A DNA stretch of 64,000 bases from positions 62,001-126,000 of the IMG/VR virus record IMGVR_UViG_3300008108_000002; one strand, written 5' to 3'. The stretch comes from a virus. Every line of letters starts with the position of its first letter. Position 1 is the first letter of the stretch. Positions 1 through 64,000 of the stretch are shown here, one piece after another. The position numbers and the translations under genes were made by a program. Under the pieces are notes generated by a model that saw only the letters and a list, made by a program, of their open reading frames with translations, was not told the origin of the DNA and made no database searches.

Positions 1-296
1 TCGTGGATCCAGCGCATTGCTGTTGCACGGTCCTTAGCACCAGCATCAATCAATGATTGAATCCGTTGCTCAAAAACAACAGTTGCAGTAGACTCTGCCT
101 CTTTACGGGCCTTGTCTTCGGCTTCAATAGCCACACGGAGTCCTTCAAATTCTGCATCAAAATCTGCCAGAGTCCAACCCGAAGTATCAACACCACGAGG
201 ACGAACACCATAAGCGTCCTTATACATATCCCAATATATAGATTGGGCTTGTTCCAACTGAGTCAACTCTTCCCAAGATTTGAATTCTGTAGTCAT
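1..296 (-). CDS. Conserved phage protein of unknown function, 3' part cut by window edge
   Basis: The frame is open from an ATG to the left edge, so at least 98 residues are visible and the C-terminus is missing. The protein starts MTTEFKSWEELTQLEQ and is rich in acidic and aromatic residues, followed by an Ala/Glu-rich helical stretch that could form a coiled coil. A GAGGA ribosome site lies 7 bases upstream, and a near-consensus sigma-70 promoter sits just before it. I recognise the general look of small acidic proteins of T4-like environmental phages but no function. It is the first gene after the uvsY-uvsX-ssb block reading leftward and has its own promoter, which suggests early expression. 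Confidence 0.75.
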   Translation of the reverse strand, partial: MTTEFKSWEELTQLEQAQSIYWDMYKDAYGVRPRGVDTSGWTLADFDAEFEGLRVAIEAEDKARKEAESTATVVFEQRIQSLIDAGAKDRATAMRWIH

Positions 297-328
297 TTGT
301 AGTCCTCTTTATCAGTTTCAATACAAGT

Positions 329-357
329 ATTGTATCACGGGACCCATTTATTGTCAA
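329..357 (-). promoter_or_regulatory. Near-consensus sigma-70 promoter
   Basis: Minus-strand TTGACA, exactly 17 bases, then TACAAT. It overlaps the stop codon of the upstream 279-residue gene and faces the partial gene at the left edge. The -10 is followed by a small palindrome (ATACAA-GTA-TTGTAT on the plus strand), which could be an operator. It belongs to a family of five similar promoters in this window, most sharing an AT-rich TAAAT just after the -35. Confidence 0.75.
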
Positions 358-1193
358 CCGTGTACTATTTCCCAATTTTTAATACTCAAGTATTCAAATC
401 CGTCTAAAGTCTTACAAAAAGTTGTTCCTGAGATTACAATTTGCTCATTTTTATTGAAAAAATGCTCCCAAAGCTTCAATAAAGTGTTGTTAGGTTGCAA
501 CGCAATCAATACTCCGGTTCCGTTTGTAGTTTTTAACCAATAATGATATGCATCCAATGATTTAGTTTTCCTACGTAAACGTCTTAATGGCGTAAGAACT
601 ATTGACTGCTGTTTACCGTTCATCTTATTATTTGTAGACCATTCTTGTTTAAGTACAAGTTCTGATTTAACCGCATCAAGTTTTACATCATAGTCATAGA
701 ATGATGGCAAGTAATAAGCCAATCCAAACATCTTATCTACAATTTTTTTACGATCACCGTGAACAAACTCATTAAGGTCTGTTCTATAACTAGTAAACCT
801 GGTGTTTACTAGTTTCATCATCATAATTTTTTTGCTGTAGTAGTTAGCAATAGTATCTGCTAATGTTCTGTCGTCTGCGGTTATGTTTCTAAACAATTCA
901 TTATCAGTAAGTTTAGTTACAGTACTAACACTATTTGCCCGCATTCTATTCCAAGTTACACTCAATGCTAGTACATCTTCTGTAAATTCGTAAATTTCAT
1001 ATTTTTTTACATTAGGATTAATTCTATAATCAAAGGTAAATAAATCATCTGCTTGTATGCCAGAAATTTGAGCGGATGACAAATTGATAGTGCTGTTTAA
1101 ACTACTCAAGTTAATGTTACCTAGAGAATTTGTACCTGCAGATATACCTGATGCACCGTACCCTGTTATTGAAGGACAAGATGTTGTAGACAT
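354..1193 (-). CDS. Hypothetical phage protein, 279 aa
   Basis: No family is recognised. Residues 1-50 are rich in Ser, Gly, Asn and Ile (GYGASGISAGTNSLGNINLSS), a low-complexity leader resembling fibre or virion proteins. Residues 55-279 look globular and basic, with a basic patch LRRLRRKTKS around residue 208. The gene starts at an ATG behind a plausible promoter and stands alone between the recombination operon and the left-edge gene. The end of its frame overlaps the -35 of the next promoter. Function unknown. Confidence 0.7.
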   Translation of the reverse strand: MSTTSCPSITGYGASGISAGTNSLGNINLSSLNSTINLSSAQISGIQADDLFTFDYRINPNVKKYEIYEFTEDVLALSVTWNRMRANSVSTVTKLTDNELFRNITADDRTLADTIANYYSKKIMMMKLVNTRFTSYRTDLNEFVHGDRKKIVDKMFGLAYYLPSFYDYDVKLDAVKSELVLKQEWSTNNKMNGKQQSIVLTPLRRLRRKTKSLDAYHYWLKTTNGTGVLIALQPNNTLLKLWEHFFNKNEQIVISGTTFCKTLDGFEYLSIKNWEIVHG

Positions 1194-1219
1194 TTAATTT
1201 ATTCCTATGTTTATGATAT

Positions 1220-1248
1220 ATTATATCACGGTGTTGATTAAACTACAA
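1220..1248 (-). promoter_or_regulatory. Probable sigma-70 promoter
   Basis: Minus-strand TTGTAG, 17 bases, then a perfect TATAAT, ending about 27 bases before the ATG of the 279-residue gene. The -10 is consensus and the -35 matches 4 of 6 positions. Confidence 0.5.
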
Positions 1249-1255
1249 TCACATC

Positions 1256-1714
1256 TTACCCGATTGTAATATCTTCCATTCCAGCTGTACGCAATCGTAC
1301 AATGTGACCTAGTTGCCATTGTTTTGCTTCAATGCCTTTAAGCACACCTAACCAACGATTACGTAGTAATGCAACTTCGTTGATAATGGTTTCATAGTCA
1401 ATGACTTCATCTTCGCCGTCAACATATTTTTCAGCATCACGACTTGTTAATGCACGATTATATGCTTCCAAATATTTTTGAAAGTGTTTACGTCGGATTT
1501 TTCGTAATTGTAAATTTAGATAACCCAACACAGCTTCAATTTCTTGAAGCTGGTTGAATCGATGTTCAGTAACTCCGGGCAATGCCGCAATGTTCTTTTC
1601 TACGTTACCATAGATTTTAACATCTTGCTTTGCAGATAATAACTCGTTTTCATAATGCGAGATAAAATCAGGAATTACTGATATACTTGCGCTTACTCTG
1701 GTGTACCAATTCAT
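1256..1714 (-). CDS. uvsY: UvsY-like recombination mediator
   Basis: At 152 residues the size fits T4 UvsY (137), which loads UvsX recombinase onto gp32-coated single-stranded DNA. The protein is mostly helical and charged, with basic patches around residues 75-85 (LRKIRRKHFQKY). Its second half has an acidic hinge (KYVDGEDEVIDYE) followed by a long helix (ALLRNRWLGVLKGIEAKQWQL), a layout seen in UvsY proteins of T4-like phages. Context supports the call: it follows uvsX with one small gene between, as recombination genes cluster in this group. I cannot confirm homology from residues alone; it may be another DNA-binding accessory protein. Confidence 0.6.
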   Translation of the reverse strand: MNWYTRVSASISVIPDFISHYENELLSAKQDVKIYGNVEKNIAALPGVTEHRFNQLQEIEAVLGYLNLQLRKIRRKHFQKYLEAYNRALTSRDAEKYVDGEDEVIDYETIINEVALLRNRWLGVLKGIEAKQWQLGHIVRLRTAGMEDITIG

Positions 1715-1717
1715 TGA

Positions 1718-1969
1718 TTACCAATCTTCGTCTTGGTCTTCATCTTCTTCAAATTCTTCGTAGTCTTCCTCAATATCATGTTGTTCAGCGTAACCTTTCA
1801 ATGCACCTAGCATCTCCTTGTCACCTCTGAACGCACTTTTGATATCGTCAGCTTCGTAGTTGTTATCAATCAATAAATTGATTAATGTGTCTGCGGCATC
1901 ACTACGTTCATTAAAATCAATATGTGAACGTAGTGCATCCCAAACTTCAGCAACAAAATCTAAACTCAT
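1718..1969 (-). CDS. Small acidic protein between uvsX and uvsY-like gene
   Basis: 83 residues. Residues 1-65 form a compact helical domain (VAEVWDALRSHIDFNERSDA). The last 18 are almost all Asp/Glu (EEDYEEFEEDEDQDEDW), an acidic tail like those of DNA mimics or SSB-type C-termini. The ATG overlaps the uvsX stop as ATGA, so translation is probably coupled to UvsX. Short proteins of this type sit beside uvsX in other T4-like environmental phages as far as I recall, but no function is known to me. A partner or regulator of the recombinase is a reasonable guess only. Confidence 0.7.
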   Translation of the reverse strand: MSLDFVAEVWDALRSHIDFNERSDAADTLINLLIDNNYEADDIKSAFRGDKEMLGALKGYAEQHDIEEDYEEFEEDEDQDEDW

Positions 1970-3039
1970 TCTGTACCCTCCTCCTCAGGTTGTACATTAC
2001 TTATCTTTGACGTTGACGTTGATTTTTGACTATACTCATTCATTACTTTATCTAAGCAACCATCAGTATTTGCTTCCCATGCTTTACGAAACTTCTTAAT
2101 GATTTCACCATCAAGTGTCGTATACACAAGACTGTTACCTTCTTTCTTAACAAGTTCAGCCTTCTCAATCATATCTAATAAGCCTGAGTAAGGGCTCATA
2201 CCTGTTTCATATGGAATCTTAACTTGCACTGATTCAAATGGTTTCGCATAGCGAGTTTTCATAATCTTACATGCCGCACGAATACCTCGCACATCACTAA
2301 TCTTATTACCATCTTCATCTTCTTTAAGTTTAAGTTTCTTCATAGCAACAACGATACTTGATGCGTAAACAAAACCTTGACCACCTGAGATTTTATCATC
2401 TGGATCAAACATATCTTGACTAGCATATGTGTGATTAGTAGCAACTAAGCCAATGTTCAATGAACCAAACATATTAACACAGTTACGAACAAGTGCTGTT
2501 AGTGCTTTAGGCTTACGACCCATGTCACCTTTCATATCACCTGCTTCAAACTGATTTACGTCTGTGGGGGTCAACAACATTCCCAATGAATCAAGTACAA
2601 ACAAGACTTTTGGTCTATCAGCCTCTGATAAATTTTTATAGTCTTTAACGAATGTTGAAATAGTCTTACCCACATCATCAATCATTGCCATGTTGAGTTT
2701 TAATAACTTATCTTCAGCAGTAGATACCTCTAATGCGTGTAACCATGCTTCGTCTAACGCATTCTCCGAATCAATGAGAACAACAAAGATTCCTTGTTGT
2801 TGTGCGTGTCGTATAAGGTTCCCGGAGCAAATAAAGGACTTGCCTGCACCGCTTTCACCAGCAAATACAGTAACCTTGCCCAAAGGAACCCCTTTGTTAA
2901 AATCACCACTAATAAGATAGTTAAGTGCGTAATTTCCTGTGCTAATCCAGTCAGTTGGGTCGTTGAATCCAATACTTAATCCTTCAATACTTTTTGTTAT
3001 ATCTTTTCTAAATTTACTAACATCGAATGGTTTTACCAA
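1966..3039 (-). CDS. uvsX: UvsX, RecA-like recombinase
   Basis: RecA/UvsX-type ATPase that forms filaments on single-stranded DNA and drives strand exchange for repair and recombination-dependent replication. The Walker A is GESGAGKS at residues 61-68 and the Walker B VLFVLDSLG ends near 152. A Gln/Gly-rich loop (KISGGQGFVYAS) fits the DNA-binding L2 region. Length 357 is close to T4 UvsX (391). The C-terminus is acidic (PEEEGTE). The start codon is TTG, chosen because a strong AGGAG site lies 6 bases upstream, no in-frame ATG occurs before the Walker A, and the upstream gene ends 1 base before. It is followed by the acidic protein and the UvsY-like gene, and preceded by gp32, its partners in T4. 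Confidence 0.95.
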   Translation of the reverse strand: MVKPFDVSKFRKDITKSIEGLSIGFNDPTDWISTGNYALNYLISGDFNKGVPLGKVTVFAGESGAGKSFICSGNLIRHAQQQGIFVVLIDSENALDEAWLHALEVSTAEDKLLKLNMAMIDDVGKTISTFVKDYKNLSEADRPKVLFVLDSLGMLLTPTDVNQFEAGDMKGDMGRKPKALTALVRNCVNMFGSLNIGLVATNHTYASQDMFDPDDKISGGQGFVYASSIVVAMKKLKLKEDEDGNKISDVRGIRAACKIMKTRYAKPFESVQVKIPYETGMSPYSGLLDMIEKAELVKKEGNSLVYTTLDGEIIKKFRKAWEANTDGCLDKVMNEYSQKSTSTSKISNVQPEEEGTE

Positions 3040-3040
3040 T

Positions 3041-3277
3041 TTAATCTCCTAGTTGTCTATGTATTAGTTTATCACTAAACGAAATTTTGTCAAGGTAGTC
3101 TGGGCATTGATCCGCAATTCTATCTAACTCATGTTCGTTCGGGAAGTGTCTTAGTGCGGCACGGGCACGGTCTCTTACAATACTTGGTACTCTAGGAGTC
3201 TTGCCCGGATCGCATAACTCTTCCAGTAGTTTTTTACCTTGCTTTAAAGCACGGTATCTTTCATCTGGTAATGTCAT
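3041..3277 (-). CDS. BPSL0761-like small protein
   Basis: 78 residues, starting MTLPDERYRALKQGKKLLEE and containing RDRARAALRHFPNEHELDRIA. This pattern (PDER-RA-----LL-EL ... VR--AR--LRHYP) resembles the BPSL0761 family of small proteins known mostly from beta- and gammaproteobacteria, whose function is not known. It sits between ssb and uvsX, and its last codons contain the ribosome site of uvsX, so the two are tightly linked. The match is by eye. If right, it hints at exchange with a proteobacterial host. Confidence 0.65.
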   Translation of the reverse strand: MTLPDERYRALKQGKKLLEELCDPGKTPRVPSIVRDRARAALRHFPNEHELDRIADQCPDYLDKISFSDKLIHRQLGD

Positions 3278-3319
3278 ATGTTCTCCTTAAGATGAGGGAG
3301 GTAACTCCCCCATTTTCTT

Positions 3320-4315
3320 TTAAGCAGTTTTTCTGGCACGAATCATTGCTAGAATGTCTTGTGCTTTGTCACTTGCCGGAGCTGTCTTAGGTACTTCAAT
3401 TGGTGCAGAAGTTGTAACTGGTGCATCATCCCAAGGAGCTGAAGATTCTGCTACTGGTGCTGTTGCGGGTGCCCTATTTTCAGTAGGAGCTGAATGTTGA
3501 TCCGCTGTCGACCCTGCAGGTGCTTCAAGTCCATATGGACGATAGTAATTGCCCCAACGTTCATTATCATAAGGACGACCATCAACCGATGCTTCAAACA
3601 TTTCTTTGATAATGTTTAACTCAGCCGCTGTTGGCTTCTTAGGTAAGAACTCAGACAAATCAAATAAACCATGTGCTTCGATTGCCGCTTGTTCTGCTTC
3701 TGTTAGTGTTGATTCTTTACGTGCCCAATTGCTTGTTGAATAATCAGCATAACCACCTTTGCTTGTTTTCTTAACGTTAAAGTCAAGACCACGCAAATAG
3801 TCTGTTGGTAATTCTTCAATCTCTGGGTCCATCAATCCAGCTTTAATAATTGGAATAATTTGTGGACTGATAATGAATCTGCGAATAGGATTCGCTGGTG
3901 TTTTGTCATCACCTAGTGGGTTCTGACGTACAAAACCTTGAAAGATATAACTGCGTTTCTTCCAATATTTGTTTGCTAGTTCTTTCAAACTTTCGTCTTT
4001 GTACCAAGGACGAACTTCTGCCAAGACAGGACAACTGTCCCCATACATCTCTACGCAGGGTACTTGTACTACAATTTGTTTTACATTAGGATCACCCTTA
4101 ACACCATTGAATGGGAGTTTGATGATTTGCTTTTCAACCCAGAAGAAATCGTTCTTTGTATTGCCATCAGGTAAGAAACGAATGGTAGCAGTTGTGCCTT
4201 CATCCATATTCCAATGTGCGTATACTGAGTTGTCAGATTGGGTGTTAGAACCCTTGTTGTTTGATTTGTTTTCTTGTGCCGAGATACGGGCACGAATTTC
4301 TGCTAATGAAGCCAT
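3320..4315 (-). CDS. 32: gp32-like single-stranded DNA-binding protein
   Basis: T4 gp32-type protein that coats single-stranded DNA in replication and recombination. Residues 32-35 (YAHWNMDEG follows) and 45-60 (IRFLPDG...FFWVEKQI) match the start of the gp32 core, and 87-98 (CVEMYGDSCPVL) its metal-binding loop region. The loop has only two Cys (87 and 95) and the protein contains no others, so the T4-type His-Cys3 zinc site looks incomplete. Residues 265-331 are a Pro/Ala/Thr/Ser linker with an amphipathic end (AQDILAMIRARKTA), not the strongly acidic tail of T4 gp32. The gene has a near-consensus host promoter and also a GATAAATAC element upstream, so it may be expressed both early and late. 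Confidence 0.88.
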   Translation of the reverse strand: MASLAEIRARISAQENKSNNKGSNTQSDNSVYAHWNMDEGTTATIRFLPDGNTKNDFFWVEKQIIKLPFNGVKGDPNVKQIVVQVPCVEMYGDSCPVLAEVRPWYKDESLKELANKYWKKRSYIFQGFVRQNPLGDDKTPANPIRRFIISPQIIPIIKAGLMDPEIEELPTDYLRGLDFNVKKTSKGGYADYSTSNWARKESTLTEAEQAAIEAHGLFDLSEFLPKKPTAAELNIIKEMFEASVDGRPYDNERWGNYYRPYGLEAPAGSTADQHSAPTENRAPATAPVAESSAPWDDAPVTTSAPIEVPKTAPASDKAQDILAMIRARKTA

Positions 4316-4391
4316 GATATTTTTCCTTATAAAATTGAGATGGTCTCTGTTTAATATTCGCCACTACCTATTAGTGACTAACACAAGAGTA

Positions 4392-4420
4392 AGTATAGCA
4401 GTACTTTACTCTCCTGTCAA
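4392..4420 (-). promoter_or_regulatory. Near-consensus sigma-70 promoter of the ssb operon
   Basis: Minus-strand TTGACA, 17 bases, TATACT, about 75 bases before the gp32 start. The spacer and -10 form an imperfect palindrome (GAGTAAAGTACTGC / TATACTTACTC) that could bind a dimeric regulator. A late-type GATAAATAC (minus strand) lies about 5 bases upstream of the -35. Confidence 0.75.
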
Positions 4421-4453
4421 TAGTATTTATCCCGATTAAGGGAAAATATAAAT

Positions 4454-5965
4454 TTATTTTATGTATTCTAACCCAATTAGTTTGTCCAATTGTTGTTCAA
4501 ACTGTTCTTCCAAACTAAACAAGTCTTTCTGAACTGGGATCTTACCTTGTTTTTTAATTTTACTATTTACAATATCTAAGAAGGTGTTCATCAATTCAAC
4601 ATCCACATCATCGTATTGATACAAGTAAGGAAGGTATTTTTCAACCATATCACGTACTTGTTCTTTTGGTATAGTATCTTCTAACTCTGGGTAACGACTA
4701 TAGAAATGTCTAATGATAATTGGAACGTTTTCCATAGCCCATTCTAAGAAGTCTGCATCATCATATTGTCGTAAATCTTCGTTCATTTGTGTAGGGTCTT
4801 TAGGTTCTTTTTCGTCATCTTTTGCTTGCATACCAAAACTACGTTGTCTCTCAAAGTCAGTATCTAGTTTAGATATATCAGGTCCTGCTTTAGCAGGTTT
4901 AGCTATTCCAGTTTTTGTGGCAGCAGCTACATCAGATGGACTAGCATTAGGTTTTAATTTGTTAATTTCTTTAGATGATGCTTTAAACATATCATCTACT
5001 GAGGGTACACGTTTCTTCTTAGTACGTGTTGTTGATTTTCTTACTTCAGGTGAGAATCTAAATTCAAGTTCATTAGTCAATGCAATTGCTTCTTGTTTAG
5101 TTTTTTCAACTTCTAGTTTAGCTTGTCCTACTTCTAGTTTAGCTTGTTCTACCTCTTTTTTAGAGTTGTCAACTTCTTTTTTTGTAGTATTCATGTAGTC
5201 ACTGAAGCCATCAAGTTCTTCTTTATATTTGTTAACTATTTGTGAATATTTTTTAAGTTCATCACCGTGTGTTCTTGTTTGAGCTTCAATATCTCCGCTC
5301 TTTTTAGTAATGTATTTTCTAAAACGTAATTCTTTAGCATCCAGTTTAGTCTGTGTATCATCTAGTCTAGCCATTACTGTGTTAAACATCTGGTCATCAA
5401 CCTGTTGTTTCTGTGACAATACAGCCAGTGCCAATTGAACTTTCTGCACTTCTTCATCACCTGCACCTTGTTTGATTTGGTTAACCTTATCAACAAGCTC
5501 TTTATATTTCTTTTCATCCATACCAGGTAATGTTTTTAATTTCTCTACATCAGCTAACATAGCTTCTACTTTATCAGCACTTGCTTTTGTAGTAGCCTGT
5601 TGTATTTCACCTGCAGGACGTAATTTGGCACTTAAATCTTTTAATCGTTGAACTTGTTGTTCAGTATCTTGTGCTACACGCTCATGGTCAGTTAGTTCTT
5701 GACCCAAATCTTGTAAGCTTCTACGTAACTTTTCATTTTCACGTTTCTGTGCATTGATAAGTTTGTTCTGTTCATAATCCATTTGTTCAGAGCTAGCTAA
5801 TTTATCAGCTACATACATTTGTAATGCTTGCTCTGGACTACGATCGGAATACTTTCTGGATGCCTGATATTGAATATCCTGATCTCTTGTTAGTGGACGA
5901 TCTTGTACTGCTTCATTAGCAATAATACTATCTGCCCAAGACTCTAATAGTTGAAGTTCTTTCAT
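4454..5965 (-). CDS. Long coiled-coil protein, unknown function
   Basis: 503 residues. Residues 60-300 are almost unbroken heptad-type helix, including near repeats KKEVEQAKLEVGQAKLEVEK. Residues 300-400 are a basic, low-complexity linker (RKSTTRTKKKRVPS). Residues 400-503 are a separate acidic helical domain (DADFLEWAMENVPIIIRHFYSRYPELED). The N-terminus MKELQLLESWADSII resembles the EELEEWADSVI motif in the next gene upstream. It starts 2 bases after that gene's stop with an AGGA site. A scaffold, prohead core or packaged head protein would fit the shape and position beside the terminase, but nothing proves it. Confidence 0.8.
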   Translation of the reverse strand: MKELQLLESWADSIIANEAVQDRPLTRDQDIQYQASRKYSDRSPEQALQMYVADKLASSEQMDYEQNKLINAQKRENEKLRRSLQDLGQELTDHERVAQDTEQQVQRLKDLSAKLRPAGEIQQATTKASADKVEAMLADVEKLKTLPGMDEKKYKELVDKVNQIKQGAGDEEVQKVQLALAVLSQKQQVDDQMFNTVMARLDDTQTKLDAKELRFRKYITKKSGDIEAQTRTHGDELKKYSQIVNKYKEELDGFSDYMNTTKKEVDNSKKEVEQAKLEVGQAKLEVEKTKQEAIALTNELEFRFSPEVRKSTTRTKKKRVPSVDDMFKASSKEINKLKPNASPSDVAAATKTGIAKPAKAGPDISKLDTDFERQRSFGMQAKDDEKEPKDPTQMNEDLRQYDDADFLEWAMENVPIIIRHFYSRYPELEDTIPKEQVRDMVEKYLPYLYQYDDVDVELMNTFLDIVNSKIKKQGKIPVQKDLFSLEEQFEQQLDKLIGLEYIK

Positions 5966-5966
5966 T

Positions 5967-7349
5967 TTATAGTCCTGACAATTTCTTAAATCTTAATAGC
6001 GGGTCAGCAATTAATTCTAGGCTTTCATTTTTGATAACGTCTTCAATATCACTTCCCATGCTAGCTCCGGTCATTGCTCCAGAAGGTGATTTAGTTAATA
6101 CTGCTCCAGCAATGCCACCCATTGTTGCTCCTGCCAAACCTTCATCAGTTTTTTCTTCTTTTTTCTTGTCTTTAGCCATTGCCGCATGTAGTCTACGTGC
6201 TAGGTCAGTCATATCAACTGGCTTCTTTTTAGCTTTAACACCAACACGTTTTACCATATCGTCAAAGTCTGCTGGATCATGTCGCCCTGCAATCTTTTCT
6301 TCTTCACCGAGCTCGGCCGGTTTCATGTCCATAGGCATAGCATCTTTATCCATATCGATTACACTATCAGCCCATTCTTCTAATTCTTGTACTTGTGGCA
6401 ACATAGGTGGAGAGCTAAGATTTTTCTTTAATCTATTCAATATTGGCATTGCACATTCAATTCTAGGATCAAGACTTGAATTCATAAACATTTCGTCTAG
6501 TCCGTCTTCTTGTTCTTGGTCCATTACTGCAGGACTCCAAGATTCAAAATAGGTAGAATATCCTTTACGACCTGACATTTTTTGCAATGTCTCACGTAAT
6601 TTCATATAATGATTGACACCCTCCGAGACTAAAGGTTGTGCGGCTTCATTAAATTGGTTGTTGCGAGTGGCACGAACAAATCCTGCCATCTTATCATATT
6701 CTTCACATAATTCCATAAGGTGATTCCATCTTTCATCATATGGTCTACCACCTTCAGCGATATGTCTTGCAAATGTCCTAGCTAATCCAGGCTTATTACT
6801 AGGAGCTAATACACGTTCACCAATTGCATTTTCAATGAATATTCTATCGATTTGACGGAAACGTTGTTCACCCTCTTCCATCTTTCTTTTATGTTTAATA
6901 ATCATCTTAGTTGTAGGGATATTGTCGCTGTAACTAGCTTTATTACCCATTGGGTAATAACCCTCATCTAACTGTTTAGTGTGTTCTCTTTTAGCCATAT
7001 CGTGCTTCAATCTATCAATGTTCTTGGTCTCAAAGCTTAGTTGATGCTTTTGAGAAAAATACTTAAACTGTCTCAATAAACTATACCATGATTCGCTATC
7101 ATCCTTACTAGTTTTGGGGCTGTTTGCGATTCCCTCACCAAAGTATACTACTAATTTATGCAGTCCATCAATACTGATAGTGGCAGTTCCGTAGTTTTCC
7201 CCATCAATTTCAAAGTCAAATTGAAAGACTTCTGCTTTTTCTGGTACAGGAATTTCTTTACCTGAGGTGTCTAGTAGCGTAGGTTTAAACCCACGGCTTT
7301 GTAGAAAATCGAATAATTCTGAATTTAATGAGTCGGCGTTTTTAGGCAT
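5967..7349 (-). CDS. Hypothetical protein downstream of terminase, 460 aa
   Basis: No family is recognised. Residues 1-110 look like a beta-rich domain (VFQFDFEIDGENYGTATISIDG). Residues 115-270 are helical and charged. Residues 320-335 carry the motif VQELEEWADSVIDMD, shared with the start of the next protein. The tail has a Gly/Ala stretch like a glycine-zipper (GLAGATMGGIAGAVL, about 413-427). Its ATG follows a GATAAATAC element by only three bases and shows no ribosome site, so the message may be leaderless. Operon position directly after terL suggests a head or packaging role. Confidence 0.75.
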   Translation of the reverse strand: MPKNADSLNSELFDFLQSRGFKPTLLDTSGKEIPVPEKAEVFQFDFEIDGENYGTATISIDGLHKLVVYFGEGIANSPKTSKDDSESWYSLLRQFKYFSQKHQLSFETKNIDRLKHDMAKREHTKQLDEGYYPMGNKASYSDNIPTTKMIIKHKRKMEEGEQRFRQIDRIFIENAIGERVLAPSNKPGLARTFARHIAEGGRPYDERWNHLMELCEEYDKMAGFVRATRNNQFNEAAQPLVSEGVNHYMKLRETLQKMSGRKGYSTYFESWSPAVMDQEQEDGLDEMFMNSSLDPRIECAMPILNRLKKNLSSPPMLPQVQELEEWADSVIDMDKDAMPMDMKPAELGEEEKIAGRHDPADFDDMVKRVGVKAKKKPVDMTDLARRLHAAMAKDKKKEEKTDEGLAGATMGGIAGAVLTKSPSGAMTGASMGSDIEDVIKNESLELIADPLLRFKKLSGL

Positions 7350-7352
7350 ATT

Positions 7353-7361
7353 GTATTTATC
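7353..7361 (-). promoter_or_regulatory. T4-type late promoter element
   Basis: GATAAATAC on the minus strand in the 17-base gap between terL and the 460-residue gene, three bases before the ATG. It differs from the T4 late consensus TATAAATA only at the first base. A start 5-7 bases downstream would fall at the ATG itself. Confidence 0.55.
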
Positions 7362-7366
7362 AAAGA

Positions 7367-8914
7367 TTATCCCATTATGGCATAGAAAGGTAAGGGCATA
7401 ATTACTTCATCATGGTCACGAATATAGTTATCTAAATCATAGTTATATTCGCTTAAGTTCTGTAACATACGCACAACTAACAATGAAGACGTTACCAAAT
7501 CGTCTGATTCACCTATTTTTGCGGCATAACTACCACCTGAGGCTACAAAACTTTTAAGTTCTGTTACCAAACTACGACTGTTAATAGTCAACTTATTACT
7601 CTCAACTAATGTTTTAAACTTAGAACAGGCTGCTAGTTTACTCTTATTAGTTGTATTGAACCCTCGTTTCTTTTTGCCCGGCTCGCTTAAGAAAGATCCA
7701 GGTATGTTAGCTAGACCATATTCGTTCAATGATACTAGGGCGGCCTCGCCTACTCCGTTGACTTCTACACTATAGTATAAATTGTCTGGTTGAGTAGTAC
7801 ATTCAACAATGTATTTGTTAATCTGTGCTATCAGTTTAATTTGTGACGGTATATCTGTTCTATTATGTTTCCATTCACCGATTTGTGTCGTAGTATTTGC
7901 TTCATAAATCTGTATTGCGGCATTGTCACCACCTGTACCGACAGCAGGATCTAGTGCAACTATATAGATATTCCCCTTTTCAGGTTTCTTATACCAACGT
8001 ATCTGTCCCTGACGGAATACAGGTTCGATACCATCTAAATCAATTAACCTAGTAGGGGCAATTAATGTCTCATCTGCAATAATGAACTCGCAACCAATCT
8101 CTCGTCTAAATCTGTCTTCACCTAACTGAGCCTTCATCTGGTCAGCCCATTCTTGATTACGATCAGGATGCTCTTGCCAGAATGCTCTGTATGATTTAAA
8201 ACCGTTAACACCGAGCTCGGTGGTATCACCAAACTCATCTTCTGTTTTATTAGCACCCTTCCAAATCAAAGCAAATTGATCCTCATCACTATTAGGAGTA
8301 CTAGTGATAATCGCTTTACCACCTGTTGCTAATGTAGGAGTAATAGATGTCCAGAATTCTGTAGCAATTGTAGGTCGAACAAACGCAAACTCATCCAAGT
8401 ATAATAGTGTAATAGACATACCGCGACCTGTATTTTCTGTAGTTGTAGCACTAACAATACGTGATCCGTTCTCAAAGTCTAGTGAGCCTTTGTTGTATGT
8501 TGTTACACCTGCTTTAATGTGATCGGGACAGTTCTCATACGCATAACGAATACGTTGCATAATCTCTTGTGCACCTGTGTATTTGTGTGCCGCAATAAGA
8601 ATAGTACTATCCGGTACAAACATAGCATACCAAAGTAGATACCCTGCGGCTGATGTTGACTTACCTGTTTGTCGTGGCATCAAGCTAATTGAATAGCGAT
8701 AGGTATGATATGTATGTATTAACCGTTTTTGATAATCCCAGGGGTGATACAGCATAGAACCCTTTGTAGGATGTTGTATGTAAAAAAAGTTATCCATAAA
8801 GTATAGATAACCCATTTCAGGATCACAACATTTAACAAAATCTTCTAGCTCTTTATCAGAATTAAACTTTGTCTTTGTATAAGGTGTTTTGATTAAGGTA
8901 GGGGTTCCGCTCAT
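7367..8914 (-). CDS. 17: Terminase large subunit, gp17-like
   Basis: Packaging motor and headful nuclease. Residues 79-87 (MPRQTGKST) are the Walker A and 169-175 (TLLYLDE) the Walker B with catalytic Glu. ITSTPNSDEDQF near 203-214 fits the coupling motif. The nuclease domain starts with IYIVALDPAVGTGGD (317-330), holding the first metal-binding Asp. The 515 residues lack part of the N-terminal extension of T4 gp17 (610). The gene starts at an ATG only six bases after a perfect TATAAATA, with no ribosome site visible. No small terminase gene is recognised nearby; the small proteins upstream are candidates only by position. Confidence 0.95.
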   Translation of the reverse strand: MSGTPTLIKTPYTKTKFNSDKELEDFVKCCDPEMGYLYFMDNFFYIQHPTKGSMLYHPWDYQKRLIHTYHTYRYSISLMPRQTGKSTSAAGYLLWYAMFVPDSTILIAAHKYTGAQEIMQRIRYAYENCPDHIKAGVTTYNKGSLDFENGSRIVSATTTENTGRGMSITLLYLDEFAFVRPTIATEFWTSITPTLATGGKAIITSTPNSDEDQFALIWKGANKTEDEFGDTTELGVNGFKSYRAFWQEHPDRNQEWADQMKAQLGEDRFRREIGCEFIIADETLIAPTRLIDLDGIEPVFRQGQIRWYKKPEKGNIYIVALDPAVGTGGDNAAIQIYEANTTTQIGEWKHNRTDIPSQIKLIAQINKYIVECTTQPDNLYYSVEVNGVGEAALVSLNEYGLANIPGSFLSEPGKKKRGFNTTNKSKLAACSKFKTLVESNKLTINSRSLVTELKSFVASGGSYAAKIGESDDLVTSSLLVVRMLQNLSEYNYDLDNYIRDHDEVIMPLPFYAIMG

Positions 8915-8919
8915 ATTGC

Positions 8920-8928
8920 GTATTTATA
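8920..8928 (-). promoter_or_regulatory. Consensus T4-type late promoter for terL
   Basis: Minus-strand TATAAATAC, a perfect T4 late consensus, followed by GCAAT and then the terL ATG. There is no room for a ribosome site between the expected start of transcription and the ATG. Confidence 0.65.
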
Positions 8929-8954
8929 AAATTTTGGTTACGATATAGAATTTA

Positions 8955-9383
8955 CTATGGAGTGCTATTCCACGGACGACCTTCAATCAATCCAGTAGGA
9001 TGAGAATTATCTACAACACTGTTACCACTATATTTGGTAGGCAGTTCATCTATATTATAGTATGGTCTAGTATTTGAAAGGTCTAGTCTTTCTAATTGTG
9101 CCAAACTAAGTTTTGCAACTTGTCTATCTTGTAGTGTAGATAATCGTGAAATTTTATTATGAGTTCTTAATCTTGAACCTTCTACTATACCGTAAGAACT
9201 GATTGTTTGTGCGGTATCTAATACTTCATTATTGAATACTAAATCAAACCAACCTATTAAGCAACCTGTAGTAGCATCAATAGAATTTTTAAGTTCACCG
9301 ATAGTTCCTGCATTATCTACTGCATAACTATCATATTGTGCGGCATTGAGCAAACTCTGTACCGTTATGTTTATAGTGGCCAT
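8955..9383 (-). CDS. Small protein with ubiquitin-like N-terminal domain
   Basis: 142 residues. Residues 1-76 read like a ubiquitin fold: a beta strand (INITVQSL), a helix (TIGELKNSIDATTG), LVFNNEVLDTAQTISSYGIVEGSRLRT, which parallels the ubiquitin pattern of LIF-G-L-----TL-DY-I---S-L. There is no C-terminal Gly-Gly; instead residues 77-142 form a basic then Pro/Asn-rich extension ending PWNSTP. It lies just upstream of terL, after a 92-residue unknown, with an AGGAA ribosome site. A role as a protein-binding adaptor or small head or packaging protein is possible. The fold call is by eye. Confidence 0.7.
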   Translation of the reverse strand: MATINITVQSLLNAAQYDSYAVDNAGTIGELKNSIDATTGCLIGWFDLVFNNEVLDTAQTISSYGIVEGSRLRTHNKISRLSTLQDRQVAKLSLAQLERLDLSNTRPYYNIDELPTKYSGNSVVDNSHPTGLIEGRPWNSTP

Positions 9384-9384
9384 G

Positions 9385-9663
9385 TTATTTTCCTATAGGC
9401 TTTTCGCCAGTCATATATGGTAAACTAAACCATAACTTGAACCATTCAGGTGTTCCCGGCTGAATGTTATTCTTCTTCATTAATTCGCCCTTTTGGGTGC
9501 CAGTTACACTCATGTTCATTCCTACATCGGATTGAGTAGAGGGTATCCCTGCTAAACGTTTCATCTCATCAATATTGTCAGAGGCAACAGCGGGTAAGGA
9601 AACGGTCTTGATATTTTCAAGACCATTTTGTATTTTAGATTGTTTCCATATATCAAAGGTCAT
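9385..9663 (-). CDS. Small conserved phage protein, 92 aa
   Basis: Residues 30-45 contain DEMKRLAGIPS, a short motif common in small proteins of marine and freshwater T4-like phages in my experience. The C-terminal half (GTPEWFKLWFSLPYMTGEKPIGK) is aromatic and looks like a compact binding module. The ATG follows a CTAAATATATC element directly, with no ribosome site. It ends one base before the ubiquitin-like gene. Function unknown. Confidence 0.7.
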   Translation of the reverse strand: MTFDIWKQSKIQNGLENIKTVSLPAVASDNIDEMKRLAGIPSTQSDVGMNMSVTGTQKGELMKKNNIQPGTPEWFKLWFSLPYMTGEKPIGK

Positions 9664-9674
9664 GATATATTTAG
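9664..9674 (-). promoter_or_regulatory. Possible late promoter element
   Basis: Minus-strand CTAAATATATC immediately before the ATG of the 92-residue gene. It matches TATAAATA at 7 of 8 positions when the first T is replaced by C. Weaker than the terL element, but the same arrangement of element then ATG. Confidence 0.35.
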
Positions 9675-9681
9675 TAGAATT

Positions 9682-10374
9682 TTACTTAATATCCAGCGGA
9701 CGTTGCTTTGTAGCTACAATACAGAAATATCTTTCTGAAATTTCAATATCTTCATCTTCATCGTTTTTACCAACATTTAACGTAAAATCCATTGTATTAA
9801 ACGTATCAATAGTAAATCCAGTTCTTTCAAGTAATGCCGCTAGCTGTGCAGTACCTAAAATACTATAATGATTTAAGTTATATTCATGCTTACGTTCCTG
9901 ATCAGGGGCGGGCACTTCAATATAAATCTTACTACCTTGTTTTAATATACGATTATATTCCATTAAACTAAAGATAGGATATGGACTATGTTCTAATGCA
10001 TGTCGCAAAAAGATAAAATCAACCGATTCGTCATAATACCCTTCTTTCTGTGGTAAGAAGCTTAAATCGTATTCTTTAACTTTATGCCCTTTACTCTTAC
10101 ATAGGTCAATGTCATTTGGACTAAGAGTTACACCGACTAAGTTAGTGTACCCTCTTTCTTTCATTTCATCTAAGAAATAACCCGGACCACAACCTAAGTC
10201 TAAAATAAGTGCATCTTTTTTTAATTTAATTGGATCTATATAATCGATTACAACTTTAGTTGTTAGTTGTTTATGGAACGTAGATTCACCCTCATCATAA
10301 ATGTGTGCTGTATATAGCCATTCATTATAGAATTTAAGTTTGACGAGGTCTAGGGTGTTGTTAATATCGATCAT
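9682..10374 (-). CDS. Class I SAM-dependent methyltransferase
   Basis: Residues 55-66 (ALILDLGCGPGYF) are motif I for S-adenosylmethionine binding. LVGVTLSPNDIDLCKSKG (around 79-96) is motif II, and FIFLRHALEHSPYPIFSLMEYNRILKQGSKIYIEVP (about 120-155) is the motif IV-VI region of Methyltransf_11-type enzymes. 230 residues is normal. No target-recognition domain is visible, so the substrate (small molecule, sugar or protein) is unknown; the fold is typical of sugar or quinone methyltransferases rather than DNA enzymes. It has an AGGA site and stands alone between two late gene groups. Confidence 0.85.
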   Translation of the reverse strand: MIDINNTLDLVKLKFYNEWLYTAHIYDEGESTFHKQLTTKVVIDYIDPIKLKKDALILDLGCGPGYFLDEMKERGYTNLVGVTLSPNDIDLCKSKGHKVKEYDLSFLPQKEGYYDESVDFIFLRHALEHSPYPIFSLMEYNRILKQGSKIYIEVPAPDQERKHEYNLNHYSILGTAQLAALLERTGFTIDTFNTMDFTLNVGKNDEDEDIEISERYFCIVATKQRPLDIK

Positions 10375-10425
10375 GCATATCCTGAAAAGTTATAAATCTA
10401 CTTATACAAGATATTGATGATAGAA

Positions 10426-10794
10426 TTATTTTTTAAAGCCTTTAAACCCAATTACTGGGCTTGTTTTGTATGTACTGTCTAGTTCTTTACTTCTTAGATC
10501 AGCCTTATTTAAATCTTTATAAGTTATACCGGCAGCTTTGTATGCTAATTTTAGCATATCTTGTTCTTCTTTGGTATAAGGATGTGCTGTATTATTTTTA
10601 CCAAACCAGCTTTCAGAGTTCATATCAATAGGATTGATGCCATCACTACAGGCAACTGCCATCATTACACGATTCAAATCATATGTTCTATCAAATTGAT
10701 TATCGGCAAATATGTTTAGTCCACGTGAAGACTCTTGTTGACGTTTAGATATTTTACCCTTACTATTTTCGAATATAAATTCGGAAGCCCTCAT
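10426..10794 (-). CDS. Small protein with MRAxEF start and GFKGFKK end
   Basis: 122 residues. It begins MRASEFIFE and ends SPVIGFKGFKK; the neighbouring gene has the same two end motifs around a different core. The middle holds YDLNRVMMAVACSDG, ESWFGKNNTAHPYTKEE and a helix MLKLAYKAAGI. The start overlaps the neighbour's stop as ATGA. I have the impression that such proteins recur in environmental T4-like phages, but no function is known to me. Shared ends with different middles suggest a common targeting or processing signal. Confidence 0.75.
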   Translation of the reverse strand: MRASEFIFENSKGKISKRQQESSRGLNIFADNQFDRTYDLNRVMMAVACSDGINPIDMNSESWFGKNNTAHPYTKEEQDMLKLAYKAAGITYKDLNKADLRSKELDSTYKTSPVIGFKGFKK

Positions 10795-11174
10795 TTTTTA
10801 AACCCTTTAAACCCCTGTACAGGGCTTTTTGTAGACACATCATCAGCTTCTTCGCTGTGTATGGTACTTAATCTTTTCTTACCTTTGATGCCCATGATTT
10901 TTAATGCATCGGTCAACCATTCATCAATAGAAGGGTCAAAACTTACAACAATTTGATTTTGTCCCCAAGCACTTTCTTTGCTAAAATTAGGTACACCGTC
11001 TTCCGCACGTTTCTTAGAACCTTTAGCGCCTGCAATTGCTACACCAAATCTATATTGAATATATGGATCTTGACCTTTTAACTCAGGAATGGCATATGTG
11101 GAGGGCAGTGCTCTAGCTACATCATCCTGTATAGAGCCAGTACGACCCTCGTTAATAAATTCTTTAGCTCTCAT
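10791..11174 (-). CDS. Paralogue with MRAxEF start and GFKGFKK end
   Basis: 127 residues, MRAKEFINEG at the start and KSPVQGFKGFKK at the end. Distant alignment with the next gene is possible: both have a GVAIAGAKG or MMAVACSDG strand, an ESxWG or ESWFG motif and a helix before a central Gly-Ile. It starts 1 base after the fibre-like gene's stop, so it is co-transcribed with it. Function unknown; a virion-associated role is suggested only by context. Confidence 0.75.
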   Translation of the reverse strand: MRAKEFINEGRTGSIQDDVARALPSTYAIPELKGQDPYIQYRFGVAIAGAKGSKKRAEDGVPNFSKESAWGQNQIVVSFDPSIDEWLTDALKIMGIKGKKRLSTIHSEEADDVSTKSPVQGFKGFKK

Positions 11175-11175
11175 G

Positions 11176-11973
11176 TTAGTTTGTTACTTGATAAGATATA
11201 GTATGCGTAATAAGATCATTAACCAATGGGTTAACTTTGATACGAACATTACCGAATGCCACATCTACATCATATCTAGTTACAGGGTCACCGTTAAATG
11301 TTGTTCCATATACAACATATTTAACACTTCCACCCGAAGTAGATTTATTAATCGTTATTGTTACTGATTGATTATTAGCAGAAGTATCTGATACTGATTT
11401 AATATCAAATTTACCAGAAAGTATACTTGTTTCAGGGAGCTGATATATCACTTGATTGGGATCTGACCCTTCACTGGTCGCAATACTACCATCAAATTGC
11501 GTGTTAGCAATAACAATCTGTGCTACATCTACAGTAGATGCGGTTATTGTATTAACTTGTATATTAGCATCAATATTAGCATTTGTGTTGAATATTCTTA
11601 CTGTATTGGCAGATTCAGAAAATGATACATTTCCTAACTTTAACCCTGTATTACTCAGGTATAAGTTGCCTACTGTATTAGCAGTAGAACCAATATTTAA
11701 ATTGTTTGGGACTAAAGGAACAATTGTTCCTTTAATATCAAGTCGATTAGTACTAGAATTAAATACCAAATTAGCACTTGATGATAAAGAATAGGTAGTG
11801 ACATTTCCTACTGTATTTGCTAATGCAAATTGTACTGAACCGTTGGGTCCATCTACTGAAGCAGTATTATATAATTGAGTAAAGTTGTTATTGATTTTGT
11901 CGAAGGCAACACGTAACGGGTCACCTGTACCGTCATTAGCTAATTCGCCTATGTCAATGATTTCTTGGGTCAT
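11176..11973 (-). CDS. Fibre-like structural protein
   Basis: 265 residues. The first 35 (IDIGELANDGTGDPLRVAFDKINNNFTQLY) match the N-terminal signature of many phage fibre and virion proteins (xxNDGTGDPLRxAFDKINxNF). Residues 40-165 are Asn/Thr/Ser-rich beta repeats with LNIGSTANTVGNLYLSNTGLKLGN, as in triple-stranded fibres. Residues 185-265 are a terminal beta domain. A CATAAATAC late element precedes it by about 20 bases. Probably a short tail fibre or decoration. Confidence 0.8.
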   Translation of the reverse strand: MTQEIIDIGELANDGTGDPLRVAFDKINNNFTQLYNTASVDGPNGSVQFALANTVGNVTTYSLSSSANLVFNSSTNRLDIKGTIVPLVPNNLNIGSTANTVGNLYLSNTGLKLGNVSFSESANTVRIFNTNANIDANIQVNTITASTVDVAQIVIANTQFDGSIATSEGSDPNQVIYQLPETSILSGKFDIKSVSDTSANNQSVTITINKSTSGGSVKYVVYGTTFNGDPVTRYDVDVAFGNVRIKVNPLVNDLITHTISYQVTN

Positions 11974-11993
11974 GTTTCTATTCCACTTATAGA

Positions 11994-12002
11994 GTATTTA
12001 TG
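11994..12002 (-). promoter_or_regulatory. Late promoter element for the fibre-like gene
   Basis: Minus-strand CATAAATAC, 20 bases before the ATG. It faces away from a plus-strand element eight bases off, forming a divergent late promoter pair. Confidence 0.5.
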
Positions 12003-12009
12003 ACAAATT

Positions 12010-12018
12010 AATAAATAC
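12010..12018 (+). promoter_or_regulatory. Late promoter element for the nuclease gene
   Basis: AATAAATAC on the plus strand, six bases before the nuclease ATG, with no ribosome site between them. Confidence 0.45.
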
Positions 12019-12024
12019 TTCACT

Positions 12025-12465
12025 ATGAAAAAACTTATATCTATACTACTATTATCCACTTTGACAACTACTGCGTTTGCTCAAAAACAAAAAGCAGGGG
12101 TGACATATGATGCATTGATTACTAGAGTTATCGATGGAGACACAATTGCATTTCAAGCACCGTTCTTGCCGGCGCCGTTAAAACCCGAACTAAGTATTCG
12201 TGTATTTGGTGTTGATACTCCTGAGAAGGGTCATAGAGCACAATGTCCAAGTGAAGCACAGCGAGGAGAGGCTGCTAGTGCATTCACAAAACAACAAATT
12301 GCTAATGCACAAAAGAAGCAAATTATACTAATAGACTGGGATAAGTACGGCGGACGTGTTTTGGGTGACGTTATTTTAGACGGCAAAAGTTTAAGAGGGA
12401 TGCTTATCCAGCAGGGTTTTGCACGTGAGTACTATGGTGAAGCTAAGACTTCTTGGTGTAACTAA
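12025..12465 (+). CDS. Secreted thermonuclease-like (SNase) nuclease
   Basis: Staphylococcal-nuclease family, calcium-dependent phosphodiesterase for DNA or RNA. Residues 1-19 are a signal peptide (KKLISILLLSTLTTTAFA, cleaved before Gln20), so it should reach the periplasm. The core shows VIDGDT (35-40), RVFGVDTPEKG (59-69) and YGGRVLGDV (108-116). The catalytic set Arg59, Asp64, Glu67 and Arg111 is complete, and QRGEAASAFT fits the family. It is the only plus-strand gene in a minus-strand block, converges on the spanin genes with its stop overlapping theirs, and looks like an accessory insertion. It might degrade incoming or released nucleic acid in the envelope. Confidence 0.92.
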   Translation: MKKLISILLLSTLTTTAFAQKQKAGVTYDALITRVIDGDTIAFQAPFLPAPLKPELSIRVFGVDTPEKGHRAQCPSEAQRGEAASAFTKQQIANAQKKQIILIDWDKYGGRVLGDVILDGKSLRGMLIQQGFAREYYGEAKTSWCN

Positions 12466-12719
12466 AATCCAAATATATTCTTAGGTAACTCAATTACAAT
12501 AGGTTGTCTATTTTGTTGTAATTGTTGTAATAATAAAGTCCCGTTCTGTCTAACGCTAGGATCGGGACTTTTTAACATCTCCGATATAGCTAACATACGA
12601 GTGGTTTCTGTAACAGTGATATCTCGGGATAGAGATTTCTGTGCTTCTACATACACAGAATAATCTTTACTAGCACATCCCGAAATCATTAAAGATACGA
12701 GTAGTATGATATATTTCAT
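12462..12719 (-). CDS. Small lipoprotein, possible second outer spanin
   Basis: 85 residues with a lipoprotein signal: MKYIILLVSLMISGC, lipobox ISGC with Cys15. The mature part is short and helical (VYVEAQKSLSRDITVTETTRMLAISEMLKSPDPS) and ends ELPKNIFGF. The start overlaps the stop of the next lipoprotein as ATGA. It belongs to a three-gene envelope cassette. It could be the outer-membrane spanin subunit or an accessory lipoprotein; the other lipoprotein is equally likely. Confidence 0.7.
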   Translation of the reverse strand: MKYIILLVSLMISGCASKDYSVYVEAQKSLSRDITVTETTRMLAISEMLKSPDPSVRQNGTLLLQQLQQNRQPIVIELPKNIFGF

Positions 12720-12982
12720 TTGACTTCGTTAAAGATTTTCTTTTGTGTTTCATACCACTCTTGCCAACCTTCTACTTTTGTAGAACATTCGTGGTATAAC
12801 GAATAGTTGTGTACGATAACTTTTAACATTTCTGTAATTGCTACTTTGTCACCCTCTATGAGTTTAAGTCTTTCGCACTTTTCTTTAAGAACTTGAGGTG
12901 CTTCAGGAAACTTTCTAGCAACAGGTACAGTGGTACTGCATCCTGCAAGAACAATTGCTAATGATATAATCAATGCTTTCAT
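12716..12982 (-). CDS. Lipoprotein, probable outer-membrane spanin (Rz1-like)
   Basis: 88 residues. Signal and lipobox VLAGC with Cys15, then TTVPVARKFPEAPQVLKEKC and a C-terminal helix rich in Trp and Tyr (VEGWQEWYETQKKIFNEVK). It begins within the last codons of the two-helix membrane protein upstream (ATGA overlap), the usual order of i-spanin then o-spanin. Three Cys remain in the mature protein (15, 36, 61), which could form disulphides. Spanins fuse the inner and outer membranes at the end of lysis. Confidence 0.65.
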   Translation of the reverse strand: MKALIISLAIVLAGCSTTVPVARKFPEAPQVLKEKCERLKLIEGDKVAITEMLKVIVHNYSLYHECSTKVEGWQEWYETQKKIFNEVK

Positions 12983-13449
12983 TTCTTGTCCTTTGGTTCA
13001 GCGGCTTTGTTTAGTATTGCGGCGTCATTGTGTATATCAATGATTGCTTTAGGTACAGGACAATTCTCAACATACTTGATAACTTCTTCAGTTTTTACAA
13101 CTTCTTTATCAATGTACTTGATTATGTCTTTACCTTTTTCTCTAATAACTTTAGTCTGCGTAACAATCTTTTCTTGTACTTCCACATTCACAGTTTTAGC
13201 TTTTTCTTCAGCTACGGCTACTTTGGCTTCCATCTCTTTGACTCTAGCTTCCCATTCTTTATAGTCAGCTAATCCGCCCTCTAGATATAATCCCAAAGAA
13301 AGTACAAGTAAACTAATGACTTGAATTGGTATTTTATATTGTTTGATTGCAGGAATCATGCCCAAAGCAAATCCAGCAACCGTGCCTATAATTCCCACTG
13401 TGAGAATTAGATGAAAAGCCCATTCGGGTAAAATAGATATTATCCACAT
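12979..13449 (-). CDS. Inner-membrane coiled-coil protein, probable i-spanin (Rz-like)
   Basis: 156 residues. Two hydrophobic segments (about 10-32 and 40-58) are followed by a long charged coiled coil in the periplasm (YKEWEARVKEMEAKVAVAEEKAK ... VVKTEEVIKYVENC) and a tail with VPKAIIDIHNDAA. Typical i-spanins have one membrane helix; here there are two, so the topology or role could differ (a holin-like part is possible). The late element TAATAAATAAC lies directly before the ATG. No endolysin is seen nearby. Confidence 0.65.
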   Translation of the reverse strand: MWIISILPEWAFHLILTVGIIGTVAGFALGMIPAIKQYKIPIQVISLLVLSLGLYLEGGLADYKEWEARVKEMEAKVAVAEEKAKTVNVEVQEKIVTQTKVIREKGKDIIKYIDKEVVKTEEVIKYVENCPVPKAIIDIHNDAAILNKAAEPKDKK

Positions 13450-13452
13450 AAT

Positions 13453-13463
13453 GTTATTTATTA
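13453..13463 (-). promoter_or_regulatory. Late promoter element before the spanin cassette
   Basis: Minus-strand TAATAAATAAC, overlapping the stop codon of the epimerase gene and ending a few bases before the next ATG. Confidence 0.4.
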
Positions 13464-14416
13464 AAATATGTAGAATTAGATAACCATTTGTGATAATTAC
13501 GGAAACCTTCTTCTACGTCAACTTTGGGGTCGAATCCAAAGTCTTTTCTTGCGGCATCAATATTCAATGCTCCCCTACTAGGGAAGTCCGGGTCTTTATC
13601 ACGGACATTTACCGTCCCTGACCCAGCAATACTAACTGCTAGATTTGCCGCATCTAGCAAACTGTAGCTATGACTTTTTGTTATATTATAAGTCTTATTA
13701 TTTGTATTCTTACTTAATGCTGCCGCAACGATACCGTCTGCCGCATCATCAACATACGTGAAGTCTAATGTCTCACTCGCACCATTAACATTCAACGTTC
13801 CTCCTCGCATTGCTGTAAGCATAAACTTAGCAACAACCCTATCTTCTACGTCTAACGGACCGTATACGGCACTAGGACGAATAATTGTGTAAACCATATT
13901 ACCTTTACGTGCGTAATCTTTAACTAACCACTCACCTGCTAGTTTCATAATACCATATTGACCCTGTGGCTTACAATTATAATCTTCTGTAACATTATTA
14001 TTGAAGTCACCGTACACCATTGAACTACTGATGTAAATAAATTTACATACTTCATATTTTGCACTAGCTTCTAATAAGTTGAGTAACCCTTCACTCATTG
14101 TTCTACTACCCAGTGCAGGATTAGCATTAACCACTTTCTGTCTTGGGAAACTAGCCATATGAATTACGATCTCTGGCTTTTTGATGTTGAAAACTTGACC
14201 AACTGTTTCACTATCACAAATATTACTCTTGTAATATCCACTCAAGTCAAGTTCTGCAATACGTTCCCCGATCAAGTAATCAATTTCAGACTGAGGGATA
14301 ATACCGTAGTTTGTCTGAGTATCCATAATAGATACTTGATGACCCATGTCTTGTAAACGTTTAACTACATTATGTCCTATGAGTCCCAGACCACCTGTTA
14401 CTAATATATTACTCAT
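13454..14416 (-). CDS. NAD-dependent sugar epimerase/dehydratase (extended SDR)
   Basis: 320 residues. Rossmann glycine motif TGGLGLIG (7-14), catalytic YGIMK (Tyr154, Lys158) with Ser131/132 upstream, and IRPSAVYGP (about 178-186) after it, as in GalE-like UDP-sugar epimerases and GDP-sugar dehydratases. The family acts on nucleotide sugars in the cytoplasm, and the exact substrate cannot be read from the sequence. It stands well away from the other sugar genes at 29-45 kb but could feed the same pathway. The start overlaps the end of the preceding 109-residue gene. Confidence 0.88.
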   Translation of the reverse strand: MSNILVTGGLGLIGHNVVKRLQDMGHQVSIMDTQTNYGIIPQSEIDYLIGERIAELDLSGYYKSNICDSETVGQVFNIKKPEIVIHMASFPRQKVVNANPALGSRTMSEGLLNLLEASAKYEVCKFIYISSSMVYGDFNNNVTEDYNCKPQGQYGIMKLAGEWLVKDYARKGNMVYTIIRPSAVYGPLDVEDRVVAKFMLTAMRGGTLNVNGASETLDFTYVDDAADGIVAAALSKNTNNKTYNITKSHSYSLLDAANLAVSIAGSGTVNVRDKDPDFPSRGALNIDAARKDFGFDPKVDVEEGFRNYHKWLSNSTYFNK

Positions 14417-14738
14417 ATTTTAATTTCCAATAAGTTAATTGGTCAGGTGTTAGATATGCTTTAATCAGATATAGTTGTCCATAAGTAGTATAATCTACTT
14501 GACGATGCCAGCTTGGTGTAGGGTTGGAGTTTTTCATTACCCATTTACCGGCTTCTGTTTGTTGCCAGTCATATATAGGTTGTGCTACAAACAAGTCAGG
14601 ATCTTCAACGTCACCCATTCGAATGGTATGTACTACTGTTTCAATACTCACAGTTTCTTCACCTGTATCAGATAAATGTAGCTGATACTTGGGTCTAGTA
14701 AATTCGTCAGACTGCCATTGTTGCTTTGATAGGGCCAT
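14409..14738 (-). CDS. Conserved phage protein of unknown function, 109 aa
   Basis: Beta-rich and aromatic: PKYQLHLSDTGEETVSIETVVHTIRMGDVEDPDLFVAQPIYDWQQTEAGKWVM. Trp/Tyr pairs near the end (TYGQLYLIKAYLTPDQLTYWKLKYE) suggest a compact fold. The start lies 32 bases inside the end of thyA, and the reading frame stays open with no better internal start. I recognise no family. Confidence 0.72.
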   Translation of the reverse strand: MALSKQQWQSDEFTRPKYQLHLSDTGEETVSIETVVHTIRMGDVEDPDLFVAQPIYDWQQTEAGKWVMKNSNPTPSWHRQVDYTTYGQLYLIKAYLTPDQLTYWKLKYE

Positions 14739-15606
14739 GACTTTCGTATCCTTCTAAGTGAATATCATTCATTGTAAATTTAGTAATGTCAGTTACTTCC
14801 GGATTCAAGATCAATGCTGGGTGACCAAACGGTCTACGCAATAATTGTTCTTTAACTTGTTCAATGTGATTGTTATAGATATGAGTATCACCCATAGTGA
14901 TAATCAAGTCACCCACTGTTAAGCCACATACTTGTGCAATCATATGAGTAAGCAATGCATAGCTAGCAATGTTAAAGGGTAGACCTAAAAATACATCTAC
15001 GCTTCTCTGATACATTTGACAGCTTAGTTCACCGCTACTGTTAACGTGGAATTGACTCATAACATGACATGGTGGTAAAGCCATCTCATCTAATTCGCCT
15101 ACATTCCATGCACTTAGAATATGTCTGCGACTGTTAGGATCATTCTTTAATCCTTCGATAAGAGTTGTTAGTTGGTCAACTTCCATTTTATCTACAGCAA
15201 GGCGTGTGCCACCTTTATGTGCAGGTCCCATATCTTTTTCTGTACGATATTTGTTCCAATGACGCCATTGTACTCCGTATATACGGCCGAGATCGCCTTC
15301 GAACTTTGCTTTGTTTTTCCAATAGGGTGCAAGTGCGTTAGGTGTCCAGATAGTAACAGTATCTTCTTTATCACCGTGTGTGATTTCCGCTAGCCTACGT
15401 TCATCTCCACTGCCTTCAATAAACCATAATAGTTCTCCGCAACAAGCTTTCCATGCTAATTTCTTAGTAGTGACTGCAGGAAAACCTTTACGTAAATCAA
15501 AACGTAATGAACGACCAAAGACGCTAATAGTGCCGATGCCGGTTCTATCACCCTTTTGTTCACCGTTATCTAATATATCTTGTAGTAAATTTAAATATTG
15601 TTTCAT
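14707..15606 (-). CDS. thyA: Thymidylate synthase
   Basis: Converts dUMP to dTMP with methylene-tetrahydrofolate. Residues 20-25 (DRTGIG) match the start of the family. The active-site Cys180 sits in ALPPCHVMSQFHV, preceded by SRRHILSAWN (phosphate-binding Arg), and followed by YQRSVDVFLGLPFNIASYALLTHMIAQ. The C-terminus (IKATMAV) is the usual closing end. All key residues are present; 299 residues is within the range for T4 Td (286) and larger forms. It has a possible promoter and follows a strong terminator, so it is an independent unit. Confidence 0.97.
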   Translation of the reverse strand: MKQYLNLLQDILDNGEQKGDRTGIGTISVFGRSLRFDLRKGFPAVTTKKLAWKACCGELLWFIEGSGDERRLAEITHGDKEDTVTIWTPNALAPYWKNKAKFEGDLGRIYGVQWRHWNKYRTEKDMGPAHKGGTRLAVDKMEVDQLTTLIEGLKNDPNSRRHILSAWNVGELDEMALPPCHVMSQFHVNSSGELSCQMYQRSVDVFLGLPFNIASYALLTHMIAQVCGLTVGDLIITMGDTHIYNNHIEQVKEQLLRRPFGHPALILNPEVTDITKFTMNDIHLEGYESHGPIKATMAV

Positions 15607-15612
15607 GTTATG

Positions 15613-15641
15613 AGTGTATCAGTTTTTGATTAGTAAATCAA
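15613..15641 (-). promoter_or_regulatory. Possible sigma-70 promoter of thyA
   Basis: Minus-strand TTGATT, 17 bases, TACACT, matching 4 of 6 at each box, about 7 bases upstream of the ATG, which implies a very short leader. Weaker than the other promoters. Confidence 0.4.
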
Positions 15642-15645
15642 ACAA

Positions 15646-15677
15646 TATGGCAAATTGCCCTGATTCAGGGCAATTTG
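15646..15677 (-). terminator. Hairpin terminator after the 98-residue gene
   Basis: Perfect 12-base inverted repeat CAAATTGCCCTG with a three-base loop, immediately after the stop of the upstream operon and followed by a partly T-rich stretch (CCATATTGTTTGATTT). It should end transcription before thyA. Confidence 0.75.
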
Positions 15678-15683
15678 TTAGTT

Positions 15684-15980
15684 TCATAGTTTACTTAATA
15701 ATCTATCTGTTTCTGGTTGTACTGTCTCTGCAATTGTTTCTACATTTAACACAAATTCAAAACTTGTGATTAGTGGGTCCAGCTCATATAACTTACGTGA
15801 AACAATACCTTCTATTTCATCTGGTTCAAGCCCCTGTTTCAATAGGGTTTGAATATTAATAGTGTGTTGTTTTTTGCCAGTTAGTCTTACAACTATTTTC
15901 TTTAAGAACTGGATTGGCACCTTACTTTTTTCAACATCTTCTAAGATGTTTTCCCATTTCCTAATGTATTCAGGTGTCAT
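15684..15980 (-). CDS. Small helical protein of unknown function, 98 aa
   Basis: Starts MTPEYIRKWENILEDVEKSKVPIQFLKKIVVRL and ends VQPETDRLLSKL. Mostly helix with a central basic segment (LTGKKQHTINIQTLLKQGLEPDEIEG). It begins 1 base after the stop of the 226-residue gene, so the pair is co-translated, and a strong terminator follows. No family recognised. Confidence 0.72.
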   Translation of the reverse strand: MTPEYIRKWENILEDVEKSKVPIQFLKKIVVRLTGKKQHTINIQTLLKQGLEPDEIEGIVSRKLYELDPLITSFEFVLNVETIAETVQPETDRLLSKL

Positions 15981-15981
15981 A

Positions 15982-16662
15982 TTACTGAGTTAAAACTTTT
16001 GCCTTTGCAGGACGACCTCGTTTCTTTGCCGGAGCTTCAGTACTTAGACTAGGCATTGCAGGTGCAAGGCTAGGATCCATAGCTGTTGCTTCTTCTGTTA
16101 ATCTTTTAGCTTCTGCTAGCAAACCTTTAGCTTCAACTTCCATTCGTTGTGCTTGTTGCAAACGTTGTTGAGCCAATGTAGAATCACCCAAAATATCAGG
16201 TGCTGATGGGACTGGTGCTTTATTGTTCCGCATTCTACGTGCTAAATCATTTGGATCTTGAATTCCACGACTTGCATCAATTTCAGCTAAACGTTTAACT
16301 GCTTGTTCGCCCTGTTCCATTTCTGTCAGAATCTTGTTTAGTTCATCTAAACGAATTCTAGTGTTAGAAGAAGGAGTCACTGTAATTTGTGATGTTTGAA
16401 CCTTCTTTAATAATCCTTCACTATGCAAAACTTGCAAAATGATTTTGCCGTCTTTGGTATAGGAACGGTTCAATGCATCAGCTAAATTCGAACTATTTTG
16501 TCCGATATCGCTTTCAATACATTTCATCATAGGATCATGTACATGCATGTTGAGTGTTTCCGTAAAGGTAACTAAACACATATGTTCTTCGTTGGGTAGT
16601 TGTCTAAACACAATAGCAACTTTACGATCACCCATTTTACCGACATGCCTTAAAAAACTCAT
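15982..16662 (-). CDS. Conserved phage protein with AT-hook-like tail, 226 aa
   Basis: Residues 1-105 are a globular domain (MSFLRHVGKMGDRKVAIVFRQLPNEEHMCLVTFTETL). Residues 107-195 are helical and Ala/Glu-rich (ELNKILTEMEQGEQAVKRLAE, EAKGLLAEAKRLTEEA), a likely coiled coil. The end PAKKRGRPAKAK (around 212-223) contains an RGRP AT-hook core that binds the minor groove of AT-rich DNA. An AAGGAG site precedes the ATG. The combination suggests a DNA- or nucleoprotein-associated oligomer; I do not recognise the family. Confidence 0.75.
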   Translation of the reverse strand: MSFLRHVGKMGDRKVAIVFRQLPNEEHMCLVTFTETLNMHVHDPMMKCIESDIGQNSSNLADALNRSYTKDGKIILQVLHSEGLLKKVQTSQITVTPSSNTRIRLDELNKILTEMEQGEQAVKRLAEIDASRGIQDPNDLARRMRNNKAPVPSAPDILGDSTLAQQRLQQAQRMEVEAKGLLAEAKRLTEEATAMDPSLAPAMPSLSTEAPAKKRGRPAKAKVLTQ

Positions 16663-16715
16663 ATTAATCTCCTTGTGCTATTCTAGCTAGATTATTTAAC
16701 TGTTTTTTAATATGT

Positions 16716-16991
16716 CTAAAAATTATTTCTACCTGCCCAATATAACTCGTATAAAGTAAGTTCTTTAGGATCTTCAAAGTACACTACTTCTGAAACTGAA
16801 TGAGTGACTATTGTTAAAATATCATGCGGCACAAGAGTTGTAGCAATTGTCGTAGAATATCTACCAATCAATTTATCTTCAATCCACTGTTTAGATTCAC
16901 CAGTCAATAAGGTATTACCCTTCACAAAATGTTTAGGGACTATTTCTAGCTTTCTAGTCCCGTACCAAAGCAAAGGATTAAACTCTCTCAT
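16716..16991 (-). CDS. Conserved small protein, 91 aa
   Basis: RKLEIVPKHFVKGNTLLTGESKQWIEDKLIGRYS followed by beta-rich VVYFEDPKELTLYELYWAGRN. A compact alpha/beta protein with a short acidic loop. The start overlaps the next gene's stop as ATGA. No function known to me. Confidence 0.7.
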   Translation of the reverse strand: MREFNPLLWYGTRKLEIVPKHFVKGNTLLTGESKQWIEDKLIGRYSTTIATTLVPHDILTIVTHSVSEVVYFEDPKELTLYELYWAGRNNF

Positions 16992-17419
16992 TTAGTTAAT
17001 GCGTCCAACATTTTATATTTTTCATATGCTTCAATTACTGAGGGTGTTGAGTTATCATTAGTTGGAACAACTTGCATCCATAATCCTTGACCTAGCCTTG
17101 CTGGATGATTATACGGGTAATAATGTCCGGCTCTGCGTCCAACATCATCAAATACTCTAGGTTGATGTATTCTACCTGAGTAGTATAATCTAGTAGCTAG
17201 ATTTTTTACTTCGTTCAAATCATAATCACCTAAACCATATTGTGCAGGATTACGGGAATGAGGATTACCCTCTGCGTAATATTGTTCTACTACTTGCATA
17301 AAAGTATCATATGTAGGACACAACGTACGTGTTACGATGAACATAACCTCATCCTCGGACACTTCATTATTCATAAGACTAAGTAAGCATCCACCGAGGC
17401 TTGTACCAATATACATCAT
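16988..17419 (-). CDS. Conserved protein of unknown function, 143 aa
   Basis: N-terminal helix pair (LGGCLLSLMNNEVSEDEVMFIVTRTLCPTYDTFMQVVEQYY), then a Tyr/His/Arg-rich part (SGRIHQPRVFDDVGRRAGHYYPYNHPARLGQGLWMQVVPTND). Overlaps both neighbours by ATGA, so it is part of a translationally coupled set of four small genes. Function unknown. Confidence 0.7.
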   Translation of the reverse strand: MMYIGTSLGGCLLSLMNNEVSEDEVMFIVTRTLCPTYDTFMQVVEQYYAEGNPHSRNPAQYGLGDYDLNEVKNLATRLYYSGRIHQPRVFDDVGRRAGHYYPYNHPARLGQGLWMQVVPTNDNSTPSVIEAYEKYKMLDALTK

Positions 17420-17781
17420 ACAATCGTCTTCCTATCTTGTTTAACATAATCACTATAAACTTTTTTACCGTTACTTCTAATCCATTCTACAATGGGTTGT
17501 GGATCAATTTCAAATGCTTCTTTGAGATCATCATAAGCCATTGTGCTATTGAATTCATAAATCTCATACGCACGTTGACTGTTTACCTTTGCACGTAGTA
17601 GCATCATTTGCAATGGGATACCTGATGGTTGACTAGGAATTCGTTCTTCTTTTAGAATAGCAACAACTTTTTGTTTTTCCCATTCATTGTATTTTTTCAT
17701 GTGCAAGTCAACATCATGCAGACTTTCAAGACCTTGTACATCCCACATTGCAAGATAATGCTTAGTCTTTTTCTTAGTCAT
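17416..17781 (-). CDS. Conserved protein of unknown function, 121 aa
   Basis: Begins MTKKKTKHYLAMWDVQGLESLHDVDLHMKKYNEWEKQKVVAIL and has a helix-rich core (QMMLLRAKVNSQRAYEIYEFNSTMAYDDLKEAF). The end is basic. Its ATG lies within the last codons of a 40-residue membrane protein. Function unknown. Confidence 0.7.
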   Translation of the reverse strand: MTKKKTKHYLAMWDVQGLESLHDVDLHMKKYNEWEKQKVVAILKEERIPSQPSGIPLQMMLLRAKVNSQRAYEIYEFNSTMAYDDLKEAFEIDPQPIVEWIRSNGKKVYSDYVKQDRKTIV

Positions 17782-17896
17782 TGTTTTTACTCAATGCCTC
17801 AAGCCCTGCTGATAGTAATCTAATAAAAACATAGAACACTCCAGCAAGTATACCAAATATAAATGCATAGCCTACAATTTGTAAAATCAAATCCAT
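17774..17896 (-). CDS. Single-pass membrane microprotein, 40 aa
   Basis: ATG to TAA, 40 codons, with AAGAAG-type sites upstream. Residues 3-28 are hydrophobic (LILQIVGYAFIFGILAGVFYVF), giving one membrane helix, followed by a short polar tail ending SKNND. It overlaps the next gene by 8 bases and follows the VWA gene closely, so the reading frame is embedded in the operon. Too short to name. Confidence 0.6.
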   Translation of the reverse strand: MDLILQIVGYAFIFGILAGVFYVFIRLLSAGLEALSKNND

Positions 17897-17905
17897 AATT
17901 TCTTC

Positions 17906-19189
17906 TTACTTCTTGTGATCGTTGTAGATTGCCCATGTACCGAATGGGGGGTTAGGATCAGGGTCACCATGAATAATCCATGTAGTGTCACAATAATCTT
18001 TATCTCCCCAGCTACCATAGGGATATCCATCAGTGAATACAACTAAACGTTTCGGACTAATTGCATTTTCTTTCAAGTAAGTAAAGATACAATCAAAGTC
18101 AGTACCACCACCGCCCATTGGTTCGTAGTTTTCAATACTTTCCATATTCTCATGGTCAAAGTCTTTAGGATTGTACGTGTCTGTATCAAAACAGAATACA
18201 TGGACCTTGTAACCATCAAACGAATCCATCATGCCACCAATCTCACCTAAGAATTGTTGTGCTTGTGTGTTACTGATAGAACCTGACATGTCAATAGCAA
18301 TAGTAACATCAATCTCTTCACCGGGCGTCATGCCGGGCATAATAGCATCCATGTGCCAGCTACGACGGCTAGGACGAGTCCAAGAATAATCGTTACGAAT
18401 TGCACTAGTTAAATTGACTTGCAATAGTTCACGCCAGGGCATGATTGGGTTTGTAGCTTGTCTAACAAGACGTTCAACACCTTTAGGTAGTGTACCTGCT
18501 TCTGCACTTTGTGCGGCAGAAATAATTGCTTGTTTAACTTCTTGTCTAATACGTTCACGTTCTTCAGGACTCATTGAAGGACGTTTGCCTTTAGCTTTAC
18601 CTTCTTGATCTCCGTCACCGTCGCTTTCACCGTCATCACCATCCATGTGATCGTCAATCATTTGGTCAATCAATGAATTAATGTCAATCTTCTGAACATT
18701 CTTCATCAAGTCATCATAGATTTCTTCTGCAGGCTTACCGTCATACTTCTGCTCATACAAGCAAGGTACTGTAGTAATGAATTGACCCACTTTGTGCCGT
18801 TTCAAATCTGCATTGACTGCATAGTCATCAGCAATGTTCCAGATCTGTGGATCACGTGATCCTCTACGATCCATATGGTCATACACAACGTGTAGCACTT
18901 CATGTCCAAACAAAAATTCTACCTCTTTAGTTTTCAACATCATAATGAAACGACTGTTATAGTAGAATGTGCTGCCATCAGTTGCCGCTGTACTACACCA
19001 CAAATCGGCGTTAACTAACTTCATGCGAGTAGCAAGATTGCCAAAGAATGAATGACGTAGTAGCAAACCCACTCGGGCTGTTACAAGACGTTCACGTGCT
19101 TGTGCATCAATTTTCGTATCCAATGGACCGATAAGATTATCAAATTTTGAGCTACGTTTTTTCTTTGTAGGGCTGATTACGTCTGACAT
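17906..19189 (-). CDS. VWA-like protein with metallopeptidase-type N-terminus
   Basis: 427 residues. The N-terminal half has HEVLH (96-100) within EFLFGHEVLHVVYDHMDRR and a downstream IADDYAVNADL, the zinc-peptidase-like domain found in DUF2201-type proteins. An acidic linker (about 180-195, DDHMDGDDGESDGDGDQEG) follows. The C-terminal half is a VWA-like domain with metal site DMSGS (300-304) and GGGGTDFD (about 364-371). These proteins are usually paired with MoxR ATPases, as here. They are thought to act as chaperone-like or protein-remodelling machines. The gene has its own perfect sigma-70 promoter, implying high early expression. Confidence 0.9.
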   Translation of the reverse strand: MSDVISPTKKKRSSKFDNLIGPLDTKIDAQARERLVTARVGLLLRHSFFGNLATRMKLVNADLWCSTAATDGSTFYYNSRFIMMLKTKEVEFLFGHEVLHVVYDHMDRRGSRDPQIWNIADDYAVNADLKRHKVGQFITTVPCLYEQKYDGKPAEEIYDDLMKNVQKIDINSLIDQMIDDHMDGDDGESDGDGDQEGKAKGKRPSMSPEERERIRQEVKQAIISAAQSAEAGTLPKGVERLVRQATNPIMPWRELLQVNLTSAIRNDYSWTRPSRRSWHMDAIMPGMTPGEEIDVTIAIDMSGSISNTQAQQFLGEIGGMMDSFDGYKVHVFCFDTDTYNPKDFDHENMESIENYEPMGGGGTDFDCIFTYLKENAISPKRLVVFTDGYPYGSWGDKDYCDTTWIIHGDPDPNPPFGTWAIYNDHKK

Positions 19190-19214
19190 TTATATACTCC
19201 TTTAGAATATGTAT

Positions 19215-19243
19215 ATTATAGCACTGGTTGGATTTATTGTCAA
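19215..19243 (-). promoter_or_regulatory. Perfect consensus sigma-70 promoter
   Basis: TTGACA, 17 bases, TATAAT on the minus strand, about 26 bases before the VWA gene, with an AGGAG ribosome site. The first bases after the -35 (ATAAATCCAAC) are identical to those of the moxR promoter. Confidence 0.85.
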
Positions 19244-19245
19244 AC

Positions 19246-19395
19246 TCAAAGTGACAATCCACGATATCCTTTGTCAAAGTAAATCCTAGCAAAATCCGGT
19301 GCACCTGTAAGGTACTTTTCCTCTGCTTGAACTCTACTTAAACCTTTTGCTCGGGCACTTTCCCCTTTTGCGTAAAAATAAACTTTTGCTTTCAT
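19246..19395 (-). CDS. Small conserved protein, 49 aa
   Basis: An ATG-to-TGA frame of 49 codons with an AAGGAAA ribosome site. Sequence begins MKAKVYFYAKGESARAKGLSRVQAEEK and ends FDKGYRGLSL. Basic and aromatic. It lies between the moxR terminator and the VWA promoter. Codon use and the ribosome site support it, though it is short. Confidence 0.6.
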   Translation of the reverse strand: MKAKVYFYAKGESARAKGLSRVQAEEKYLTGAPDFARIYFDKGYRGLSL

Positions 19396-19410
19396 TTTAT
19401 TTCCTTAGAT

Positions 19411-19436
19411 TAAAAAAGGGTGACCAGCACCCTTTT
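19411..19436 (-). terminator. Rho-independent terminator after moxR-like gene
   Basis: Minus-strand AAAAGGGTG, loop CTGGT, CACCCTTTT then a run of Ts. It starts just after the ATPase stop codon and is a textbook hairpin with a U tract. Confidence 0.85.
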
Positions 19437-19438
19437 GT

Positions 19439-20539
19439 TTAGTTGCCTGCTTCAACAATGTATTTGCCGTACTTCTTGTGGAAATCATCAAAGTTTTTCA
19501 ACTGACTTGGTTCGATTGGCAGACTATATGTTTTCAATGCAATCTTAGCACCCATAACAACCAATTCTGTCTCAAAGTTACTCATCATGTAATTAAAGAA
19601 GTTATCTGCCATAATGTGAAACTCTTTGTTGGACACTTTCTTGTTATCAATAGCATCCTTCAATTCGTAGCACATAGCAATAGTCAACGAATACATTGCA
19701 GAGATTTCTTTAACAGTCAAATCTTTGATCTTACCTGACAAGATATCGCTTGGCTCAGGCATTTTACCTGCAATTCGACGGTGTGCCGCAAACTTAACTG
19801 CAAGACCCTCACCTACTGCACCTGATACTAGGTTAAACTGAGTATCACTATCCATGTTATCTTCATCGTTCAACAAGTCACTAACGAAACACCATGAACG
19901 GGGTGTAGCAAATGCACGACTGCTAGACTTTGAATCAAAGTCATATAAATCTTGTTTAGCAAACGATAAGTAACCTACAACGTCTTTGTGAATGCCTTTG
20001 TTCACAGCCCATTGTTGCCATGATGTAAAGTCAGGGCGCATTTCCAAGTGAATGAAACGATTAGCGAGGGGCATCGGCATACGATATGTAACACCTTTGT
20101 CAGAGTCACGATTACCTGCCGCTACGATAACAACGTTATCGGGCAAGAAATACTTACCTACTCGGCGGTTCAGAATCAACTGATATCCTGCTGCCTGTAC
20201 AGAAGGAGGAGCCGAATTCATTTCATCTAAGAACAATACAACAATTGGGTATTTGCTAGCAAATTCCTCGTCAGGCAAATCAACTGGGGGAGCCCAGTCC
20301 ATCTTACCGTTATCTTTATTAAAATACGGGATACCACGAATATCAGTTGGTTCCATTTGTGCCATACGCAAGTCAATGATAGCACCACCTAATTCATGTG
20401 CAATTTCTGCAACAACTTCTGATTTACCGATTCCGGGCGGACCCCACAAGAAAACGGGACGTTTAGTTTTAAACGCTTGCAAAATTGCTTTGCGTGATTG
20501 TACACTAGTAATAGTGAGACTGTCTGATACTGATGCCAT
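19439..20539 (-). CDS. MoxR-like AAA+ ATPase
   Basis: 366 residues. Walker A GPPGIGKS (33-40), a Walker B with acidic residues IVVLFLDEMN (99-108), sensor-1 VVIVAAGNRDSDKG (about 136-149), and LANRFIHLEMRPD as the arginine-finger region. This is the MoxR class, which remodels partner proteins by ATP hydrolysis and is normally encoded beside a VWA protein, found here just downstream. A strong promoter and its own terminator frame it as a separate unit. The target is unknown. Confidence 0.92.
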   Translation of the reverse strand: MASVSDSLTITSVQSRKAILQAFKTKRPVFLWGPPGIGKSEVVAEIAHELGGAIIDLRMAQMEPTDIRGIPYFNKDNGKMDWAPPVDLPDEEFASKYPIVVLFLDEMNSAPPSVQAAGYQLILNRRVGKYFLPDNVVIVAAGNRDSDKGVTYRMPMPLANRFIHLEMRPDFTSWQQWAVNKGIHKDVVGYLSFAKQDLYDFDSKSSSRAFATPRSWCFVSDLLNDEDNMDSDTQFNLVSGAVGEGLAVKFAAHRRIAGKMPEPSDILSGKIKDLTVKEISAMYSLTIAMCYELKDAIDNKKVSNKEFHIMADNFFNYMMSNFETELVVMGAKIALKTYSLPIEPSQLKNFDDFHKKYGKYIVEAGN

Positions 20540-20581
20540 TTGTTGCTCCTATAAAAATGACTGATTTACTAACGAAACTCT

Positions 20582-20610
20582 ATTGTATATGATGTTGGAT
20601 TTATTGTCAA
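20582..20610 (-). promoter_or_regulatory. Near-consensus sigma-70 promoter of moxR-like gene
   Basis: TTGACA, 17 bases, TACAAT on the minus strand, about 43 bases upstream of the ATPase ATG. It overlaps the terminator of the SprT-like gene, so one transcript ends where the next begins. Confidence 0.8.
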
Positions 20611-20642
20611 ATAATGTTGTGTTGTATTTACACAACATTATT
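20610..20642 (-). terminator. Hairpin at the end of the SprT-like gene
   Basis: Inverted repeat AATAATGTTGTG with a nine-base loop and CACAACATTATT; the left arm contains the stop codon. The T tract is short. The hairpin is immediately before the next promoter. Possibly weak. Confidence 0.5.
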
Positions 20643-21042
20643 CAAAAGCACGACGGAGAATCAACTCCTGACGAGAAAAAGCATCAATTTCCCACGGCAT
20701 ATCTAAATATGCTGTTTTTTTACCGTACTTTTTACCTGCCCAAATATTGCAGGATTTGTGTTGTTTTAGAATACCTTTGGCTAACTGACGTACATGAACC
20801 ATCTCATGTGCTAGTGTTATACCGATTTCTTTCAGATTGCGGTGTGGTTTAATGACAACCATGTAGCAACCTGTCAGTTTTGATAAGTCAACTGTAATAC
20901 CCTTGTCTTCACCGCATTCGTCCGCTACTCGGATTACAACGGCCTTGCGGCTGTTTTCAAGCCCTAATTGCTTAAACATTGAGGGCAAGATAGCTTCAAT
21001 GAACTTACGATTCCTTACAGAACCTTCTACTTTGTACTCCAT
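20638..21042 (-). CDS. SprT-like zinc metalloprotease
   Basis: 134 residues. The motif LAHEMVHVRQ has the zinc ligands His79 and His83 and catalytic Glu80; a third ligand could be a His or Glu downstream (KQHKSC at about 92-97 or PWEIDAFSR at about 116-124). This fits the SprT/Spartan group, which handles protein damage or protein-DNA complexes, and several phages carry small forms. It has a near-consensus promoter and lies next to the MoxR and VWA genes, so the three may form a protein quality system. Confidence 0.8.
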   Translation of the reverse strand: MEYKVEGSVRNRKFIEAILPSMFKQLGLENSRKAVVIRVADECGEDKGITVDLSKLTGCYMVVIKPHRNLKEIGITLAHEMVHVRQLAKGILKQHKSCNIWAGKKYGKKTAYLDMPWEIDAFSRQELILRRAFE

Positions 21043-21074
21043 TTAACACCCTCTATTACAATTTTAATAGATGT

Positions 21075-21103
21075 ATTGTAGCACAAGGTCCATTTAATGT
21101 CAA
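21075..21103 (-). promoter_or_regulatory. Near-consensus sigma-70 promoter of SprT-like gene
   Basis: TTGACA, 17 bases, TACAAT on the minus strand, about 33 bases before the start, with TTAAATGGACC after the -35, close to the left-edge promoter. Confidence 0.75.
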
Positions 21104-21112
21104 ATTAAAAAG

Positions 21113-21120
21113 CTAAATAC
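21113..21120 (+). promoter_or_regulatory. Probable late promoter of the fibre operon
   Basis: CTAAATAC on the plus strand, 20 bases before the giant fibre's ATG, with an AAGGA ribosome site in between. One mismatch to TATAAATA. Confidence 0.4.
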
Positions 21121-21140
21121 TAAGTATTAAGGAATAATAA

Positions 21141-24100
21141 ATGAGTTGGCCAGCAAACCCCACAAACGGACAGCAAGTAACAATCAATGGTGTAATATAC
21201 GAATACGACAGTACTCCGGGAGTATGGAATCGTGTTGGATCCGGAGCCAGTAGTGTTGCAGTTGATTCATTTACTACAGCAAATTTATCTGTAACTAATC
21301 AAGTACATCTAGGCAATGTTGGTGATGTAATTATTACAGGGGGTGGGGCAAACTACTCACTTACTACTGACGGTAACGGAAATCTATCATGGACAGCTAT
21401 TGGAGGGGCAGTAGTTCCCGGTGGCATTAACACACAAGTACAATTTAACAATGCAGGATATTTTGAAGGTAGTGCAAATTTAACATTTAACACTGCTACG
21501 GATACGCTTATTGCTACTAATTTTTCAGGTAATGGTGCTGGATTAACTAATATTTCGGGTGGCAATGTTGCAGGTAGTGTTGCCAATGCAAACTATGCAA
21601 CTAACGCTAATTATTCTAACTTTGCAGGTGATTCACTAACTGCAAATTACGCAAGTTTTTCAAATACAGCTAACAAAGCAGGTACTGTAACAACTGCCGC
21701 ACAACCTAACATCACTAGCTTAGGTACGATCTCTAACTTAGTAGTAAGCGGTAATATCAATGCCGGTAACATTAATGCATCTACATTTGGACCATACAAC
21801 GGTTTAATCGGTGCAACAACACCAAACTTAGCTACATTTACTAATGTTACAATGTTAGGTAATGCTAACGTTACCGGTAACGTTAGTGCAGGAAATCTAA
21901 ACATAAGCAATGTTATTATTGCAAACAGACTTACGGGTACATTAACTACGCCTAGTCAACCTAATATCACTAGTTTAGGAACACTAAGTTCACTTAGCAT
22001 TAATGGTCAAATAACAGGTCACCTAATACCATCTGAGGATCAGGCATTTGATATCGGTACACCCAATGCACGTTGGAGAACTTTATATATTTCTGCAAAC
22101 ACTATTGACTTAGGTGGTACTACACTTAGCAGTAGTAACGGAAATATTACAACAAATGGTAACTTAACAGGTGATAATGTATCCATTGTTGGTCAATTTA
22201 TCAGCACACTTGCTACCGGCACAGCACCTATTGTTGTTTATAGTAACACGCTAGTAGCTAATTTAAATGCATCATTGTTAAATGGTTTATCAGCTACTCC
22301 TAGCAACGTTGCTAGTACAATAGTATCACGTGATACTAACAGAAACTTTAGCGCAAACATTGTTCAAGCTAGACTATATGGACAATCTAATACTGCAGGT
22401 ACTGTAATTACTAATGCTCAACCTAATATTACTAGTATAGGTACATTAACAAGTCTAAACTTATCCGGTAGTATATCAGGAAATGCTAATGCAAACTTTG
22501 CAGGTAATGTATCTGCAAACTTTTATAGAGGTAATGGTTCATTACTAACTGGTATACCCGGCAATGCATTAGTAGGTACTTTATCTACTGATGTATTAGC
22601 AAATACTAATGTATATTTAGGTACCACTGCAGTTTCGTTAGGTAGGGCATCAGGATCTCTATCATTATCTGGTGTGAGCATCGATGGATCTGCCGGTTCT
22701 ACCGATACTGCAGGTACTGTTACTTCTAACGCTCAACCCAATATTACTTCAGTAGGATCATTAACTGGATTAACAATTAATGGTAACTTGATTGTGACCG
22801 GTAGTACACAATATGCTAATGTAACTACATTTAACATCAAAGATCCTATCATTGAGATGGGTGGAAATCCTAATGGTACGCCATTAAGCGGTGATGACGG
22901 CAAAGATAGAGGATCATTATTACATTACTTTAAAGACTCAGCAGTTGATGCATTCATGGGTTGGGATAATAGCAATAGTGAATTTGCATTCGGTAGTAAC
23001 GTTAGTGTAACTAGTGATGTAGTGACTTTTGTATCTTATGGTAATGTTCGTGCTAACTATTTCTTAGGTAACATAATAGGTAATTCTACGTCTGCACTAA
23101 CGGCTGGTACTGTTACAATTAACGCACAACCCAATATTACAAGTGTCGGAACACTAACCAGTTTAAATATAGCTAACGGGACAGTTACTAATAGTGCTCC
23201 TTTAACGTTTACACAAACATGGAATAATGCTAGCGCAGTATTCACTGGTATTAAAGAAAATATTGTTGATACTAACAGTGCAGGAGAATCATTATTACTA
23301 GATTTGCAAGTAGGTGGCACAAGCAAGTTTAAAGTTGACAAAACAGGTATAGTAACTGCTAATCAGTATATTGGTAACGGTAGTCAGTTAACCAATATTC
23401 CTGCAGCCAACTTAGTTGGTTATGTGCCAAATGCAAATTATGCCCAGTATACCGGTGGAGCCGATACAGTAAGTAATGCATATCAACCTAACATCACCCG
23501 TGTAGGGAATTTAACTACATTGACAGTGAATACAGGTGAGATAACGGGAAGCAACCCGGTACGTTTAACACAACATTGGAATAATGCTAATAGACTGTTT
23601 ACATTATTAGAGGCTAATGTTACTGACGACGCTAGTGTAGTAGATAGCAAATTGATTGACATGATAGTAAACACTTCAAGCGTGTTTACTGTAGAAAAGA
23701 GTGGTAACGTATCTGCTACTAACTTCATAGGTAATTTGATAGGTAACTTTAGTGGTAATGTTCTTGCCCCGGGTAGTAACAGAGAAATTATTTATAATGA
23801 TAGTGGAGTGCTTGGTACCAATTCTAATTTTACATTTAACGAGGCTTCAGGAACATTAACAGTTAAGCTAGCTAACATTACCACTGGTCCAGTGACAATT
23901 AATACTCCTGTATATTTTACACAAACATGGAATAACTCTGGTGTTACATTTACACATTTAAGAACAAACATAACGGATACCTTTAGTAATATTAATAGTT
24001 TATTATTAGACTTACAAGTAAATAACACAACTAAATTCAAAGTTGACAAGTTAGGTGGAGTTACCGGAACATCTTATTCCGGTTCAGGTGCAGGATTGAC

Positions 24101-27100
24101 TAACATTCCTGCAGGTAATATCACTGGATTAATTGCTAATGCAAACTATGCGGCTTATTCGGGAAATACTAATGTAGCTAATACAGCTATTACGGTTACT
24201 ACTAACGCTCAACCAAATATTACTAGCGTAGGTAACTTAGTTAACCTAAGAGCTAATACAGGTACTATATCATCAAATGCACCGTATACGTTTATACAAA
24301 CTTGGAGTAATGGTACTGAGGTATTTACAGGTATACGTCAAAATATAGTAGATAGTGCAAGTGATCCAAGCTCATTATTATTAGATTTACAAGTAGACGG
24401 CTCATCAACATTCTCAGTAGACAAAACGGGTGTAGTTGTTTCTAACGTATTCATAGGTGAGGGTGGTAATCTATCTAACTTACAAGCAAGCAATTTAGTA
24501 GGTGAGATACCTAATGCAAACTTTGCAACATACAGCACGTATTCTAACAGCACCGGTAATGCAAATATTGCTAATACAGTAACAACTAATGCTCAACCAA
24601 ATATTACATCTGTTGGTAATCTAACAGGATTGTCTATTGCGTCCGGATCATTGACTGCAGATAAACCATTATCAATTGTACAGACTTGGCAGAACGGTGC
24701 TGTTACATTCAATACTATCAGTGCTTCTATAACAGATACTACTAGCAGTGTTAATTCTACATTGATTGACATGAAGGTAGGTGGTACTTCTAAATTCAAA
24801 GTAACTAAATCAGGTAACGTAACTGGTACGTACTTCTTAGGTGACGGTAGTCTACTATCTAATATCCCTACAGGTGCATTTTCAAATTATGCAAACTATG
24901 CAGGCAACATAACTGTAAACTCTCAACCTAATATTACGTCTGTAGGTAATTTAACTTCATTAACAGTTGCCGGTGACGCAAACATTACAGGTAATCTTAC
25001 AACTCTAAATGCTAATTTAGGTAATGTGGTCAGTGCTAACTATTTTGTAGGTAATGGAGCAGGTCTAACTAATATATCAGCCGGTGAACTAACTGGACAA
25101 GTACCTAACGCTTCAATTTCAGGTACAGTATATACAAATGCACAACCTAACATTACTAGTGTAGGTACATTAGCTAATGTATTCACTAGTGGTAATGTTT
25201 ATATCCAGCAAAATGAATTATCTAACAGCAATAAAGTTGCATTTATTAGTGCCGCTGATAATGCAGGTGCTGCTACAATTACATTGGGTTCACCAACATC
25301 ATTGACTTTAGGACAATACAACGTAGCTAGTAAGTTAAAAACAGGTGATCAATTAATTATTTCAGGCGCAATAGGTGACAGTATATCACTTAACAAAACA
25401 TATTCTATCACTAATGTAACTGCAAATCCTAGTAGCAACGTGATATTAACTGTTACTCCGGATCTAGTTACTAGTGCAGGCGGCGGTGCTAACGTATCAT
25501 CTATTTCTGTTATAGCACAACGAAGGGTAATAGAATCTTCAAGTACTACTGTTACTGGATATTTTGATGTTGCAAACGTAGGTACACTAACTGTTGGTAA
25601 TTTAACAGCAACCACAGTAAGCAATAATGCTCAACCTAATATTACTAGTGTAGGTACACTGACTAGTTTGGGTGTGACTGGAACGGTTACAGCAGGTAAT
25701 GCTAGTTTAGGTAATAATGTATCAGCTAATTTCTTTACTGGTAACGGTGCGTTCTTAACTAATATATTAGGTAATAGAGTAACCGGTACAGTAGCTAATG
25801 CGAATTATGCAACTAGTGCAGGTAGTGCAACAACCGCAACTAGTGCAACAACCGCAACTAGTGCAACAACCGCAACTAGTGCAACAACAGCAGGTACAGT
25901 AACAACGGCAGCACAAGGCAACATTACAAGTGTTGGTAACTTAACAAGTCTAGTCGTTACTGGTAATCTTACTGCTGGTAATGCTAGCTTAGGTAATTAT
26001 GTAGCCGCTAATTTCTTTAGCGGTAATGGTCATTTATTATCTGGTGTTACAGCTATCAATGCAAATACAGTAACAACTAATGCTCAACCTAATATTACAA
26101 GCACCGGTAACTTAACTAAGTTAATTGTTGCTTCAGGATCACTTACTGATACTGCACCAATAAGTTTTAGTCAGACATGGAATAATGCTAACATTGGATT
26201 TACTGCAGTTGAGCTTAGTATTACTAACACAAAGTCACTTGCTTCCTCATTATTAATTGATGCAAAGGTTGGCGGCACTTCTCAATTTAGTGTCTCATCA
26301 GCAGGTAATATTTTAGCAAAAAATGCTAACTTAGGAAATCTTGCAACAGCAAATTATCTAGGTGGTACATTAACTACTGCGGCTCAACCTAACATTACTA
26401 GTGTAGGTAATTTGAGTACATTGACCGTAACCGGTAATATAGACGCAGGTAATGTCAATGGATCAATATTTGGACCTGTTCAAGGTATTATTGGTGGATC
26501 AACACCTAATATTGCATCATTTACTGACGTGGATCTCAGTGGTAATCTGTTTGCAGGTAATGCTAACTTAGGTAATCATGTGGCTGCTAATTTCTTTAGC
26601 GGTAACGGAAGTTTGTTAACCGGTGTTAGTGCAACAACTGCAGTAAGCGCAACAAATGCCGCGGCATTATTACAAAACACATCAACTAGTACTACAGCAT
26701 ATTTAACATTTAGTACTTCAAGCAGTAATGGAAATGCATCGGCAGTTATTAATACAAATATTACTGCTAACTTAAGTAATACTTCTATTACCGCTAAGAC
26801 TTTTGTCGGAAACTTAACTGGGGCAGCAACATCTGCAGCCACAGTAACAAATGGTGCTCAAACTAGTATTACAAGTGTTGGTACGTTAACTGGTTTAGGT
26901 GTGTCTGGTAATTTGGTTGCCAATAATATAGGAGCCAATCTTATAACACTTAAATCATATACTGAAACAGTGTTATCACCTGTTAATACAGGTGCAGCTA
27001 TTTCTCCTAACGTAGCTAACGGGACAATCTTTAACTTTATTGCAAATGCTAACTTTACATTTAATGGGTTAACCGGTGCTACTACAGGTAGTTCAGCAAC

Positions 27101-27266
27101 AATTATTATTAAACAAGATGCAACGGGAAGTAGAGTAATGACTTCAAATATAAAGTTTGCCGCTAATAGTAAGACGTTGAGTACAGCGGCAGAATCAATA
27201 GATATTATTTCAGTATTCTACGACGGTAGTGCATACTATGCTACATTGAGTAAAGGATACGAATAA
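21141..27266 (+). CDS. Giant repetitive tail-fibre protein, 2041 aa
   Basis: Opens with SWPANPTNGQQVTINGVIYEYD, a fibre-attachment-like head. Residues 60-1980 are low-complexity beta repeats: about fifteen copies of the pattern NAQPNITSVGxLTxL, mixed with FxGNGAxLTNI, ATNANY and TQTWNNxxxxFT. This Asn/Thr/Ser/Gly-rich design matches trimeric shaft repeats. Four to six blocks of ITDTxSxxxSLLLDLQVxGxSxFxVDKxGxV alternate with the others. The last 100 residues look different and aromatic (ISVFYDGSAYYATLSKGYE). It is followed by a tip protein and a probable chaperone. Confidence 0.9.
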   Translation: MSWPANPTNGQQVTINGVIYEYDSTPGVWNRVGSGASSVAVDSFTTANLSVTNQVHLGNVGDVIITGGGANYSLTTDGNGNLSWTAIGGAVVPGGINTQVQFNNAGYFEGSANLTFNTATDTLIATNFSGNGAGLTNISGGNVAGSVANANYATNANYSNFAGDSLTANYASFSNTANKAGTVTTAAQPNITSLGTISNLVVSGNINAGNINASTFGPYNGLIGATTPNLATFTNVTMLGNANVTGNVSAGNLNISNVIIANRLTGTLTTPSQPNITSLGTLSSLSINGQITGHLIPSEDQAFDIGTPNARWRTLYISANTIDLGGTTLSSSNGNITTNGNLTGDNVSIVGQFISTLATGTAPIVVYSNTLVANLNASLLNGLSATPSNVASTIVSRDTNRNFSANIVQARLYGQSNTAGTVITNAQPNITSIGTLTSLNLSGSISGNANANFAGNVSANFYRGNGSLLTGIPGNALVGTLSTDVLANTNVYLGTTAVSLGRASGSLSLSGVSIDGSAGSTDTAGTVTSNAQPNITSVGSLTGLTINGNLIVTGSTQYANVTTFNIKDPIIEMGGNPNGTPLSGDDGKDRGSLLHYFKDSAVDAFMGWDNSNSEFAFGSNVSVTSDVVTFVSYGNVRANYFLGNIIGNSTSALTAGTVTINAQPNITSVGTLTSLNIANGTVTNSAPLTFTQTWNNASAVFTGIKENIVDTNSAGESLLLDLQVGGTSKFKVDKTGIVTANQYIGNGSQLTNIPAANLVGYVPNANYAQYTGGADTVSNAYQPNITRVGNLTTLTVNTGEITGSNPVRLTQHWNNANRLFTLLEANVTDDASVVDSKLIDMIVNTSSVFTVEKSGNVSATNFIGNLIGNFSGNVLAPGSNREIIYNDSGVLGTNSNFTFNEASGTLTVKLANITTGPVTINTPVYFTQTWNNSGVTFTHLRTNITDTFSNINSLLLDLQVNNTTKFKVDKLGGVTGTSYSGSGAGLTNIPAGNITGLIANANYAAYSGNTNVANTAITVTTNAQPNITSVGNLVNLRANTGTISSNAPYTFIQTWSNGTEVFTGIRQNIVDSASDPSSLLLDLQVDGSSTFSVDKTGVVVSNVFIGEGGNLSNLQASNLVGEIPNANFATYSTYSNSTGNANIANTVTTNAQPNITSVGNLTGLSIASGSLTADKPLSIVQTWQNGAVTFNTISASITDTTSSVNSTLIDMKVGGTSKFKVTKSGNVTGTYFLGDGSLLSNIPTGAFSNYANYAGNITVNSQPNITSVGNLTSLTVAGDANITGNLTTLNANLGNVVSANYFVGNGAGLTNISAGELTGQVPNASISGTVYTNAQPNITSVGTLANVFTSGNVYIQQNELSNSNKVAFISAADNAGAATITLGSPTSLTLGQYNVASKLKTGDQLIISGAIGDSISLNKTYSITNVTANPSSNVILTVTPDLVTSAGGGANVSSISVIAQRRVIESSSTTVTGYFDVANVGTLTVGNLTATTVSNNAQPNITSVGTLTSLGVTGTVTAGNASLGNNVSANFFTGNGAFLTNILGNRVTGTVANANYATSAGSATTATSATTATSATTATSATTAGTVTTAAQGNITSVGNLTSLVVTGNLTAGNASLGNYVAANFFSGNGHLLSGVTAINANTVTTNAQPNITSTGNLTKLIVASGSLTDTAPISFSQTWNNANIGFTAVELSITNTKSLASSLLIDAKVGGTSQFSVSSAGNILAKNANLGNLATANYLGGTLTTAAQPNITSVGNLSTLTVTGNIDAGNVNGSIFGPVQGIIGGSTPNIASFTDVDLSGNLFAGNANLGNHVAANFFSGNGSLLTGVSATTAVSATNAAALLQNTSTSTTAYLTFSTSSSNGNASAVINTNITANLSNTSITAKTFVGNLTGAATSAATVTNGAQTSITSVGTLTGLGVSGNLVANNIGANLITLKSYTETVLSPVNTGAAISPNVANGTIFNFIANANFTFNGLTGATTGSSATIIIKQDATGSRVMTSNIKFAANSKTLSTAAESIDIISVFYDGSAYYATLSKGYE
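25824..25890 (+). repeat. 18-bp tandem repeat inside the fibre gene
   Basis: Three perfect copies of AGTGCAACAACCGCAACT and a partial fourth, encoding (SATTAT)n. The number of copies is free to vary by slippage in frame, so fibre length could change. Confidence 0.85.
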
Positions 27267-28393
27267 TGTTTGCAGCCAGAGCAGGTTTTTTTACTAATCC
27301 AGGTCCGCCAGGTCCGCCAATCCATATCCCAGCTAATGCTGTAGTACCATATTATGATACCATGGCAAATATGACATCAGGTGACTGGACTCGTTATAGT
27401 AAGGCAGATGGCTATTATATCTGGTCAGCTCAAGATCAGAGTCAAATAGATATTACTTATAGCTCTGTCAGTGGAGGAATGAGTGCCAATGGTTCCACAA
27501 GTTTTGCAGGTTCTCACAGCGGATCAACAGTAACTCAAAATGTTACTAGTAATACAGGAGGTTCTATTGCACCATCTGCGAGTGCGGGCGCCTCTTCACA
27601 TAATCACTCCTTTTCCGGCGGAAGAACAGATAATACCGATACAATGCTTAATAAACAAAAAATTAATTTATTACGATCCATTAGAGCTACTACTTATTTC
27701 CCCACCAATACTTTAGTAACAAAACAAAATGCAGCGGCTAATTCGACACCTTTTGTAGATACAGGATATAACTATTTGCATGGTGCTAATGACAATTTAA
27801 CTCGTACTACAGGTACTGGTTATAGTTTTACAATACCAGTTAGTTTAAGTTCAGATAGTGGTCACTATCACGCTTCAGCCAGTAGTGCTTATAGACCTAT
27901 GGGCACTGGATCAGCTATACGTAACTATAATATGGCTTATGCTGGAGCACATAGCCATACTGCTTTTGGAACTTTCTCACAATCAACTATTCGAAGTAAA
28001 TTAGTTAACTTATGGAAACTAACTTCACCCAGTCTTCCAGAATCTGATATAATTATTATGTATGTTGGCATTTTAACAGCATTACCGACATATTGGAAAT
28101 TATGTAATGGGTTAAACGGTACACCTAATTTAGGCGGATATATTATTGGGTATAGTGATAATCAATGGGATGTCACTACTGCTAGCAATGCTGTCGGTGC
28201 TTTAAGTAGTACAGATGCTCCTTATACTCCCCACTATCACAGTGCCAGTTATCAATTGTACACCACAAATGTAAGTGGCCCGTCAGCATTTCACAGTAAT
28301 TATGGTTGGAGTCACAGCCATACTTTAAGTGGATCTACCTTCAGCTACTTTCCGCAACGCATCGGCGTTGCATTTATACAATATAAAGGATAA
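27266..28393 (+). CDS. Fibre tip/collar-type protein with HxH motifs
   Basis: 375 residues. N-terminal NPGPPGPPIHIP has a short collagen-like run. Residues 277-297 (WKLCNGLNGTPNLGGYIIGYS) match the tail-collar signature (W-LCDG--GTPNL---FI-G). Five HxH motifs (112-114, 200-202, 229-231, 323-325, 350-352) recall the iron-binding His pairs of T4 gp37 and gp12 tips. The start overlaps the stop of the giant fibre by one base (TAATG). Probably the distal tip or receptor-binding end. Confidence 0.8.
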   Translation: MFAARAGFFTNPGPPGPPIHIPANAVVPYYDTMANMTSGDWTRYSKADGYYIWSAQDQSQIDITYSSVSGGMSANGSTSFAGSHSGSTVTQNVTSNTGGSIAPSASAGASSHNHSFSGGRTDNTDTMLNKQKINLLRSIRATTYFPTNTLVTKQNAAANSTPFVDTGYNYLHGANDNLTRTTGTGYSFTIPVSLSSDSGHYHASASSAYRPMGTGSAIRNYNMAYAGAHSHTAFGTFSQSTIRSKLVNLWKLTSPSLPESDIIIMYVGILTALPTYWKLCNGLNGTPNLGGYIIGYSDNQWDVTTASNAVGALSSTDAPYTPHYHSASYQLYTTNVSGPSAFHSNYGWSHSHTLSGSTFSYFPQRIGVAFIQYKG

Positions 28394-28912
28394 ATGATGA
28401 TTAACAATATGGCTAGCCTAAACTTTTATAACTCTCATTTTTATATAAAGTTTGAAAATAAAGAATATCATTGGGATAATTCAGCAAAATTTATTGCTGA
28501 TACTAATTATCCCTATGCTGATTCTACCCTCTTACTATCCTACGAACCTGATAGAAATATTTATCATGTAGAGCGTGTTGGTCCAGAGGGGTTTGCGGGT
28601 CAAGAATTAGAGGAAATTAATTGGTTTGTTGAAAACAAACAGCGTTTAATCCCTATCTTAGAACAACTGATTCAGGCTGCGGTTCCTGTAATTACTTTAG
28701 AAATGAGTAGGGTTCAAAAATTATACGAATTAGACTGGATAGTACAAAGACACCAAGAAGAAACATTACTGAATATTCCTCATAAACTAACAGATGAACA
28801 ATATATGGCTGTGTTAACATATAAACAACAGCTTAGGGATTTAACTAATACGTATCCAAAAGATACACCAAGTGAAAACGTTACTTGGCCTATTGATCCA
28901 CTAGCTAATTAA
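28394..28912 (+). CDS. Probable tail-fibre assembly chaperone-like protein
   Basis: 172 residues. The C-terminal half (ELDWIVQRHQEETLL ... LTDEQYMAVLTYKQQLRDLTNTYP) resembles the phage tail-assembly chaperone family (L-W-IVQRH-EE, LT-EQY--VL-YRQ-LRD). The N-terminal half is beta-rich. It starts right after the fibre-tip stop, the usual order tip-then-chaperone. The first Met could also be the second one; the difference is one residue. Confidence 0.75.
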   Translation: MMINNMASLNFYNSHFYIKFENKEYHWDNSAKFIADTNYPYADSTLLLSYEPDRNIYHVERVGPEGFAGQELEEINWFVENKQRLIPILEQLIQAAVPVITLEMSRVQKLYELDWIVQRHQEETLLNIPHKLTDEQYMAVLTYKQQLRDLTNTYPKDTPSENVTWPIDPLAN

Positions 28913-29155
28913 TTTAGCAATCAATAGTAATTTTTCTAATCTATCAATTGCTTCATTAATTTTTATTAAACATTCTTCTACTTTGAGGTTGTTGTGCGTT
29001 CTACGTGCTTCAACCTCTAGTTTGCTCAAGTCAGTTATCATACCATTAATGTTATTGTACACTTTTTTAAGATCAGGGTTGTAACCGGAACTAGACATAA
29101 AATTCATAAGCCTGTCACTCTCTTTTTCCCAATCTAATGATGTAGTGATTGACAT
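28901..29155 (-). CDS. Small coiled-coil protein, 84 aa
   Basis: Helical throughout: YNNINGMITDLSKLEVEARRTHNNLKVEECLIKINEAIDRLEKLL. The end overlaps the plus-strand chaperone gene by 12 bases (tail to tail). The start shares a base with the stop of the epimerase gene (TAATG). I know similar small helical proteins only as unknowns in T4-like phages. Confidence 0.7.
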   Translation of the reverse strand: MSITTSLDWEKESDRLMNFMSSSGYNPDLKKVYNNINGMITDLSKLEVEARRTHNNLKVEECLIKINEAIDRLEKLLLIAKLIS

Positions 29156-29907
29156 TATCTACCCAATGATGTATTGGTTTTAGTCATATCTGCACATGTG
29201 AATTCTTGATAACTATCTTTTAGTATATCAGGTAAGGGTATCTCTATGATGTTATCAGTAAATTGTTTAGCGACATCATAAAAACTCATAGGTGTTCCTG
29301 TACCTACGTTCCATACACCTGATTCTTTTACATTAAAGAAATCAATATGTGTTTGACATACTTGTTTTACTGGGACAAAGTCTCGTCTATAGTGCTGACT
29401 GTTTTCAAATAATTTAACAAATCCGTTTTCTTCTGCTTGTTTTTTAAACTTATAGAAAGGACTAGCTTGATCTCCCTTTTCTTCTTCACCTGAACCATAC
29501 ACATTGAAGTATCTAAAACCCTGTATACGTATATTGCATTCTCTATTAGCAAAACGTTCAAACAAGTACTTTGTCCAAGCATAAGGTGTGCGAGGATCGA
29601 CTGGACTAGTTTCAACAAACTCTGTACTCAATCCATATATGCTTGCTGAACTACTATACTGAAAGTTTACGTTGTTTGCAATGCACTCATTCAATAGCCA
29701 ACAGCTAAAATCGTAATTCTGTAACATAATCTTTTCAATGTTGCGTTCAATAGTGCTACTGATAGCGCCCATGTGGACGACCCAATCTAATCCTGCAACT
29801 GAAGGTAATGCATCACCCCAGTTATATGTTACAACTTCATGACCGTCTAACATTTTGAGCATGTTAGAGCCAATGAATCCTTTATATCCTGTTAATAATA
29901 TTTTCAT
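29155..29907 (-). CDS. hldD-like: ADP-heptose 6-epimerase-like protein (HldD/RfaD type)
   Basis: 250 residues, shorter than bacterial HldD (about 310). Glycine motif TGYKGFIG (6-13), catalytic YAWTK (Tyr109-Lys113) with SSSASIYG upstream, RYFNVYGSGEEEKGDQASPFYKFKKQ and HYRRDFVPV. The last two are hallmarks of HldD (RYFNVYG.RE.HKG.MASV.F and RDFVYV). HldD converts ADP-D-glycero- to ADP-L-glycero-D-manno-heptose. Genes for a heptose phosphatase-like, a kinase and an adenylyltransferase sit directly upstream, which supports the substrate. Confidence 0.85.
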   Translation of the reverse strand: MKILLTGYKGFIGSNMLKMLDGHEVVTYNWGDALPSVAGLDWVVHMGAISSTIERNIEKIMLQNYDFSCWLLNECIANNVNFQYSSSASIYGLSTEFVETSPVDPRTPYAWTKYLFERFANRECNIRIQGFRYFNVYGSGEEEKGDQASPFYKFKKQAEENGFVKLFENSQHYRRDFVPVKQVCQTHIDFFNVKESGVWNVGTGTPMSFYDVAKQFTDNIIEIPLPDILKDSYQEFTCADMTKTNTSLGR

Positions 29908-30197
29908 TTGAAATATGTTCCTATGTTAAATGCTTTATCATCAATCCATATATCATATGCAGGCTTACCTGTTTTAGCAGTGGTGTATTTTGCGCCCCAA
30001 TCGGCTAACTGCATTAATGTAATATCATCCCAATTCTTTCCAGTATTAGCACCACGTGCTGTCCAATAATGTATCTCATTTCCCGCATCATATAACATAT
30101 TAAAATGTGCTATGCGTGATAGATAAGGCTCCGCGTTTGAATAATCACCGTTGGTTACAGTACATATTGTACCATCTATATCTACTATGTATTTCAT
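29904..30197 (-). CDS. HAD-type phosphatase, short
   Basis: 97 residues. Motif I VDIDGTI with Asp6 and Asp8, motif II TARG (46-49), Lys78 and motif IV DIWIDDKAF (82-90). It is much shorter than GmhB (about 190), which removes the 7-phosphate of the heptose bisphosphate, lacking the cap. In context it may take that role. The ATG overlaps the stop of the cupin gene (ATGA). Confidence 0.8.
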   Translation of the reverse strand: MKYIVDIDGTICTVTNGDYSNAEPYLSRIAHFNMLYDAGNEIHYWTARGANTGKNWDDITLMQLADWGAKYTTAKTGKPAYDIWIDDKAFNIGTYFK

Positions 30198-30550
30198 TTT
30201 TGACTATCTCCGGGCATGACTCTGTAATTATCTTCTACACTATCCGGTGTACTAACTTCAACTATAACACCTTCTTCTATGCATATAATTTGATGTGGGA
30301 ATAAAGGAAGATTACGCCATGTATCCCCTGTAGTTAACTTTGTTTCATTAATTTCTGCATTAGTAGTATCAATGTGTCTTACGATAAATTCCCCAGTTAA
30401 CACATACCATGTTTCATCTTTTTCACCATGAAAATGCATACTGAATTTTGCATCTTTATTGAAGGATAGAATTTTACCGCAATACTTATCATTAGTAGCA
30501 AAGATAAATTCATGTCCCCAACCTTTTTCTACAAACCCTTCTAATCTCAT
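30194..30550 (-). CDS. Cupin-fold protein, sugar isomerase or epimerase-like
   Basis: 118 residues. Cupin motif GKILSFNKDAKFSMHFHGEKDETWYVLTGE with likely metal ligands His39, His41, Glu46, and His86 in PLFPHQIIC. Small mannose-6-phosphate-isomerase-like cupins show this shape. Fused by ATGA overlaps to the kinase gene before it and the phosphatase after it. It might handle a step of heptose precursor supply, or be a binding protein. Confidence 0.75.
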   Translation of the reverse strand: MRLEGFVEKGWGHEFIFATNDKYCGKILSFNKDAKFSMHFHGEKDETWYVLTGEFIVRHIDTTNAEINETKLTTGDTWRNLPLFPHQIICIEEGVIVEVSTPDSVEDNYRVMPGDSQK

Positions 30551-31311
30551 CTAAGTCCCTCTATTTCTATTTCATTTAGTGTTGGTGCATAAACGCCCAA
30601 GTGTTGTACAGTTATACTTGATGCATTGATGGCAAATTCAACTGCTGATTTTATATCTTTAGTAACTAGATATTGATATGTTAATGCTGATAAGAAAGTA
30701 TCTCCCGCACCAGTAACGTCAACAACTTCTACTTTAGTAGCAGGACATTGTATATCGTGATATATTACACTAGCACCACGTGCACCATTAGTTACGATTA
30801 GACCTGAACATTCACTTTTAATCCTACTATATTCTAGGTTGTTAATTTTAACCCATGCACCTTGCATACGTTCTAAATCAGTTAATTTAGTATCAATGAA
30901 CACGGGGCATTTAGCTACTGCTAATATGTTTTCAATCAATTCATATGATACTAACCCTTTATTGTAGTCACTGATTACAATAGCATCATGCTCAATATTG
31001 ATATCATCAATCGTCAATGGTTCAGATATTATATCATTATCTACCCGAATGATTTGTTGTTTGCTTCTAGCATCAATCATTCTGGTCTTAACACTTGTGC
31101 TACCTGAATATAATGTTACGTCACAATCTAAGTTAACTAAGTTGTTATATACGTTGCCAACCATACCACTGCGTTCTTCTTTGTAAAGAGGAACAAATAT
31201 AGGTACAGGAGCTTCGGGGCTTAGTCTATCAACTATTCCAAATTGATATACATCTAAACAATTATCCCCGATCAATAATATTTTGAATTTTTTGTGTGGT
31301 TGAGTATTCAT
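30547..31311 (-). CDS. hldE1-like: PfkB-type sugar kinase, heptose-7-phosphate kinase-like
   Basis: 254 residues, like the N-terminal domain of HldE/RfaE. IGDNCLDVYQFGIVDRLSPEAPVPIF (14-39) matches the start of HldE kinases (GD.MLDRYW.G...RISPEAPVP). VDVTGAGDTFLSAL (197-210) is the PfkB signature with the catalytic Asp204. The bacterial enzyme makes the heptose 1,7-bisphosphate with ATP. It overlaps the adenylyltransferase gene by about 50 bases, so the two halves of HldE are encoded separately. Confidence 0.88.
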   Translation of the reverse strand: MNTQPHKKFKILLIGDNCLDVYQFGIVDRLSPEAPVPIFVPLYKEERSGMVGNVYNNLVNLDCDVTLYSGSTSVKTRMIDARSKQQIIRVDNDIISEPLTIDDINIEHDAIVISDYNKGLVSYELIENILAVAKCPVFIDTKLTDLERMQGAWVKINNLEYSRIKSECSGLIVTNGARGASVIYHDIQCPATKVEVVDVTGAGDTFLSALTYQYLVTKDIKSAVEFAINASSITVQHLGVYAPTLNEIEIEGLR

Positions 31312-31657
31312 CTATTCGATCAAAAAATACAAGCTGAGGGCATACTTCGCTACCAATGATACGTTTACCTACATAATCACTGCCTTTAACCATAATATCA
31401 CATGTACTAACTAATTCAGTTAGTTCTACATCTGTATCAAATACAAATACCTTGTCTACATACTTGGTTGCAAGTAGCATTAATCCTCGTTCTCTTTCAG
31501 TATTGATGGGTCTATTTTCACCCTTCAATACTTTTACTCTAGCATCACTATCGATACCGACAATAAGTTCATCACCTAAGCTTTTAGCGTGTTCAAGTAG
31601 GCCGATATGACCTAAATGAAGAATGTCAAATGTTCCGTTAACAAATACTGTTGTCAT
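31262..31657 (-). CDS. hldE2-like: Cytidylyltransferase-fold, heptose-1-phosphate adenylyltransferase-like
   Basis: 131 residues. FVNGTFDILHLGHIGLLEHAKSLG (5-28) carries the HxGH site (14-17), and the end has VFFDRIDEYSTTQKIQNI, like the C-terminal half of HldE (RfaE2). It transfers AMP from ATP to heptose-1-phosphate. First gene of the heptose block, overlapping the zinc-finger-like gene by ATGA. Confidence 0.9.
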   Translation of the reverse strand: MTTVFVNGTFDILHLGHIGLLEHAKSLGDELIVGIDSDARVKVLKGENRPINTERERGLMLLATKYVDKVFVFDTDVELTELVSTCDIMVKGSDYVGKRIIGSEVCPQLVFFDRIDEYSTTQKIQNIIDRG

Positions 31658-31956
31658 ATATCTTCCGGTTTAATTCCATTGCTATGTTTATCGTTAGTTT
31701 TATCTACATCCTGATACATACGTTTTTCTTGTGCAGTTAGTTTATCTTTATGTGTTTTGCGAGGGTTACCGCAAAGCATACATCCTGGTTGACCACAATC
31801 CATTGCATGATGTTTAGCTAAACGATGTGGTTCTTTTATAGCTTTATCTTTATTAGTAAGACCATGCGCTTTTGCAATCTTAACTTGTTTTTTGACTGCA
31901 GTTTCATCACGGAAACGGCGACGAGAATTTATATATTTTGCTAGTTCATTGCTCAT
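31654..31956 (-). CDS. Small Cys/His-rich protein, possible zinc finger
   Basis: 100 residues from the ATG of MSNELAKYINSRRRF; the longer frame upstream crosses the terminator and promoter, so I reject it. Residues 44-75 (HRLAKHHAMDCGQPGCMLCGNPRKTHK) have a C-x4-C-x2-C cluster with nearby His, a likely zinc site, in a strongly basic protein. Similar small proteins are widespread in T4-like phages. It is the first gene after a good promoter and is followed directly by the heptose genes. Confidence 0.75.
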   Translation of the reverse strand: MSNELAKYINSRRRFRDETAVKKQVKIAKAHGLTNKDKAIKEPHRLAKHHAMDCGQPGCMLCGNPRKTHKDKLTAQEKRMYQDVDKTNDKHSNGIKPEDI

Positions 31957-31962
31957 AGTATG

Positions 31963-31991
31963 ATTATATATCATTGTGTAGTTAAAGCCAA
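31963..31991 (-). promoter_or_regulatory. Sigma-70 promoter of the heptose operon
   Basis: Minus-strand TTGGCT, 17 bases, perfect TATAAT, 7 bases before the ATG. It immediately follows a terminator hairpin. The short leader leaves no strong ribosome site. Confidence 0.55.
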
Positions 31992-32017
31992 AATAAAAGG
32001 TCACCTTAGTGACCTTT
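31991..32017 (-). terminator. Rho-independent terminator
   Basis: AAAGGTCAC, four-base loop, GTGACCTTT, then on the minus strand TTTTATTTT. It lies between the tmRNA and the heptose operon's promoter. Confidence 0.75.
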
Positions 32018-32021
32018 CCGT

Positions 32022-32040
32022 GAAACAATTAAATTGTTTC
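32022..32040. repeat. Short palindrome
   Basis: GAAACAATT-A-AATTGTTTC, a perfect 9-base inverted repeat, next to the terminator. It could be a second hairpin or an operator. Confidence 0.5.
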
Positions 32041-32050
32041 ATAATCCTCT

Positions 32051-32170
32051 TTGCCTACTGCTGCCGAAAATGGAAGAAAAAGCGCAGGAAAATTATCTGC
32101 TACCGTCACAGGAAGAAAACGCTTATACAGAAAAGACGGTACTTGGACATGGCAATACCCAGAAAAATAG
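32051..32170 (+). other. Short open frame of protein-like composition, unclear
   Basis: A 39-codon plus-strand frame starting with a TTG reads with many Lys, Arg, Thr and Trp (TVTGRKRLYRKDGTWTWQYPEK). It has no good ribosome site and ends inside the tmRNA terminator. The composition is more gene-like than expected by chance. It may be a remnant. Nothing else explains 32041-32160. Confidence 0.25.
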
Positions 32171-32186
32171 GGACCGAAGTCCCTAT
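32162..32186 (-). terminator. Terminator of the tmRNA
   Basis: Minus-strand ATAGGGAC, loop TTCG, GTCCCTAT, then TTTTT. A stable UUCG tetraloop; it lies about 30 bases after the end of the tag reading frame. Confidence 0.85.
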
Positions 32187-32218
32187 GCTATTTTTGGTTA
32201 CAAGGTATAACTACCTCG

Positions 32219-32260
32219 CTATTAGGCGTTTGCTGCCAATAGGAATTGTGAATCGTTTGC
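32219..32260 (-). other. tmRNA tag reading frame
   Basis: Resume codon GCA then AAC GAT TCA and on, giving ANDSQFLLAANA and two stops (TAA TAG). AND is the usual start of proteobacterial tags. The end is AANA, where most bacterial tags end in ALAA or similar. Confidence 0.85.
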
Positions 32261-32354
32261 GATTACTTTTTTGCTTCTACGGCCGAGTTCCCCCAACCCT
32301 AACGGCTTCTGCTTTGCCGAGCTGTCCACTAATTTACTTGTTGCCCTGTCGAAT

Positions 32355-32456
32355 CTATATCAGGCCCTTCATAAAGAATCTATGTAATACTATCCAGTAA
32401 AAGTAGTTTAGCGGAACTGCTAAACATAACAATACGTGATACCATTCAATATTCAT
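32355..32456 (-). other. Possible 33-aa membrane ORF in the intervening segment
   Basis: ATG with a good AAGGAAG site, encoding a hydrophobic helix (VLLCLAVPLNYFYWIVL). It lies in the stretch between the two tmRNA pieces and overlaps the first bases of the coding piece. It might be chance. The segment also holds a TTTAGC/GCTAAA hairpin. Confidence 0.3.
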
Positions 32457-32535
32457 AAACTTCCTTATGGTGGACCTGGGGGGATTCGCACCCCCTTCCA
32501 AGACACTTTTCTCTTTGCTTCGTACAGCAATAACT

Positions 32536-32631
32536 TTACTCACCATCTTCATGGTGACTTTGCCAGTCCATTAGCCAGTATATACATACAGCAATACAGA
32601 CTCCTATAACTAACAAAACAAAAGTTTTCAT
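32536..32631 (-). CDS. Membrane microprotein, 31 aa
   Basis: ATG overlaps the stop of the methyltransferase gene (ATGA), so it should be translationally coupled. Hydrophobic segment FVLLVIGVCIAVCIYWL, then a charged tail DWQSHHEDGE. The stop lies right before the tmRNA acceptor piece. Function unknown. Confidence 0.55.
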   Translation of the reverse strand: MKTFVLLVIGVCIAVCIYWLMDWQSHHEDGE

Positions 32632-33236
32632 ACTTTATTTATTAATTTAGTCACTTTTATAGACCAAATACTTGAGCCGGGATATAATTCCGCTTTAATA
32701 TCAAATAATTCTTCTAATCGTCTAACATTCTCACATACATCAGGGAACTGTGTAGGGTGATAATCATGTCCTGCAATAATACCATTCAATTTCATATAGG
32801 GTATGAAGTGACATAAATTGTCCCAATCATTAGGATTGGCATGCCCTGCATCTAAGAAAAACAAATCAATAGGATCAGGAGTATATACTAATATATGCGG
32901 ACTATCACCCTTTATCATATTGATATTCTTAAACTCTTTGGTATTCTCTATAAAGTCTTGCTCAACATTATACAGTTTATCAGCAATAGGGAAACTGTTT
33001 TTAATTGAATCCTCATCTGAACAACCATGCTGTTGTCTCATATCAGTAGGAAAATAGTCAATACAATTGATGGTAACACTGGGATCTGCTGACATTGCAA
33101 AGCAAACAGCACTTCTACCAAACATTGATCCTACTTCTACAATATTTCCATTGACAGGAACTTGTTTTGCAATAGTCTCTAAGACTTTTAACTCGGACTC
33201 AACCATCCATCCCAATATATCTGTTTTATACGGCAT
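32628..33236 (-). CDS. SAM-dependent methyltransferase-like protein (Methyltransf_24 type)
   Basis: 202 residues. NGNIVEVGSMFGRSAVCFA (about 29-47) is motif I. INCIDYFPTDMRQQHG is motif II and PDPIDLFFLDAGHANPNDWDNLCHFIPYMKLNGIIAGHDYHP is the motif IV-V of the class. Such enzymes are found in glycan operons. It follows the repeat glycosyltransferase-like gene after 2 bases, thus likely a sugar methyltransferase. Confidence 0.82.
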   Translation of the reverse strand: MPYKTDILGWMVESELKVLETIAKQVPVNGNIVEVGSMFGRSAVCFAMSADPSVTINCIDYFPTDMRQQHGCSDEDSIKNSFPIADKLYNVEQDFIENTKEFKNINMIKGDSPHILVYTPDPIDLFFLDAGHANPNDWDNLCHFIPYMKLNGIIAGHDYHPTQFPDVCENVRRLEELFDIKAELYPGSSIWSIKVTKLINKV

Positions 33237-33238
33237 TC

Positions 33239-35935
33239 TTATTTTCCATAAAGCTGTTTATAATATTCACTCAACCATGCCCAATCATAACTGAGCATTA
33301 ACTTGTCCATGTTACCATCTACTGATTCATAATACTTTACAGCATCATTAGCACCTTGTATACATGTTTGGGCATAATCGCCCTCTGCAACGTTTAACCA
33401 ATTACGCAATCTATATTTGCTTGCGGTGTCATTGTTCTTTACTACACTGTCTTTAATCTTTAGTGTCTCACGGAATGCGGTACGCCATGTTTCTAACTCA
33501 CTAGTATTGAACAGAGCAACACCTGACAGAATATTTAGCGACTGATGCTTACTAGCCAAAGTAAAGTCTAACCCATTTACTTCTGTATTCAATGTAAGTT
33601 TCTTGTTGTTAGCAACAATAGCCATATGACCGTACTCTAATTGATTAACTGGGTTCAATGCGTTGAATATATAATGTTTTGGTTCTTGTAATCTATCAGG
33701 TTGCCATTGCCAATCAAATTTATCTGACACTTTCAACTTAGCATTAACAAGAAAATACCAATTAGTATCTGATATGTTAGCTGCCGCATGTTGACTAGCT
33801 ACACGACCAGATACTTTATCAATGCGTTTAACATTGTTGGGCATACCTTTAGTAACATTCAACAGATGTTCATAGTTTTGATCGGCAACAGTTTCACCGT
33901 TACTAAAGAATACAATATCTAATGGCTTACTAGTATTAGTCTTTGATATAGTTTTTATATATGGATATTCATACAATTCATTAGTAACTGTTTTACTAGC
34001 TTCTTTGGGTACAATGATGCGTGTCCCGCCTTCGTGTGTAATCAATATGTTCTTATCTTTATTACTCCATAGATTGATTGTTTCAGTATCTTTGTACTCT
34101 ACAATGTTATCAGCAGTCATAAACACAGCATAGGGAAAGTTATAGTCAACATTAATACTATTTGCATGTGAATCTGTATTAGTGAATGTTGGTGCAGGTA
34201 ATCTAGATACTTGCTGTTGCTTGTTATAATTTACTTCAGTATCTTCAAGTAACTCTACATCATTAATAACTTCACGCAGTTTATTAACATTGATTAAGAA
34301 CGTATCACCAAACTTCTGACTATCACTAGGGAATACATGTAGTTGTTCTCTAGTAAAAGGATCACATATGTATGTGAAATCAAATGAACTGTAATCACAT
34401 ATAGAACTAGCTACCCAAACATAATGTTCTTTCTTTTCAGGGAGCAACGGTAACAAGTCTTTGAATGTGTCAATATAACTATTTCTATACTTAACAACTA
34501 TCTTACCCTGCTCTACTAAGTGTGACATATCAGTATTGCCATGGTCAATGTAAACAATATCATATAATACATTCGATGCTTTAGCCCTTTTAGTTTTTAC
34601 AAAGTTAAGACCGTTTAAATGTTCAATGACCTTAACATACTTTGTACTCTCTAAAAAGAGTTCTTTATTAATAACATATGTGTTACCCCAATGAGTCCAT
34701 TGTGTTCCAAATATATGTATCATTCGCATTTGCCATGGATTAGGATAGTATATGAAGTCAAACTCGCTATAATCTAGTTCACTATTCAATACCCAAAATA
34801 GTTCTGTGCTACAATGATTAATACATCTTGCAATAGTATCAGTCCATGATCCTATGTAACGTGTCTTTTTAATATTAGGGAAGCGTTCTTTAAGTGCATT
34901 AAATTGTGTTTGTGATTGCGGGTTTCCTCTATCAATGTAGAACATATCTATCGGTTTAAACAACCTAGCGAGATACTCATCATCTAACTGTTTGTTCTCA
35001 ATATAGTTAAAATCTTTGTATCCTTTCTTTATCATTTTAGTATTGACAAAGTAACTTTGTGTTGATTCACTCTCAGTAGAACCAAACACATTTATATACT
35101 TAAAGTTAGCAATAGTCGGACGCCATGTAAAATCAAACTTATCATAGTCAATGTTATCACGCAATGCCCAGAAGACTTCATCAGGGTGCTGTTCAATCAA
35201 CTCATCCAATGATGATTGTATATAGTATACTGGGAAATTAAGACTACTTATATCACGGTCAATGTTAACTACTTTATTATTATGGCCCGGTACAACATAT
35301 CTAGGGCCGGGGTCTAGATCAAGCAACGTATTAAACTGATATATGTACGGTGGACTAGTTGCGTCTGGATGCCAGCTATAATCAAAATCTTTAATTACAG
35401 CATTTTCCCAATGTGTCATATCCGCTTTAATTTTAGCATTAGGTTCAGTTATATACTTAATATTAGTTGCACCATCTGATACGTATTGAGGACCATGTGT
35501 TTTTGCCCATTGAGTACCAAATTGAAATATGAATGGTGGTTCGGCGGGATCAGGATGCCAGCTATAGTCAAATTGAGTGGTATCAAACTTTTCAGTATTC
35601 ACCCAGTGTCTTGAAATGACGTTTTTTCTATGTACAGGTTCTACGTCTGTGCGATATATTTTTACATTGTCAGCTTTTACTGAGCATAACCATGTACCAC
35701 TATCACTCTGCCATTGACTAGGCCAGATATTGATATGGTCTGTTGCCCATACATCTTCATCGGGTAAGAATTCAAAATCAAAATCCCAATCAATATTTTT
35801 GTAATCACAGAACTCGTTAACAATCCAAAAGTGTTCAGTTGTAGCTAGTTGTTTAGCTGTATCAAAGTCTTTGGCGTAACGTTCTCGGGGATGTACATTG
35901 GGTTTGTCCCCGTAATAAAACACATCTCGTAGCAT
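33239..35935 (-). CDS. Multi-repeat glycosyltransferase-like protein, 898 aa
   Basis: At least six or seven degenerate units. Each has a line like xxFWVLNSELDYSEFDFxWxPxP followed by a strand xxIYxFGTQWxxxGxxYVxN. Examples begin at about residues 34, 110, 186, 258, 390, 510 and 735. Some are preceded by DIVYIDHGN or DMFYIDRGNPQ, the nucleotide-binding start of GT-A folds. No DxD is clearly preserved in the units I checked. I infer a glycosyltransferase-derived repeat protein; enzyme or lectin-like binder are both possible. It belongs to the glycan operon. Confidence 0.7.
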   Translation of the reverse strand: MLRDVFYYGDKPNVHPRERYAKDFDTAKQLATTEHFWIVNEFCDYKNIDWDFDFEFLPDEDVWATDHINIWPSQWQSDSGTWLCSVKADNVKIYRTDVEPVHRKNVISRHWVNTEKFDTTQFDYSWHPDPAEPPFIFQFGTQWAKTHGPQYVSDGATNIKYITEPNAKIKADMTHWENAVIKDFDYSWHPDATSPPYIYQFNTLLDLDPGPRYVVPGHNNKVVNIDRDISSLNFPVYYIQSSLDELIEQHPDEVFWALRDNIDYDKFDFTWRPTIANFKYINVFGSTESESTQSYFVNTKMIKKGYKDFNYIENKQLDDEYLARLFKPIDMFYIDRGNPQSQTQFNALKERFPNIKKTRYIGSWTDTIARCINHCSTELFWVLNSELDYSEFDFIYYPNPWQMRMIHIFGTQWTHWGNTYVINKELFLESTKYVKVIEHLNGLNFVKTKRAKASNVLYDIVYIDHGNTDMSHLVEQGKIVVKYRNSYIDTFKDLLPLLPEKKEHYVWVASSICDYSSFDFTYICDPFTREQLHVFPSDSQKFGDTFLINVNKLREVINDVELLEDTEVNYNKQQQVSRLPAPTFTNTDSHANSINVDYNFPYAVFMTADNIVEYKDTETINLWSNKDKNILITHEGGTRIIVPKEASKTVTNELYEYPYIKTISKTNTSKPLDIVFFSNGETVADQNYEHLLNVTKGMPNNVKRIDKVSGRVASQHAAANISDTNWYFLVNAKLKVSDKFDWQWQPDRLQEPKHYIFNALNPVNQLEYGHMAIVANNKKLTLNTEVNGLDFTLASKHQSLNILSGVALFNTSELETWRTAFRETLKIKDSVVKNNDTASKYRLRNWLNVAEGDYAQTCIQGANDAVKYYESVDGNMDKLMLSYDWAWLSEYYKQLYGK

Positions 35936-35943
35936 AAAGATAC

Positions 35944-37440
35944 TTATGATAGTACTTTTATACCATATAGTTTTTCAAATCGATCTGCATCCGCTCTGTC
36001 ATTGACCATTGGTTCACCTCGTACATTCAAGCTAGTGTTAAGTAGCATAGGGCAACCGGTCATAACATACCATTTTTCTAGTAGTTCTCGTATTCCGGAG
36101 CCATCCTTTGGAACAGTCTGTACCCTACTAGTGTTGTCATAATGAATAATAGCAGGAAATAAGTCAGGAACCCGACAACGACTGATGACTTGCATATACC
36201 TACTGTTACTCCAGCCACAAGGGATATCAAAATACATATCAGTATACTCCTCCAAAATAACTGGCGCAAAGGGTCTAAATTTTTGTCTATGTTTAATTTC
36301 ATTTACTTTATCCTTTATTTCTTTTCCTCTTGGGTCTGCAAGTAAGCTTCTATGTCCAAGGGCTCTAGGTCCAAACTCAGCACGACCACTAGCCACACCA
36401 ACAATGCCAGTGGTAATAAGATTATCAAGTAGACGATTAACAGGGTAATCACCAGGTATAGTATGACCCAAATAAGCACTAGTCCAATTAAGCTGTTTAC
36501 CGTAACCGAGCGCACATGCACCAAGACTAGAACCAGCATCGCCAGGATTAGGCATAATCCAAATGTTATCATAATAATCCCCTAATAATCGATTTGCTAA
36601 ACAATTTAATGCTACTCCTCCGCCATATACTAAATTCTTACTACTACTTAGCATTCTTGCTTTACTAATCACTGAAGTAATCAACTGTTCTGCTATTAGT
36701 TGTGTACTATATGCGATATCCATTACATTAGCATCCTTTATAAAATCATCAGGCACACCTATATGTAAGTTATCATTGAACACTATATTTTTGTATGACT
36801 TAATTAATGATGTAGACATTTCTTTCAACGGAAGAATGTTTCCGTAAGCAGACATACCCATTAAAATGTACTCTTCATCCATCGGGCTTAATCCTGCTCT
36901 CTTAGTCATTGCGGAGTAAAATAACCCTATACTATCTGGGTACTGTTGTCCCCATAGTTTCTTATATTGCGCTACACCGTTCTTATCATAGTAAGCATTC
37001 CAAATAGTAATAGTATCAAATTCACCAATAGCATCAATAACAACCACTGTGGCATCAGTGTATGGACTAGTTTGGAACCCTGCTGCCGCATGACTTAAAT
37101 GATGATTATGTGTATGAATCTTACTCTTGCGTCCATCTTCTAAACGGTGAAGTAAGCCTGTACCTATGATCTCTCTTGCAGATAAACTAGATATCATAGT
37201 TTTTTCTCCGCTACGCAATTGCCGTAAATATTTAATTAGCGGCCTTTCGTAATAATGAACCTCGATATCACTAGATGTTAGGTATGGTTTGGCATCTTCT
37301 ATAATGTCAATGCCTAAGTGTTTAGTGTGCTTGTGTTTATTGTAACGTTCACTATGTCCAGCAAATAGAATATTACCACTATTATCTACAATACTCAATG
37401 CGGCATCGTGAAACCCTGCTGATATTCCTATGTAGTTCAT
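35944..37440 (-). CDS. NodU/CmcH-type O-carbamoyltransferase
   Basis: 498 residues. HNHHLSHAAAGFQTSPY (about 109-125), VVVIDAIGEFDTITIW, YGGGVALNCLANRLL, FGPRALGHRSLLADPR, RPFAPVIL and LLNTSLNVRGEPMV are all family signatures. The N-terminal part binds carbamoyl phosphate and makes carbamoyl-adenylate; the C-terminal part transfers the carbamoyl group to a hydroxyl of a sugar or antibiotic. Typical enzymes are 550-600 residues, so this one is slightly short. In this locus a sugar acceptor is likely. Confidence 0.93.
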   Translation of the reverse strand: MNYIGISAGFHDAALSIVDNSGNILFAGHSERYNKHKHTKHLGIDIIEDAKPYLTSSDIEVHYYERPLIKYLRQLRSGEKTMISSLSAREIIGTGLLHRLEDGRKSKIHTHNHHLSHAAAGFQTSPYTDATVVVIDAIGEFDTITIWNAYYDKNGVAQYKKLWGQQYPDSIGLFYSAMTKRAGLSPMDEEYILMGMSAYGNILPLKEMSTSLIKSYKNIVFNDNLHIGVPDDFIKDANVMDIAYSTQLIAEQLITSVISKARMLSSSKNLVYGGGVALNCLANRLLGDYYDNIWIMPNPGDAGSSLGACALGYGKQLNWTSAYLGHTIPGDYPVNRLLDNLITTGIVGVASGRAEFGPRALGHRSLLADPRGKEIKDKVNEIKHRQKFRPFAPVILEEYTDMYFDIPCGWSNSRYMQVISRCRVPDLFPAIIHYDNTSRVQTVPKDGSGIRELLEKWYVMTGCPMLLNTSLNVRGEPMVNDRADADRFEKLYGIKVLS

Positions 37441-37443
37441 GGT

Positions 37444-37545
37444 TTAATAAATAAAGGGATCACGTTTCTTCATTGCCTTTAACCTTTTGCGATATTTGTA
37501 CTCTCGTACCATCTTTAAGTATATATTCTTAATAAGATTAAACAT
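37444..37545 (-). CDS. Small basic protein, 33 aa
   Basis: ATG to TAA, 33 codons, very basic (KMVREYKYRKRLKAMKKRDPF). It overlaps the end of the nucleotidyltransferase gene by 8 bases and precedes the carbamoyltransferase. Similar tiny basic ORFs occur in T4-like phages. No function assigned. Confidence 0.5.
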   Translation of the reverse strand: MFNLIKNIYLKMVREYKYRKRLKAMKKRDPFIY

Positions 37546-38215
37546 TTTGTTCTTGCCATTCTTTAATAGTTCCTACATCAACATACTCAGTAACTTTCTT
37601 AGTTAAGAATGTTTTACCATTACTAATATTATACTGAATGATATGACTGACAAAGAATTCATTTGTCATACTATGTATCAACTTTTCATACGCTGATACA
37701 AAATCATAAATTCTATTAAACTTATATCCGCCCACACAAAACTCATTACTAACAATAGACTTTTCTACTATACTTTGAACTATACCATGTTCATTTGCTA
37801 TAACAAAACTCTTGTTTGCTATCTTATATAGAACATCATGCTCACTTACCGTAGATATGCAAATATAATTACCATCTGAAACTTCATGGTCAAAGTAACT
37901 ATCACAATCTTTAATGAAAAAAGAATGGTCAATATGTATTTGTGCTAGATTTATAATCTGATATACAGTATCAGCTGGACCCCTAGTTACTTCAGGTAAC
38001 ACTACAACGTTAACACCTAGCTCTCTGATAATATCTCCGCTGTTGTACAACTCATCATGTTGTTTAAGTATACCAACAGTAACATTATATTTACCTATAT
38101 AAGGTTCTATAGCATTGTGTAACATTATCTTACCATTGTTATCAGTAAGCAAGTATTTTGGTACAGTACCCGGAAAACGGGTAGATAATCCGGCGGCAGG
38201 TACAATTACTTCCAT
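37538..38215 (-). CDS. Sugar nucleotidyltransferase
   Basis: 225 residues. Nucleotide site VPAAGLSTRFPGTVPKYLL (5-22) has the G-S-RFP-PK signature of NTP-sugar transferases; DCDSYFDH (about 118-125) is the metal-binding region and EYVDVGTIKEWQ the C-terminal motif. Makes an activated sugar (NDP-sugar); the sugar is unknown. Overlaps the fusion gene by 10 bases. Confidence 0.85.
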   Translation of the reverse strand: MEVIVPAAGLSTRFPGTVPKYLLTDNNGKIMLHNAIEPYIGKYNVTVGILKQHDELYNSGDIIRELGVNVVVLPEVTRGPADTVYQIINLAQIHIDHSFFIKDCDSYFDHEVSDGNYICISTVSEHDVLYKIANKSFVIANEHGIVQSIVEKSIVSNEFCVGGYKFNRIYDFVSAYEKLIHSMTNEFFVSHIIQYNISNGKTFLTKKVTEYVDVGTIKEWQEQNV

Positions 38216-39639
38216 AATCTCTTTATCTCCTCTAATATCAATCTATGCTCTGTTGTACCTACTTTACAATGTCTGTACACTCTGAGTAGCATCAATATGT
38301 ATAAATTATTGTCAAATGCAATAGCAAAAGCTGATTCTAATATATCGTGTAAAATCTTTAATTGAACCGTAAGTTCAGTCTTACCGTCTCTAAGAAACCA
38401 GTGACCATCTATGTCTTGTCTCATCTTAGCAATATCAAATACCCAACTATCATATGGGCCGGTTACAGTATCTATCATATAAAACTTACCATTACTGTAT
38501 AGTAGATTCTCTAATGTGAAATCACCATGACATAGACTTTGTGGTAAGTCTTTTGGTAATCTAATATATAATTCATCGGATGTAAATGGCAACTCACTAC
38601 AATCAATCAATGCTAACTGTTCTTGATATGTGTTTGCATAGTTTTTAGACTTACTTGTGTACTTAAACCTATCAACTGTTTCTATGATAGAGTTTGCTAA
38701 CAGCTTTACATCGTGCCGTAATATAAACGTTTTCATATCAATACCCGATATGTATTCCATATCTAGCGTATCGTTACGCATGTTTATAATTTTAGGTACG
38801 TTGAAGCCATGTGATGCCAACTCTTTCATCTTGTCATGGTTACGTTGAACGTTTTTGCGTTTTCTAACAAAGCGTTTGCTGAATGAATTTTCTATCAACA
38901 TCACGTGTGATTTAGAAAACCCTTTAAATTTAGTTACAACAGTTTCTCGTAGATGTTTTTGCTGATACCATATTTCGGAGTTTGTTTTTATAATTTCATA
39001 TGAGTATGAAGCTAAACCTCTACTATTACTTCTAGCTATGTAGAACTTATTAAACGGTATTAATTGGATAGAGTTAAACAATCGATTAAAATGTTCTGCT
39101 AAAAATTCATGTATGTTAGTTGTCTCAATTAACTTAGGGGTTGTATAATCTATGTCTAACAACTTTAGAATCGTATTGCTATCTCCGATGAATATTTGAT
39201 CCATGACGTTACCAATTCCATTACGGTGAAAGTCACCGTAACAATACATGGTATTAGAGTTCATTTTGGATATGAAGTCTTGTAACAAATCACTATATTC
39301 AATATATAAGTCAGGTCGTATAAGAATGATTACATCGTATGTTTTGTTACTTTTATGTATTAGTTTTAAACCTTCATGCCAACGATTAATCATTTTTTGC
39401 TGGTTATATAAGTAATACAGTGGCTGAGAGATAACGTAGTCAGTAATTGGTAAATATCTTTGTATTCTATCAATTGTTACATTCTCATGTATATTGATGT
39501 TTAAGTTATCGTTAACCTCAGAGGTCTCTGCCCATGTTGAAAAATAGTAATCCACTTTGCCGCATTTATCGAATTCCCAACTTGGATGCGCTATTTCAAA
39601 TTCTCTGTACTCACCAGAAATTAACACTGCTATGTTCAT
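38206..39639 (-). CDS. Fusion: glycosyltransferase-like domain plus APH-type kinase
   Basis: 477 residues. Residues 1-230 (MNIAVLISGEYREF ... IILIRPDLYIEYSD) are a paralogue of the next protein. Residues 255-475 form an aminoglycoside-phosphotransferase/choline-kinase-like domain, with catalytic HGDFTLEN (371-378; Asp373, Asn378) and the metal-binding Asp390 in YMIDTVTGPYDSW. It could phosphorylate a sugar or choline and act on the same glycan. Overlaps with both neighbours. Confidence 0.82.
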   Translation of the reverse strand: MNIAVLISGEYREFEIAHPSWEFDKCGKVDYYFSTWAETSEVNDNLNINIHENVTIDRIQRYLPITDYVISQPLYYLYNQQKMINRWHEGLKLIHKSNKTYDVIILIRPDLYIEYSDLLQDFISKMNSNTMYCYGDFHRNGIGNVMDQIFIGDSNTILKLLDIDYTTPKLIETTNIHEFLAEHFNRLFNSIQLIPFNKFYIARSNSRGLASYSYEIIKTNSEIWYQQKHLRETVVTKFKGFSKSHVMLIENSFSKRFVRKRKNVQRNHDKMKELASHGFNVPKIINMRNDTLDMEYISGIDMKTFILRHDVKLLANSIIETVDRFKYTSKSKNYANTYQEQLALIDCSELPFTSDELYIRLPKDLPQSLCHGDFTLENLLYSNGKFYMIDTVTGPYDSWVFDIAKMRQDIDGHWFLRDGKTELTVQLKILHDILESAFAIAFDNNLYILMLLRVYRHCKVGTTEHRLILEEIKRLWK

Positions 39640-40451
39640 TTGATAAACTTATTAAAATACCCGTTGTTCCACTTATCTTCTGCATTTTGAATCACATTCT
39701 CCGGCCATGCAGTTTTGAGTGCATCTCTTCCCATAATATCTATCTGATTGAGTAACTGTAAATCACGCCAATTATGTTGTGCATTCATTACATCATCAAA
39801 AGTAGGGTTATTGTTATCAGTTAGATAGCGATAGAAAGTGCAATTACTAAAATTTTTAGCATACGCAATTGGTAATGTATTATTGCAATGATTAAACCAC
39901 CACGTATGCCAATCACCCTCACCACCGATAATCCATTTGTTAATGTCTAATGTACTAAACAACTTATTCATATTGCTATAGGTTGAAAGAAACAAAACAT
40001 CTTGTAGTTTTCTATTAGTAATGTATTCGTCAGTAGCCCATGCTACTCCTAATGAGTTTTCATATTGTTCTATACTGTTTAAGTCGATTGGGCAACTGTA
40101 ATTAAAGAACAAATCAGGTCGCATTACAATCACATAGTCATAGTGATTATTGCTTTCTTTTATAAGATTAAACCCTGATATCCAACGATGCATCATCTTA
40201 GTGCTATATTTTACTTCCTTAATTAAACTTTGTGGTTCAATTAGTACTGTAGCATCTTTGTGTAAATCATTAACAACACGGTCATAATTAACCAATTCTG
40301 TATGGTCTAGATTAATTTTAGGGCTAACGTAAGATGAGCTATCCCATGTACTTACGTATATATCAACACGTGGATCATACAGAAAATCCATTGTTCTTCT
40401 ACAATGTCCAAATGTTCTATACTCCCCACTTATCAATACTGCTATCTTCAT
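39636..40451 (-). CDS. Glycosyltransferase-like protein
   Basis: 271 residues, MKIAVLISGEYRTFGHCRRTMDFLYDPRVDIYVSTWDSS, then YDYVIVMRPDLFFNYS (about 104-119). Its start and its RPD strand match the first half of the fusion protein downstream. The MKIA-LISG-YRTF ... D-YVSTW opening is seen in capsule-type glycosyltransferases. Part of the ATGA-linked glycan operon. Confidence 0.72.
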   Translation of the reverse strand: MKIAVLISGEYRTFGHCRRTMDFLYDPRVDIYVSTWDSSSYVSPKINLDHTELVNYDRVVNDLHKDATVLIEPQSLIKEVKYSTKMMHRWISGFNLIKESNNHYDYVIVMRPDLFFNYSCPIDLNSIEQYENSLGVAWATDEYITNRKLQDVLFLSTYSNMNKLFSTLDINKWIIGGEGDWHTWWFNHCNNTLPIAYAKNFSNCTFYRYLTDNNNPTFDDVMNAQHNWRDLQLLNQIDIMGRDALKTAWPENVIQNAEDKWNNGYFNKFIK

Positions 40452-41827
40452 AGTTTAGACCACCTGTTGTACATGTTAGTAAGTTTAGGGAATGTCTTTA
40501 AAAAGTTTGTTTTTCTTCTACGGTCATGTTCATTAACAAATATGATAAAGTCTTTACGACTGGTATCAAACCACGGCTTAGGATCATCAATATGAGATTT
40601 AATCAATGTTTGAATACGTTTAAGACGTTCAACTTCTTCTGGATAAAATGCTTGATGTGACATATTGTTAGCAACTACATTACTATCCATAAAATCTATT
40701 TGACTTTGCATTAGGTCCAATTGTTCTTGTTCCATGATAAACACACTTTGGTGCAAAGGATAGCGTAGATAAGGTATATCTAATAGCATTGGATAGTGTG
40801 TTGTAGTACCATACTGTTGTTTGAATGATAGTATATCTTTTAAGAAGTCAGTATATGTAGTGACGCTTAACAAGTTATATGTACTCATTATAGTAAACTG
40901 AATGCCCGGGATAGCTTGATACATCTTGTGCATGTTAGCAATCCAGTCATTGTAATTCATACCATAACGAATATACTCGCTTGCTTTACCGTGTGCTTCA
41001 GCAGAAGTAAACAATTTAAATCGTTTTAGTTTCTTCTCATTGATAATGATTTTTACTTTTTCAATAAACTTATCCATCAACTCGTCTGGTGCATTCATAT
41101 TAGTATTGATTGCAACTTCCAAATCTGTGTTAGGATTTTCAATAATGTAATCTAATACTTTGAATGTGTTTTTGTTTAGTAATGGCTCACCACCTGTGAT
41201 TCTAAAGTACTTAAGACTCTTGTACATATCAGGAAACCAATTCCAAAAAGCATCAACATAAGGATTCTCTTTGTTATTTGGAATAGGCATTGCATCAGTA
41301 GCTTTTAACCATTCTAAATTGTTGAATTGATTGCTTGTCGGGTATGCACCATATCTTTCAACTTCTTCCATCCACTGACTGCTTATCTGAGGAGCACAGT
41401 AACTGCATTTGAAGTTACATACGTTACCAAAGCTTACTTCTACGTAGCTAGGATCAATGTTAGCGTTCCAAGGCTTGTTAACAATCTCATCAATATAAGG
41501 ATATGCCCATGATTGATCCGCACTCTTAAAAGTTCTATCACTATAATGTTGATTAGTGTCTTCTACATTCCAACAGTAATCACATTCCCGCGGGCGAACA
41601 CCTTCAAGCATTAACTTTCGTTGTTGCTTTTTATATTCACTATTGTGTAATGCTGTAGAGTTAATTTTAATTTCACTTACAGGCACATGATGTGATGACG
41701 GGTGATGACAGCTATGTGTGTGACCATTTTGCAGATGCATTGTTACTTGCTTCCACTTAGCTACACAGAAACTAGGACTAATTTCGTTAATCTCTTTATG
41801 AACTTTGTCTATATGATTATCTGACAT
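40448..41827 (-). CDS. Twitch-type radical SAM protein
   Basis: 459 residues. CNFKCSYC (137-144) is the cluster-binding CxxxCxxC, GGEPLLNK the GGEP motif for AdoMet. Extra Cys pairs (SFC, HSCHHP, ECDYCW) before the motif fit an auxiliary cluster, as in twitch-domain radical SAM proteins. I start at the third codon of the open frame (TAATG overlap with the preceding gene), where the AAGGA site is properly spaced. Possibly modifies a sugar, peptide or lipid. Confidence 0.88.
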   Translation of the reverse strand: MSDNHIDKVHKEINEISPSFCVAKWKQVTMHLQNGHTHSCHHPSSHHVPVSEIKINSTALHNSEYKKQQRKLMLEGVRPRECDYCWNVEDTNQHYSDRTFKSADQSWAYPYIDEIVNKPWNANIDPSYVEVSFGNVCNFKCSYCAPQISSQWMEEVERYGAYPTSNQFNNLEWLKATDAMPIPNNKENPYVDAFWNWFPDMYKSLKYFRITGGEPLLNKNTFKVLDYIIENPNTDLEVAINTNMNAPDELMDKFIEKVKIIINEKKLKRFKLFTSAEAHGKASEYIRYGMNYNDWIANMHKMYQAIPGIQFTIMSTYNLLSVTTYTDFLKDILSFKQQYGTTTHYPMLLDIPYLRYPLHQSVFIMEQEQLDLMQSQIDFMDSNVVANNMSHQAFYPEEVERLKRIQTLIKSHIDDPKPWFDTSRKDFIIFVNEHDRRRKTNFLKTFPKLTNMYNRWSKL

Positions 41828-43092
41828 TACCATCCTTCTATTCTACGAATTACATCCATCTCACGAACTAGAGGACCTAGATTGTGTTTGTCTGCGTTAT
41901 AATGACGTTTAAAAAATTTACTCTGTGACCCATCAAAATGAAGCATCGGCAGGCTTAGCTTATCGTGTAATGCGGCTCCGAGCAATGCTGACTCACGGTC
42001 TGGATCTCTATTTATATGTTCTTCCCATAGTACAGTATAATTATCAAACCATTGAACATTCTTTGGATCCCATTCTGTAAGCATAGTCATGTATGTACCT
42101 AATCGTGCTCCGTATATAGCCCATTCACCGTTCTCTACGTCACGACCAATGTTATGCCATATGGTTAAATTATTGAAGTTTCTACTAGCTACACTTTGTT
42201 TGAACTCGTCTACACTAGGTCTCTTGCCACCAGCTAAACACATCTTAACACCTTCACGAAAGCCTGCTCTCCATGCTTGAAATGGTGAGTAATTTGGATA
42301 AGTTGTACTATAGCAATCGTACATTGCCCAGTATAAGTTATCAGAAGAATCCAAACAGAAATCAACTGTAGTTGTATCATTGCCGTCGCTGTGTTCGTGT
42401 GTTTGCATTTCACGTACATATGTTTTTGTCCATGAACTCATTCCACCATTGCCGTATCGCAAGCCGTTAATACTATTGATTGCTCTCCATCTGAACTGTG
42501 CTTGTTTATAGATTGGATCTTTGTCTGAAAAGTCTAATTGCATATTGAAGAAAGATTCATTCGGCATGTTATCACCATCAATTAAGATAAAACGTTCGGT
42601 GTCACTTGCTTCACCTGCGGCTTTGTGTGCGGCGTCACTGCCTTTAATGCCATCAACACGTTTAGCCCAAGGCACCATGTTTTTAATCTTTAACCAGAAT
42701 TCTTCTTTTTGTGGTTCGTCATAGCTGAGATAGATACAATCTAAGTCTGCTATATCAATTATATCATCTGCGTCTATTACGTTATCTGTCATATCATTTA
42801 TTCCCCATCTTATTATGTTGTTGTAATCATCATCTACTACAATAGATATGTCCTGTTTTGCACATTTTATACCTGATCTGTGCTTAATGAATTTGCGCGG
42901 TGCTGTAGCTTCTTCTAAACTAACTATTTTTCCGTTAATAACTTTTATACTATGATTCTTGCATAGGAAGTCAAAATGGTCTACAACTATATATTTTCCA
43001 TTGATGTTAGTTGGCTCTATAGAATCAACTACACATACATAAGTTATAGGATACCCATATTCATCGTAGTATAATCTATATTCATCTGACAT
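41827..43092 (-). CDS. Glycosyltransferase-like protein with shared N-terminal domain
   Basis: 421 residues. Residues 1-97 (EYRLYYDEYGYPITYVC ... CAKQDISIVVDDDYNNIIRW) match the stand-alone 99-residue gene near 46 kb. Residues 110-300 show IYLSYDEPQKEEFWLKIKNMVPWAKRVDGIKG then RFILIDGDNMP (168-177), whose DGD is a likely DxD metal site of a GT-A enzyme. The rest is unassigned. Stop shared with the radical SAM start. Confidence 0.75.
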   Translation of the reverse strand: MSDEYRLYYDEYGYPITYVCVVDSIEPTNINGKYIVVDHFDFLCKNHSIKVINGKIVSLEEATAPRKFIKHRSGIKCAKQDISIVVDDDYNNIIRWGINDMTDNVIDADDIIDIADLDCIYLSYDEPQKEEFWLKIKNMVPWAKRVDGIKGSDAAHKAAGEASDTERFILIDGDNMPNESFFNMQLDFSDKDPIYKQAQFRWRAINSINGLRYGNGGMSSWTKTYVREMQTHEHSDGNDTTTVDFCLDSSDNLYWAMYDCYSTTYPNYSPFQAWRAGFREGVKMCLAGGKRPSVDEFKQSVASRNFNNLTIWHNIGRDVENGEWAIYGARLGTYMTMLTEWDPKNVQWFDNYTVLWEEHINRDPDRESALLGAALHDKLSLPMLHFDGSQSKFFKRHYNADKHNLGPLVREMDVIRRIEGW

Positions 43093-43879
43093 TCTTTTTC
43101 ACTACTTTATTAAAATCCTTAACATGATAGTGAAAAGGGTGCTTTTGTACAAAGGTGTTAATTCTAAATCCATTCTCTGTAAACTCAGTTACTAGTTCTT
43201 GTGTCCAATCATTAGTTGCTAAGTCATTAATCATTTGCTTCATATGAACCATAGTAAACTTGTCATAAGAATTCATAGTTGTATTTTCAATACCCAGTAT
43301 ATGACATGCTATACTATAAGCCCAATCAGTAGATACTTCTTCGGTTGACTTGCATTTTAGTATTAGTTTATATTGTTCCCAGTTTTTAAAAATATCTTTT
43401 ACAAGTTCAAAGAATTGCTTTGCCAATTCACTTTTTCTGAAATACGTAAGTGCGTTATAACAGTTAGGTAAATTGTTGTTGATAATAAACTGTCGATAGT
43501 ACACATCTTTTACAATGTCTCCCCTGTAGTTTCGAATGTCAGTTGATACAACTAAATCACGATCCTTAAAGGCATCCCAATAATAGTCAATATTACTAGG
43601 TACAATCATATCAGCTTCTAACTTGATTGTATAGTCATATGGGCTTGCTTCGTATACTTGCCAGTCATTGATTAATTTCCAATTACTAGTTGGTGCTAAA
43701 TCTCCGTACGGTAATGCAACAATGTTATCGAAGGCTGAACAATCGCTTTGATTATCACTAATCAACGTTATATTAGATTCGGGCATTGCTTTTTTTATAC
43801 TTAATGCTAAAGCTTCTGCACATCCTACATAGTCTATCTCATGCGTGTTTTGTGCTAATATAACATAACCTTTATTCAT
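43082..43879 (-). CDS. Glycosyltransferase-like protein
   Basis: 265 residues from the ATG of MNKGYVILAQNTHEIDYVG; an upstream in-frame TTG also exists, but the GGAG site fits the ATG. IKLEADMIVPSNIDYYWDAF (about 91-110) contains an EAD metal-type motif as in GT8 and related families. Overlaps the next gene by 8 bases and the previous by 11. Confidence 0.78.
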   Translation of the reverse strand: MNKGYVILAQNTHEIDYVGCAEALALSIKKAMPESNITLISDNQSDCSAFDNIVALPYGDLAPTSNWKLINDWQVYEASPYDYTIKLEADMIVPSNIDYYWDAFKDRDLVVSTDIRNYRGDIVKDVYYRQFIINNNLPNCYNALTYFRKSELAKQFFELVKDIFKNWEQYKLILKCKSTEEVSTDWAYSIACHILGIENTTMNSYDKFTMVHMKQMINDLATNDWTQELVTEFTENGFRINTFVQKHPFHYHVKDFNKVVKKNVR

Positions 43880-44663
43880 GAATAATCTCCGCAAAGTTGT
43901 TTTTGTTTAGCATATGAAAGTCTAAGTCTTTGATTGTAATATATTCTTTCTTCAGTTTGTTATTCTTCATTGTATCATGCAATAAGGTGTATTCAGTATC
44001 TGATTCTTTGTACACGTGCGTTCCAGGACCAACATGTAATAACTTCCATGGCATGAATGATCTTTGGTTATCTATGTGCCCATTTACAATACGTAATGCA
44101 ATCGCAAACGCATAATCATTTCTATAGTAAGGTAAAGTAATACCGTGCAATTGAACATAGTGTTGGTAGTTATCTTGTACCATTTTTACACAATTAAAAA
44201 TGTGCTCTGCATATTTGGATTTATTAAAGGTGAGTGTGGTTGCCCACACACTATCTATTCCCGAGTAGCCCACTCTTTCTTGTGTGTCACTAGGTGCCAT
44301 CAGAAAGTTAATTTCTTTATGACACATAAAGTTATCATATATGTCAAACGTTTTTAGTAAACGATCACTGTTGACTACGTAGTCAACATCCAATACTAAT
44401 GTCTCATCATATGGACTAAGTTCAAATGCTTGATATCTACCTTTGTTCACCCAAGTACTATGGTTTCGTTTATTATCTCTAACACTTTCAACGTGTACTA
44501 TTTTATCAAATGTGTAATCATATTTGGTTAAGTCAGTGGTGCTATCAGTTATTAACGTTACCGGTAAGTTCAAGAACCTATTAACTCGTTTAGCCGTAAA
44601 GATTGCCATTTCAACGTAATCAGTAGTTTCATTGTTGAAAGCAAATAACACAGCTCCCTTCAT
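43872..44663 (-). CDS. Glycosyltransferase-like protein
   Basis: 263 residues, KGAVLFAFNNETTDYVEMAIFTAKRVNRFL then TLVLDVDYVVNSDRLLKTF (about 87-105), where DVD is a probable DxD. Same general layout as the preceding protein (N-terminal strand, aromatic middle), so both probably stem from one family. Overlaps with both neighbours. Confidence 0.78.
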   Translation of the reverse strand: MKGAVLFAFNNETTDYVEMAIFTAKRVNRFLNLPVTLITDSTTDLTKYDYTFDKIVHVESVRDNKRNHSTWVNKGRYQAFELSPYDETLVLDVDYVVNSDRLLKTFDIYDNFMCHKEINFLMAPSDTQERVGYSGIDSVWATTLTFNKSKYAEHIFNCVKMVQDNYQHYVQLHGITLPYYRNDYAFAIALRIVNGHIDNQRSFMPWKLLHVGPGTHVYKESDTEYTLLHDTMKNNKLKKEYITIKDLDFHMLNKNNFAEIIHE

Positions 44664-44965
44664 CTTTTACTTTCTAATTGTTTCCATTCAGCTAACCAAT
44701 CAAACATAACAGTATTATATACTTCTTTAGTTTTGGCTAATATGGTGATGCGTGTAACTTTTACTGGATTTTGGTAACTATCAAGTAGTATAAGTGTTTC
44801 ATCTGTTGAAGAATTTAGAAAAGTTAACAGGTCAGTAGATGCTTTCCACAACCCACCTTGTTCAGCAAATATTAGTTTGCTTTCGTATTTGTCTTTGAGA
44901 TATTCTTTAGCTAAGTTGTGATTAAACCGTGCTTTAACTTCAGTCAATAATTGTTTGGTGTCCAT
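44660..44965 (-). CDS. Conserved small protein, 101 aa
   Basis: Begins MDTKQLLTEVKARFNHNLAKEYLKDKYESKLIFAEQGGLWKAS. A compact alpha/beta protein with an AGGAG site and a late element upstream, thus a likely late gene leading the glycan operon. No function known. Confidence 0.72.
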   Translation of the reverse strand: MDTKQLLTEVKARFNHNLAKEYLKDKYESKLIFAEQGGLWKASTDLLTFLNSSTDETLILLDSYQNPVKVTRITILAKTKEVYNTVMFDWLAEWKQLESKR

Positions 44966-44979
44966 ACATACTCCTAAAA

Positions 44980-44988
44980 GTATTTAGA
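44980..44988 (-). promoter_or_regulatory. Probable late promoter element of the glycan operon
   Basis: Minus-strand TCTAAATAC about 15 bases before the ATG. If active, it would drive the run of overlapping genes below it. Confidence 0.4.
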
Positions 44989-45017
44989 TAGTAGTACAGT
45001 TACCTAATTAAATTTAA

Positions 45018-46016
45018 TTACTGTGCTGTTACAGACATAACCACTGAAGGTATTCCCCAAGATTCTTGGGTCAAGTATGATTGTGAACTGACGATCGGAG
45101 GGATGACATAGAGGTATCCAATACCGCCGGCTGCTATTGAAGTACTATAAGGAGCCACATCTACTACTAGTTTCAAAGTAATAACATTACCATTAGCTCC
45201 ATAGGATCCTTTATCTCCGCTAGTATTTACCAACACTTCAATAAAAGAAGCATCGTATCCAGGAACCCCATTACTTACCGTTTGTTTAAAAATACTGACA
45301 GGGGTAGAGGTATAAGTAGTTGGTTGAAAGTAATCTTGTGATCCTGAAATAGACCCAGGAGTACCTGAACCGCCTATTTTAGTAGTAGCGGCAAATTCCA
45401 CACCTGCTATTTTAGTTTTAGTAGAGCCGCCAGCCATAGCAGACCAATATATAGTGCCTGCTTCCTGTGCCAATCTAGAAATCATCAATCGTGTCGGAAC
45501 TCCTGACTGATATCCGGGTTGCCAAGTTCTGACTGCTAGTTGGCCACCGCAATTAAAAAAGAATCTAGCTGAGTCACCAGTCGGAAACGTTGCAGTCATT
45601 GTATATGTTAACTTGTTAGTCCATGAAAAAGCATTTTCTACTGTATATACAGAATAATTACCTTGAACCGCACTAGACATTCTATTTGTGTCTATTTTAT
45701 CAATATAAGTTTTAGTAAGACCTTGGTTATATAATATGTTAATGCCAGGAGCAAACGTATCCTTAGGGACACTGTAACTTAAAAGAGTAGCCTGATGTTG
45801 GGCTATCGTATTAGTTAAATTTTTCATCCCATTCCAATCTGATGCAAGTACCGGATCACCTACGTTAACGTTTGGTAATAATGGTGACTGTCCGTACCCT
45901 CTGTTTCCAAATCCGTAACCCCATAATGTGTTAAGTCTTTGGGCTGTAGGTACGGGTCCTATTAACTGATTTACAACATCGACGGCTTCAATTTTACCAG
46001 ATTGTTCGTAAGCCAT
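45018..46016 (-). CDS. Structural protein, paralogue of the next but one
   Basis: 332 residues. GYGQSPLLPNVNVGDPVLASDWNGMKNLTNTIAQHQ (41-76) and FPTGDSARFFFNCGGQLAV (144-162) match the 317-residue protein. Beta-rich and low in charge, like a baseplate or tail decoration. Begins directly after the 99-residue gene's stop. Confidence 0.75.
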   Translation of the reverse strand: MAYEQSGKIEAVDVVNQLIGPVPTAQRLNTLWGYGFGNRGYGQSPLLPNVNVGDPVLASDWNGMKNLTNTIAQHQATLLSYSVPKDTFAPGINILYNQGLTKTYIDKIDTNRMSSAVQGNYSVYTVENAFSWTNKLTYTMTATFPTGDSARFFFNCGGQLAVRTWQPGYQSGVPTRLMISRLAQEAGTIYWSAMAGGSTKTKIAGVEFAATTKIGGSGTPGSISGSQDYFQPTTYTSTPVSIFKQTVSNGVPGYDASFIEVLVNTSGDKGSYGANGNVITLKLVVDVAPYSTSIAAGGIGYLYVIPPIVSSQSYLTQESWGIPSVVMSVTAQ

Positions 46017-46316
46017 TTATGCCCCCGTAACAGTACGTATTTGTATATCCCAGTTATTGATATTAGAATAATCATCAGATACTAGTATAGATATATCTTC
46101 TTTAGTACATGCAATACCATCTATAGTCTGAACTAGTTGTGAAAAAACTGCTTGAGATTTTTTTACAATATTACCATCGACAATTTTTATATCCATTCTA
46201 CATGCCGCATATACCAAACTATCAATTACAATGTATTTTCCCTCAGGCTTTTCACATGTGTAAAACAACACACTACCGTTATCATCGTAATAAAGTCTAA
46301 ATTCAACCTGTTGCAT
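46017..46316 (-). CDS. Stand-alone domain also fused to a glycosyltransferase
   Basis: 99 residues. EFRLYYDDNGSVLFYTCEKPEGKYIVIDS ... TIDGIACTKEDISILVSDDYSNINNW. The same domain, in the same order, forms the start of the 421-residue glycosyltransferase-like protein. Placed between two structural paralogues. Unknown fold. Confidence 0.72.
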   Translation of the reverse strand: MQQVEFRLYYDDNGSVLFYTCEKPEGKYIVIDSLVYAACRMDIKIVDGNIVKKSQAVFSQLVQTIDGIACTKEDISILVSDDYSNINNWDIQIRTVTGA

Positions 46317-46317
46317 A

Positions 46318-47271
46318 TTATACCGCTACAAAACTTCCAGTAACTGTAGGTGTTCCCCAAACGTTATTTAAGTAAGTAGTAGACGGTGGTACAACAATGC
46401 AAGTTACGGAAGTTCCTGCATTTACCGTTAATCCATTAGGAACTTCATCCCATAGAATTGTTACAGTGATTATATTACCGTTGTCCTGATTTGAACCTAC
46501 AGGACCGTTTGTTTTCATATCAACTTTAATAAATGAACCTGTATATGTAACAATACCAAATCTTGCTAATTGCTTGAATACAGTAGAGTATGATGTGGTT
46601 AAACCGTAATAACCTTTATTAGCATCTAATATAACCGGAGGGGCTTGAGAATTCTTTTGTGTTATTCCGTTATAGTCAGTAATTGCAATAACAGTCTTGC
46701 CGCTACTTGGTGCACTTAATACAAGTGTACCCGCATCTTCTGCTAACTTATTCATCACGTAATTAACTGTATAACTAGGACCTATAGGTGATGAGAATGT
46801 AAATTTAAGTTGTCCGCCACTATTAAAAAAGTATCTAGCGGCATCACCTGAAGAGAACGTTATTGTTTGAGTAAATGTACAAGAATTACTCCAAGTAGAA
46901 GTACATTGAGTTGTTACAGAAGAAGTAGTCCCTTGTGCAACGGCATATAACGCCCTAGTTTTTAATAATGCAATATTGTTAGGATAATCTGCATCGTATG
47001 TAATAAGACTATTCACTGCAGTGCTAGGAAGAAGTCCTAATCCAGTACCTTGATGGTTTCCCATCGCAGTAATTCTAGTATTTAAGCTAGTCCATTGTGA
47101 ACTAGTTACTATGTCTCCTAGTGCAACATTAGCTATCGGGCTAAGTTGCCCGTAACCATACATCCCTGTACCAGTGTTATACAGACTATTAACACTAGCT
47201 CCCGAAGATGAGTTAGTTGCTAAATTATTAAAGGATGCTGCGTCTATTAAACCGTTTGCACTAAAAGCCAT
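46318..47271 (-). CDS. Structural protein, paralogue of the 332-residue protein
   Basis: 317 residues. YGYGQLSPIANVALGDIVTSSQWTSLNTRITAMGNHQ and FSSGDAARYFFNSGGQLKF. The protein is Ser/Thr-rich and mostly beta. The match with the 332-residue protein implies an ancient duplication with the 99-residue domain in between. Confidence 0.75.
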   Translation of the reverse strand: MAFSANGLIDAASFNNLATNSSSGASVNSLYNTGTGMYGYGQLSPIANVALGDIVTSSQWTSLNTRITAMGNHQGTGLGLLPSTAVNSLITYDADYPNNIALLKTRALYAVAQGTTSSVTTQCTSTWSNSCTFTQTITFSSGDAARYFFNSGGQLKFTFSSPIGPSYTVNYVMNKLAEDAGTLVLSAPSSGKTVIAITDYNGITQKNSQAPPVILDANKGYYGLTTSYSTVFKQLARFGIVTYTGSFIKVDMKTNGPVGSNQDNGNIITVTILWDEVPNGLTVNAGTSVTCIVVPPSTTYLNNVWGTPTVTGSFVAV

Positions 47272-47272
47272 G

Positions 47273-48505
47273 TTATACCCTTATGTTCACTACAGCTAAT
47301 ACTGTTCCTACACCTTCATCATTTTTAGTCGTAAGTGAACGACCAATTACATTGAATGCGGTTAATTCACTCTTATTACCTGCTCTAGCAAGACCTTTAC
47401 CGGCACTTACCAATCTATCACCCTTCTTAACTACACCTGTCACATTTACAGTAACACGTCCACTCAATGCGATAGGAGGGTGAGTTTCATCATTTCCTGC
47501 ACCTTGATTCATCAAGTATGCCGCTGTATTAGATACAACACCGAATACATCTTCACTTAAATCAGAAGATACTGCAGTGATTTCTTTTTCTCCACCAATC
47601 TCAACGACTGTGCCTGGAGCATAAACTGCATCAGCTTCAAAACGTTCTGCCAAGTCAGCGAATGTTGCTTGCCAACGAGCGCCTGAGCCTAATGTCCATG
47701 TACCAGTAACTGTACCGCCACCTGCAATTGCAGTAGTAGTAACTTTAGTTGGTGCGATGTTTCCAGTAAACTGCGTTACGGCATTTGCACCGGTTAAATA
47801 GTCAAACACGTTAGAGTTGGTATATGAGCCTGATGGGTTAAAAGATACACCGTTTGCGTACATATAGTTATCACACTTGATACCGTTAACACTACTAGGT
47901 GAAAATGTAATATTACCGGTAGAAACGAACATTGCATTACCAGTAGAATTGCCGTACACTGTCCATCTACCATACATAGAACCTGCTGTACTCGGAGCCG
48001 ATGTTAAGTTAGCTGATGTTGTTATTAAACCAGTAACTGCAGTACCCATAGTAGCAGTTGTGATTCCTGCTGTGCCCGCTGATAAAGTGTCGGATACCGT
48101 TGCTAAACGTACAGTTATCGTATCACCTATAATATTACCTGCTATACTGGCATTATTAGCAATCACATTACCAGTAACTGTTAAGTTAGCAAAAGTAGCA
48201 TTACCACCTGAACTAGTAGTAGTAAGAGTATACCATGCCGCTGAATTTGTTGTACCGTCAGCTGGACAAACTTTTAATGTCCCTGTACCAGTAATATCGT
48301 ACCATAGTTGACCTCGAATAGGGTTTGATGGCGGTGTGTTTGCCGCAAAGTTTTCCACTATTCTAACCATATTAGTATCTAATGTTTGTCCGTAACCTGA
48401 GAAGTTCCTGCCCGGTAAACCGATAGAACTACTACTGGTGTTTATGGTACCATCAGCTATTGTTGTTAGTGTGCTACCATCGCTTCGTATGATTGTATAT
48501 GCCAT
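47273..48505 (-). CDS. Tail fibre or tail-associated structural protein
   Basis: 410 residues. GQLWYDITGTGTLKV (near 65) and a repetitive middle. RWQATFADLAERFEADAVYAPGTVVEIGGEKEIT (about 278-310) is a conserved C-terminal domain of fibre proteins in T4-like phages, and VTVNVTGVVKKGDRLVSAGKGLARAG follows. A GATAAATAC late element precedes it by 23 bases and GGAG serves as the ribosome site. Confidence 0.82.
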   Translation of the reverse strand: MAYTIIRSDGSTLTTIADGTINTSSSSIGLPGRNFSGYGQTLDTNMVRIVENFAANTPPSNPIRGQLWYDITGTGTLKVCPADGTTNSAAWYTLTTTSSGGNATFANLTVTGNVIANNASIAGNIIGDTITVRLATVSDTLSAGTAGITTATMGTAVTGLITTSANLTSAPSTAGSMYGRWTVYGNSTGNAMFVSTGNITFSPSSVNGIKCDNYMYANGVSFNPSGSYTNSNVFDYLTGANAVTQFTGNIAPTKVTTTAIAGGGTVTGTWTLGSGARWQATFADLAERFEADAVYAPGTVVEIGGEKEITAVSSDLSEDVFGVVSNTAAYLMNQGAGNDETHPPIALSGRVTVNVTGVVKKGDRLVSAGKGLARAGNKSELTAFNVIGRSLTTKNDEGVGTVLAVVNIRV

Positions 48506-48527
48506 TTATTTGCTCCGACTATTGCAA

Positions 48528-48536
48528 GTATTTATC
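48528..48536 (-). promoter_or_regulatory. Late promoter element
   Basis: Minus-strand GATAAATAC, adjacent to the stop of the preceding structural gene, 22 bases before the ATG. It has a separate ribosome site, so this message is not leaderless. Confidence 0.5.
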
Positions 48537-49157
48537 TTAAATTGTGACCAGGTTTGTTAAGCTCTGGATTCTGATCGTATAATCTATCTGAATTTGTCTA
48601 TTCAGACTCTTTTGTACGGGGTGAAATATTACGTGAGTAAGTAACTTAGTTAGCTCATTTCCCGTATTGTCTCGACCGTAATCTGCTAATAACCCGATTT
48701 CATCGAATGTATAGCTACTTTCTAATTGGTTTCCATTGTCAAATGCGCTTTGACCAGGAGGCTCACCGTAATCCAATAAACATTGAACTATGATATCTGA
48801 GTATACTTTTCCCGACACGTGACTTACTGTCATCTTATTTCTTGTAGGATCCGTGTTTAAAACATTTGTATCATCAACTATTTTTGCGTATGTTTGATTA
48901 TATAGTGCGGCATTTTGTCCAGTTGTATTAGGAGGTAGGTATGTAATAATACCAGTTTCATCTACGCTTGCACCACCATTACCGAACGCCATCTTGTAAA
49001 TCTGACCAAAACCTCTACTGCTCAACGTGTAAGCAATAGCTTCACTAATGTTTTCATAGTGTATCGCATTCTTTTTGTCTACAAATACCTCATTACTGTT
49101 GGGGTCATAGACTTTTAAAAAGCCCTCAATTTTCATTGGAATCATTATATTTGACAT
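48537..49157 (-). CDS. Structural protein of unknown role
   Basis: 206 residues. The start IEGFLKVYDPNSNEVFVDKKNAIHYENISEAI recalls the small gene before it (FIKITDPDTNEVL). The rest is beta-rich (MAFGNGGASVDETGIITYLPPNT). Baseplate or tail-decoration type. Starts on TAATG. Confidence 0.75.
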   Translation of the reverse strand: MSNIMIPMKIEGFLKVYDPNSNEVFVDKKNAIHYENISEAIAYTLSSRGFGQIYKMAFGNGGASVDETGIITYLPPNTTGQNAALYNQTYAKIVDDTNVLNTDPTRNKMTVSHVSGKVYSDIIVQCLLDYGEPPGQSAFDNGNQLESSYTFDEIGLLADYGRDNTGNELTKLLTHVIFHPVQKSLNRQIQIDYTIRIQSLTNLVTI

Positions 49158-49309
49158 TAGTTATCGCCTCGTGCTTGAAGTAAAACTTCGTTAGTGTCCG
49201 GGTCGGTTATCTTTATAAAGGTGCTAAAGTAAAACCCACCTGTTTCATCAGGTTTGGGCCCTATTTCAGCCTTTTCTTCAACAACATTTTCGGTTTTATC
49301 GTTATTCAT
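49157..49309 (-). CDS. Small protein, 50 aa
   Basis: Sequence MNNDKTENVVEEKAEIGPK then GGFYFSTFIKITDPDTNEVLLQARGDN; acidic start and a short beta motif that matches the beginning of the 206-residue protein. Its stop shares one base with the next ATG. It lies directly after the giant gene. Confidence 0.6.
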   Translation of the reverse strand: MNNDKTENVVEEKAEIGPKPDETGGFYFSTFIKITDPDTNEVLLQARGDN

Positions 49310-49316
49310 AATAATA

Positions 49317-49324
49317 TATTTATC
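49317..49324 (-). promoter_or_regulatory. Late promoter element
   Basis: Minus-strand GATAAATA, 7 bases before the ATG of the 50-residue gene. Confidence 0.4.
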
Positions 49325-49326
49325 TT

Positions 49327-52300
49327 TTAAATATTACCGGATTTTAAGAATCTTGCAGGATCTGTTGTGCTTAATTGCAACGGATTACCCGAATATACAT
49401 ATGTTATCACAGCGTCATCTCCGGGAACTACTGCAGGAGATCCGGTAGTTCTTATTATCCATAATGTAGGATAGTTAGGATCCTTAATGCTAGTTGCTAT
49501 GTCAAATGCGGTTGGGTCAGTTCCAAAAACAATAGAAGCACCGGCTTTTACATTTACAATATCAGGTGTAGTAGCTATTAAGAACTTAAATTCACCAGGT
49601 GTCGTACTGGTAACAGTAGTTGTTATATCTTGGAACACAATATCATCCCATACCTGATAATAGTAAGGTTTAAACAATTCATTAGTAGGAATCAAACTGA
49701 ATACTTGTGAATAAGTAGAATGTACATTCTGAGCACCTGTGCCCTGAATTCCACGTGTCAAACCTGATATTGTATTATTTGTGTAGTCAATTAGATTGAA
49801 TCTAATTCGTTCACTATTGATTACTAAAATTTCACCCACACGCAATGTTACAATTACTCTATCACCTAATGACACTTCACTATTAAATTCTATTACCGTA
49901 GCAGTATTAATAATTACTAATGCATATGAACTAGGATTTAATTGTGACAATGTATTTTGATTATAAACTGTGACTTCACGCACTGTAGCGTAATCTGCTT
50001 GTACCGGAGCTACTAAGCTAGTACCATTGTTAAGTACTTGAATAGTTTGTACTAAAGTATCAACCATACGTGATGCATCATTAACATAGATAGTATCATC
50101 CGTTATTAGTAGGTCTTGTGTTAACCACGTAGAAGTATTATTATTACTACGATAGACTGCAGTGTCTGCATTCTTATCAACTGTAAGATTATATACCAAT
50201 TCATTTGGTGTTGCACTAGGTATCATACTAGTAACAGTAATAACGTCTGTTGATATAATAGGTGTCAATAAATTTAACCCATTGCCGGTTATATAACGTA
50301 AGCTACTTGGGCTTAAACGTTCACCGTTTATAGCTACCCAAACTCTATTGTTATCTTCCTCAGTAAACAACGGCTGTGTAACCGTAAACACTTGTGAGTC
50401 TTTCCATGCATATCCACCGCGCACATACTTGCTTACTAATTTACTTTGCAAGGGTGTAGTGGTTGCAGGATCAAGAAATAACGCATATGTATTTGTAGTA
50501 TTTTGTTTTACATAAAATATATTGTTATTTAACTGAACACTACCTTCGATACCATCAATTCTAATCATAGTACCATTAGCCCAAGCGCCGGATCCAATTG
50601 GATTTGCTAATACAAGTTGCACAGGTGTAATACTATTATTGATATAATAAATTTGATTTACTTCGAAATTAGTATCAGTATCTAGCACTAATGCTTGTTG
50701 ACGAGTATCGTTAAAAGTTGTTACTGCTACAATATCATCTGCTGAAGGTGCGGTATCAAATACGATAATAGCAGAAACTACTACTCCAGTACCGGGCAAT
50801 ACGCTAGGTGCTCCTGTAGTTGTTAATGTCCATAATGATGAGTCACCGGGGTCTACATTACTTGCAGTGATTGGATACAACGTGGGATCAGATCCAAATG
50901 TAATATTACTTCCTGCAACTACTTTATCTATATCTGGATACGTAGCTATAACAAATGAGAATGCATTGGCTGCAGACACACTTATAATTGCAGAGATATT
51001 AGGTGTAATGTTATATGTTAAATCTGCTGGTGTAGTTTTTCTTATACCATTGATTTCAACAATAGCAGTATCATTTACTGAAAGCTGTGATGCTGTGTCC
51101 AACGGTGAAATATAATATACAAAATTATCTAACGCCCATGATGTAGCAGTACCATCAGCTACAATAACTTGTGTTTCAGGGATACTAAAACCATATTGCT
51201 CAGGTTGTCCTGTTGAAACAGTATTACCAAAAATAGTGTAGGTGATGTAGTCAACACCTTGTACATATGTATCATTGAAGGAAATCTTAGTAGTTCCTTG
51301 ACTTGTAGTATCTAAGTAAAAATCAGAAATATATGTTAACTTAACACCATTTAAGAAACATATAGGAGTAAAATATATTTGACTATCATATTTATAACCC
51401 AAATGTATCTCGCTAAATCCGTTAATATTGTTTATTCTTAACGGAACGTTGTCAGTAGAATCTTTAGCAAGCTGACTGCCGCCACCAACTTCATATACTT
51501 CTATTAAGATAGTTTCATTACTAGTTAATGCATTATCAAGTGTTATTGTCTTGTTAGTCCAATCCACTGTATAAGTGTAGTTGATATTAGTAACTGATGT
51601 GCTTTCGTAAATACGATTTCCAATTAACGTAATAGGATCTACTACAAACACAGATACAGTTGCAGGGATATCAACTAACCCATCAAAACTTACCGTGTTA
51701 TTCACATCAGGTGATGCCACTCTTGACACCATACTGAATCCAGTATGCTGATATGTTTGATAATCCCATGACCCACTTGGTCTAGATTTTACATACATGG
51801 ATAAATTATCACTAACTACACCTGCAACCATTTCTTCCGGTGCATAACCATAATCAAATGATGAACCCTGTACGTCATAGAACGGTGCATTCTGTTGCAA
51901 CAATCCGACCTTAGTCCATGTAATAGCATCCGGACTAAACAATATAGTAGAATTATCACCTACTGCTACATACTGAGTACCGTTGTAATATACACCTTTA
52001 AGGTTATCAGTGACACCAGATGTACTGCTTGTCCATACTTGTCCATCAGTAGAAGTATAGATTTCTCCACCTTCACCTACAGCAACAAACAATCCATTAG
52101 CATAAACTAAATCATAAAAGTCAGCAGAAGATAATACTTGTCCAGTAACCCAGTTACTACCATTGGTTGTGTAATAAGTTACACCTGATTCACCAACAGC
52201 AACAATATATGTGCTATCAGCAGCCACACCATACAGCTTATAACCAGTTAACGGAGGAGTTAAATAAGTCCAATTAACACCATCATAGCTGATTACAATA

Positions 52301-55300
52301 TCACCGTATGTTATAGTGCCAGAGCCAGTACTAGTAGAGGTATGTCCACCCACAGCAACAAAGCCATCAAATGCAGTTAAGTTTGCATATGATACTGCAT
52401 TCAATGTACGAGTTGTATCACCAAAGTCGAAACGTTTCTCCCAACTTATTCCATTATCGCTGGTAATAATATATCTATTACCTACACTAACATATAAGCC
52501 GTTACCATATGTGTCCCCGACCATTTGCATATTAGATAGGTTAATAGATGTTCTATCAAAAGGATCATCGTCATACCCACCAATATCGTACGGTGTGAAT
52601 GGGCCGCTTGACGCCCAAGTAATAGCGTCAAAACTAATCAACACAGGAGTAGTAGAATTGTATGATGTTATAACATATGCACCGGCTGTACTATCGTATA
52701 CAATATCACGTACATCCAATGGTTGCTCTGAAATAATTGCAATACTCCAAGTTGTGCCATTAGTACTCTTTAATACAACTGAGTTACTATCATTTTCACC
52801 CACAGCAACATATTGTGTCCCGTCATACGTAATACTTCTAATATCAACATATGCTGGATAGAAGTATTGACCTTTTAGATTGATATCTAATGGATATTGA
52901 TCTTCTGGTGCGAACTGATTACCATAATATGTATTATTAGTATATGTTATACCTTTAACAAGCCCTTGCAAGTTTTTGCCAGGCATGTCGCTTGTTGGTT
53001 GATAATAACCAACAATACGATCCAAAGCATTGAACAACTCAAGATTAGAATCTACTTCTTCCCACTGATCGTATAAGAAAGTACGACTGTTGGTGTCTTG
53101 AACACATTTAAATATCTTGTCTTTATAAACAACATAGTTTGTGTAGTTATAACTTGAGCTACTTGTTGCTAGTGCAGGATCGTTAACAAATCCTTGATCT
53201 CCTACGGTGTAAGGGAAACTTGCTACTGGAGTAGGAATAGTCATATTGATATCATTAAATATCTTTATAGTTGTACTACTAATAGGTGTTACATAATAAG
53301 ACCTAAATCCACCAACAGCTACACCAGACACAAATGCAGTTTGAATTGCATTTAAGCTGGTTACACTAGTGATAGTAATAGTAGCATCATTAACTACATT
53401 TACACCGCCCAATACTGAACCTAAAATAGTAATCTTTTGACCAGCATTGTATATAGCACCATTATTAATAATAGTTATAACATATTCGTTTAACACTTTA
53501 CTAGGTGTAAATTTAGGTCTATAAACTTTAATTACTGCGCCACCGGCGGCAGAATCATCATATGTGTAAGGAGGTAGTGTATTGTAGAAATACAAGTTTA
53601 AGTTTTTTAACTTACTAGAATCTAAACCAGATATACTAAAATCTAAAGTAACATTAGCTTGGCCGCCCACTGATGTTACTCCCAATATTGGAAATAATGC
53701 ACCCTGTAAACTACTTCTAGTTACAAGACCAGGAGAACCGGCTACCGTAACACTAGTAATAGCTCCTGCAATATCAACGGTTGCTACTGTAATAGTACAG
53801 TCATTGCCTGGACTAGCCCATGTTGAATCCATATCAGTACCAGGTACCACTATAGTATCACCAACACTGTATCCTAATCCAGGTTCAGTAATTTCAGTAA
53901 CATCAAAATAACTACCCATCAATACGTTTTGAACTACAAACAATGCGGCATTTGTTACTCCACGATTAACTTTAGGCATATCTTCATATGGTTGTGCTAT
54001 GGCTAACATTTCACTACTACTTGAGTTTAATATGTTTAATCCAGAACCATAAAAGTTACCTGGTACCCATTCTTCTACTAATGGTCTATATGATGTTCTA
54101 TCAAACTTTAATATAGGTTTAATACTTCTGACACCACTTCTGCCCATAATTACTTCAGCACGTGGTGTCATGCTTAATTTAGCATTAACAGTGTTACCTG
54201 AATCAAATAGAATCACTCTATTAGAATTAACCATTGCATCATTCTTAGTATAGTACAACGCAATGATACTCTCAATAACATTAGATGTAAGTATTCTAAT
54301 ATAGTAATGAGAGTGTTCTGTCAATCCAGTTACATTAAAATTACTTGTACTATACTCTAAGCAATCACCTGTAACAAAGGCAGTAGATTGAATTGTGATA
54401 GTACTATCTATATAGTTAATATCAAAGTTAGTAAAATCAATTGACATACTAGATTGAAATTCTAGTCTAGGTGTGACAACATAACCTTCACCTGGATTTA
54501 ATACATCTACACCAATAACTTTATCCACTTGCATAACTGCACGGAATCTTGCAGGTACTCTTGGTGCAGGATATATACTTGTATCTATTACTGCATTAAT
54601 AATAGGAGGATCTACATAACCTCTCGCAGTATCATACACAACTACTCCCGGTATATCCATATATACAGATGAGTTGTAATCATGTGAAGATACTGTAGTA
54701 CCATTATAACCTCTAGAGGCGCCTGTTAATATTCCTAATTCTCTATTAACACCGGTATATGTAATCAATTCATCGTCAATTCTAATTAAACCTTGTACAG
54801 GGAATCCAAATGTGTTGCCAATCAAAATCGTGTTACTAACTGTCGTTAATTGTCTCTTAATCTTACCAACATAGGTATTGAGTTGTCCAGTGATAACTAA
54901 ACCATAATTTTGATACCAACTTGCATATTCAGGAGTATCCCATATACTTGCTGTGGGCAAGAACTCGGCATCACCTGTCGTTGAATCAAATTTTAATGTT
55001 GGTGTTATAAATTGTTCGTTATCTTTGTTATACATCGATGGTAGATCAAAGTCAGTAATATCACCTTGATATACATTTACACCAGAATACTTCAAGTAAA
55101 AATCTTTAATTACTACATGGTATGGTTTAACTTCGTTGATATAACCTGACAGGAAATCAACGTTATCACGCTGAAACTTTTCATACTCACGCAATTCACG
55201 TATTGTATGTGCAACATCAATAAACGATGTTTTGTTTAACCATGGTAAATAATTTTGTGATTCAATGTTTTCACTTTCAATGTATTTCAATAATAAAATT

Positions 55301-58300
55301 AAACTAACATTTCTGTTTATCAACAAATCATCTGTATAGATTTCTTCATTCAATGCACGAATTACATTTCTAGTTTCCTGTGATGGGAAACTATCGAACG
55401 GTGTAGTATCAAAGAAGTTACCAAAGCCAAGTCTATTTGATCCATAGTCCCATAGTATACTCTTAAACTGAATAGTACCGTCTTGTAATCCAATACGGTT
55501 CCATGTACTATTTTGATATATATATACTTCACGTTTACCGTCACTGTTAGTTTCAACTCCTACTAATAAACCTTCAACCGGGTTTAACTCAGCTAAGTTA
55601 TAGTATTTAGGTACGTCAAATGCTGTCTTAGTGTTATTGTCATAACCAACTGCCCACCAATCAACATACTCCCAAACATTACTAGTATCATAGAAAGGTA
55701 GATCGTTACTAGGATTAACAGCACCAACTTTAGTTAAGAATGTAGGGCTTTTAGATTCTACGATCGGGAATGATGCCATAACTTCATTTGCGTAAGTTAG
55801 ATAATTCTTAAGTGCAGTGAATCTATCAACAAAGAAACTTTGTGATGGTCTGCTTGAAATACCACGTTGCAATAACTTTGGTAAGTATGGATTAGGTACT
55901 AATAAACCTGCTTCATCTAAACCAGCCATGCTGTCTAGTAATCGATTGTACAAGCTTGTAGGTTCGCTGTACGAATTGGCTGCTGACGGGATACCATTTA
56001 AGAAATCACCTGCATAACCTTCACGAATCAATTGATATTCATTGTGTGCTACGTCATCGTTGGTACCAGTACTGAAGCCAATGTGAATACTTGTATTAGT
56101 AGTATTTAAATACTCTCTTGCGTTATACAGACCAAATACGTTAGGTGTGTACGGTGCAAAATAACTTATACCAGATCCTTGCGGATCTTCAATATATGTC
56201 TCTAATATAACATCGGCTAAAGTTTTACCCTTCTTAGTAAACACTATACCAGTGTCTCTTACCCAGTAATAGTATTTGGCTATCAAATTACCTGCGCTAT
56301 CTAGGATTACTGTTGATGCGTATTTTTCTAAATCGTACGGTGTTCCTGTACCAGTATAGAATGCAGGAGTCTCTGTGCTTTCGATCCACGAGTATACAGC
56401 TACATCACTGCCGGTAAACACTTTACCCCAATACTCACTATTGTACACTACATCATTTTGATGATAGTTAACAAAACGCATACCTGATACATCTAGCCAG
56501 ATAGTTCCAACATGTCCAGCACCCCATACTACATTAGTAGATACGTTATTAATGTTATAGCCTGCAGGATCACTACTAGAAACCACATCAATATTTTCAC
56601 GTACTGCACCTAATAGTTTACCCTGTAACGGATCAATATAATCTAGTGAAGTCAATGTTGTGTTATCTAAGTTATTGTATAACTGAACACCTTGCAATTT
56701 ATCAATATCAACTACAAGACTACTTGATCTATGAACACTCCAGTCAGCTTTGTTTTCTGCATTTTTGTAAATTACTAAACGTCCGTTGTATGCTGTACTA
56801 TCAAAGTTAGGTGTACCGATTAATACACGATAACCACCAAAGAACAACGCTTGACCATAATTAGGTTCATAACCGTAGTCTTCAGTAACATCATTACATG
56901 ATTGAGCAAATACATACTGTCCTGGATTATTGATATTTTCATTATACTTAGGTAGATAGTCATACATGTAGACTGCACCTGCGTTTGCAAACCCATCAAT
57001 AAAGGTAGTGAAGTCATTGTCAAATATAGTATCGTTGTTTTGATTGTCATCAATGTAATCAAATCTAGTAATAGCACGGCGTGTTGTTACAGGAGCACTT
57101 ACTACAAAACTACTCAACTCATTACATCTAATTGCAGCACCAAATTGTGTTCTAGTACCACTATAAATTTCTTCAATACGTTGAGTTTTTGTATATGGTG
57201 CTATACCTAACTCTTCCAATATAGTCTTATCAGTTACAGTAATTGACAGTTTGTTACCAATCGGATTCAAACTTACATCACGCAAACCTATTACTAATAT
57301 ACCATTTGAATTATATGCAACTACATTATTAATATGCGTGTTGTTAATTGTTGTTGCAATTTCTGCTGCCGTTCCAGAAACTGTTACTTCAAAGCCATTG
57401 ATTAGTATTGGTGTAGGTGATGATAATGATGCATTCGTTGTTCCTATAATCATCCCGTATTTTTTACCACCATCAGTAAATCTAAAGACTGCGCCTTCTT
57501 GACCGTCGCTATTAATAATGTACGGTGATCCACCTAATACTTCATTACCGTATTTGTTTGTATCTAATCCATATCCAAATTCAGTATTGTTTTGTGAGTC
57601 TGAAATAGTATCATAGTATGATAGTACTTGTTTAAGTACGAACTCAGAGCTTGACACAGTTATGATATCACCTGCATTAACTTGTGTATCAACTGTGACT
57701 GTATCTGTTACAATTGCATAGTCTGCACCATCAATTAGTTTTACACCGTTAAGGTATAAGAATGGCGTAGGGTGTAATGTAGATGAAGACCATATTGTTG
57801 TGAACAATGTGGGTACTAACGGTAATGCATTATACTGTTGTTCGTAAGTTTGAGTTAATCTCTCAAATGCATACACGTAACCAATGTCTTTTAGTTCGCT
57901 TACATAACTAGCTATAAGAGAGAATGTCAATGCACCCGGTGCGTCTGCAAGTACTTTATAGTACGTACCACTGTTTAACAAAACAGTTCCTGCAGTATAA
58001 GTTGTACTAGGTGCCCATGTTTCATATTCACCATCATATTCTCTGTTAGGAGAATTAATGAATACCATAGAGCCATCATGGTTTGTTGTTACTTGACTAC
58101 CAAAATTGTCATCAGCAGATGAGTCAGGTAAATCTATATAACCGCAACTAGTGTAATTAGTAGTAGCAATATATGTAGCAGTTGCAGTAATAATGTTAGT
58201 TTGAATTTCTTTACCCAATGTTATTGTAGTCTTGTTGAGTACGATATCCCATTTAGACGAAATAATAGTATATACAGGTGAATAGTCAGCACTAGAGAAA

Positions 58301-61300
58301 GAAACTTTAGTACCTGATACAAACGTAGAAGTTCTATTACCATTAACTACAAATGTATTAGATCCTGCAGTAACATTACCATCTAGCGGGTAAGTTGTGT
58401 TAGTGCGAGTATAGTCTGCATCTAATTGATAGATATAAACTTTATTATTTGTATTGTCAGATATGTATAACCAATCTGTATCACCGGATAAAGCCATACT
58501 GTAGCCACAATATCCACCTAACGATATTACTTGCTGTCCTATAATTTGGTTGATACCATATTCAGTAACTACAGAATATACATAAATATCACTGGATGCA
58601 CTTGTAGTCTTAGCAACTACTACAATGTTACCAGCAGTTTCCATTGAACTACCAAAATTACTACCTTCATCAATCTCTAAAGTGTTTAAATATTGTTTTG
58701 CAATAGGATTATATGTATAAAGATAAACTTTACCTTCACCGGTATCGCCAATTAAGTAACCTAATTCAGGTACATATACAGCAGAACTACCAAAATTAGT
58801 AGTAAAGAATGGTTTATTAAAATCCTCGTATTTATATCTGTCATCTCTTTCATATACAGCCCAGTTACCATCTGAGTTTTGATCTGCCCAAACTTTAAAC
58901 TTTTCAAATTCTTGTCCTAAGATAGGTAAAGAAGTTGTGTCACTAGGTGTGTCTACACGATGTGTTACTAACTTAAATACTACTCCGCTACCTCTAAGTT
59001 TTAATGTAGCACCTTGCAAAGTAACTGTAATTGATATACTGGTTTCGCTAATAATTTTATCTACATTATAATAACCATCAATGTCTTCATTGAAATTAAT
59101 TACACCAATCAAATCATTCTTAGATAGACCGTGCGCCTTATTAAATGTTAATGTTGCTGTACCTGTAAGATTGTTTTCAACTGATATTAATACTATACCT
59201 TGTTTGGTTAACGTGCTTAATGGTACAGGTGTGTATACATTCCAGTTACCTTTATAATCAGCTAACCAAATATAGTCACCATTGTATAATTTTTCAATAG
59301 GTTGATTAGCACGATATAAACCATTGAAATTATAACTGTGAATTTTTACGTCATCAAAGTTTACATAGCCCGCATCAGGTAAACTCTTAACACTGATGTC
59401 ATCTACAGTAGGTAGTACAGCGATATTGTTTAACACTCTGCCGTAATTTGTTAGTGAGTATAACGGTACTGATTGTTCAACACCTTCTACTACTTCTATA
59501 CCATTAGTCACACCAATAATACCTGGATTACCTGTCAATTCGTTTTCAGCTAACTTGAACTCGATAAAATTCTGATTAAGTACGCCACCAAACTCGCCTG
59601 TTTTGATAGCCCAGTTTTCATATATGTCATAGCCTAATTGACCTTGAGGTACAGTAATGTTCTTCAATTGATTTGCACCACCTAATGTACCCATAGATTC
59701 AATCATATTAATGAATACATTAACTTGAGTCACATCATCTAAATTAGCAACGGCTAAATAATCACGTGGTCTATAACCAATCAAACTAAAACTTAATAAA
59801 TCAGCATCATTCTCTAAGTTTGTATTATGAATGTCATAGTACAACAAACTTTCATATGAACGTGTGCTTGGGTTAGGTAATAACCCTTTCTGTATTGAAT
59901 CGTAATCGGTTTTTACCCATTCAGTTTCATTGAACGTGCTACTAGGTTGAACAATCTTTGTGCTAGTATAGTAACTGTTTTTGTACAATACAATCACACC
60001 TTTAGTGTATTTTATATTCTCTTGCCATTCTTGTATATTATCTTGATTTAAGATAAATCCTTGTGCATCAACTTGTCCGTTCCATTCAGCAGACTTAACA
60101 CCTTTAACTAAAACACGTTCTTGACGTAAGCCTGTAACTAAATTGTAAATCACATCATTGAATAGTGTAACGTTATCAAATACAATGCAGTGCTCATAGT
60201 TGCTAATGTTAGCAGTCATGTAACTAAAAGTATCTGTATTTTGTAACACATTTAATTCAAACTCAGTACCGTTTCTAATCAAGCTCATATCTTTGACTTG
60301 GATTGGTATTAAGTTTTGATTCAACACATAGTTTTGTTGATGGAATGTTAAAGGTTGAACAATTCCACTTTCTTTATTAATTTTTAGATTAGTAGCTGCC
60401 GGATTTACATTAACTGTACTACCGGCTTCCCAACCACTTTGTGTCCAGTAGATTGCTTCAGCAACCATTTGTTCCCAGTTCTCAACAATACCGTTTTCGA
60501 TATTGTTAAATATCATACCATCGTTCTCTAAATAACGACCGTAGTTAATTAAGAACTCAGACAACGCTTGTACACTATAAAACTCAGTGCCGTATGGTAC
60601 TATTAGTGTTTTGTCGGTGTATTCTTTGCTAACATAAATTGTTACATCCGCTACAACATATTTGTCATAGTTGCCATTCATCTTAGGTACTAACGTTTTA
60701 AAGAACGCAGTATTCTGACTGTTACCGTATACTTTATAACCATTAATAGTCTTTTGTATAATAACTGAACTGTAAACTACTTTAGTGAACGGTTGATTGT
60801 TATATAACAATACTCCGTAACTCTCGTCAGGGATCAACAAGCTGTTGTTCTTACTATTTGGGCTACCTTTTTCAACATAGAACTTTAACATATCTTTGTC
60901 GCTGAAGCCCGCAACTCTATATGCTAAACGTACATCTAGGTTATTAACTAGGTCAGATACTTTATCATGTCCACTCATACCCAATTGTTGGATGTAGTCA
61001 ACAATCCAGTTAACATAACTGTTTACTGCTGTACCATTACCGTATACAGGTAGATCATTTAGCGGGCTACGTAATCTAGCATTTTCTAAATACTGATTGA
61101 ATTCTGCATTATATTCATAGCTGTCAACATCAATGCATAGCGCAAAGAATTTTGCTGGCTTCATTAAAGCAAACATTCGCATTAAGTCAAAGGGCCATGA
61201 GCTACTCTTTAAGTAACCATACTCTGCAGGACCAACGTCCCCTACTTTCCAATTCTTGTTAATTGAGTTAGTATCATACGCATTCACTACGCTGATAGCT

Positions 61301-64000
61301 GGACTTACTAAGTTACCACTACTATCTACTGGCAACACATCTAATAGTCCTGGACGTTTTCTGTTCTCAATTGTGTAAGATGCTCCGTTATTCCAAACGT
61401 AACCATCGGCTAGGTCGTTCCATAATACCAAGTTATCACTGGTGTATGGTGCGACACCGTAACGTGTTTCCCACCAGGTCGGCTTCTCAGAAAACCCTAA
61501 CATCTCCCATGGAGTAGATTGCGGAGTAGCAGTATCATAGAACCATAAGTATATACCTCTCCAGTTGCCTTGTTTTAAAGGTGTGTAATCTGATTTGTTT
61601 ATAGATTGACTGTAGTTGTAAGTATATTGATTTGTGATATCAAAGTATTGAGTTTTATAATCAATTCTGTTTTTACCTACCCAGTTCAAGAAACCATAAC
61701 TATATATTTGCTGAAACTCCTCATATGTGTAGTCAGTGGTTCTAAATTCACCTGGCATAATATCAGGTAAAGTTAACGGTATAACATTACTAGTTTTAAT
61801 GTTGTTGAAAATTCTCTTTTCAAATTCTAAGTATGCTCTATCTCTGTAGTCAGATAGATACCCATCAGTGTATTCACCGTACAATTTAGTTAAACTACCA
61901 TCATGACCTTTAATAAAGTATGTAGGTGTAACATAAGTTGTATCATATATAACTTGTGGAGTGCTTACTGGATACAATCCCATCTTGGATGGAGTGTTTG
62001 GTACAAAACTTCCGTAAGTTTGCGAATACTCATCAATAGTTATTACGTCATTTGGTAATAAGTCAAAGTATACAATAACTTTAGGTGCGTCTGTACTAAT
62101 ATCATAGTCAACCCCTCTCAATAATTGAGTGGTATGCACTTCACCATTTGTAGTTCTAGTAACATATAGCAAAACGCTGTAGTAGTTGGCAGTTGCAAAA
62201 TCATATATTCTAGTTAATGGGAACTCTGATTGCTTAATAAAGTTTACAAACGTGTATGAATTGCTAGCTGATTTGTTTCCATTAGGAACCATATCAGACC
62301 AGAAGAATGCACTAGAATTATCTTTTGTACCTGCAATTTGTGCCAATGCATCATCTAAAATATATGCATCGGAGTATGTTCTGTTGTATTCAGTTCTGTT
62401 GATTGTATCTGTTAGTAACGCTTTAAACTTAATATATTCATTATTGTTAAATGTCAATGCATTAAAAATACTAAAATCTTGATTGCGTAAGAATGCGGCA
62501 GCAGGAACTAAACTAGCACTACTCTGAGTGATTCTAGTGCCATAAGGTACTAGATTACCTAAGTCACGGTAGTTGTTAGCTCCAAAAGGTGCACCTACTA
62601 AAGTAGTAATGTTGTTACAAATACTCTTATAATGACCTCTAATATCACCCAAGTTAGCATTTGACACAGGTGTATTGAACGGGTTGTTTTGTAAGTTAGT
62701 AGGAATTTCATAGTAACCAACTGAACTTGGTATATCACTATAAATTAATACTTGTACTGGTGCGCCTGGCAAAGGTGCAGTATTCAATGTAATGATTGTA
62801 CTATTTTGACTATCGACTGTTCGAGTATATGCAGTTGGAGCTAGTCTTTCGTTATTAACATAGACTTGAGTTACTGGCCATGGTGTTGACTCAGGATCTT
62901 TATACGGAACATCACATACAAATTTTGGTATACCAGAATTATAAATTAATTCAAAAACTTGATACTGGAAACTTTCACCAACAGTTGTTTGCCATCCAAG
63001 TTGTCTAGCATATGTAGCAGTAGTAGGTATATATTTGTAAACATATCCTGTATCAACTGATAAAGATTGCGGTGTAGAACCCTCAACATATGTAAATGTT
63101 TGATTGTTCAATGTTACATTGAACGTAATGTCACCTATGTTTGTAAGTGAGCTATATTTTAATGGAAAACCTAATTGCGGATCATCAGAGCCAGTACCTA
63201 ATGCATATTCAAATAGCGTACATCCTCTGAAGCTACTTCCTAAATAGTATTCTTGGTCACTAAAACTTATACCGCTAGAAGAAAATACATCAAACAACGG
63301 AGCTTGATTAACTCTTTCTTTAAATTGACCACTGATCCAGTCTGTTCCATTAAAGTGATATGTTTGACCAATATAATCACCTGCAGTTACTACTACTTGA
63401 TCGTTTGCACTTACATCACCGTCGGCTGCAACAGTTAATGTAATTACAGGTGTAGCTGTTGGCGAACCTGTAATGTTAGAGTAAGTTACAAGGTATACTT
63501 TGTTTCTAACATTTATATCTTCTGCCGCAGTAAAGACAATCTTTACACCACCCGGTATTGCACTGGTTCCGCTATTTGGATAAAAGGTTGTTGCACCAGA
63601 ACAAATAGGTGTTGAACCATCATAACCAAAAGGATCTGTAACTACTGAATCAACAAAATCAACTGATCCTTTACTAACTGACCCTTGATTATATAACTTT
63701 AAGTTAGGATAAAATTCTATAATAGGACGTTTAGCACGGAAGTTTGAATTATTCAACGCTTCAAGTACAACCGGTGCTTCATTACCTCTATATTGTGCTG
63801 TTGCACGTAATACATCAACGTGGAACCAACGATTACTTCTACTCCATGCATTCCTATCATAACTGTTTCTGCTAATAGTAATGTAGTCTTTAGCTAAAGG
63901 TACGTTGGATGCACTATCATATGCTTCTGTATCGTATGGGCTTACGCTATAAGGGTTGTAATATGCTTGTCCGGCTGGTTCAGGGACGATAAAGTTTGTC
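49327..64000 (-). CDS. Giant virion structural protein, 5' end cut by window edge
   Basis: The frame is open from the right edge to a TAA, at least 4890 residues, and lacks its start; an internal TTG near 63756 is not the start because the frame continues upstream. It is beta-rich with many Asn, Thr, Tyr and Val. Two sets of seven propeller repeats are visible (see separate entries). Other parts have repeated ITYTGVNRELGILTGASRGYNGT and NTISGLTRGIQGTG strands, a feature of large T4-like virion proteins. Gene length and late placement suggest a baseplate or fibre-like structure, or an adhesin. No transmembrane or protease domain seen. Confidence 0.9.
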   Translation of the reverse strand, partial: TNFIVPEPAGQAYYNPYSVSPYDTEAYDSASNVPLAKDYITISRNSYDRNAWSRSNRWFHVDVLRATAQYRGNEAPVVLEALNNSNFRAKRPIIEFYPNLKLYNQGSVSKGSVDFVDSVVTDPFGYDGSTPICSGATTFYPNSGTSAIPGGVKIVFTAAEDINVRNKVYLVTYSNITGSPTATPVITLTVAADGDVSANDQVVVTAGDYIGQTYHFNGTDWISGQFKERVNQAPLFDVFSSSGISFSDQEYYLGSSFRGCTLFEYALGTGSDDPQLGFPLKYSSLTNIGDITFNVTLNNQTFTYVEGSTPQSLSVDTGYVYKYIPTTATYARQLGWQTTVGESFQYQVFELIYNSGIPKFVCDVPYKDPESTPWPVTQVYVNNERLAPTAYTRTVDSQNSTIITLNTAPLPGAPVQVLIYSDIPSSVGYYEIPTNLQNNPFNTPVSNANLGDIRGHYKSICNNITTLVGAPFGANNYRDLGNLVPYGTRITQSSASLVPAAAFLRNQDFSIFNALTFNNNEYIKFKALLTDTINRTEYNRTYSDAYILDDALAQIAGTKDNSSAFFWSDMVPNGNKSASNSYTFVNFIKQSEFPLTRIYDFATANYYSVLLYVTRTTNGEVHTTQLLRGVDYDISTDAPKVIVYFDLLPNDVITIDEYSQTYGSFVPNTPSKMGLYPVSTPQVIYDTTYVTPTYFIKGHDGSLTKLYGEYTDGYLSDYRDRAYLEFEKRIFNNIKTSNVIPLTLPDIMPGEFRTTDYTYEEFQQIYSYGFLNWVGKNRIDYKTQYFDITNQYTYNYSQSINKSDYTPLKQGNWRGIYLWFYDTATPQSTPWEMLGFSEKPTWWETRYGVAPYTSDNLVLWNDLADGYVWNNGASYTIENRKRPGLLDVLPVDSSGNLVSPAISVVNAYDTNSINKNWKVGDVGPAEYGYLKSSSWPFDLMRMFALMKPAKFFALCIDVDSYEYNAEFNQYLENARLRSPLNDLPVYGNGTAVNSYVNWIVDYIQQLGMSGHDKVSDLVNNLDVRLAYRVAGFSDKDMLKFYVEKGSPNSKNNSLLIPDESYGVLLYNNQPFTKVVYSSVIIQKTINGYKVYGNSQNTAFFKTLVPKMNGNYDKYVVADVTIYVSKEYTDKTLIVPYGTEFYSVQALSEFLINYGRYLENDGMIFNNIENGIVENWEQMVAEAIYWTQSGWEAGSTVNVNPAATNLKINKESGIVQPLTFHQQNYVLNQNLIPIQVKDMSLIRNGTEFELNVLQNTDTFSYMTANISNYEHCIVFDNVTLFNDVIYNLVTGLRQERVLVKGVKSAEWNGQVDAQGFILNQDNIQEWQENIKYTKGVIVLYKNSYYTSTKIVQPSSTFNETEWVKTDYDSIQKGLLPNPSTRSYESLLYYDIHNTNLENDADLLSFSLIGYRPRDYLAVANLDDVTQVNVFINMIESMGTLGGANQLKNITVPQGQLGYDIYENWAIKTGEFGGVLNQNFIEFKLAENELTGNPGIIGVTNGIEVVEGVEQSVPLYSLTNYGRVLNNIAVLPTVDDISVKSLPDAGYVNFDDVKIHSYNFNGLYRANQPIEKLYNGDYIWLADYKGNWNVYTPVPLSTLTKQGIVLISVENNLTGTATLTFNKAHGLSKNDLIGVINFNEDIDGYYNVDKIISETSISITVTLQGATLKLRGSGVVFKLVTHRVDTPSDTTSLPILGQEFEKFKVWADQNSDGNWAVYERDDRYKYEDFNKPFFTTNFGSSAVYVPELGYLIGDTGEGKVYLYTYNPIAKQYLNTLEIDEGSNFGSSMETAGNIVVVAKTTSASSDIYVYSVVTEYGINQIIGQQVISLGGYCGYSMALSGDTDWLYISDNTNNKVYIYQLDADYTRTNTTYPLDGNVTAGSNTFVVNGNRTSTFVSGTKVSFSSADYSPVYTIISSKWDIVLNKTTITLGKEIQTNIITATATYIATTNYTSCGYIDLPDSSADDNFGSQVTTNHDGSMVFINSPNREYDGEYETWAPSTTYTAGTVLLNSGTYYKVLADAPGALTFSLIASYVSELKDIGYVYAFERLTQTYEQQYNALPLVPTLFTTIWSSSTLHPTPFLYLNGVKLIDGADYAIVTDTVTVDTQVNAGDIITVSSSEFVLKQVLSYYDTISDSQNNTEFGYGLDTNKYGNEVLGGSPYIINSDGQEGAVFRFTDGGKKYGMIIGTTNASLSSPTPILINGFEVTVSGTAAEIATTINNTHINNVVAYNSNGILVIGLRDVSLNPIGNKLSITVTDKTILEELGIAPYTKTQRIEEIYSGTRTQFGAAIRCNELSSFVVSAPVTTRRAITRFDYIDDNQNNDTIFDNDFTTFIDGFANAGAVYMYDYLPKYNENINNPGQYVFAQSCNDVTEDYGYEPNYGQALFFGGYRVLIGTPNFDSTAYNGRLVIYKNAENKADWSVHRSSSLVVDIDKLQGVQLYNNLDNTTLTSLDYIDPLQGKLLGAVRENIDVVSSSDPAGYNINNVSTNVVWGAGHVGTIWLDVSGMRFVNYHQNDVVYNSEYWGKVFTGSDVAVYSWIESTETPAFYTGTGTPYDLEKYASTVILDSAGNLIAKYYYWVRDTGIVFTKKGKTLADVILETYIEDPQGSGISYFAPYTPNVFGLYNAREYLNTTNTSIHIGFSTGTNDDVAHNEYQLIREGYAGDFLNGIPSAANSYSEPTSLYNRLLDSMAGLDEAGLLVPNPYLPKLLQRGISSRPSQSFFVDRFTALKNYLTYANEVMASFPIVESKSPTFLTKVGAVNPSNDLPFYDTSNVWEYVDWWAVGYDNNTKTAFDVPKYYNLAELNPVEGLLVGVETNSDGKREVYIYQNSTWNRIGLQDGTIQFKSILWDYGSNRLGFGNFFDTTPFDSFPSQETRNVIRALNEEIYTDDLLINRNVSLILLLKYIESENIESQNYLPWLNKTSFIDVAHTIRELREYEKFQRDNVDFLSGYINEVKPYHVVIKDFYLKYSGVNVYQGDITDFDLPSMYNKDNEQFITPTLKFDSTTGDAEFLPTASIWDTPEYASWYQNYGLVITGQLNTYVGKIKRQLTTVSNTILIGNTFGFPVQGLIRIDDELITYTGVNRELGILTGASRGYNGTTVSSHDYNSSVYMDIPGVVVYDTARGYVDPPIINAVIDTSIYPAPRVPARFRAVMQVDKVIGVDVLNPGEGYVVTPRLEFQSSMSIDFTNFDINYIDSTITIQSTAFVTGDCLEYSTSNFNVTGLTEHSHYYIRILTSNVIESIIALYYTKNDAMVNSNRVILFDSGNTVNAKLSMTPRAEVIMGRSGVRSIKPILKFDRTSYRPLVEEWVPGNFYGSGLNILNSSSSEMLAIAQPYEDMPKVNRGVTNAALFVVQNVLMGSYFDVTEITEPGLGYSVGDTIVVPGTDMDSTWASPGNDCTITVATVDIAGAITSVTVAGSPGLVTRSSLQGALFPILGVTSVGGQANVTLDFSISGLDSSKLKNLNLYFYNTLPPYTYDDSAAGGAVIKVYRPKFTPSKVLNEYVITIINNGAIYNAGQKITILGSVLGGVNVVNDATITITSVTSLNAIQTAFVSGVAVGGFRSYYVTPISSTTIKIFNDINMTIPTPVASFPYTVGDQGFVNDPALATSSSSYNYTNYVVYKDKIFKCVQDTNSRTFLYDQWEEVDSNLELFNALDRIVGYYQPTSDMPGKNLQGLVKGITYTNNTYYGNQFAPEDQYPLDINLKGQYFYPAYVDIRSITYDGTQYVAVGENDSNSVVLKSTNGTTWSIAIISEQPLDVRDIVYDSTAGAYVITSYNSTTPVLISFDAITWASSGPFTPYDIGGYDDDPFDRTSINLSNMQMVGDTYGNGLYVSVGNRYIITSDNGISWEKRFDFGDTTRTLNAVSYANLTAFDGFVAVGGHTSTSTGSGTITYGDIVISYDGVNWTYLTPPLTGYKLYGVAADSTYIVAVGESGVTYYTTNGSNWVTGQVLSSADFYDLVYANGLFVAVGEGGEIYTSTDGQVWTSSTSGVTDNLKGVYYNGTQYVAVGDNSTILFSPDAITWTKVGLLQQNAPFYDVQGSSFDYGYAPEEMVAGVVSDNLSMYVKSRPSGSWDYQTYQHTGFSMVSRVASPDVNNTVSFDGLVDIPATVSVFVVDPITLIGNRIYESTSVTNINYTYTVDWTNKTITLDNALTSNETILIEVYEVGGGSQLAKDSTDNVPLRINNINGFSEIHLGYKYDSQIYFTPICFLNGVKLTYISDFYLDTTSQGTTKISFNDTYVQGVDYITYTIFGNTVSTGQPEQYGFSIPETQVIVADGTATSWALDNFVYYISPLDTASQLSVNDTAIVEINGIRKTTPADLTYNITPNISAIISVSAANAFSFVIATYPDIDKVVAGSNITFGSDPTLYPITASNVDPGDSSLWTLTTTGAPSVLPGTGVVVSAIIVFDTAPSADDIVAVTTFNDTRQQALVLDTDTNFEVNQIYYINNSITPVQLVLANPIGSGAWANGTMIRIDGIEGSVQLNNNIFYVKQNTTNTYALFLDPATTTPLQSKLVSKYVRGGYAWKDSQVFTVTQPLFTEEDNNRVWVAINGERLSPSSLRYITGNGLNLLTPIISTDVITVTSMIPSATPNELVYNLTVDKNADTAVYRSNNNTSTWLTQDLLITDDTIYVNDASRMVDTLVQTIQVLNNGTSLVAPVQADYATVREVTVYNQNTLSQLNPSSYALVIINTATVIEFNSEVSLGDRVIVTLRVGEILVINSERIRFNLIDYTNNTISGLTRGIQGTGAQNVHSTYSQVFSLIPTNELFKPYYYQVWDDIVFQDITTTVTSTTPGEFKFLIATTPDIVNVKAGASIVFGTDPTAFDIATSIKDPNYPTLWIIRTTGSPAVVPGDDAVITYVYSGNPLQLSTTDPARFLKSGNI
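51900..52850 (-). repeat. Seven Asp-box/BNR-like repeats in the giant protein
   Basis: Seven copies of S-x-[ND]-G-x-x-W or close: STNGTTW, SFDAITW, SDNGISW, SYDGVNW, TTNGSNW, STDGQVW, SPDAITW, each with a YVAVGE or FVAVG strand. Seven blades suit one beta-propeller, a shape common in sialidases and sugar-binding proteins. Confidence 0.8.
56755..58805 (-). repeat. Seven FG-GAP-like repeats in the giant protein
   Basis: Seven units beginning FGSS, FGSS, CGYS, FGSQ, FGYG, FGAA, YGQA, each followed by a hydrophobic strand and a strand like GKVYLYTY, NKVYIYQL, GAVYMYD or GRLVIYK. This matches the FG-GAP pattern of integrin-alpha-type propellers. Confidence 0.75.

Follow-up and report, generated by a model that had tools for sequence, protein, structure and literature searches.

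Modular phage adhesins and fibres, such as those encoded at the T-even distal tail fibre locus, pair a constant module with interchangeable tips through recombination between conserved motifs. The protein family described here resembles them in its constant module, its interchangeable binding domains, and its recombination between conserved motifs; it differs in that an N-terminal ubiquitin-like (UbL) head is among the parts exchanged, and in that the constant module, a stretch of 60 aa ending in GRPW, is undescribed in the libraries and papers searched. We read it as a probable family of modular adhesin or decoration proteins of phages, in which the UbL head is unusual.

Ubiquitin-like folds themselves have a precedent in phages. 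Tail assembly protein I (TAPI) of lambda and T1, a ThiS/MoaD-related protein with a conserved terminal Gly, is encoded beside JAB/NlpC peptidase genes and does not form part of the mature tail (PMC1779556). Like TAPI, the protein studied here combines an N-terminal UbL domain with a C-terminal part and is encoded near tail and fibre genes; unlike TAPI, it has neither that Gly nor a JAB gene in its record, and its relatives carry lectin-type fusions. With the PF00240 family (ubiquitin, ISG15, and the Dsk2/Rad23 UBL domains) it shares the fold, the strand order, and the core pattern, whereas its beta1-beta2 loop is longer, its Gly-Gly end is missing, a GRPW module is appended, and the family has been met only in uncultivated phages in the collections searched. 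The remark in the initial annotation that phage ubiquitin-like proteins are few thus needs qualifying, since TAPI was already known (PMC1779556) and IMG/VR contains more than 60 distinct members of the present family alone. In the literature on phage ubiquitin-like proteins and GLEYA tail-fibre proteins, we found no published account of the UbL/GRPW combination, the TAPI paper alone being relevant.

The Gene and Its Parts

The window (i.e., the whole 64,000-nt stretch of viral DNA analysed) belongs to a full virus record of 180,035 bp, and its large terminase gene (terL) finds its best phage matches in the PA5oct/Paride group of large myovirus-type phages, at 49% identity. The open reading frame (ORF) next to terL begins with ATG and occupies exactly the interval first assigned to it, and its position adjoining the terminase gene was confirmed; both genes lie on the minus strand, which had previously been left unstated (Table 1). 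Beyond the UbL part, the protein has a second conserved module. The dN/dS of the gene relative to L005 (homologous IMG/VR loci are designated here by L numbers) is 0.14, and it thus appears to be under purifying selection. No paralogs of the gene were found in the 180-kb record.

Table 1. Positions in the window of the UbL-GRPW gene, its parts, and its neighbour.
Feature	Position	Strand	Basis
UbL-GRPW protein, short form, 142 aa	8955..9383	minus	ORF and translation, homologous IMG/VR loci, dN/dS
Ubiquitin-like domain, residues 1-76	9156..9383	minus	PF00240, AlphaFold2, Foldseek
QSLLNAAQYD, residues 9-18, near-invariant beta1-beta2 loop	9330..9359	minus	Lowest entropy in family
GRPW module, residues 79-138	8970..9149	minus	Alignment A4, 283 confirmed loci, architecture tally
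NSTP (residues 139-142) and stop; point where long relatives run on into lectin-type domains	8955..8969	minus	
40-nt gap between ORF and terL; c6 inserted at this point in most relatives	8915..8954		
Terminase large subunit, neighbour, probably with no functional part	7367..8914	minus	phrog_36964 1.2e-111, PF03237 4.4e-17

A Ubiquitin Fold at the N-Terminus

The Pfam ubiquitin model (PF00240) matches residues 20-72 of the window protein with 25.4 bits (E 1.2e-5), exactly at its curated cut-off (25.4), and L005 with 26.0 bits; 21 of the 23 members of alignment A2 are matched at E <= 1 (best 5.9e-8), and these members fit YukD and other models of beta-grasp proteins less well. When the family profile was compared with the PDB, polyubiquitin chains were matched at 6e-38, to which nine repeats contribute, and single ubiquitins at ~1e-3. 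In a gapless alignment, the invariant residues T27, K32, T60, and L72 coincide with T22, K27, T55, and L67 of ubiquitin. The AlphaFold2 model of the 142-aa protein (pLDDT 88.7, pTM 0.78; mostly 89-96 over residues 1-76) places strands at 3-9 and 17-23, a helix at 28-39, and strands at 46-50 and 71-76, which is the order seen in ubiquitin, and its top 50 Foldseek matches in the PDB are all ubiquitin, ISG15, or UBL structures (TM 0.76-0.91, normalised to single-domain targets). A model of a long form was again confident over the UbL part and poor over the remainder (pLDDT 57), including the GRPW module, the end of which also has lower confidence in the window protein (pLDDT 65-80). Together, these lines of evidence confirm the initial observation of a ubiquitin pattern in residues 1-76: the match is above chance, and the structure prediction proposed as a check returned a ubiquitin fold and no other. 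By both sequence match and model, then, this part of the protein is a ubiquitin-like fold.

Whether such a fold acts as a protein tag is a separate matter. That ubiquitin itself, and not ThiS/MoaD, is the closest fold would suit a genuine modifier of the ubiquitin type, one that is processed and then conjugated to phage or host proteins. As previously noted, however, the protein has no Gly-Gly end, and indeed no Gly-Gly anywhere; the UbL domain ends instead in LRTHNKISRL and continues directly into the GRPW module. Neither ThiF/E1 (PF00899) nor Prok-JAB (PF14464) was matched in the 180-kb record, which is possibly incomplete, while positive controls were matched. In addition, Ile44 of ubiquitin is replaced by V49 (S or A in some members) and Val70 by H75, so the usual ubiquitin binding patch is not kept. 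Since the protein has no Gly-Gly and its record shows neither an E1-like nor a JAB gene, it is probably not a modifier; this reading is already largely refuted, and we consider it extremely improbable. The earlier preference for binding over conjugation is accordingly supported.

The GRPW Module and Its Architectures

In every member uncut by a contig end, the UbL domain is followed by the ~60-aa module, which consists of a helix (RQxAKLxLAxLxR) and then LPTxYxGN...GLxxGRPW. With the first relatives as seeds, successive scans recovered 33 and then 65 homologous IMG/VR loci; with only the GRPW module as seed, 283 loci were confirmed (the best 80 of the 283 being listed), and a second such scan gave 306. 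Among the 131 distinct ORFs from the matches listed, a tally that is shaped by the search seeds and by the best 80 loci per scan and gives no natural frequencies, 67 have both modules, 63 have GRPW without the UbL domain (two of these are truncated at the 5' end by the contig and may have lost a head), and one has a UbL domain cut by the contig end; no complete UbL domain occurs without GRPW. Many of the proteins without the UbL domain start with M-[AS]-x-N-G-I-S and enter the GRPW module directly. Our first idea, that the UbL domain serves as the virion dock, is weakened because roughly half of the proteins contain GRPW but no UbL domain.

With or without the UbL domain, the protein may end a few residues past GRPW or extend further. 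Among the matches listed, the 62 complete UbL proteins comprise 42 short and 20 long forms, and the complete proteins without UbL comprise 19 short and 39 long forms. The extensions are mostly sugar- or surface-binding folds: GLEYA/PA14 in L097, L098, L101, L130, L151, and L182 (GLEYA 1.1e-20, PA14 6.6e-12), laminin-G in L025, L099, L142, and L150 (Laminin_G_3 1.8e-23), ILEI in L094 and its homologs (2.3e-11), and Gly_rich_2 in L177 (1.7e-28), together with an unnamed ~90-aa domain in L005 and L007. The laminin-G extension matches cyanophage proteins annotated as virion structural. The window protein is a short form, with no receptor- or sugar-binding domain in its polypeptide.

Two further arrangements were observed. 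In L243 (4728-5171, plus strand), the GRPW module follows a different ~90-aa domain without a Pfam match, which aligns to the UbL domain only with an insertion and is perhaps a diverged beta-grasp head. In L252 (4296-5171, plus strand), a protein starting MAANGIST has the GRPW module at its C-terminus, after a homolog of the unnamed C-terminal domain of L005, and the modules therefore also swap order.

The family was sought in other collections as well. Using the window protein, a long relative, and two GRPW consensus sequences as tblastn queries, we found no UbL/GRPW homologs in 50,697 phage records, the Alteromonas matches at E ~0.05 covering the ILEI-like part only; a genome collection of 84,980 species likewise contained no relatives. 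No UbL protein was annotated or found beside terL in the PA5oct/Paride group, Phosso, 121Q, or Vibrio 2.275.O. Structural matches in BFVD come from uncultured Caudovirales phages and correspond to UniProt entries A0A6J7WM86, named after ILEI, and A0A6J5LJ96, A0A6J5KS75, and A0A6J5L3D0, named as GLEYA adhesins (46-54% identity, with two of the four entries spanning the whole window protein). These automatic names derive from the C-terminal domain and leave the UbL head unmentioned.

Gene Neighbourhood

For 45 of the 62 complete UbL proteins among the matches listed, the next gene is c6, which mostly overlaps the UbL gene or starts within ~20 nt of it. This gene encodes a fibre-like protein of 319-725 aa, sits between the UbL gene and terL in most relatives, and, in the examples tested, belongs to phrog_1645, a virion structural protein (L009 1e-113, L005 1.5e-90). 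A constant N-terminus is followed in c6 by GNVxxxVSGNV-type repeats in variable number, which we read from their sequence as a putative beta-helical stalk. In cyanophages and HMO-2011, the small genes that precede the c6 homolog were considered as counterparts of the UbL gene and rejected, their sequences being unrelated.

Both c6 and a small gene, c3, are missing from the window and from four contigs identical to it, and the UbL-GRPW gene therefore meets terL directly; a c6 homolog was not found anywhere in the 180-kb record. L008 shows a similar loss, although its contig is short and the loss possibly an assembly artefact. The gene's place next to the terminase most likely reflects the missing gene. 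In L010, L034, and L036-L038, the gene is flanked by two other fibre-like genes, and in other phage groups it is found at a distance from terL, either with fibre genes or following an endolysin region. Participation in DNA packaging alongside the terminase or portal, perhaps as a small terminase subunit, would account for a gene directly upstream of terL in the window and the four contigs, but c6 separates the two genes in relatives, the pairing with terL is inconstant, and no small-terminase family is matched; we regard such a role as very improbable. The link to terminase or portal entertained at the outset is not supported, and the gene is probably unrelated to the terminase.

The pairing with c6 also bears on a possible role as an intracellular assembly factor, that is, a TAPI-like chaperone or scaffold that serves the c6 fibre or the tail but remains outside the mature virion. 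The gene is small and translationally coupled to the fibre gene in most relatives, and protein I of lambda and T1 is itself ubiquitin-like and acts in tail assembly without being retained in the mature tail (PMC1779556). Lectin-type fusions, however, would make little sense in an assembly factor, the gene is retained without c6 in the window's phage, and no JAB partner was matched in the 180-kb record. Furthermore, the Lambda_tail_I family is absent among the window protein's Pfam matches at E <= 10, a threshold at which the HMMER filters drop most weak matches. We consider an assembly factor distinctly unlikely.

Cassette Exchange and Conservation

Otherwise near-identical genomes have exchanged the UbL domain as a cassette. 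When identity along the gene was compared in 60-nt steps, L005 and L007 were ~86-100% identical upstream, 53-78% identical over the UbL part, and 95-100% identical across GRPW and the C-terminal domain; L020 and L025 showed the same pattern, and in L006 and L023 the UbL stretch is more diverged than the downstream sequence. The reverse was seen between L005 and L006, which are 81-93% identical over the UbL part, ~60% identical over the GRPW module, and unrelated beyond it. Across 45 distinct proteins, pairwise identities of the UbL part and of the other part have a correlation of only 0.43. In the three pairs with a diverged UbL stretch, the apparent crossover regions are the conserved first ~45 nt and the sequence around LRTHNKIS.

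Conservation within the domain is uneven. The QSLLNAAQYD loop has the lowest entropy in the family (0.44 bits), LRTHNKIS has 0.60 bits, and between these near-invariant ends the middle of the domain is variable (1.2-1.8 bits in most segments). Conservation of the loop as a mere effect of the search seeds was considered and rejected, since the QSLLN..YD pattern is still present in members recovered by the GRPW-seeded scan. The near-invariant beta1-beta2 loop and the last strand would be the likely contact surface of the head; it is possible that the first ~15 codons and LRTHNKIS also serve as natural crossover sites, which would be a second cause of their conservation beside partner contact.

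The exchange pattern also fits a UbL domain that acts as a specificity domain instead of a dock. The domain would then be the receptor-binding part of a virion protein, swapped to alter its target, and the greater divergence of the UbL stretch than of the downstream sequence in the three pairs, the variable middle between near-invariant ends, and the predominance of lectin-free short forms among UbL architectures (42 of 62 among the matches listed) are all in keeping with this. On the other hand, the long forms already have a means of binding in their lectin-type domains at the opposite end, and dN/dS over the UbL domain is 0.15-0.3, which indicates purifying and not diversifying selection. 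We judge a receptor-specificity role to be rather unlikely.

Proposed Role

On balance, we think it probable that the protein is a virion appendage, in which the UbL domain is an optional protein-contact head on a modular adhesin/decoration family anchored by GRPW. An optional, exchangeable head joined to a conserved module that often bears sugar-binding domains probably belongs to the outer attachment gear. The GRPW module is the constant part and, because nearly all members have it, would attach the protein to the virion or to an adjacent fibre. The UbL domain would form the N-terminal head and make a non-covalent protein contact, either with a virion partner such as c6 or with a surface, the co-transcribed c6 fibre being the likely partner. 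The lectin-type domain found past GRPW in many relatives would in turn bind a cell-surface sugar. The window's phage has kept the head and the putative anchor, while the lectin and c6 are both absent, and the function could therefore have shifted in this phage.

A bolder version, which we hold to be unlikely, makes the UbL domain a recognition head displayed on the virion, a cassette that phages swap on a universal socket formed by GRPW, with ubiquitin-like and lectin folds acting as interchangeable binding tips in uncultured large phages.

A ubiquitin-family domain in a phage surface-type protein, apparently engaged in plain protein contact, would add a use of this fold outside signalling. 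The GRPW module resembles a general socket for UbL, GLEYA/PA14, laminin-G, and ILEI domains and occurs in several hundred phage contigs. If it is shown to be a virion anchor, its sequence would offer a simple way to recognise attachment proteins in uncultured phages; most such proteins are currently nameless or named after the swapped domain only.

Other Features of the Locus

Several neighbouring genes are of interest in their own right. A staphylococcal-nuclease-type gene (PF00565, 5.5e-12) with an apparent signal peptide lies on the strand opposite to its neighbours, at 12025-12465 (plus strand) in the window. In several relatives, its place and orientation are taken by a non-homologous DNA/RNA endonuclease (PF01223, 2.4e-37), a non-orthologous replacement between apparently secreted nucleases; the locus concerned in L005 is 4661-5476 (minus strand). 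Two tandem paralogs at 10426-10794 and 10791-11174 (minus strand) share the ending [TK]SPV[IQ]GFKGFKK; in most relatives there is a single copy. Three small ORFs at 12462-13449 (minus strand), with hydrophobic or lipoprotein-like starts and no Pfam match, look like a lysis (spanin/holin) set. Finally, the gene at 17906-19189 (minus strand) encodes a protein with a DUF2201 putative metallopeptidase and a VWA-like domain (5.7e-45).
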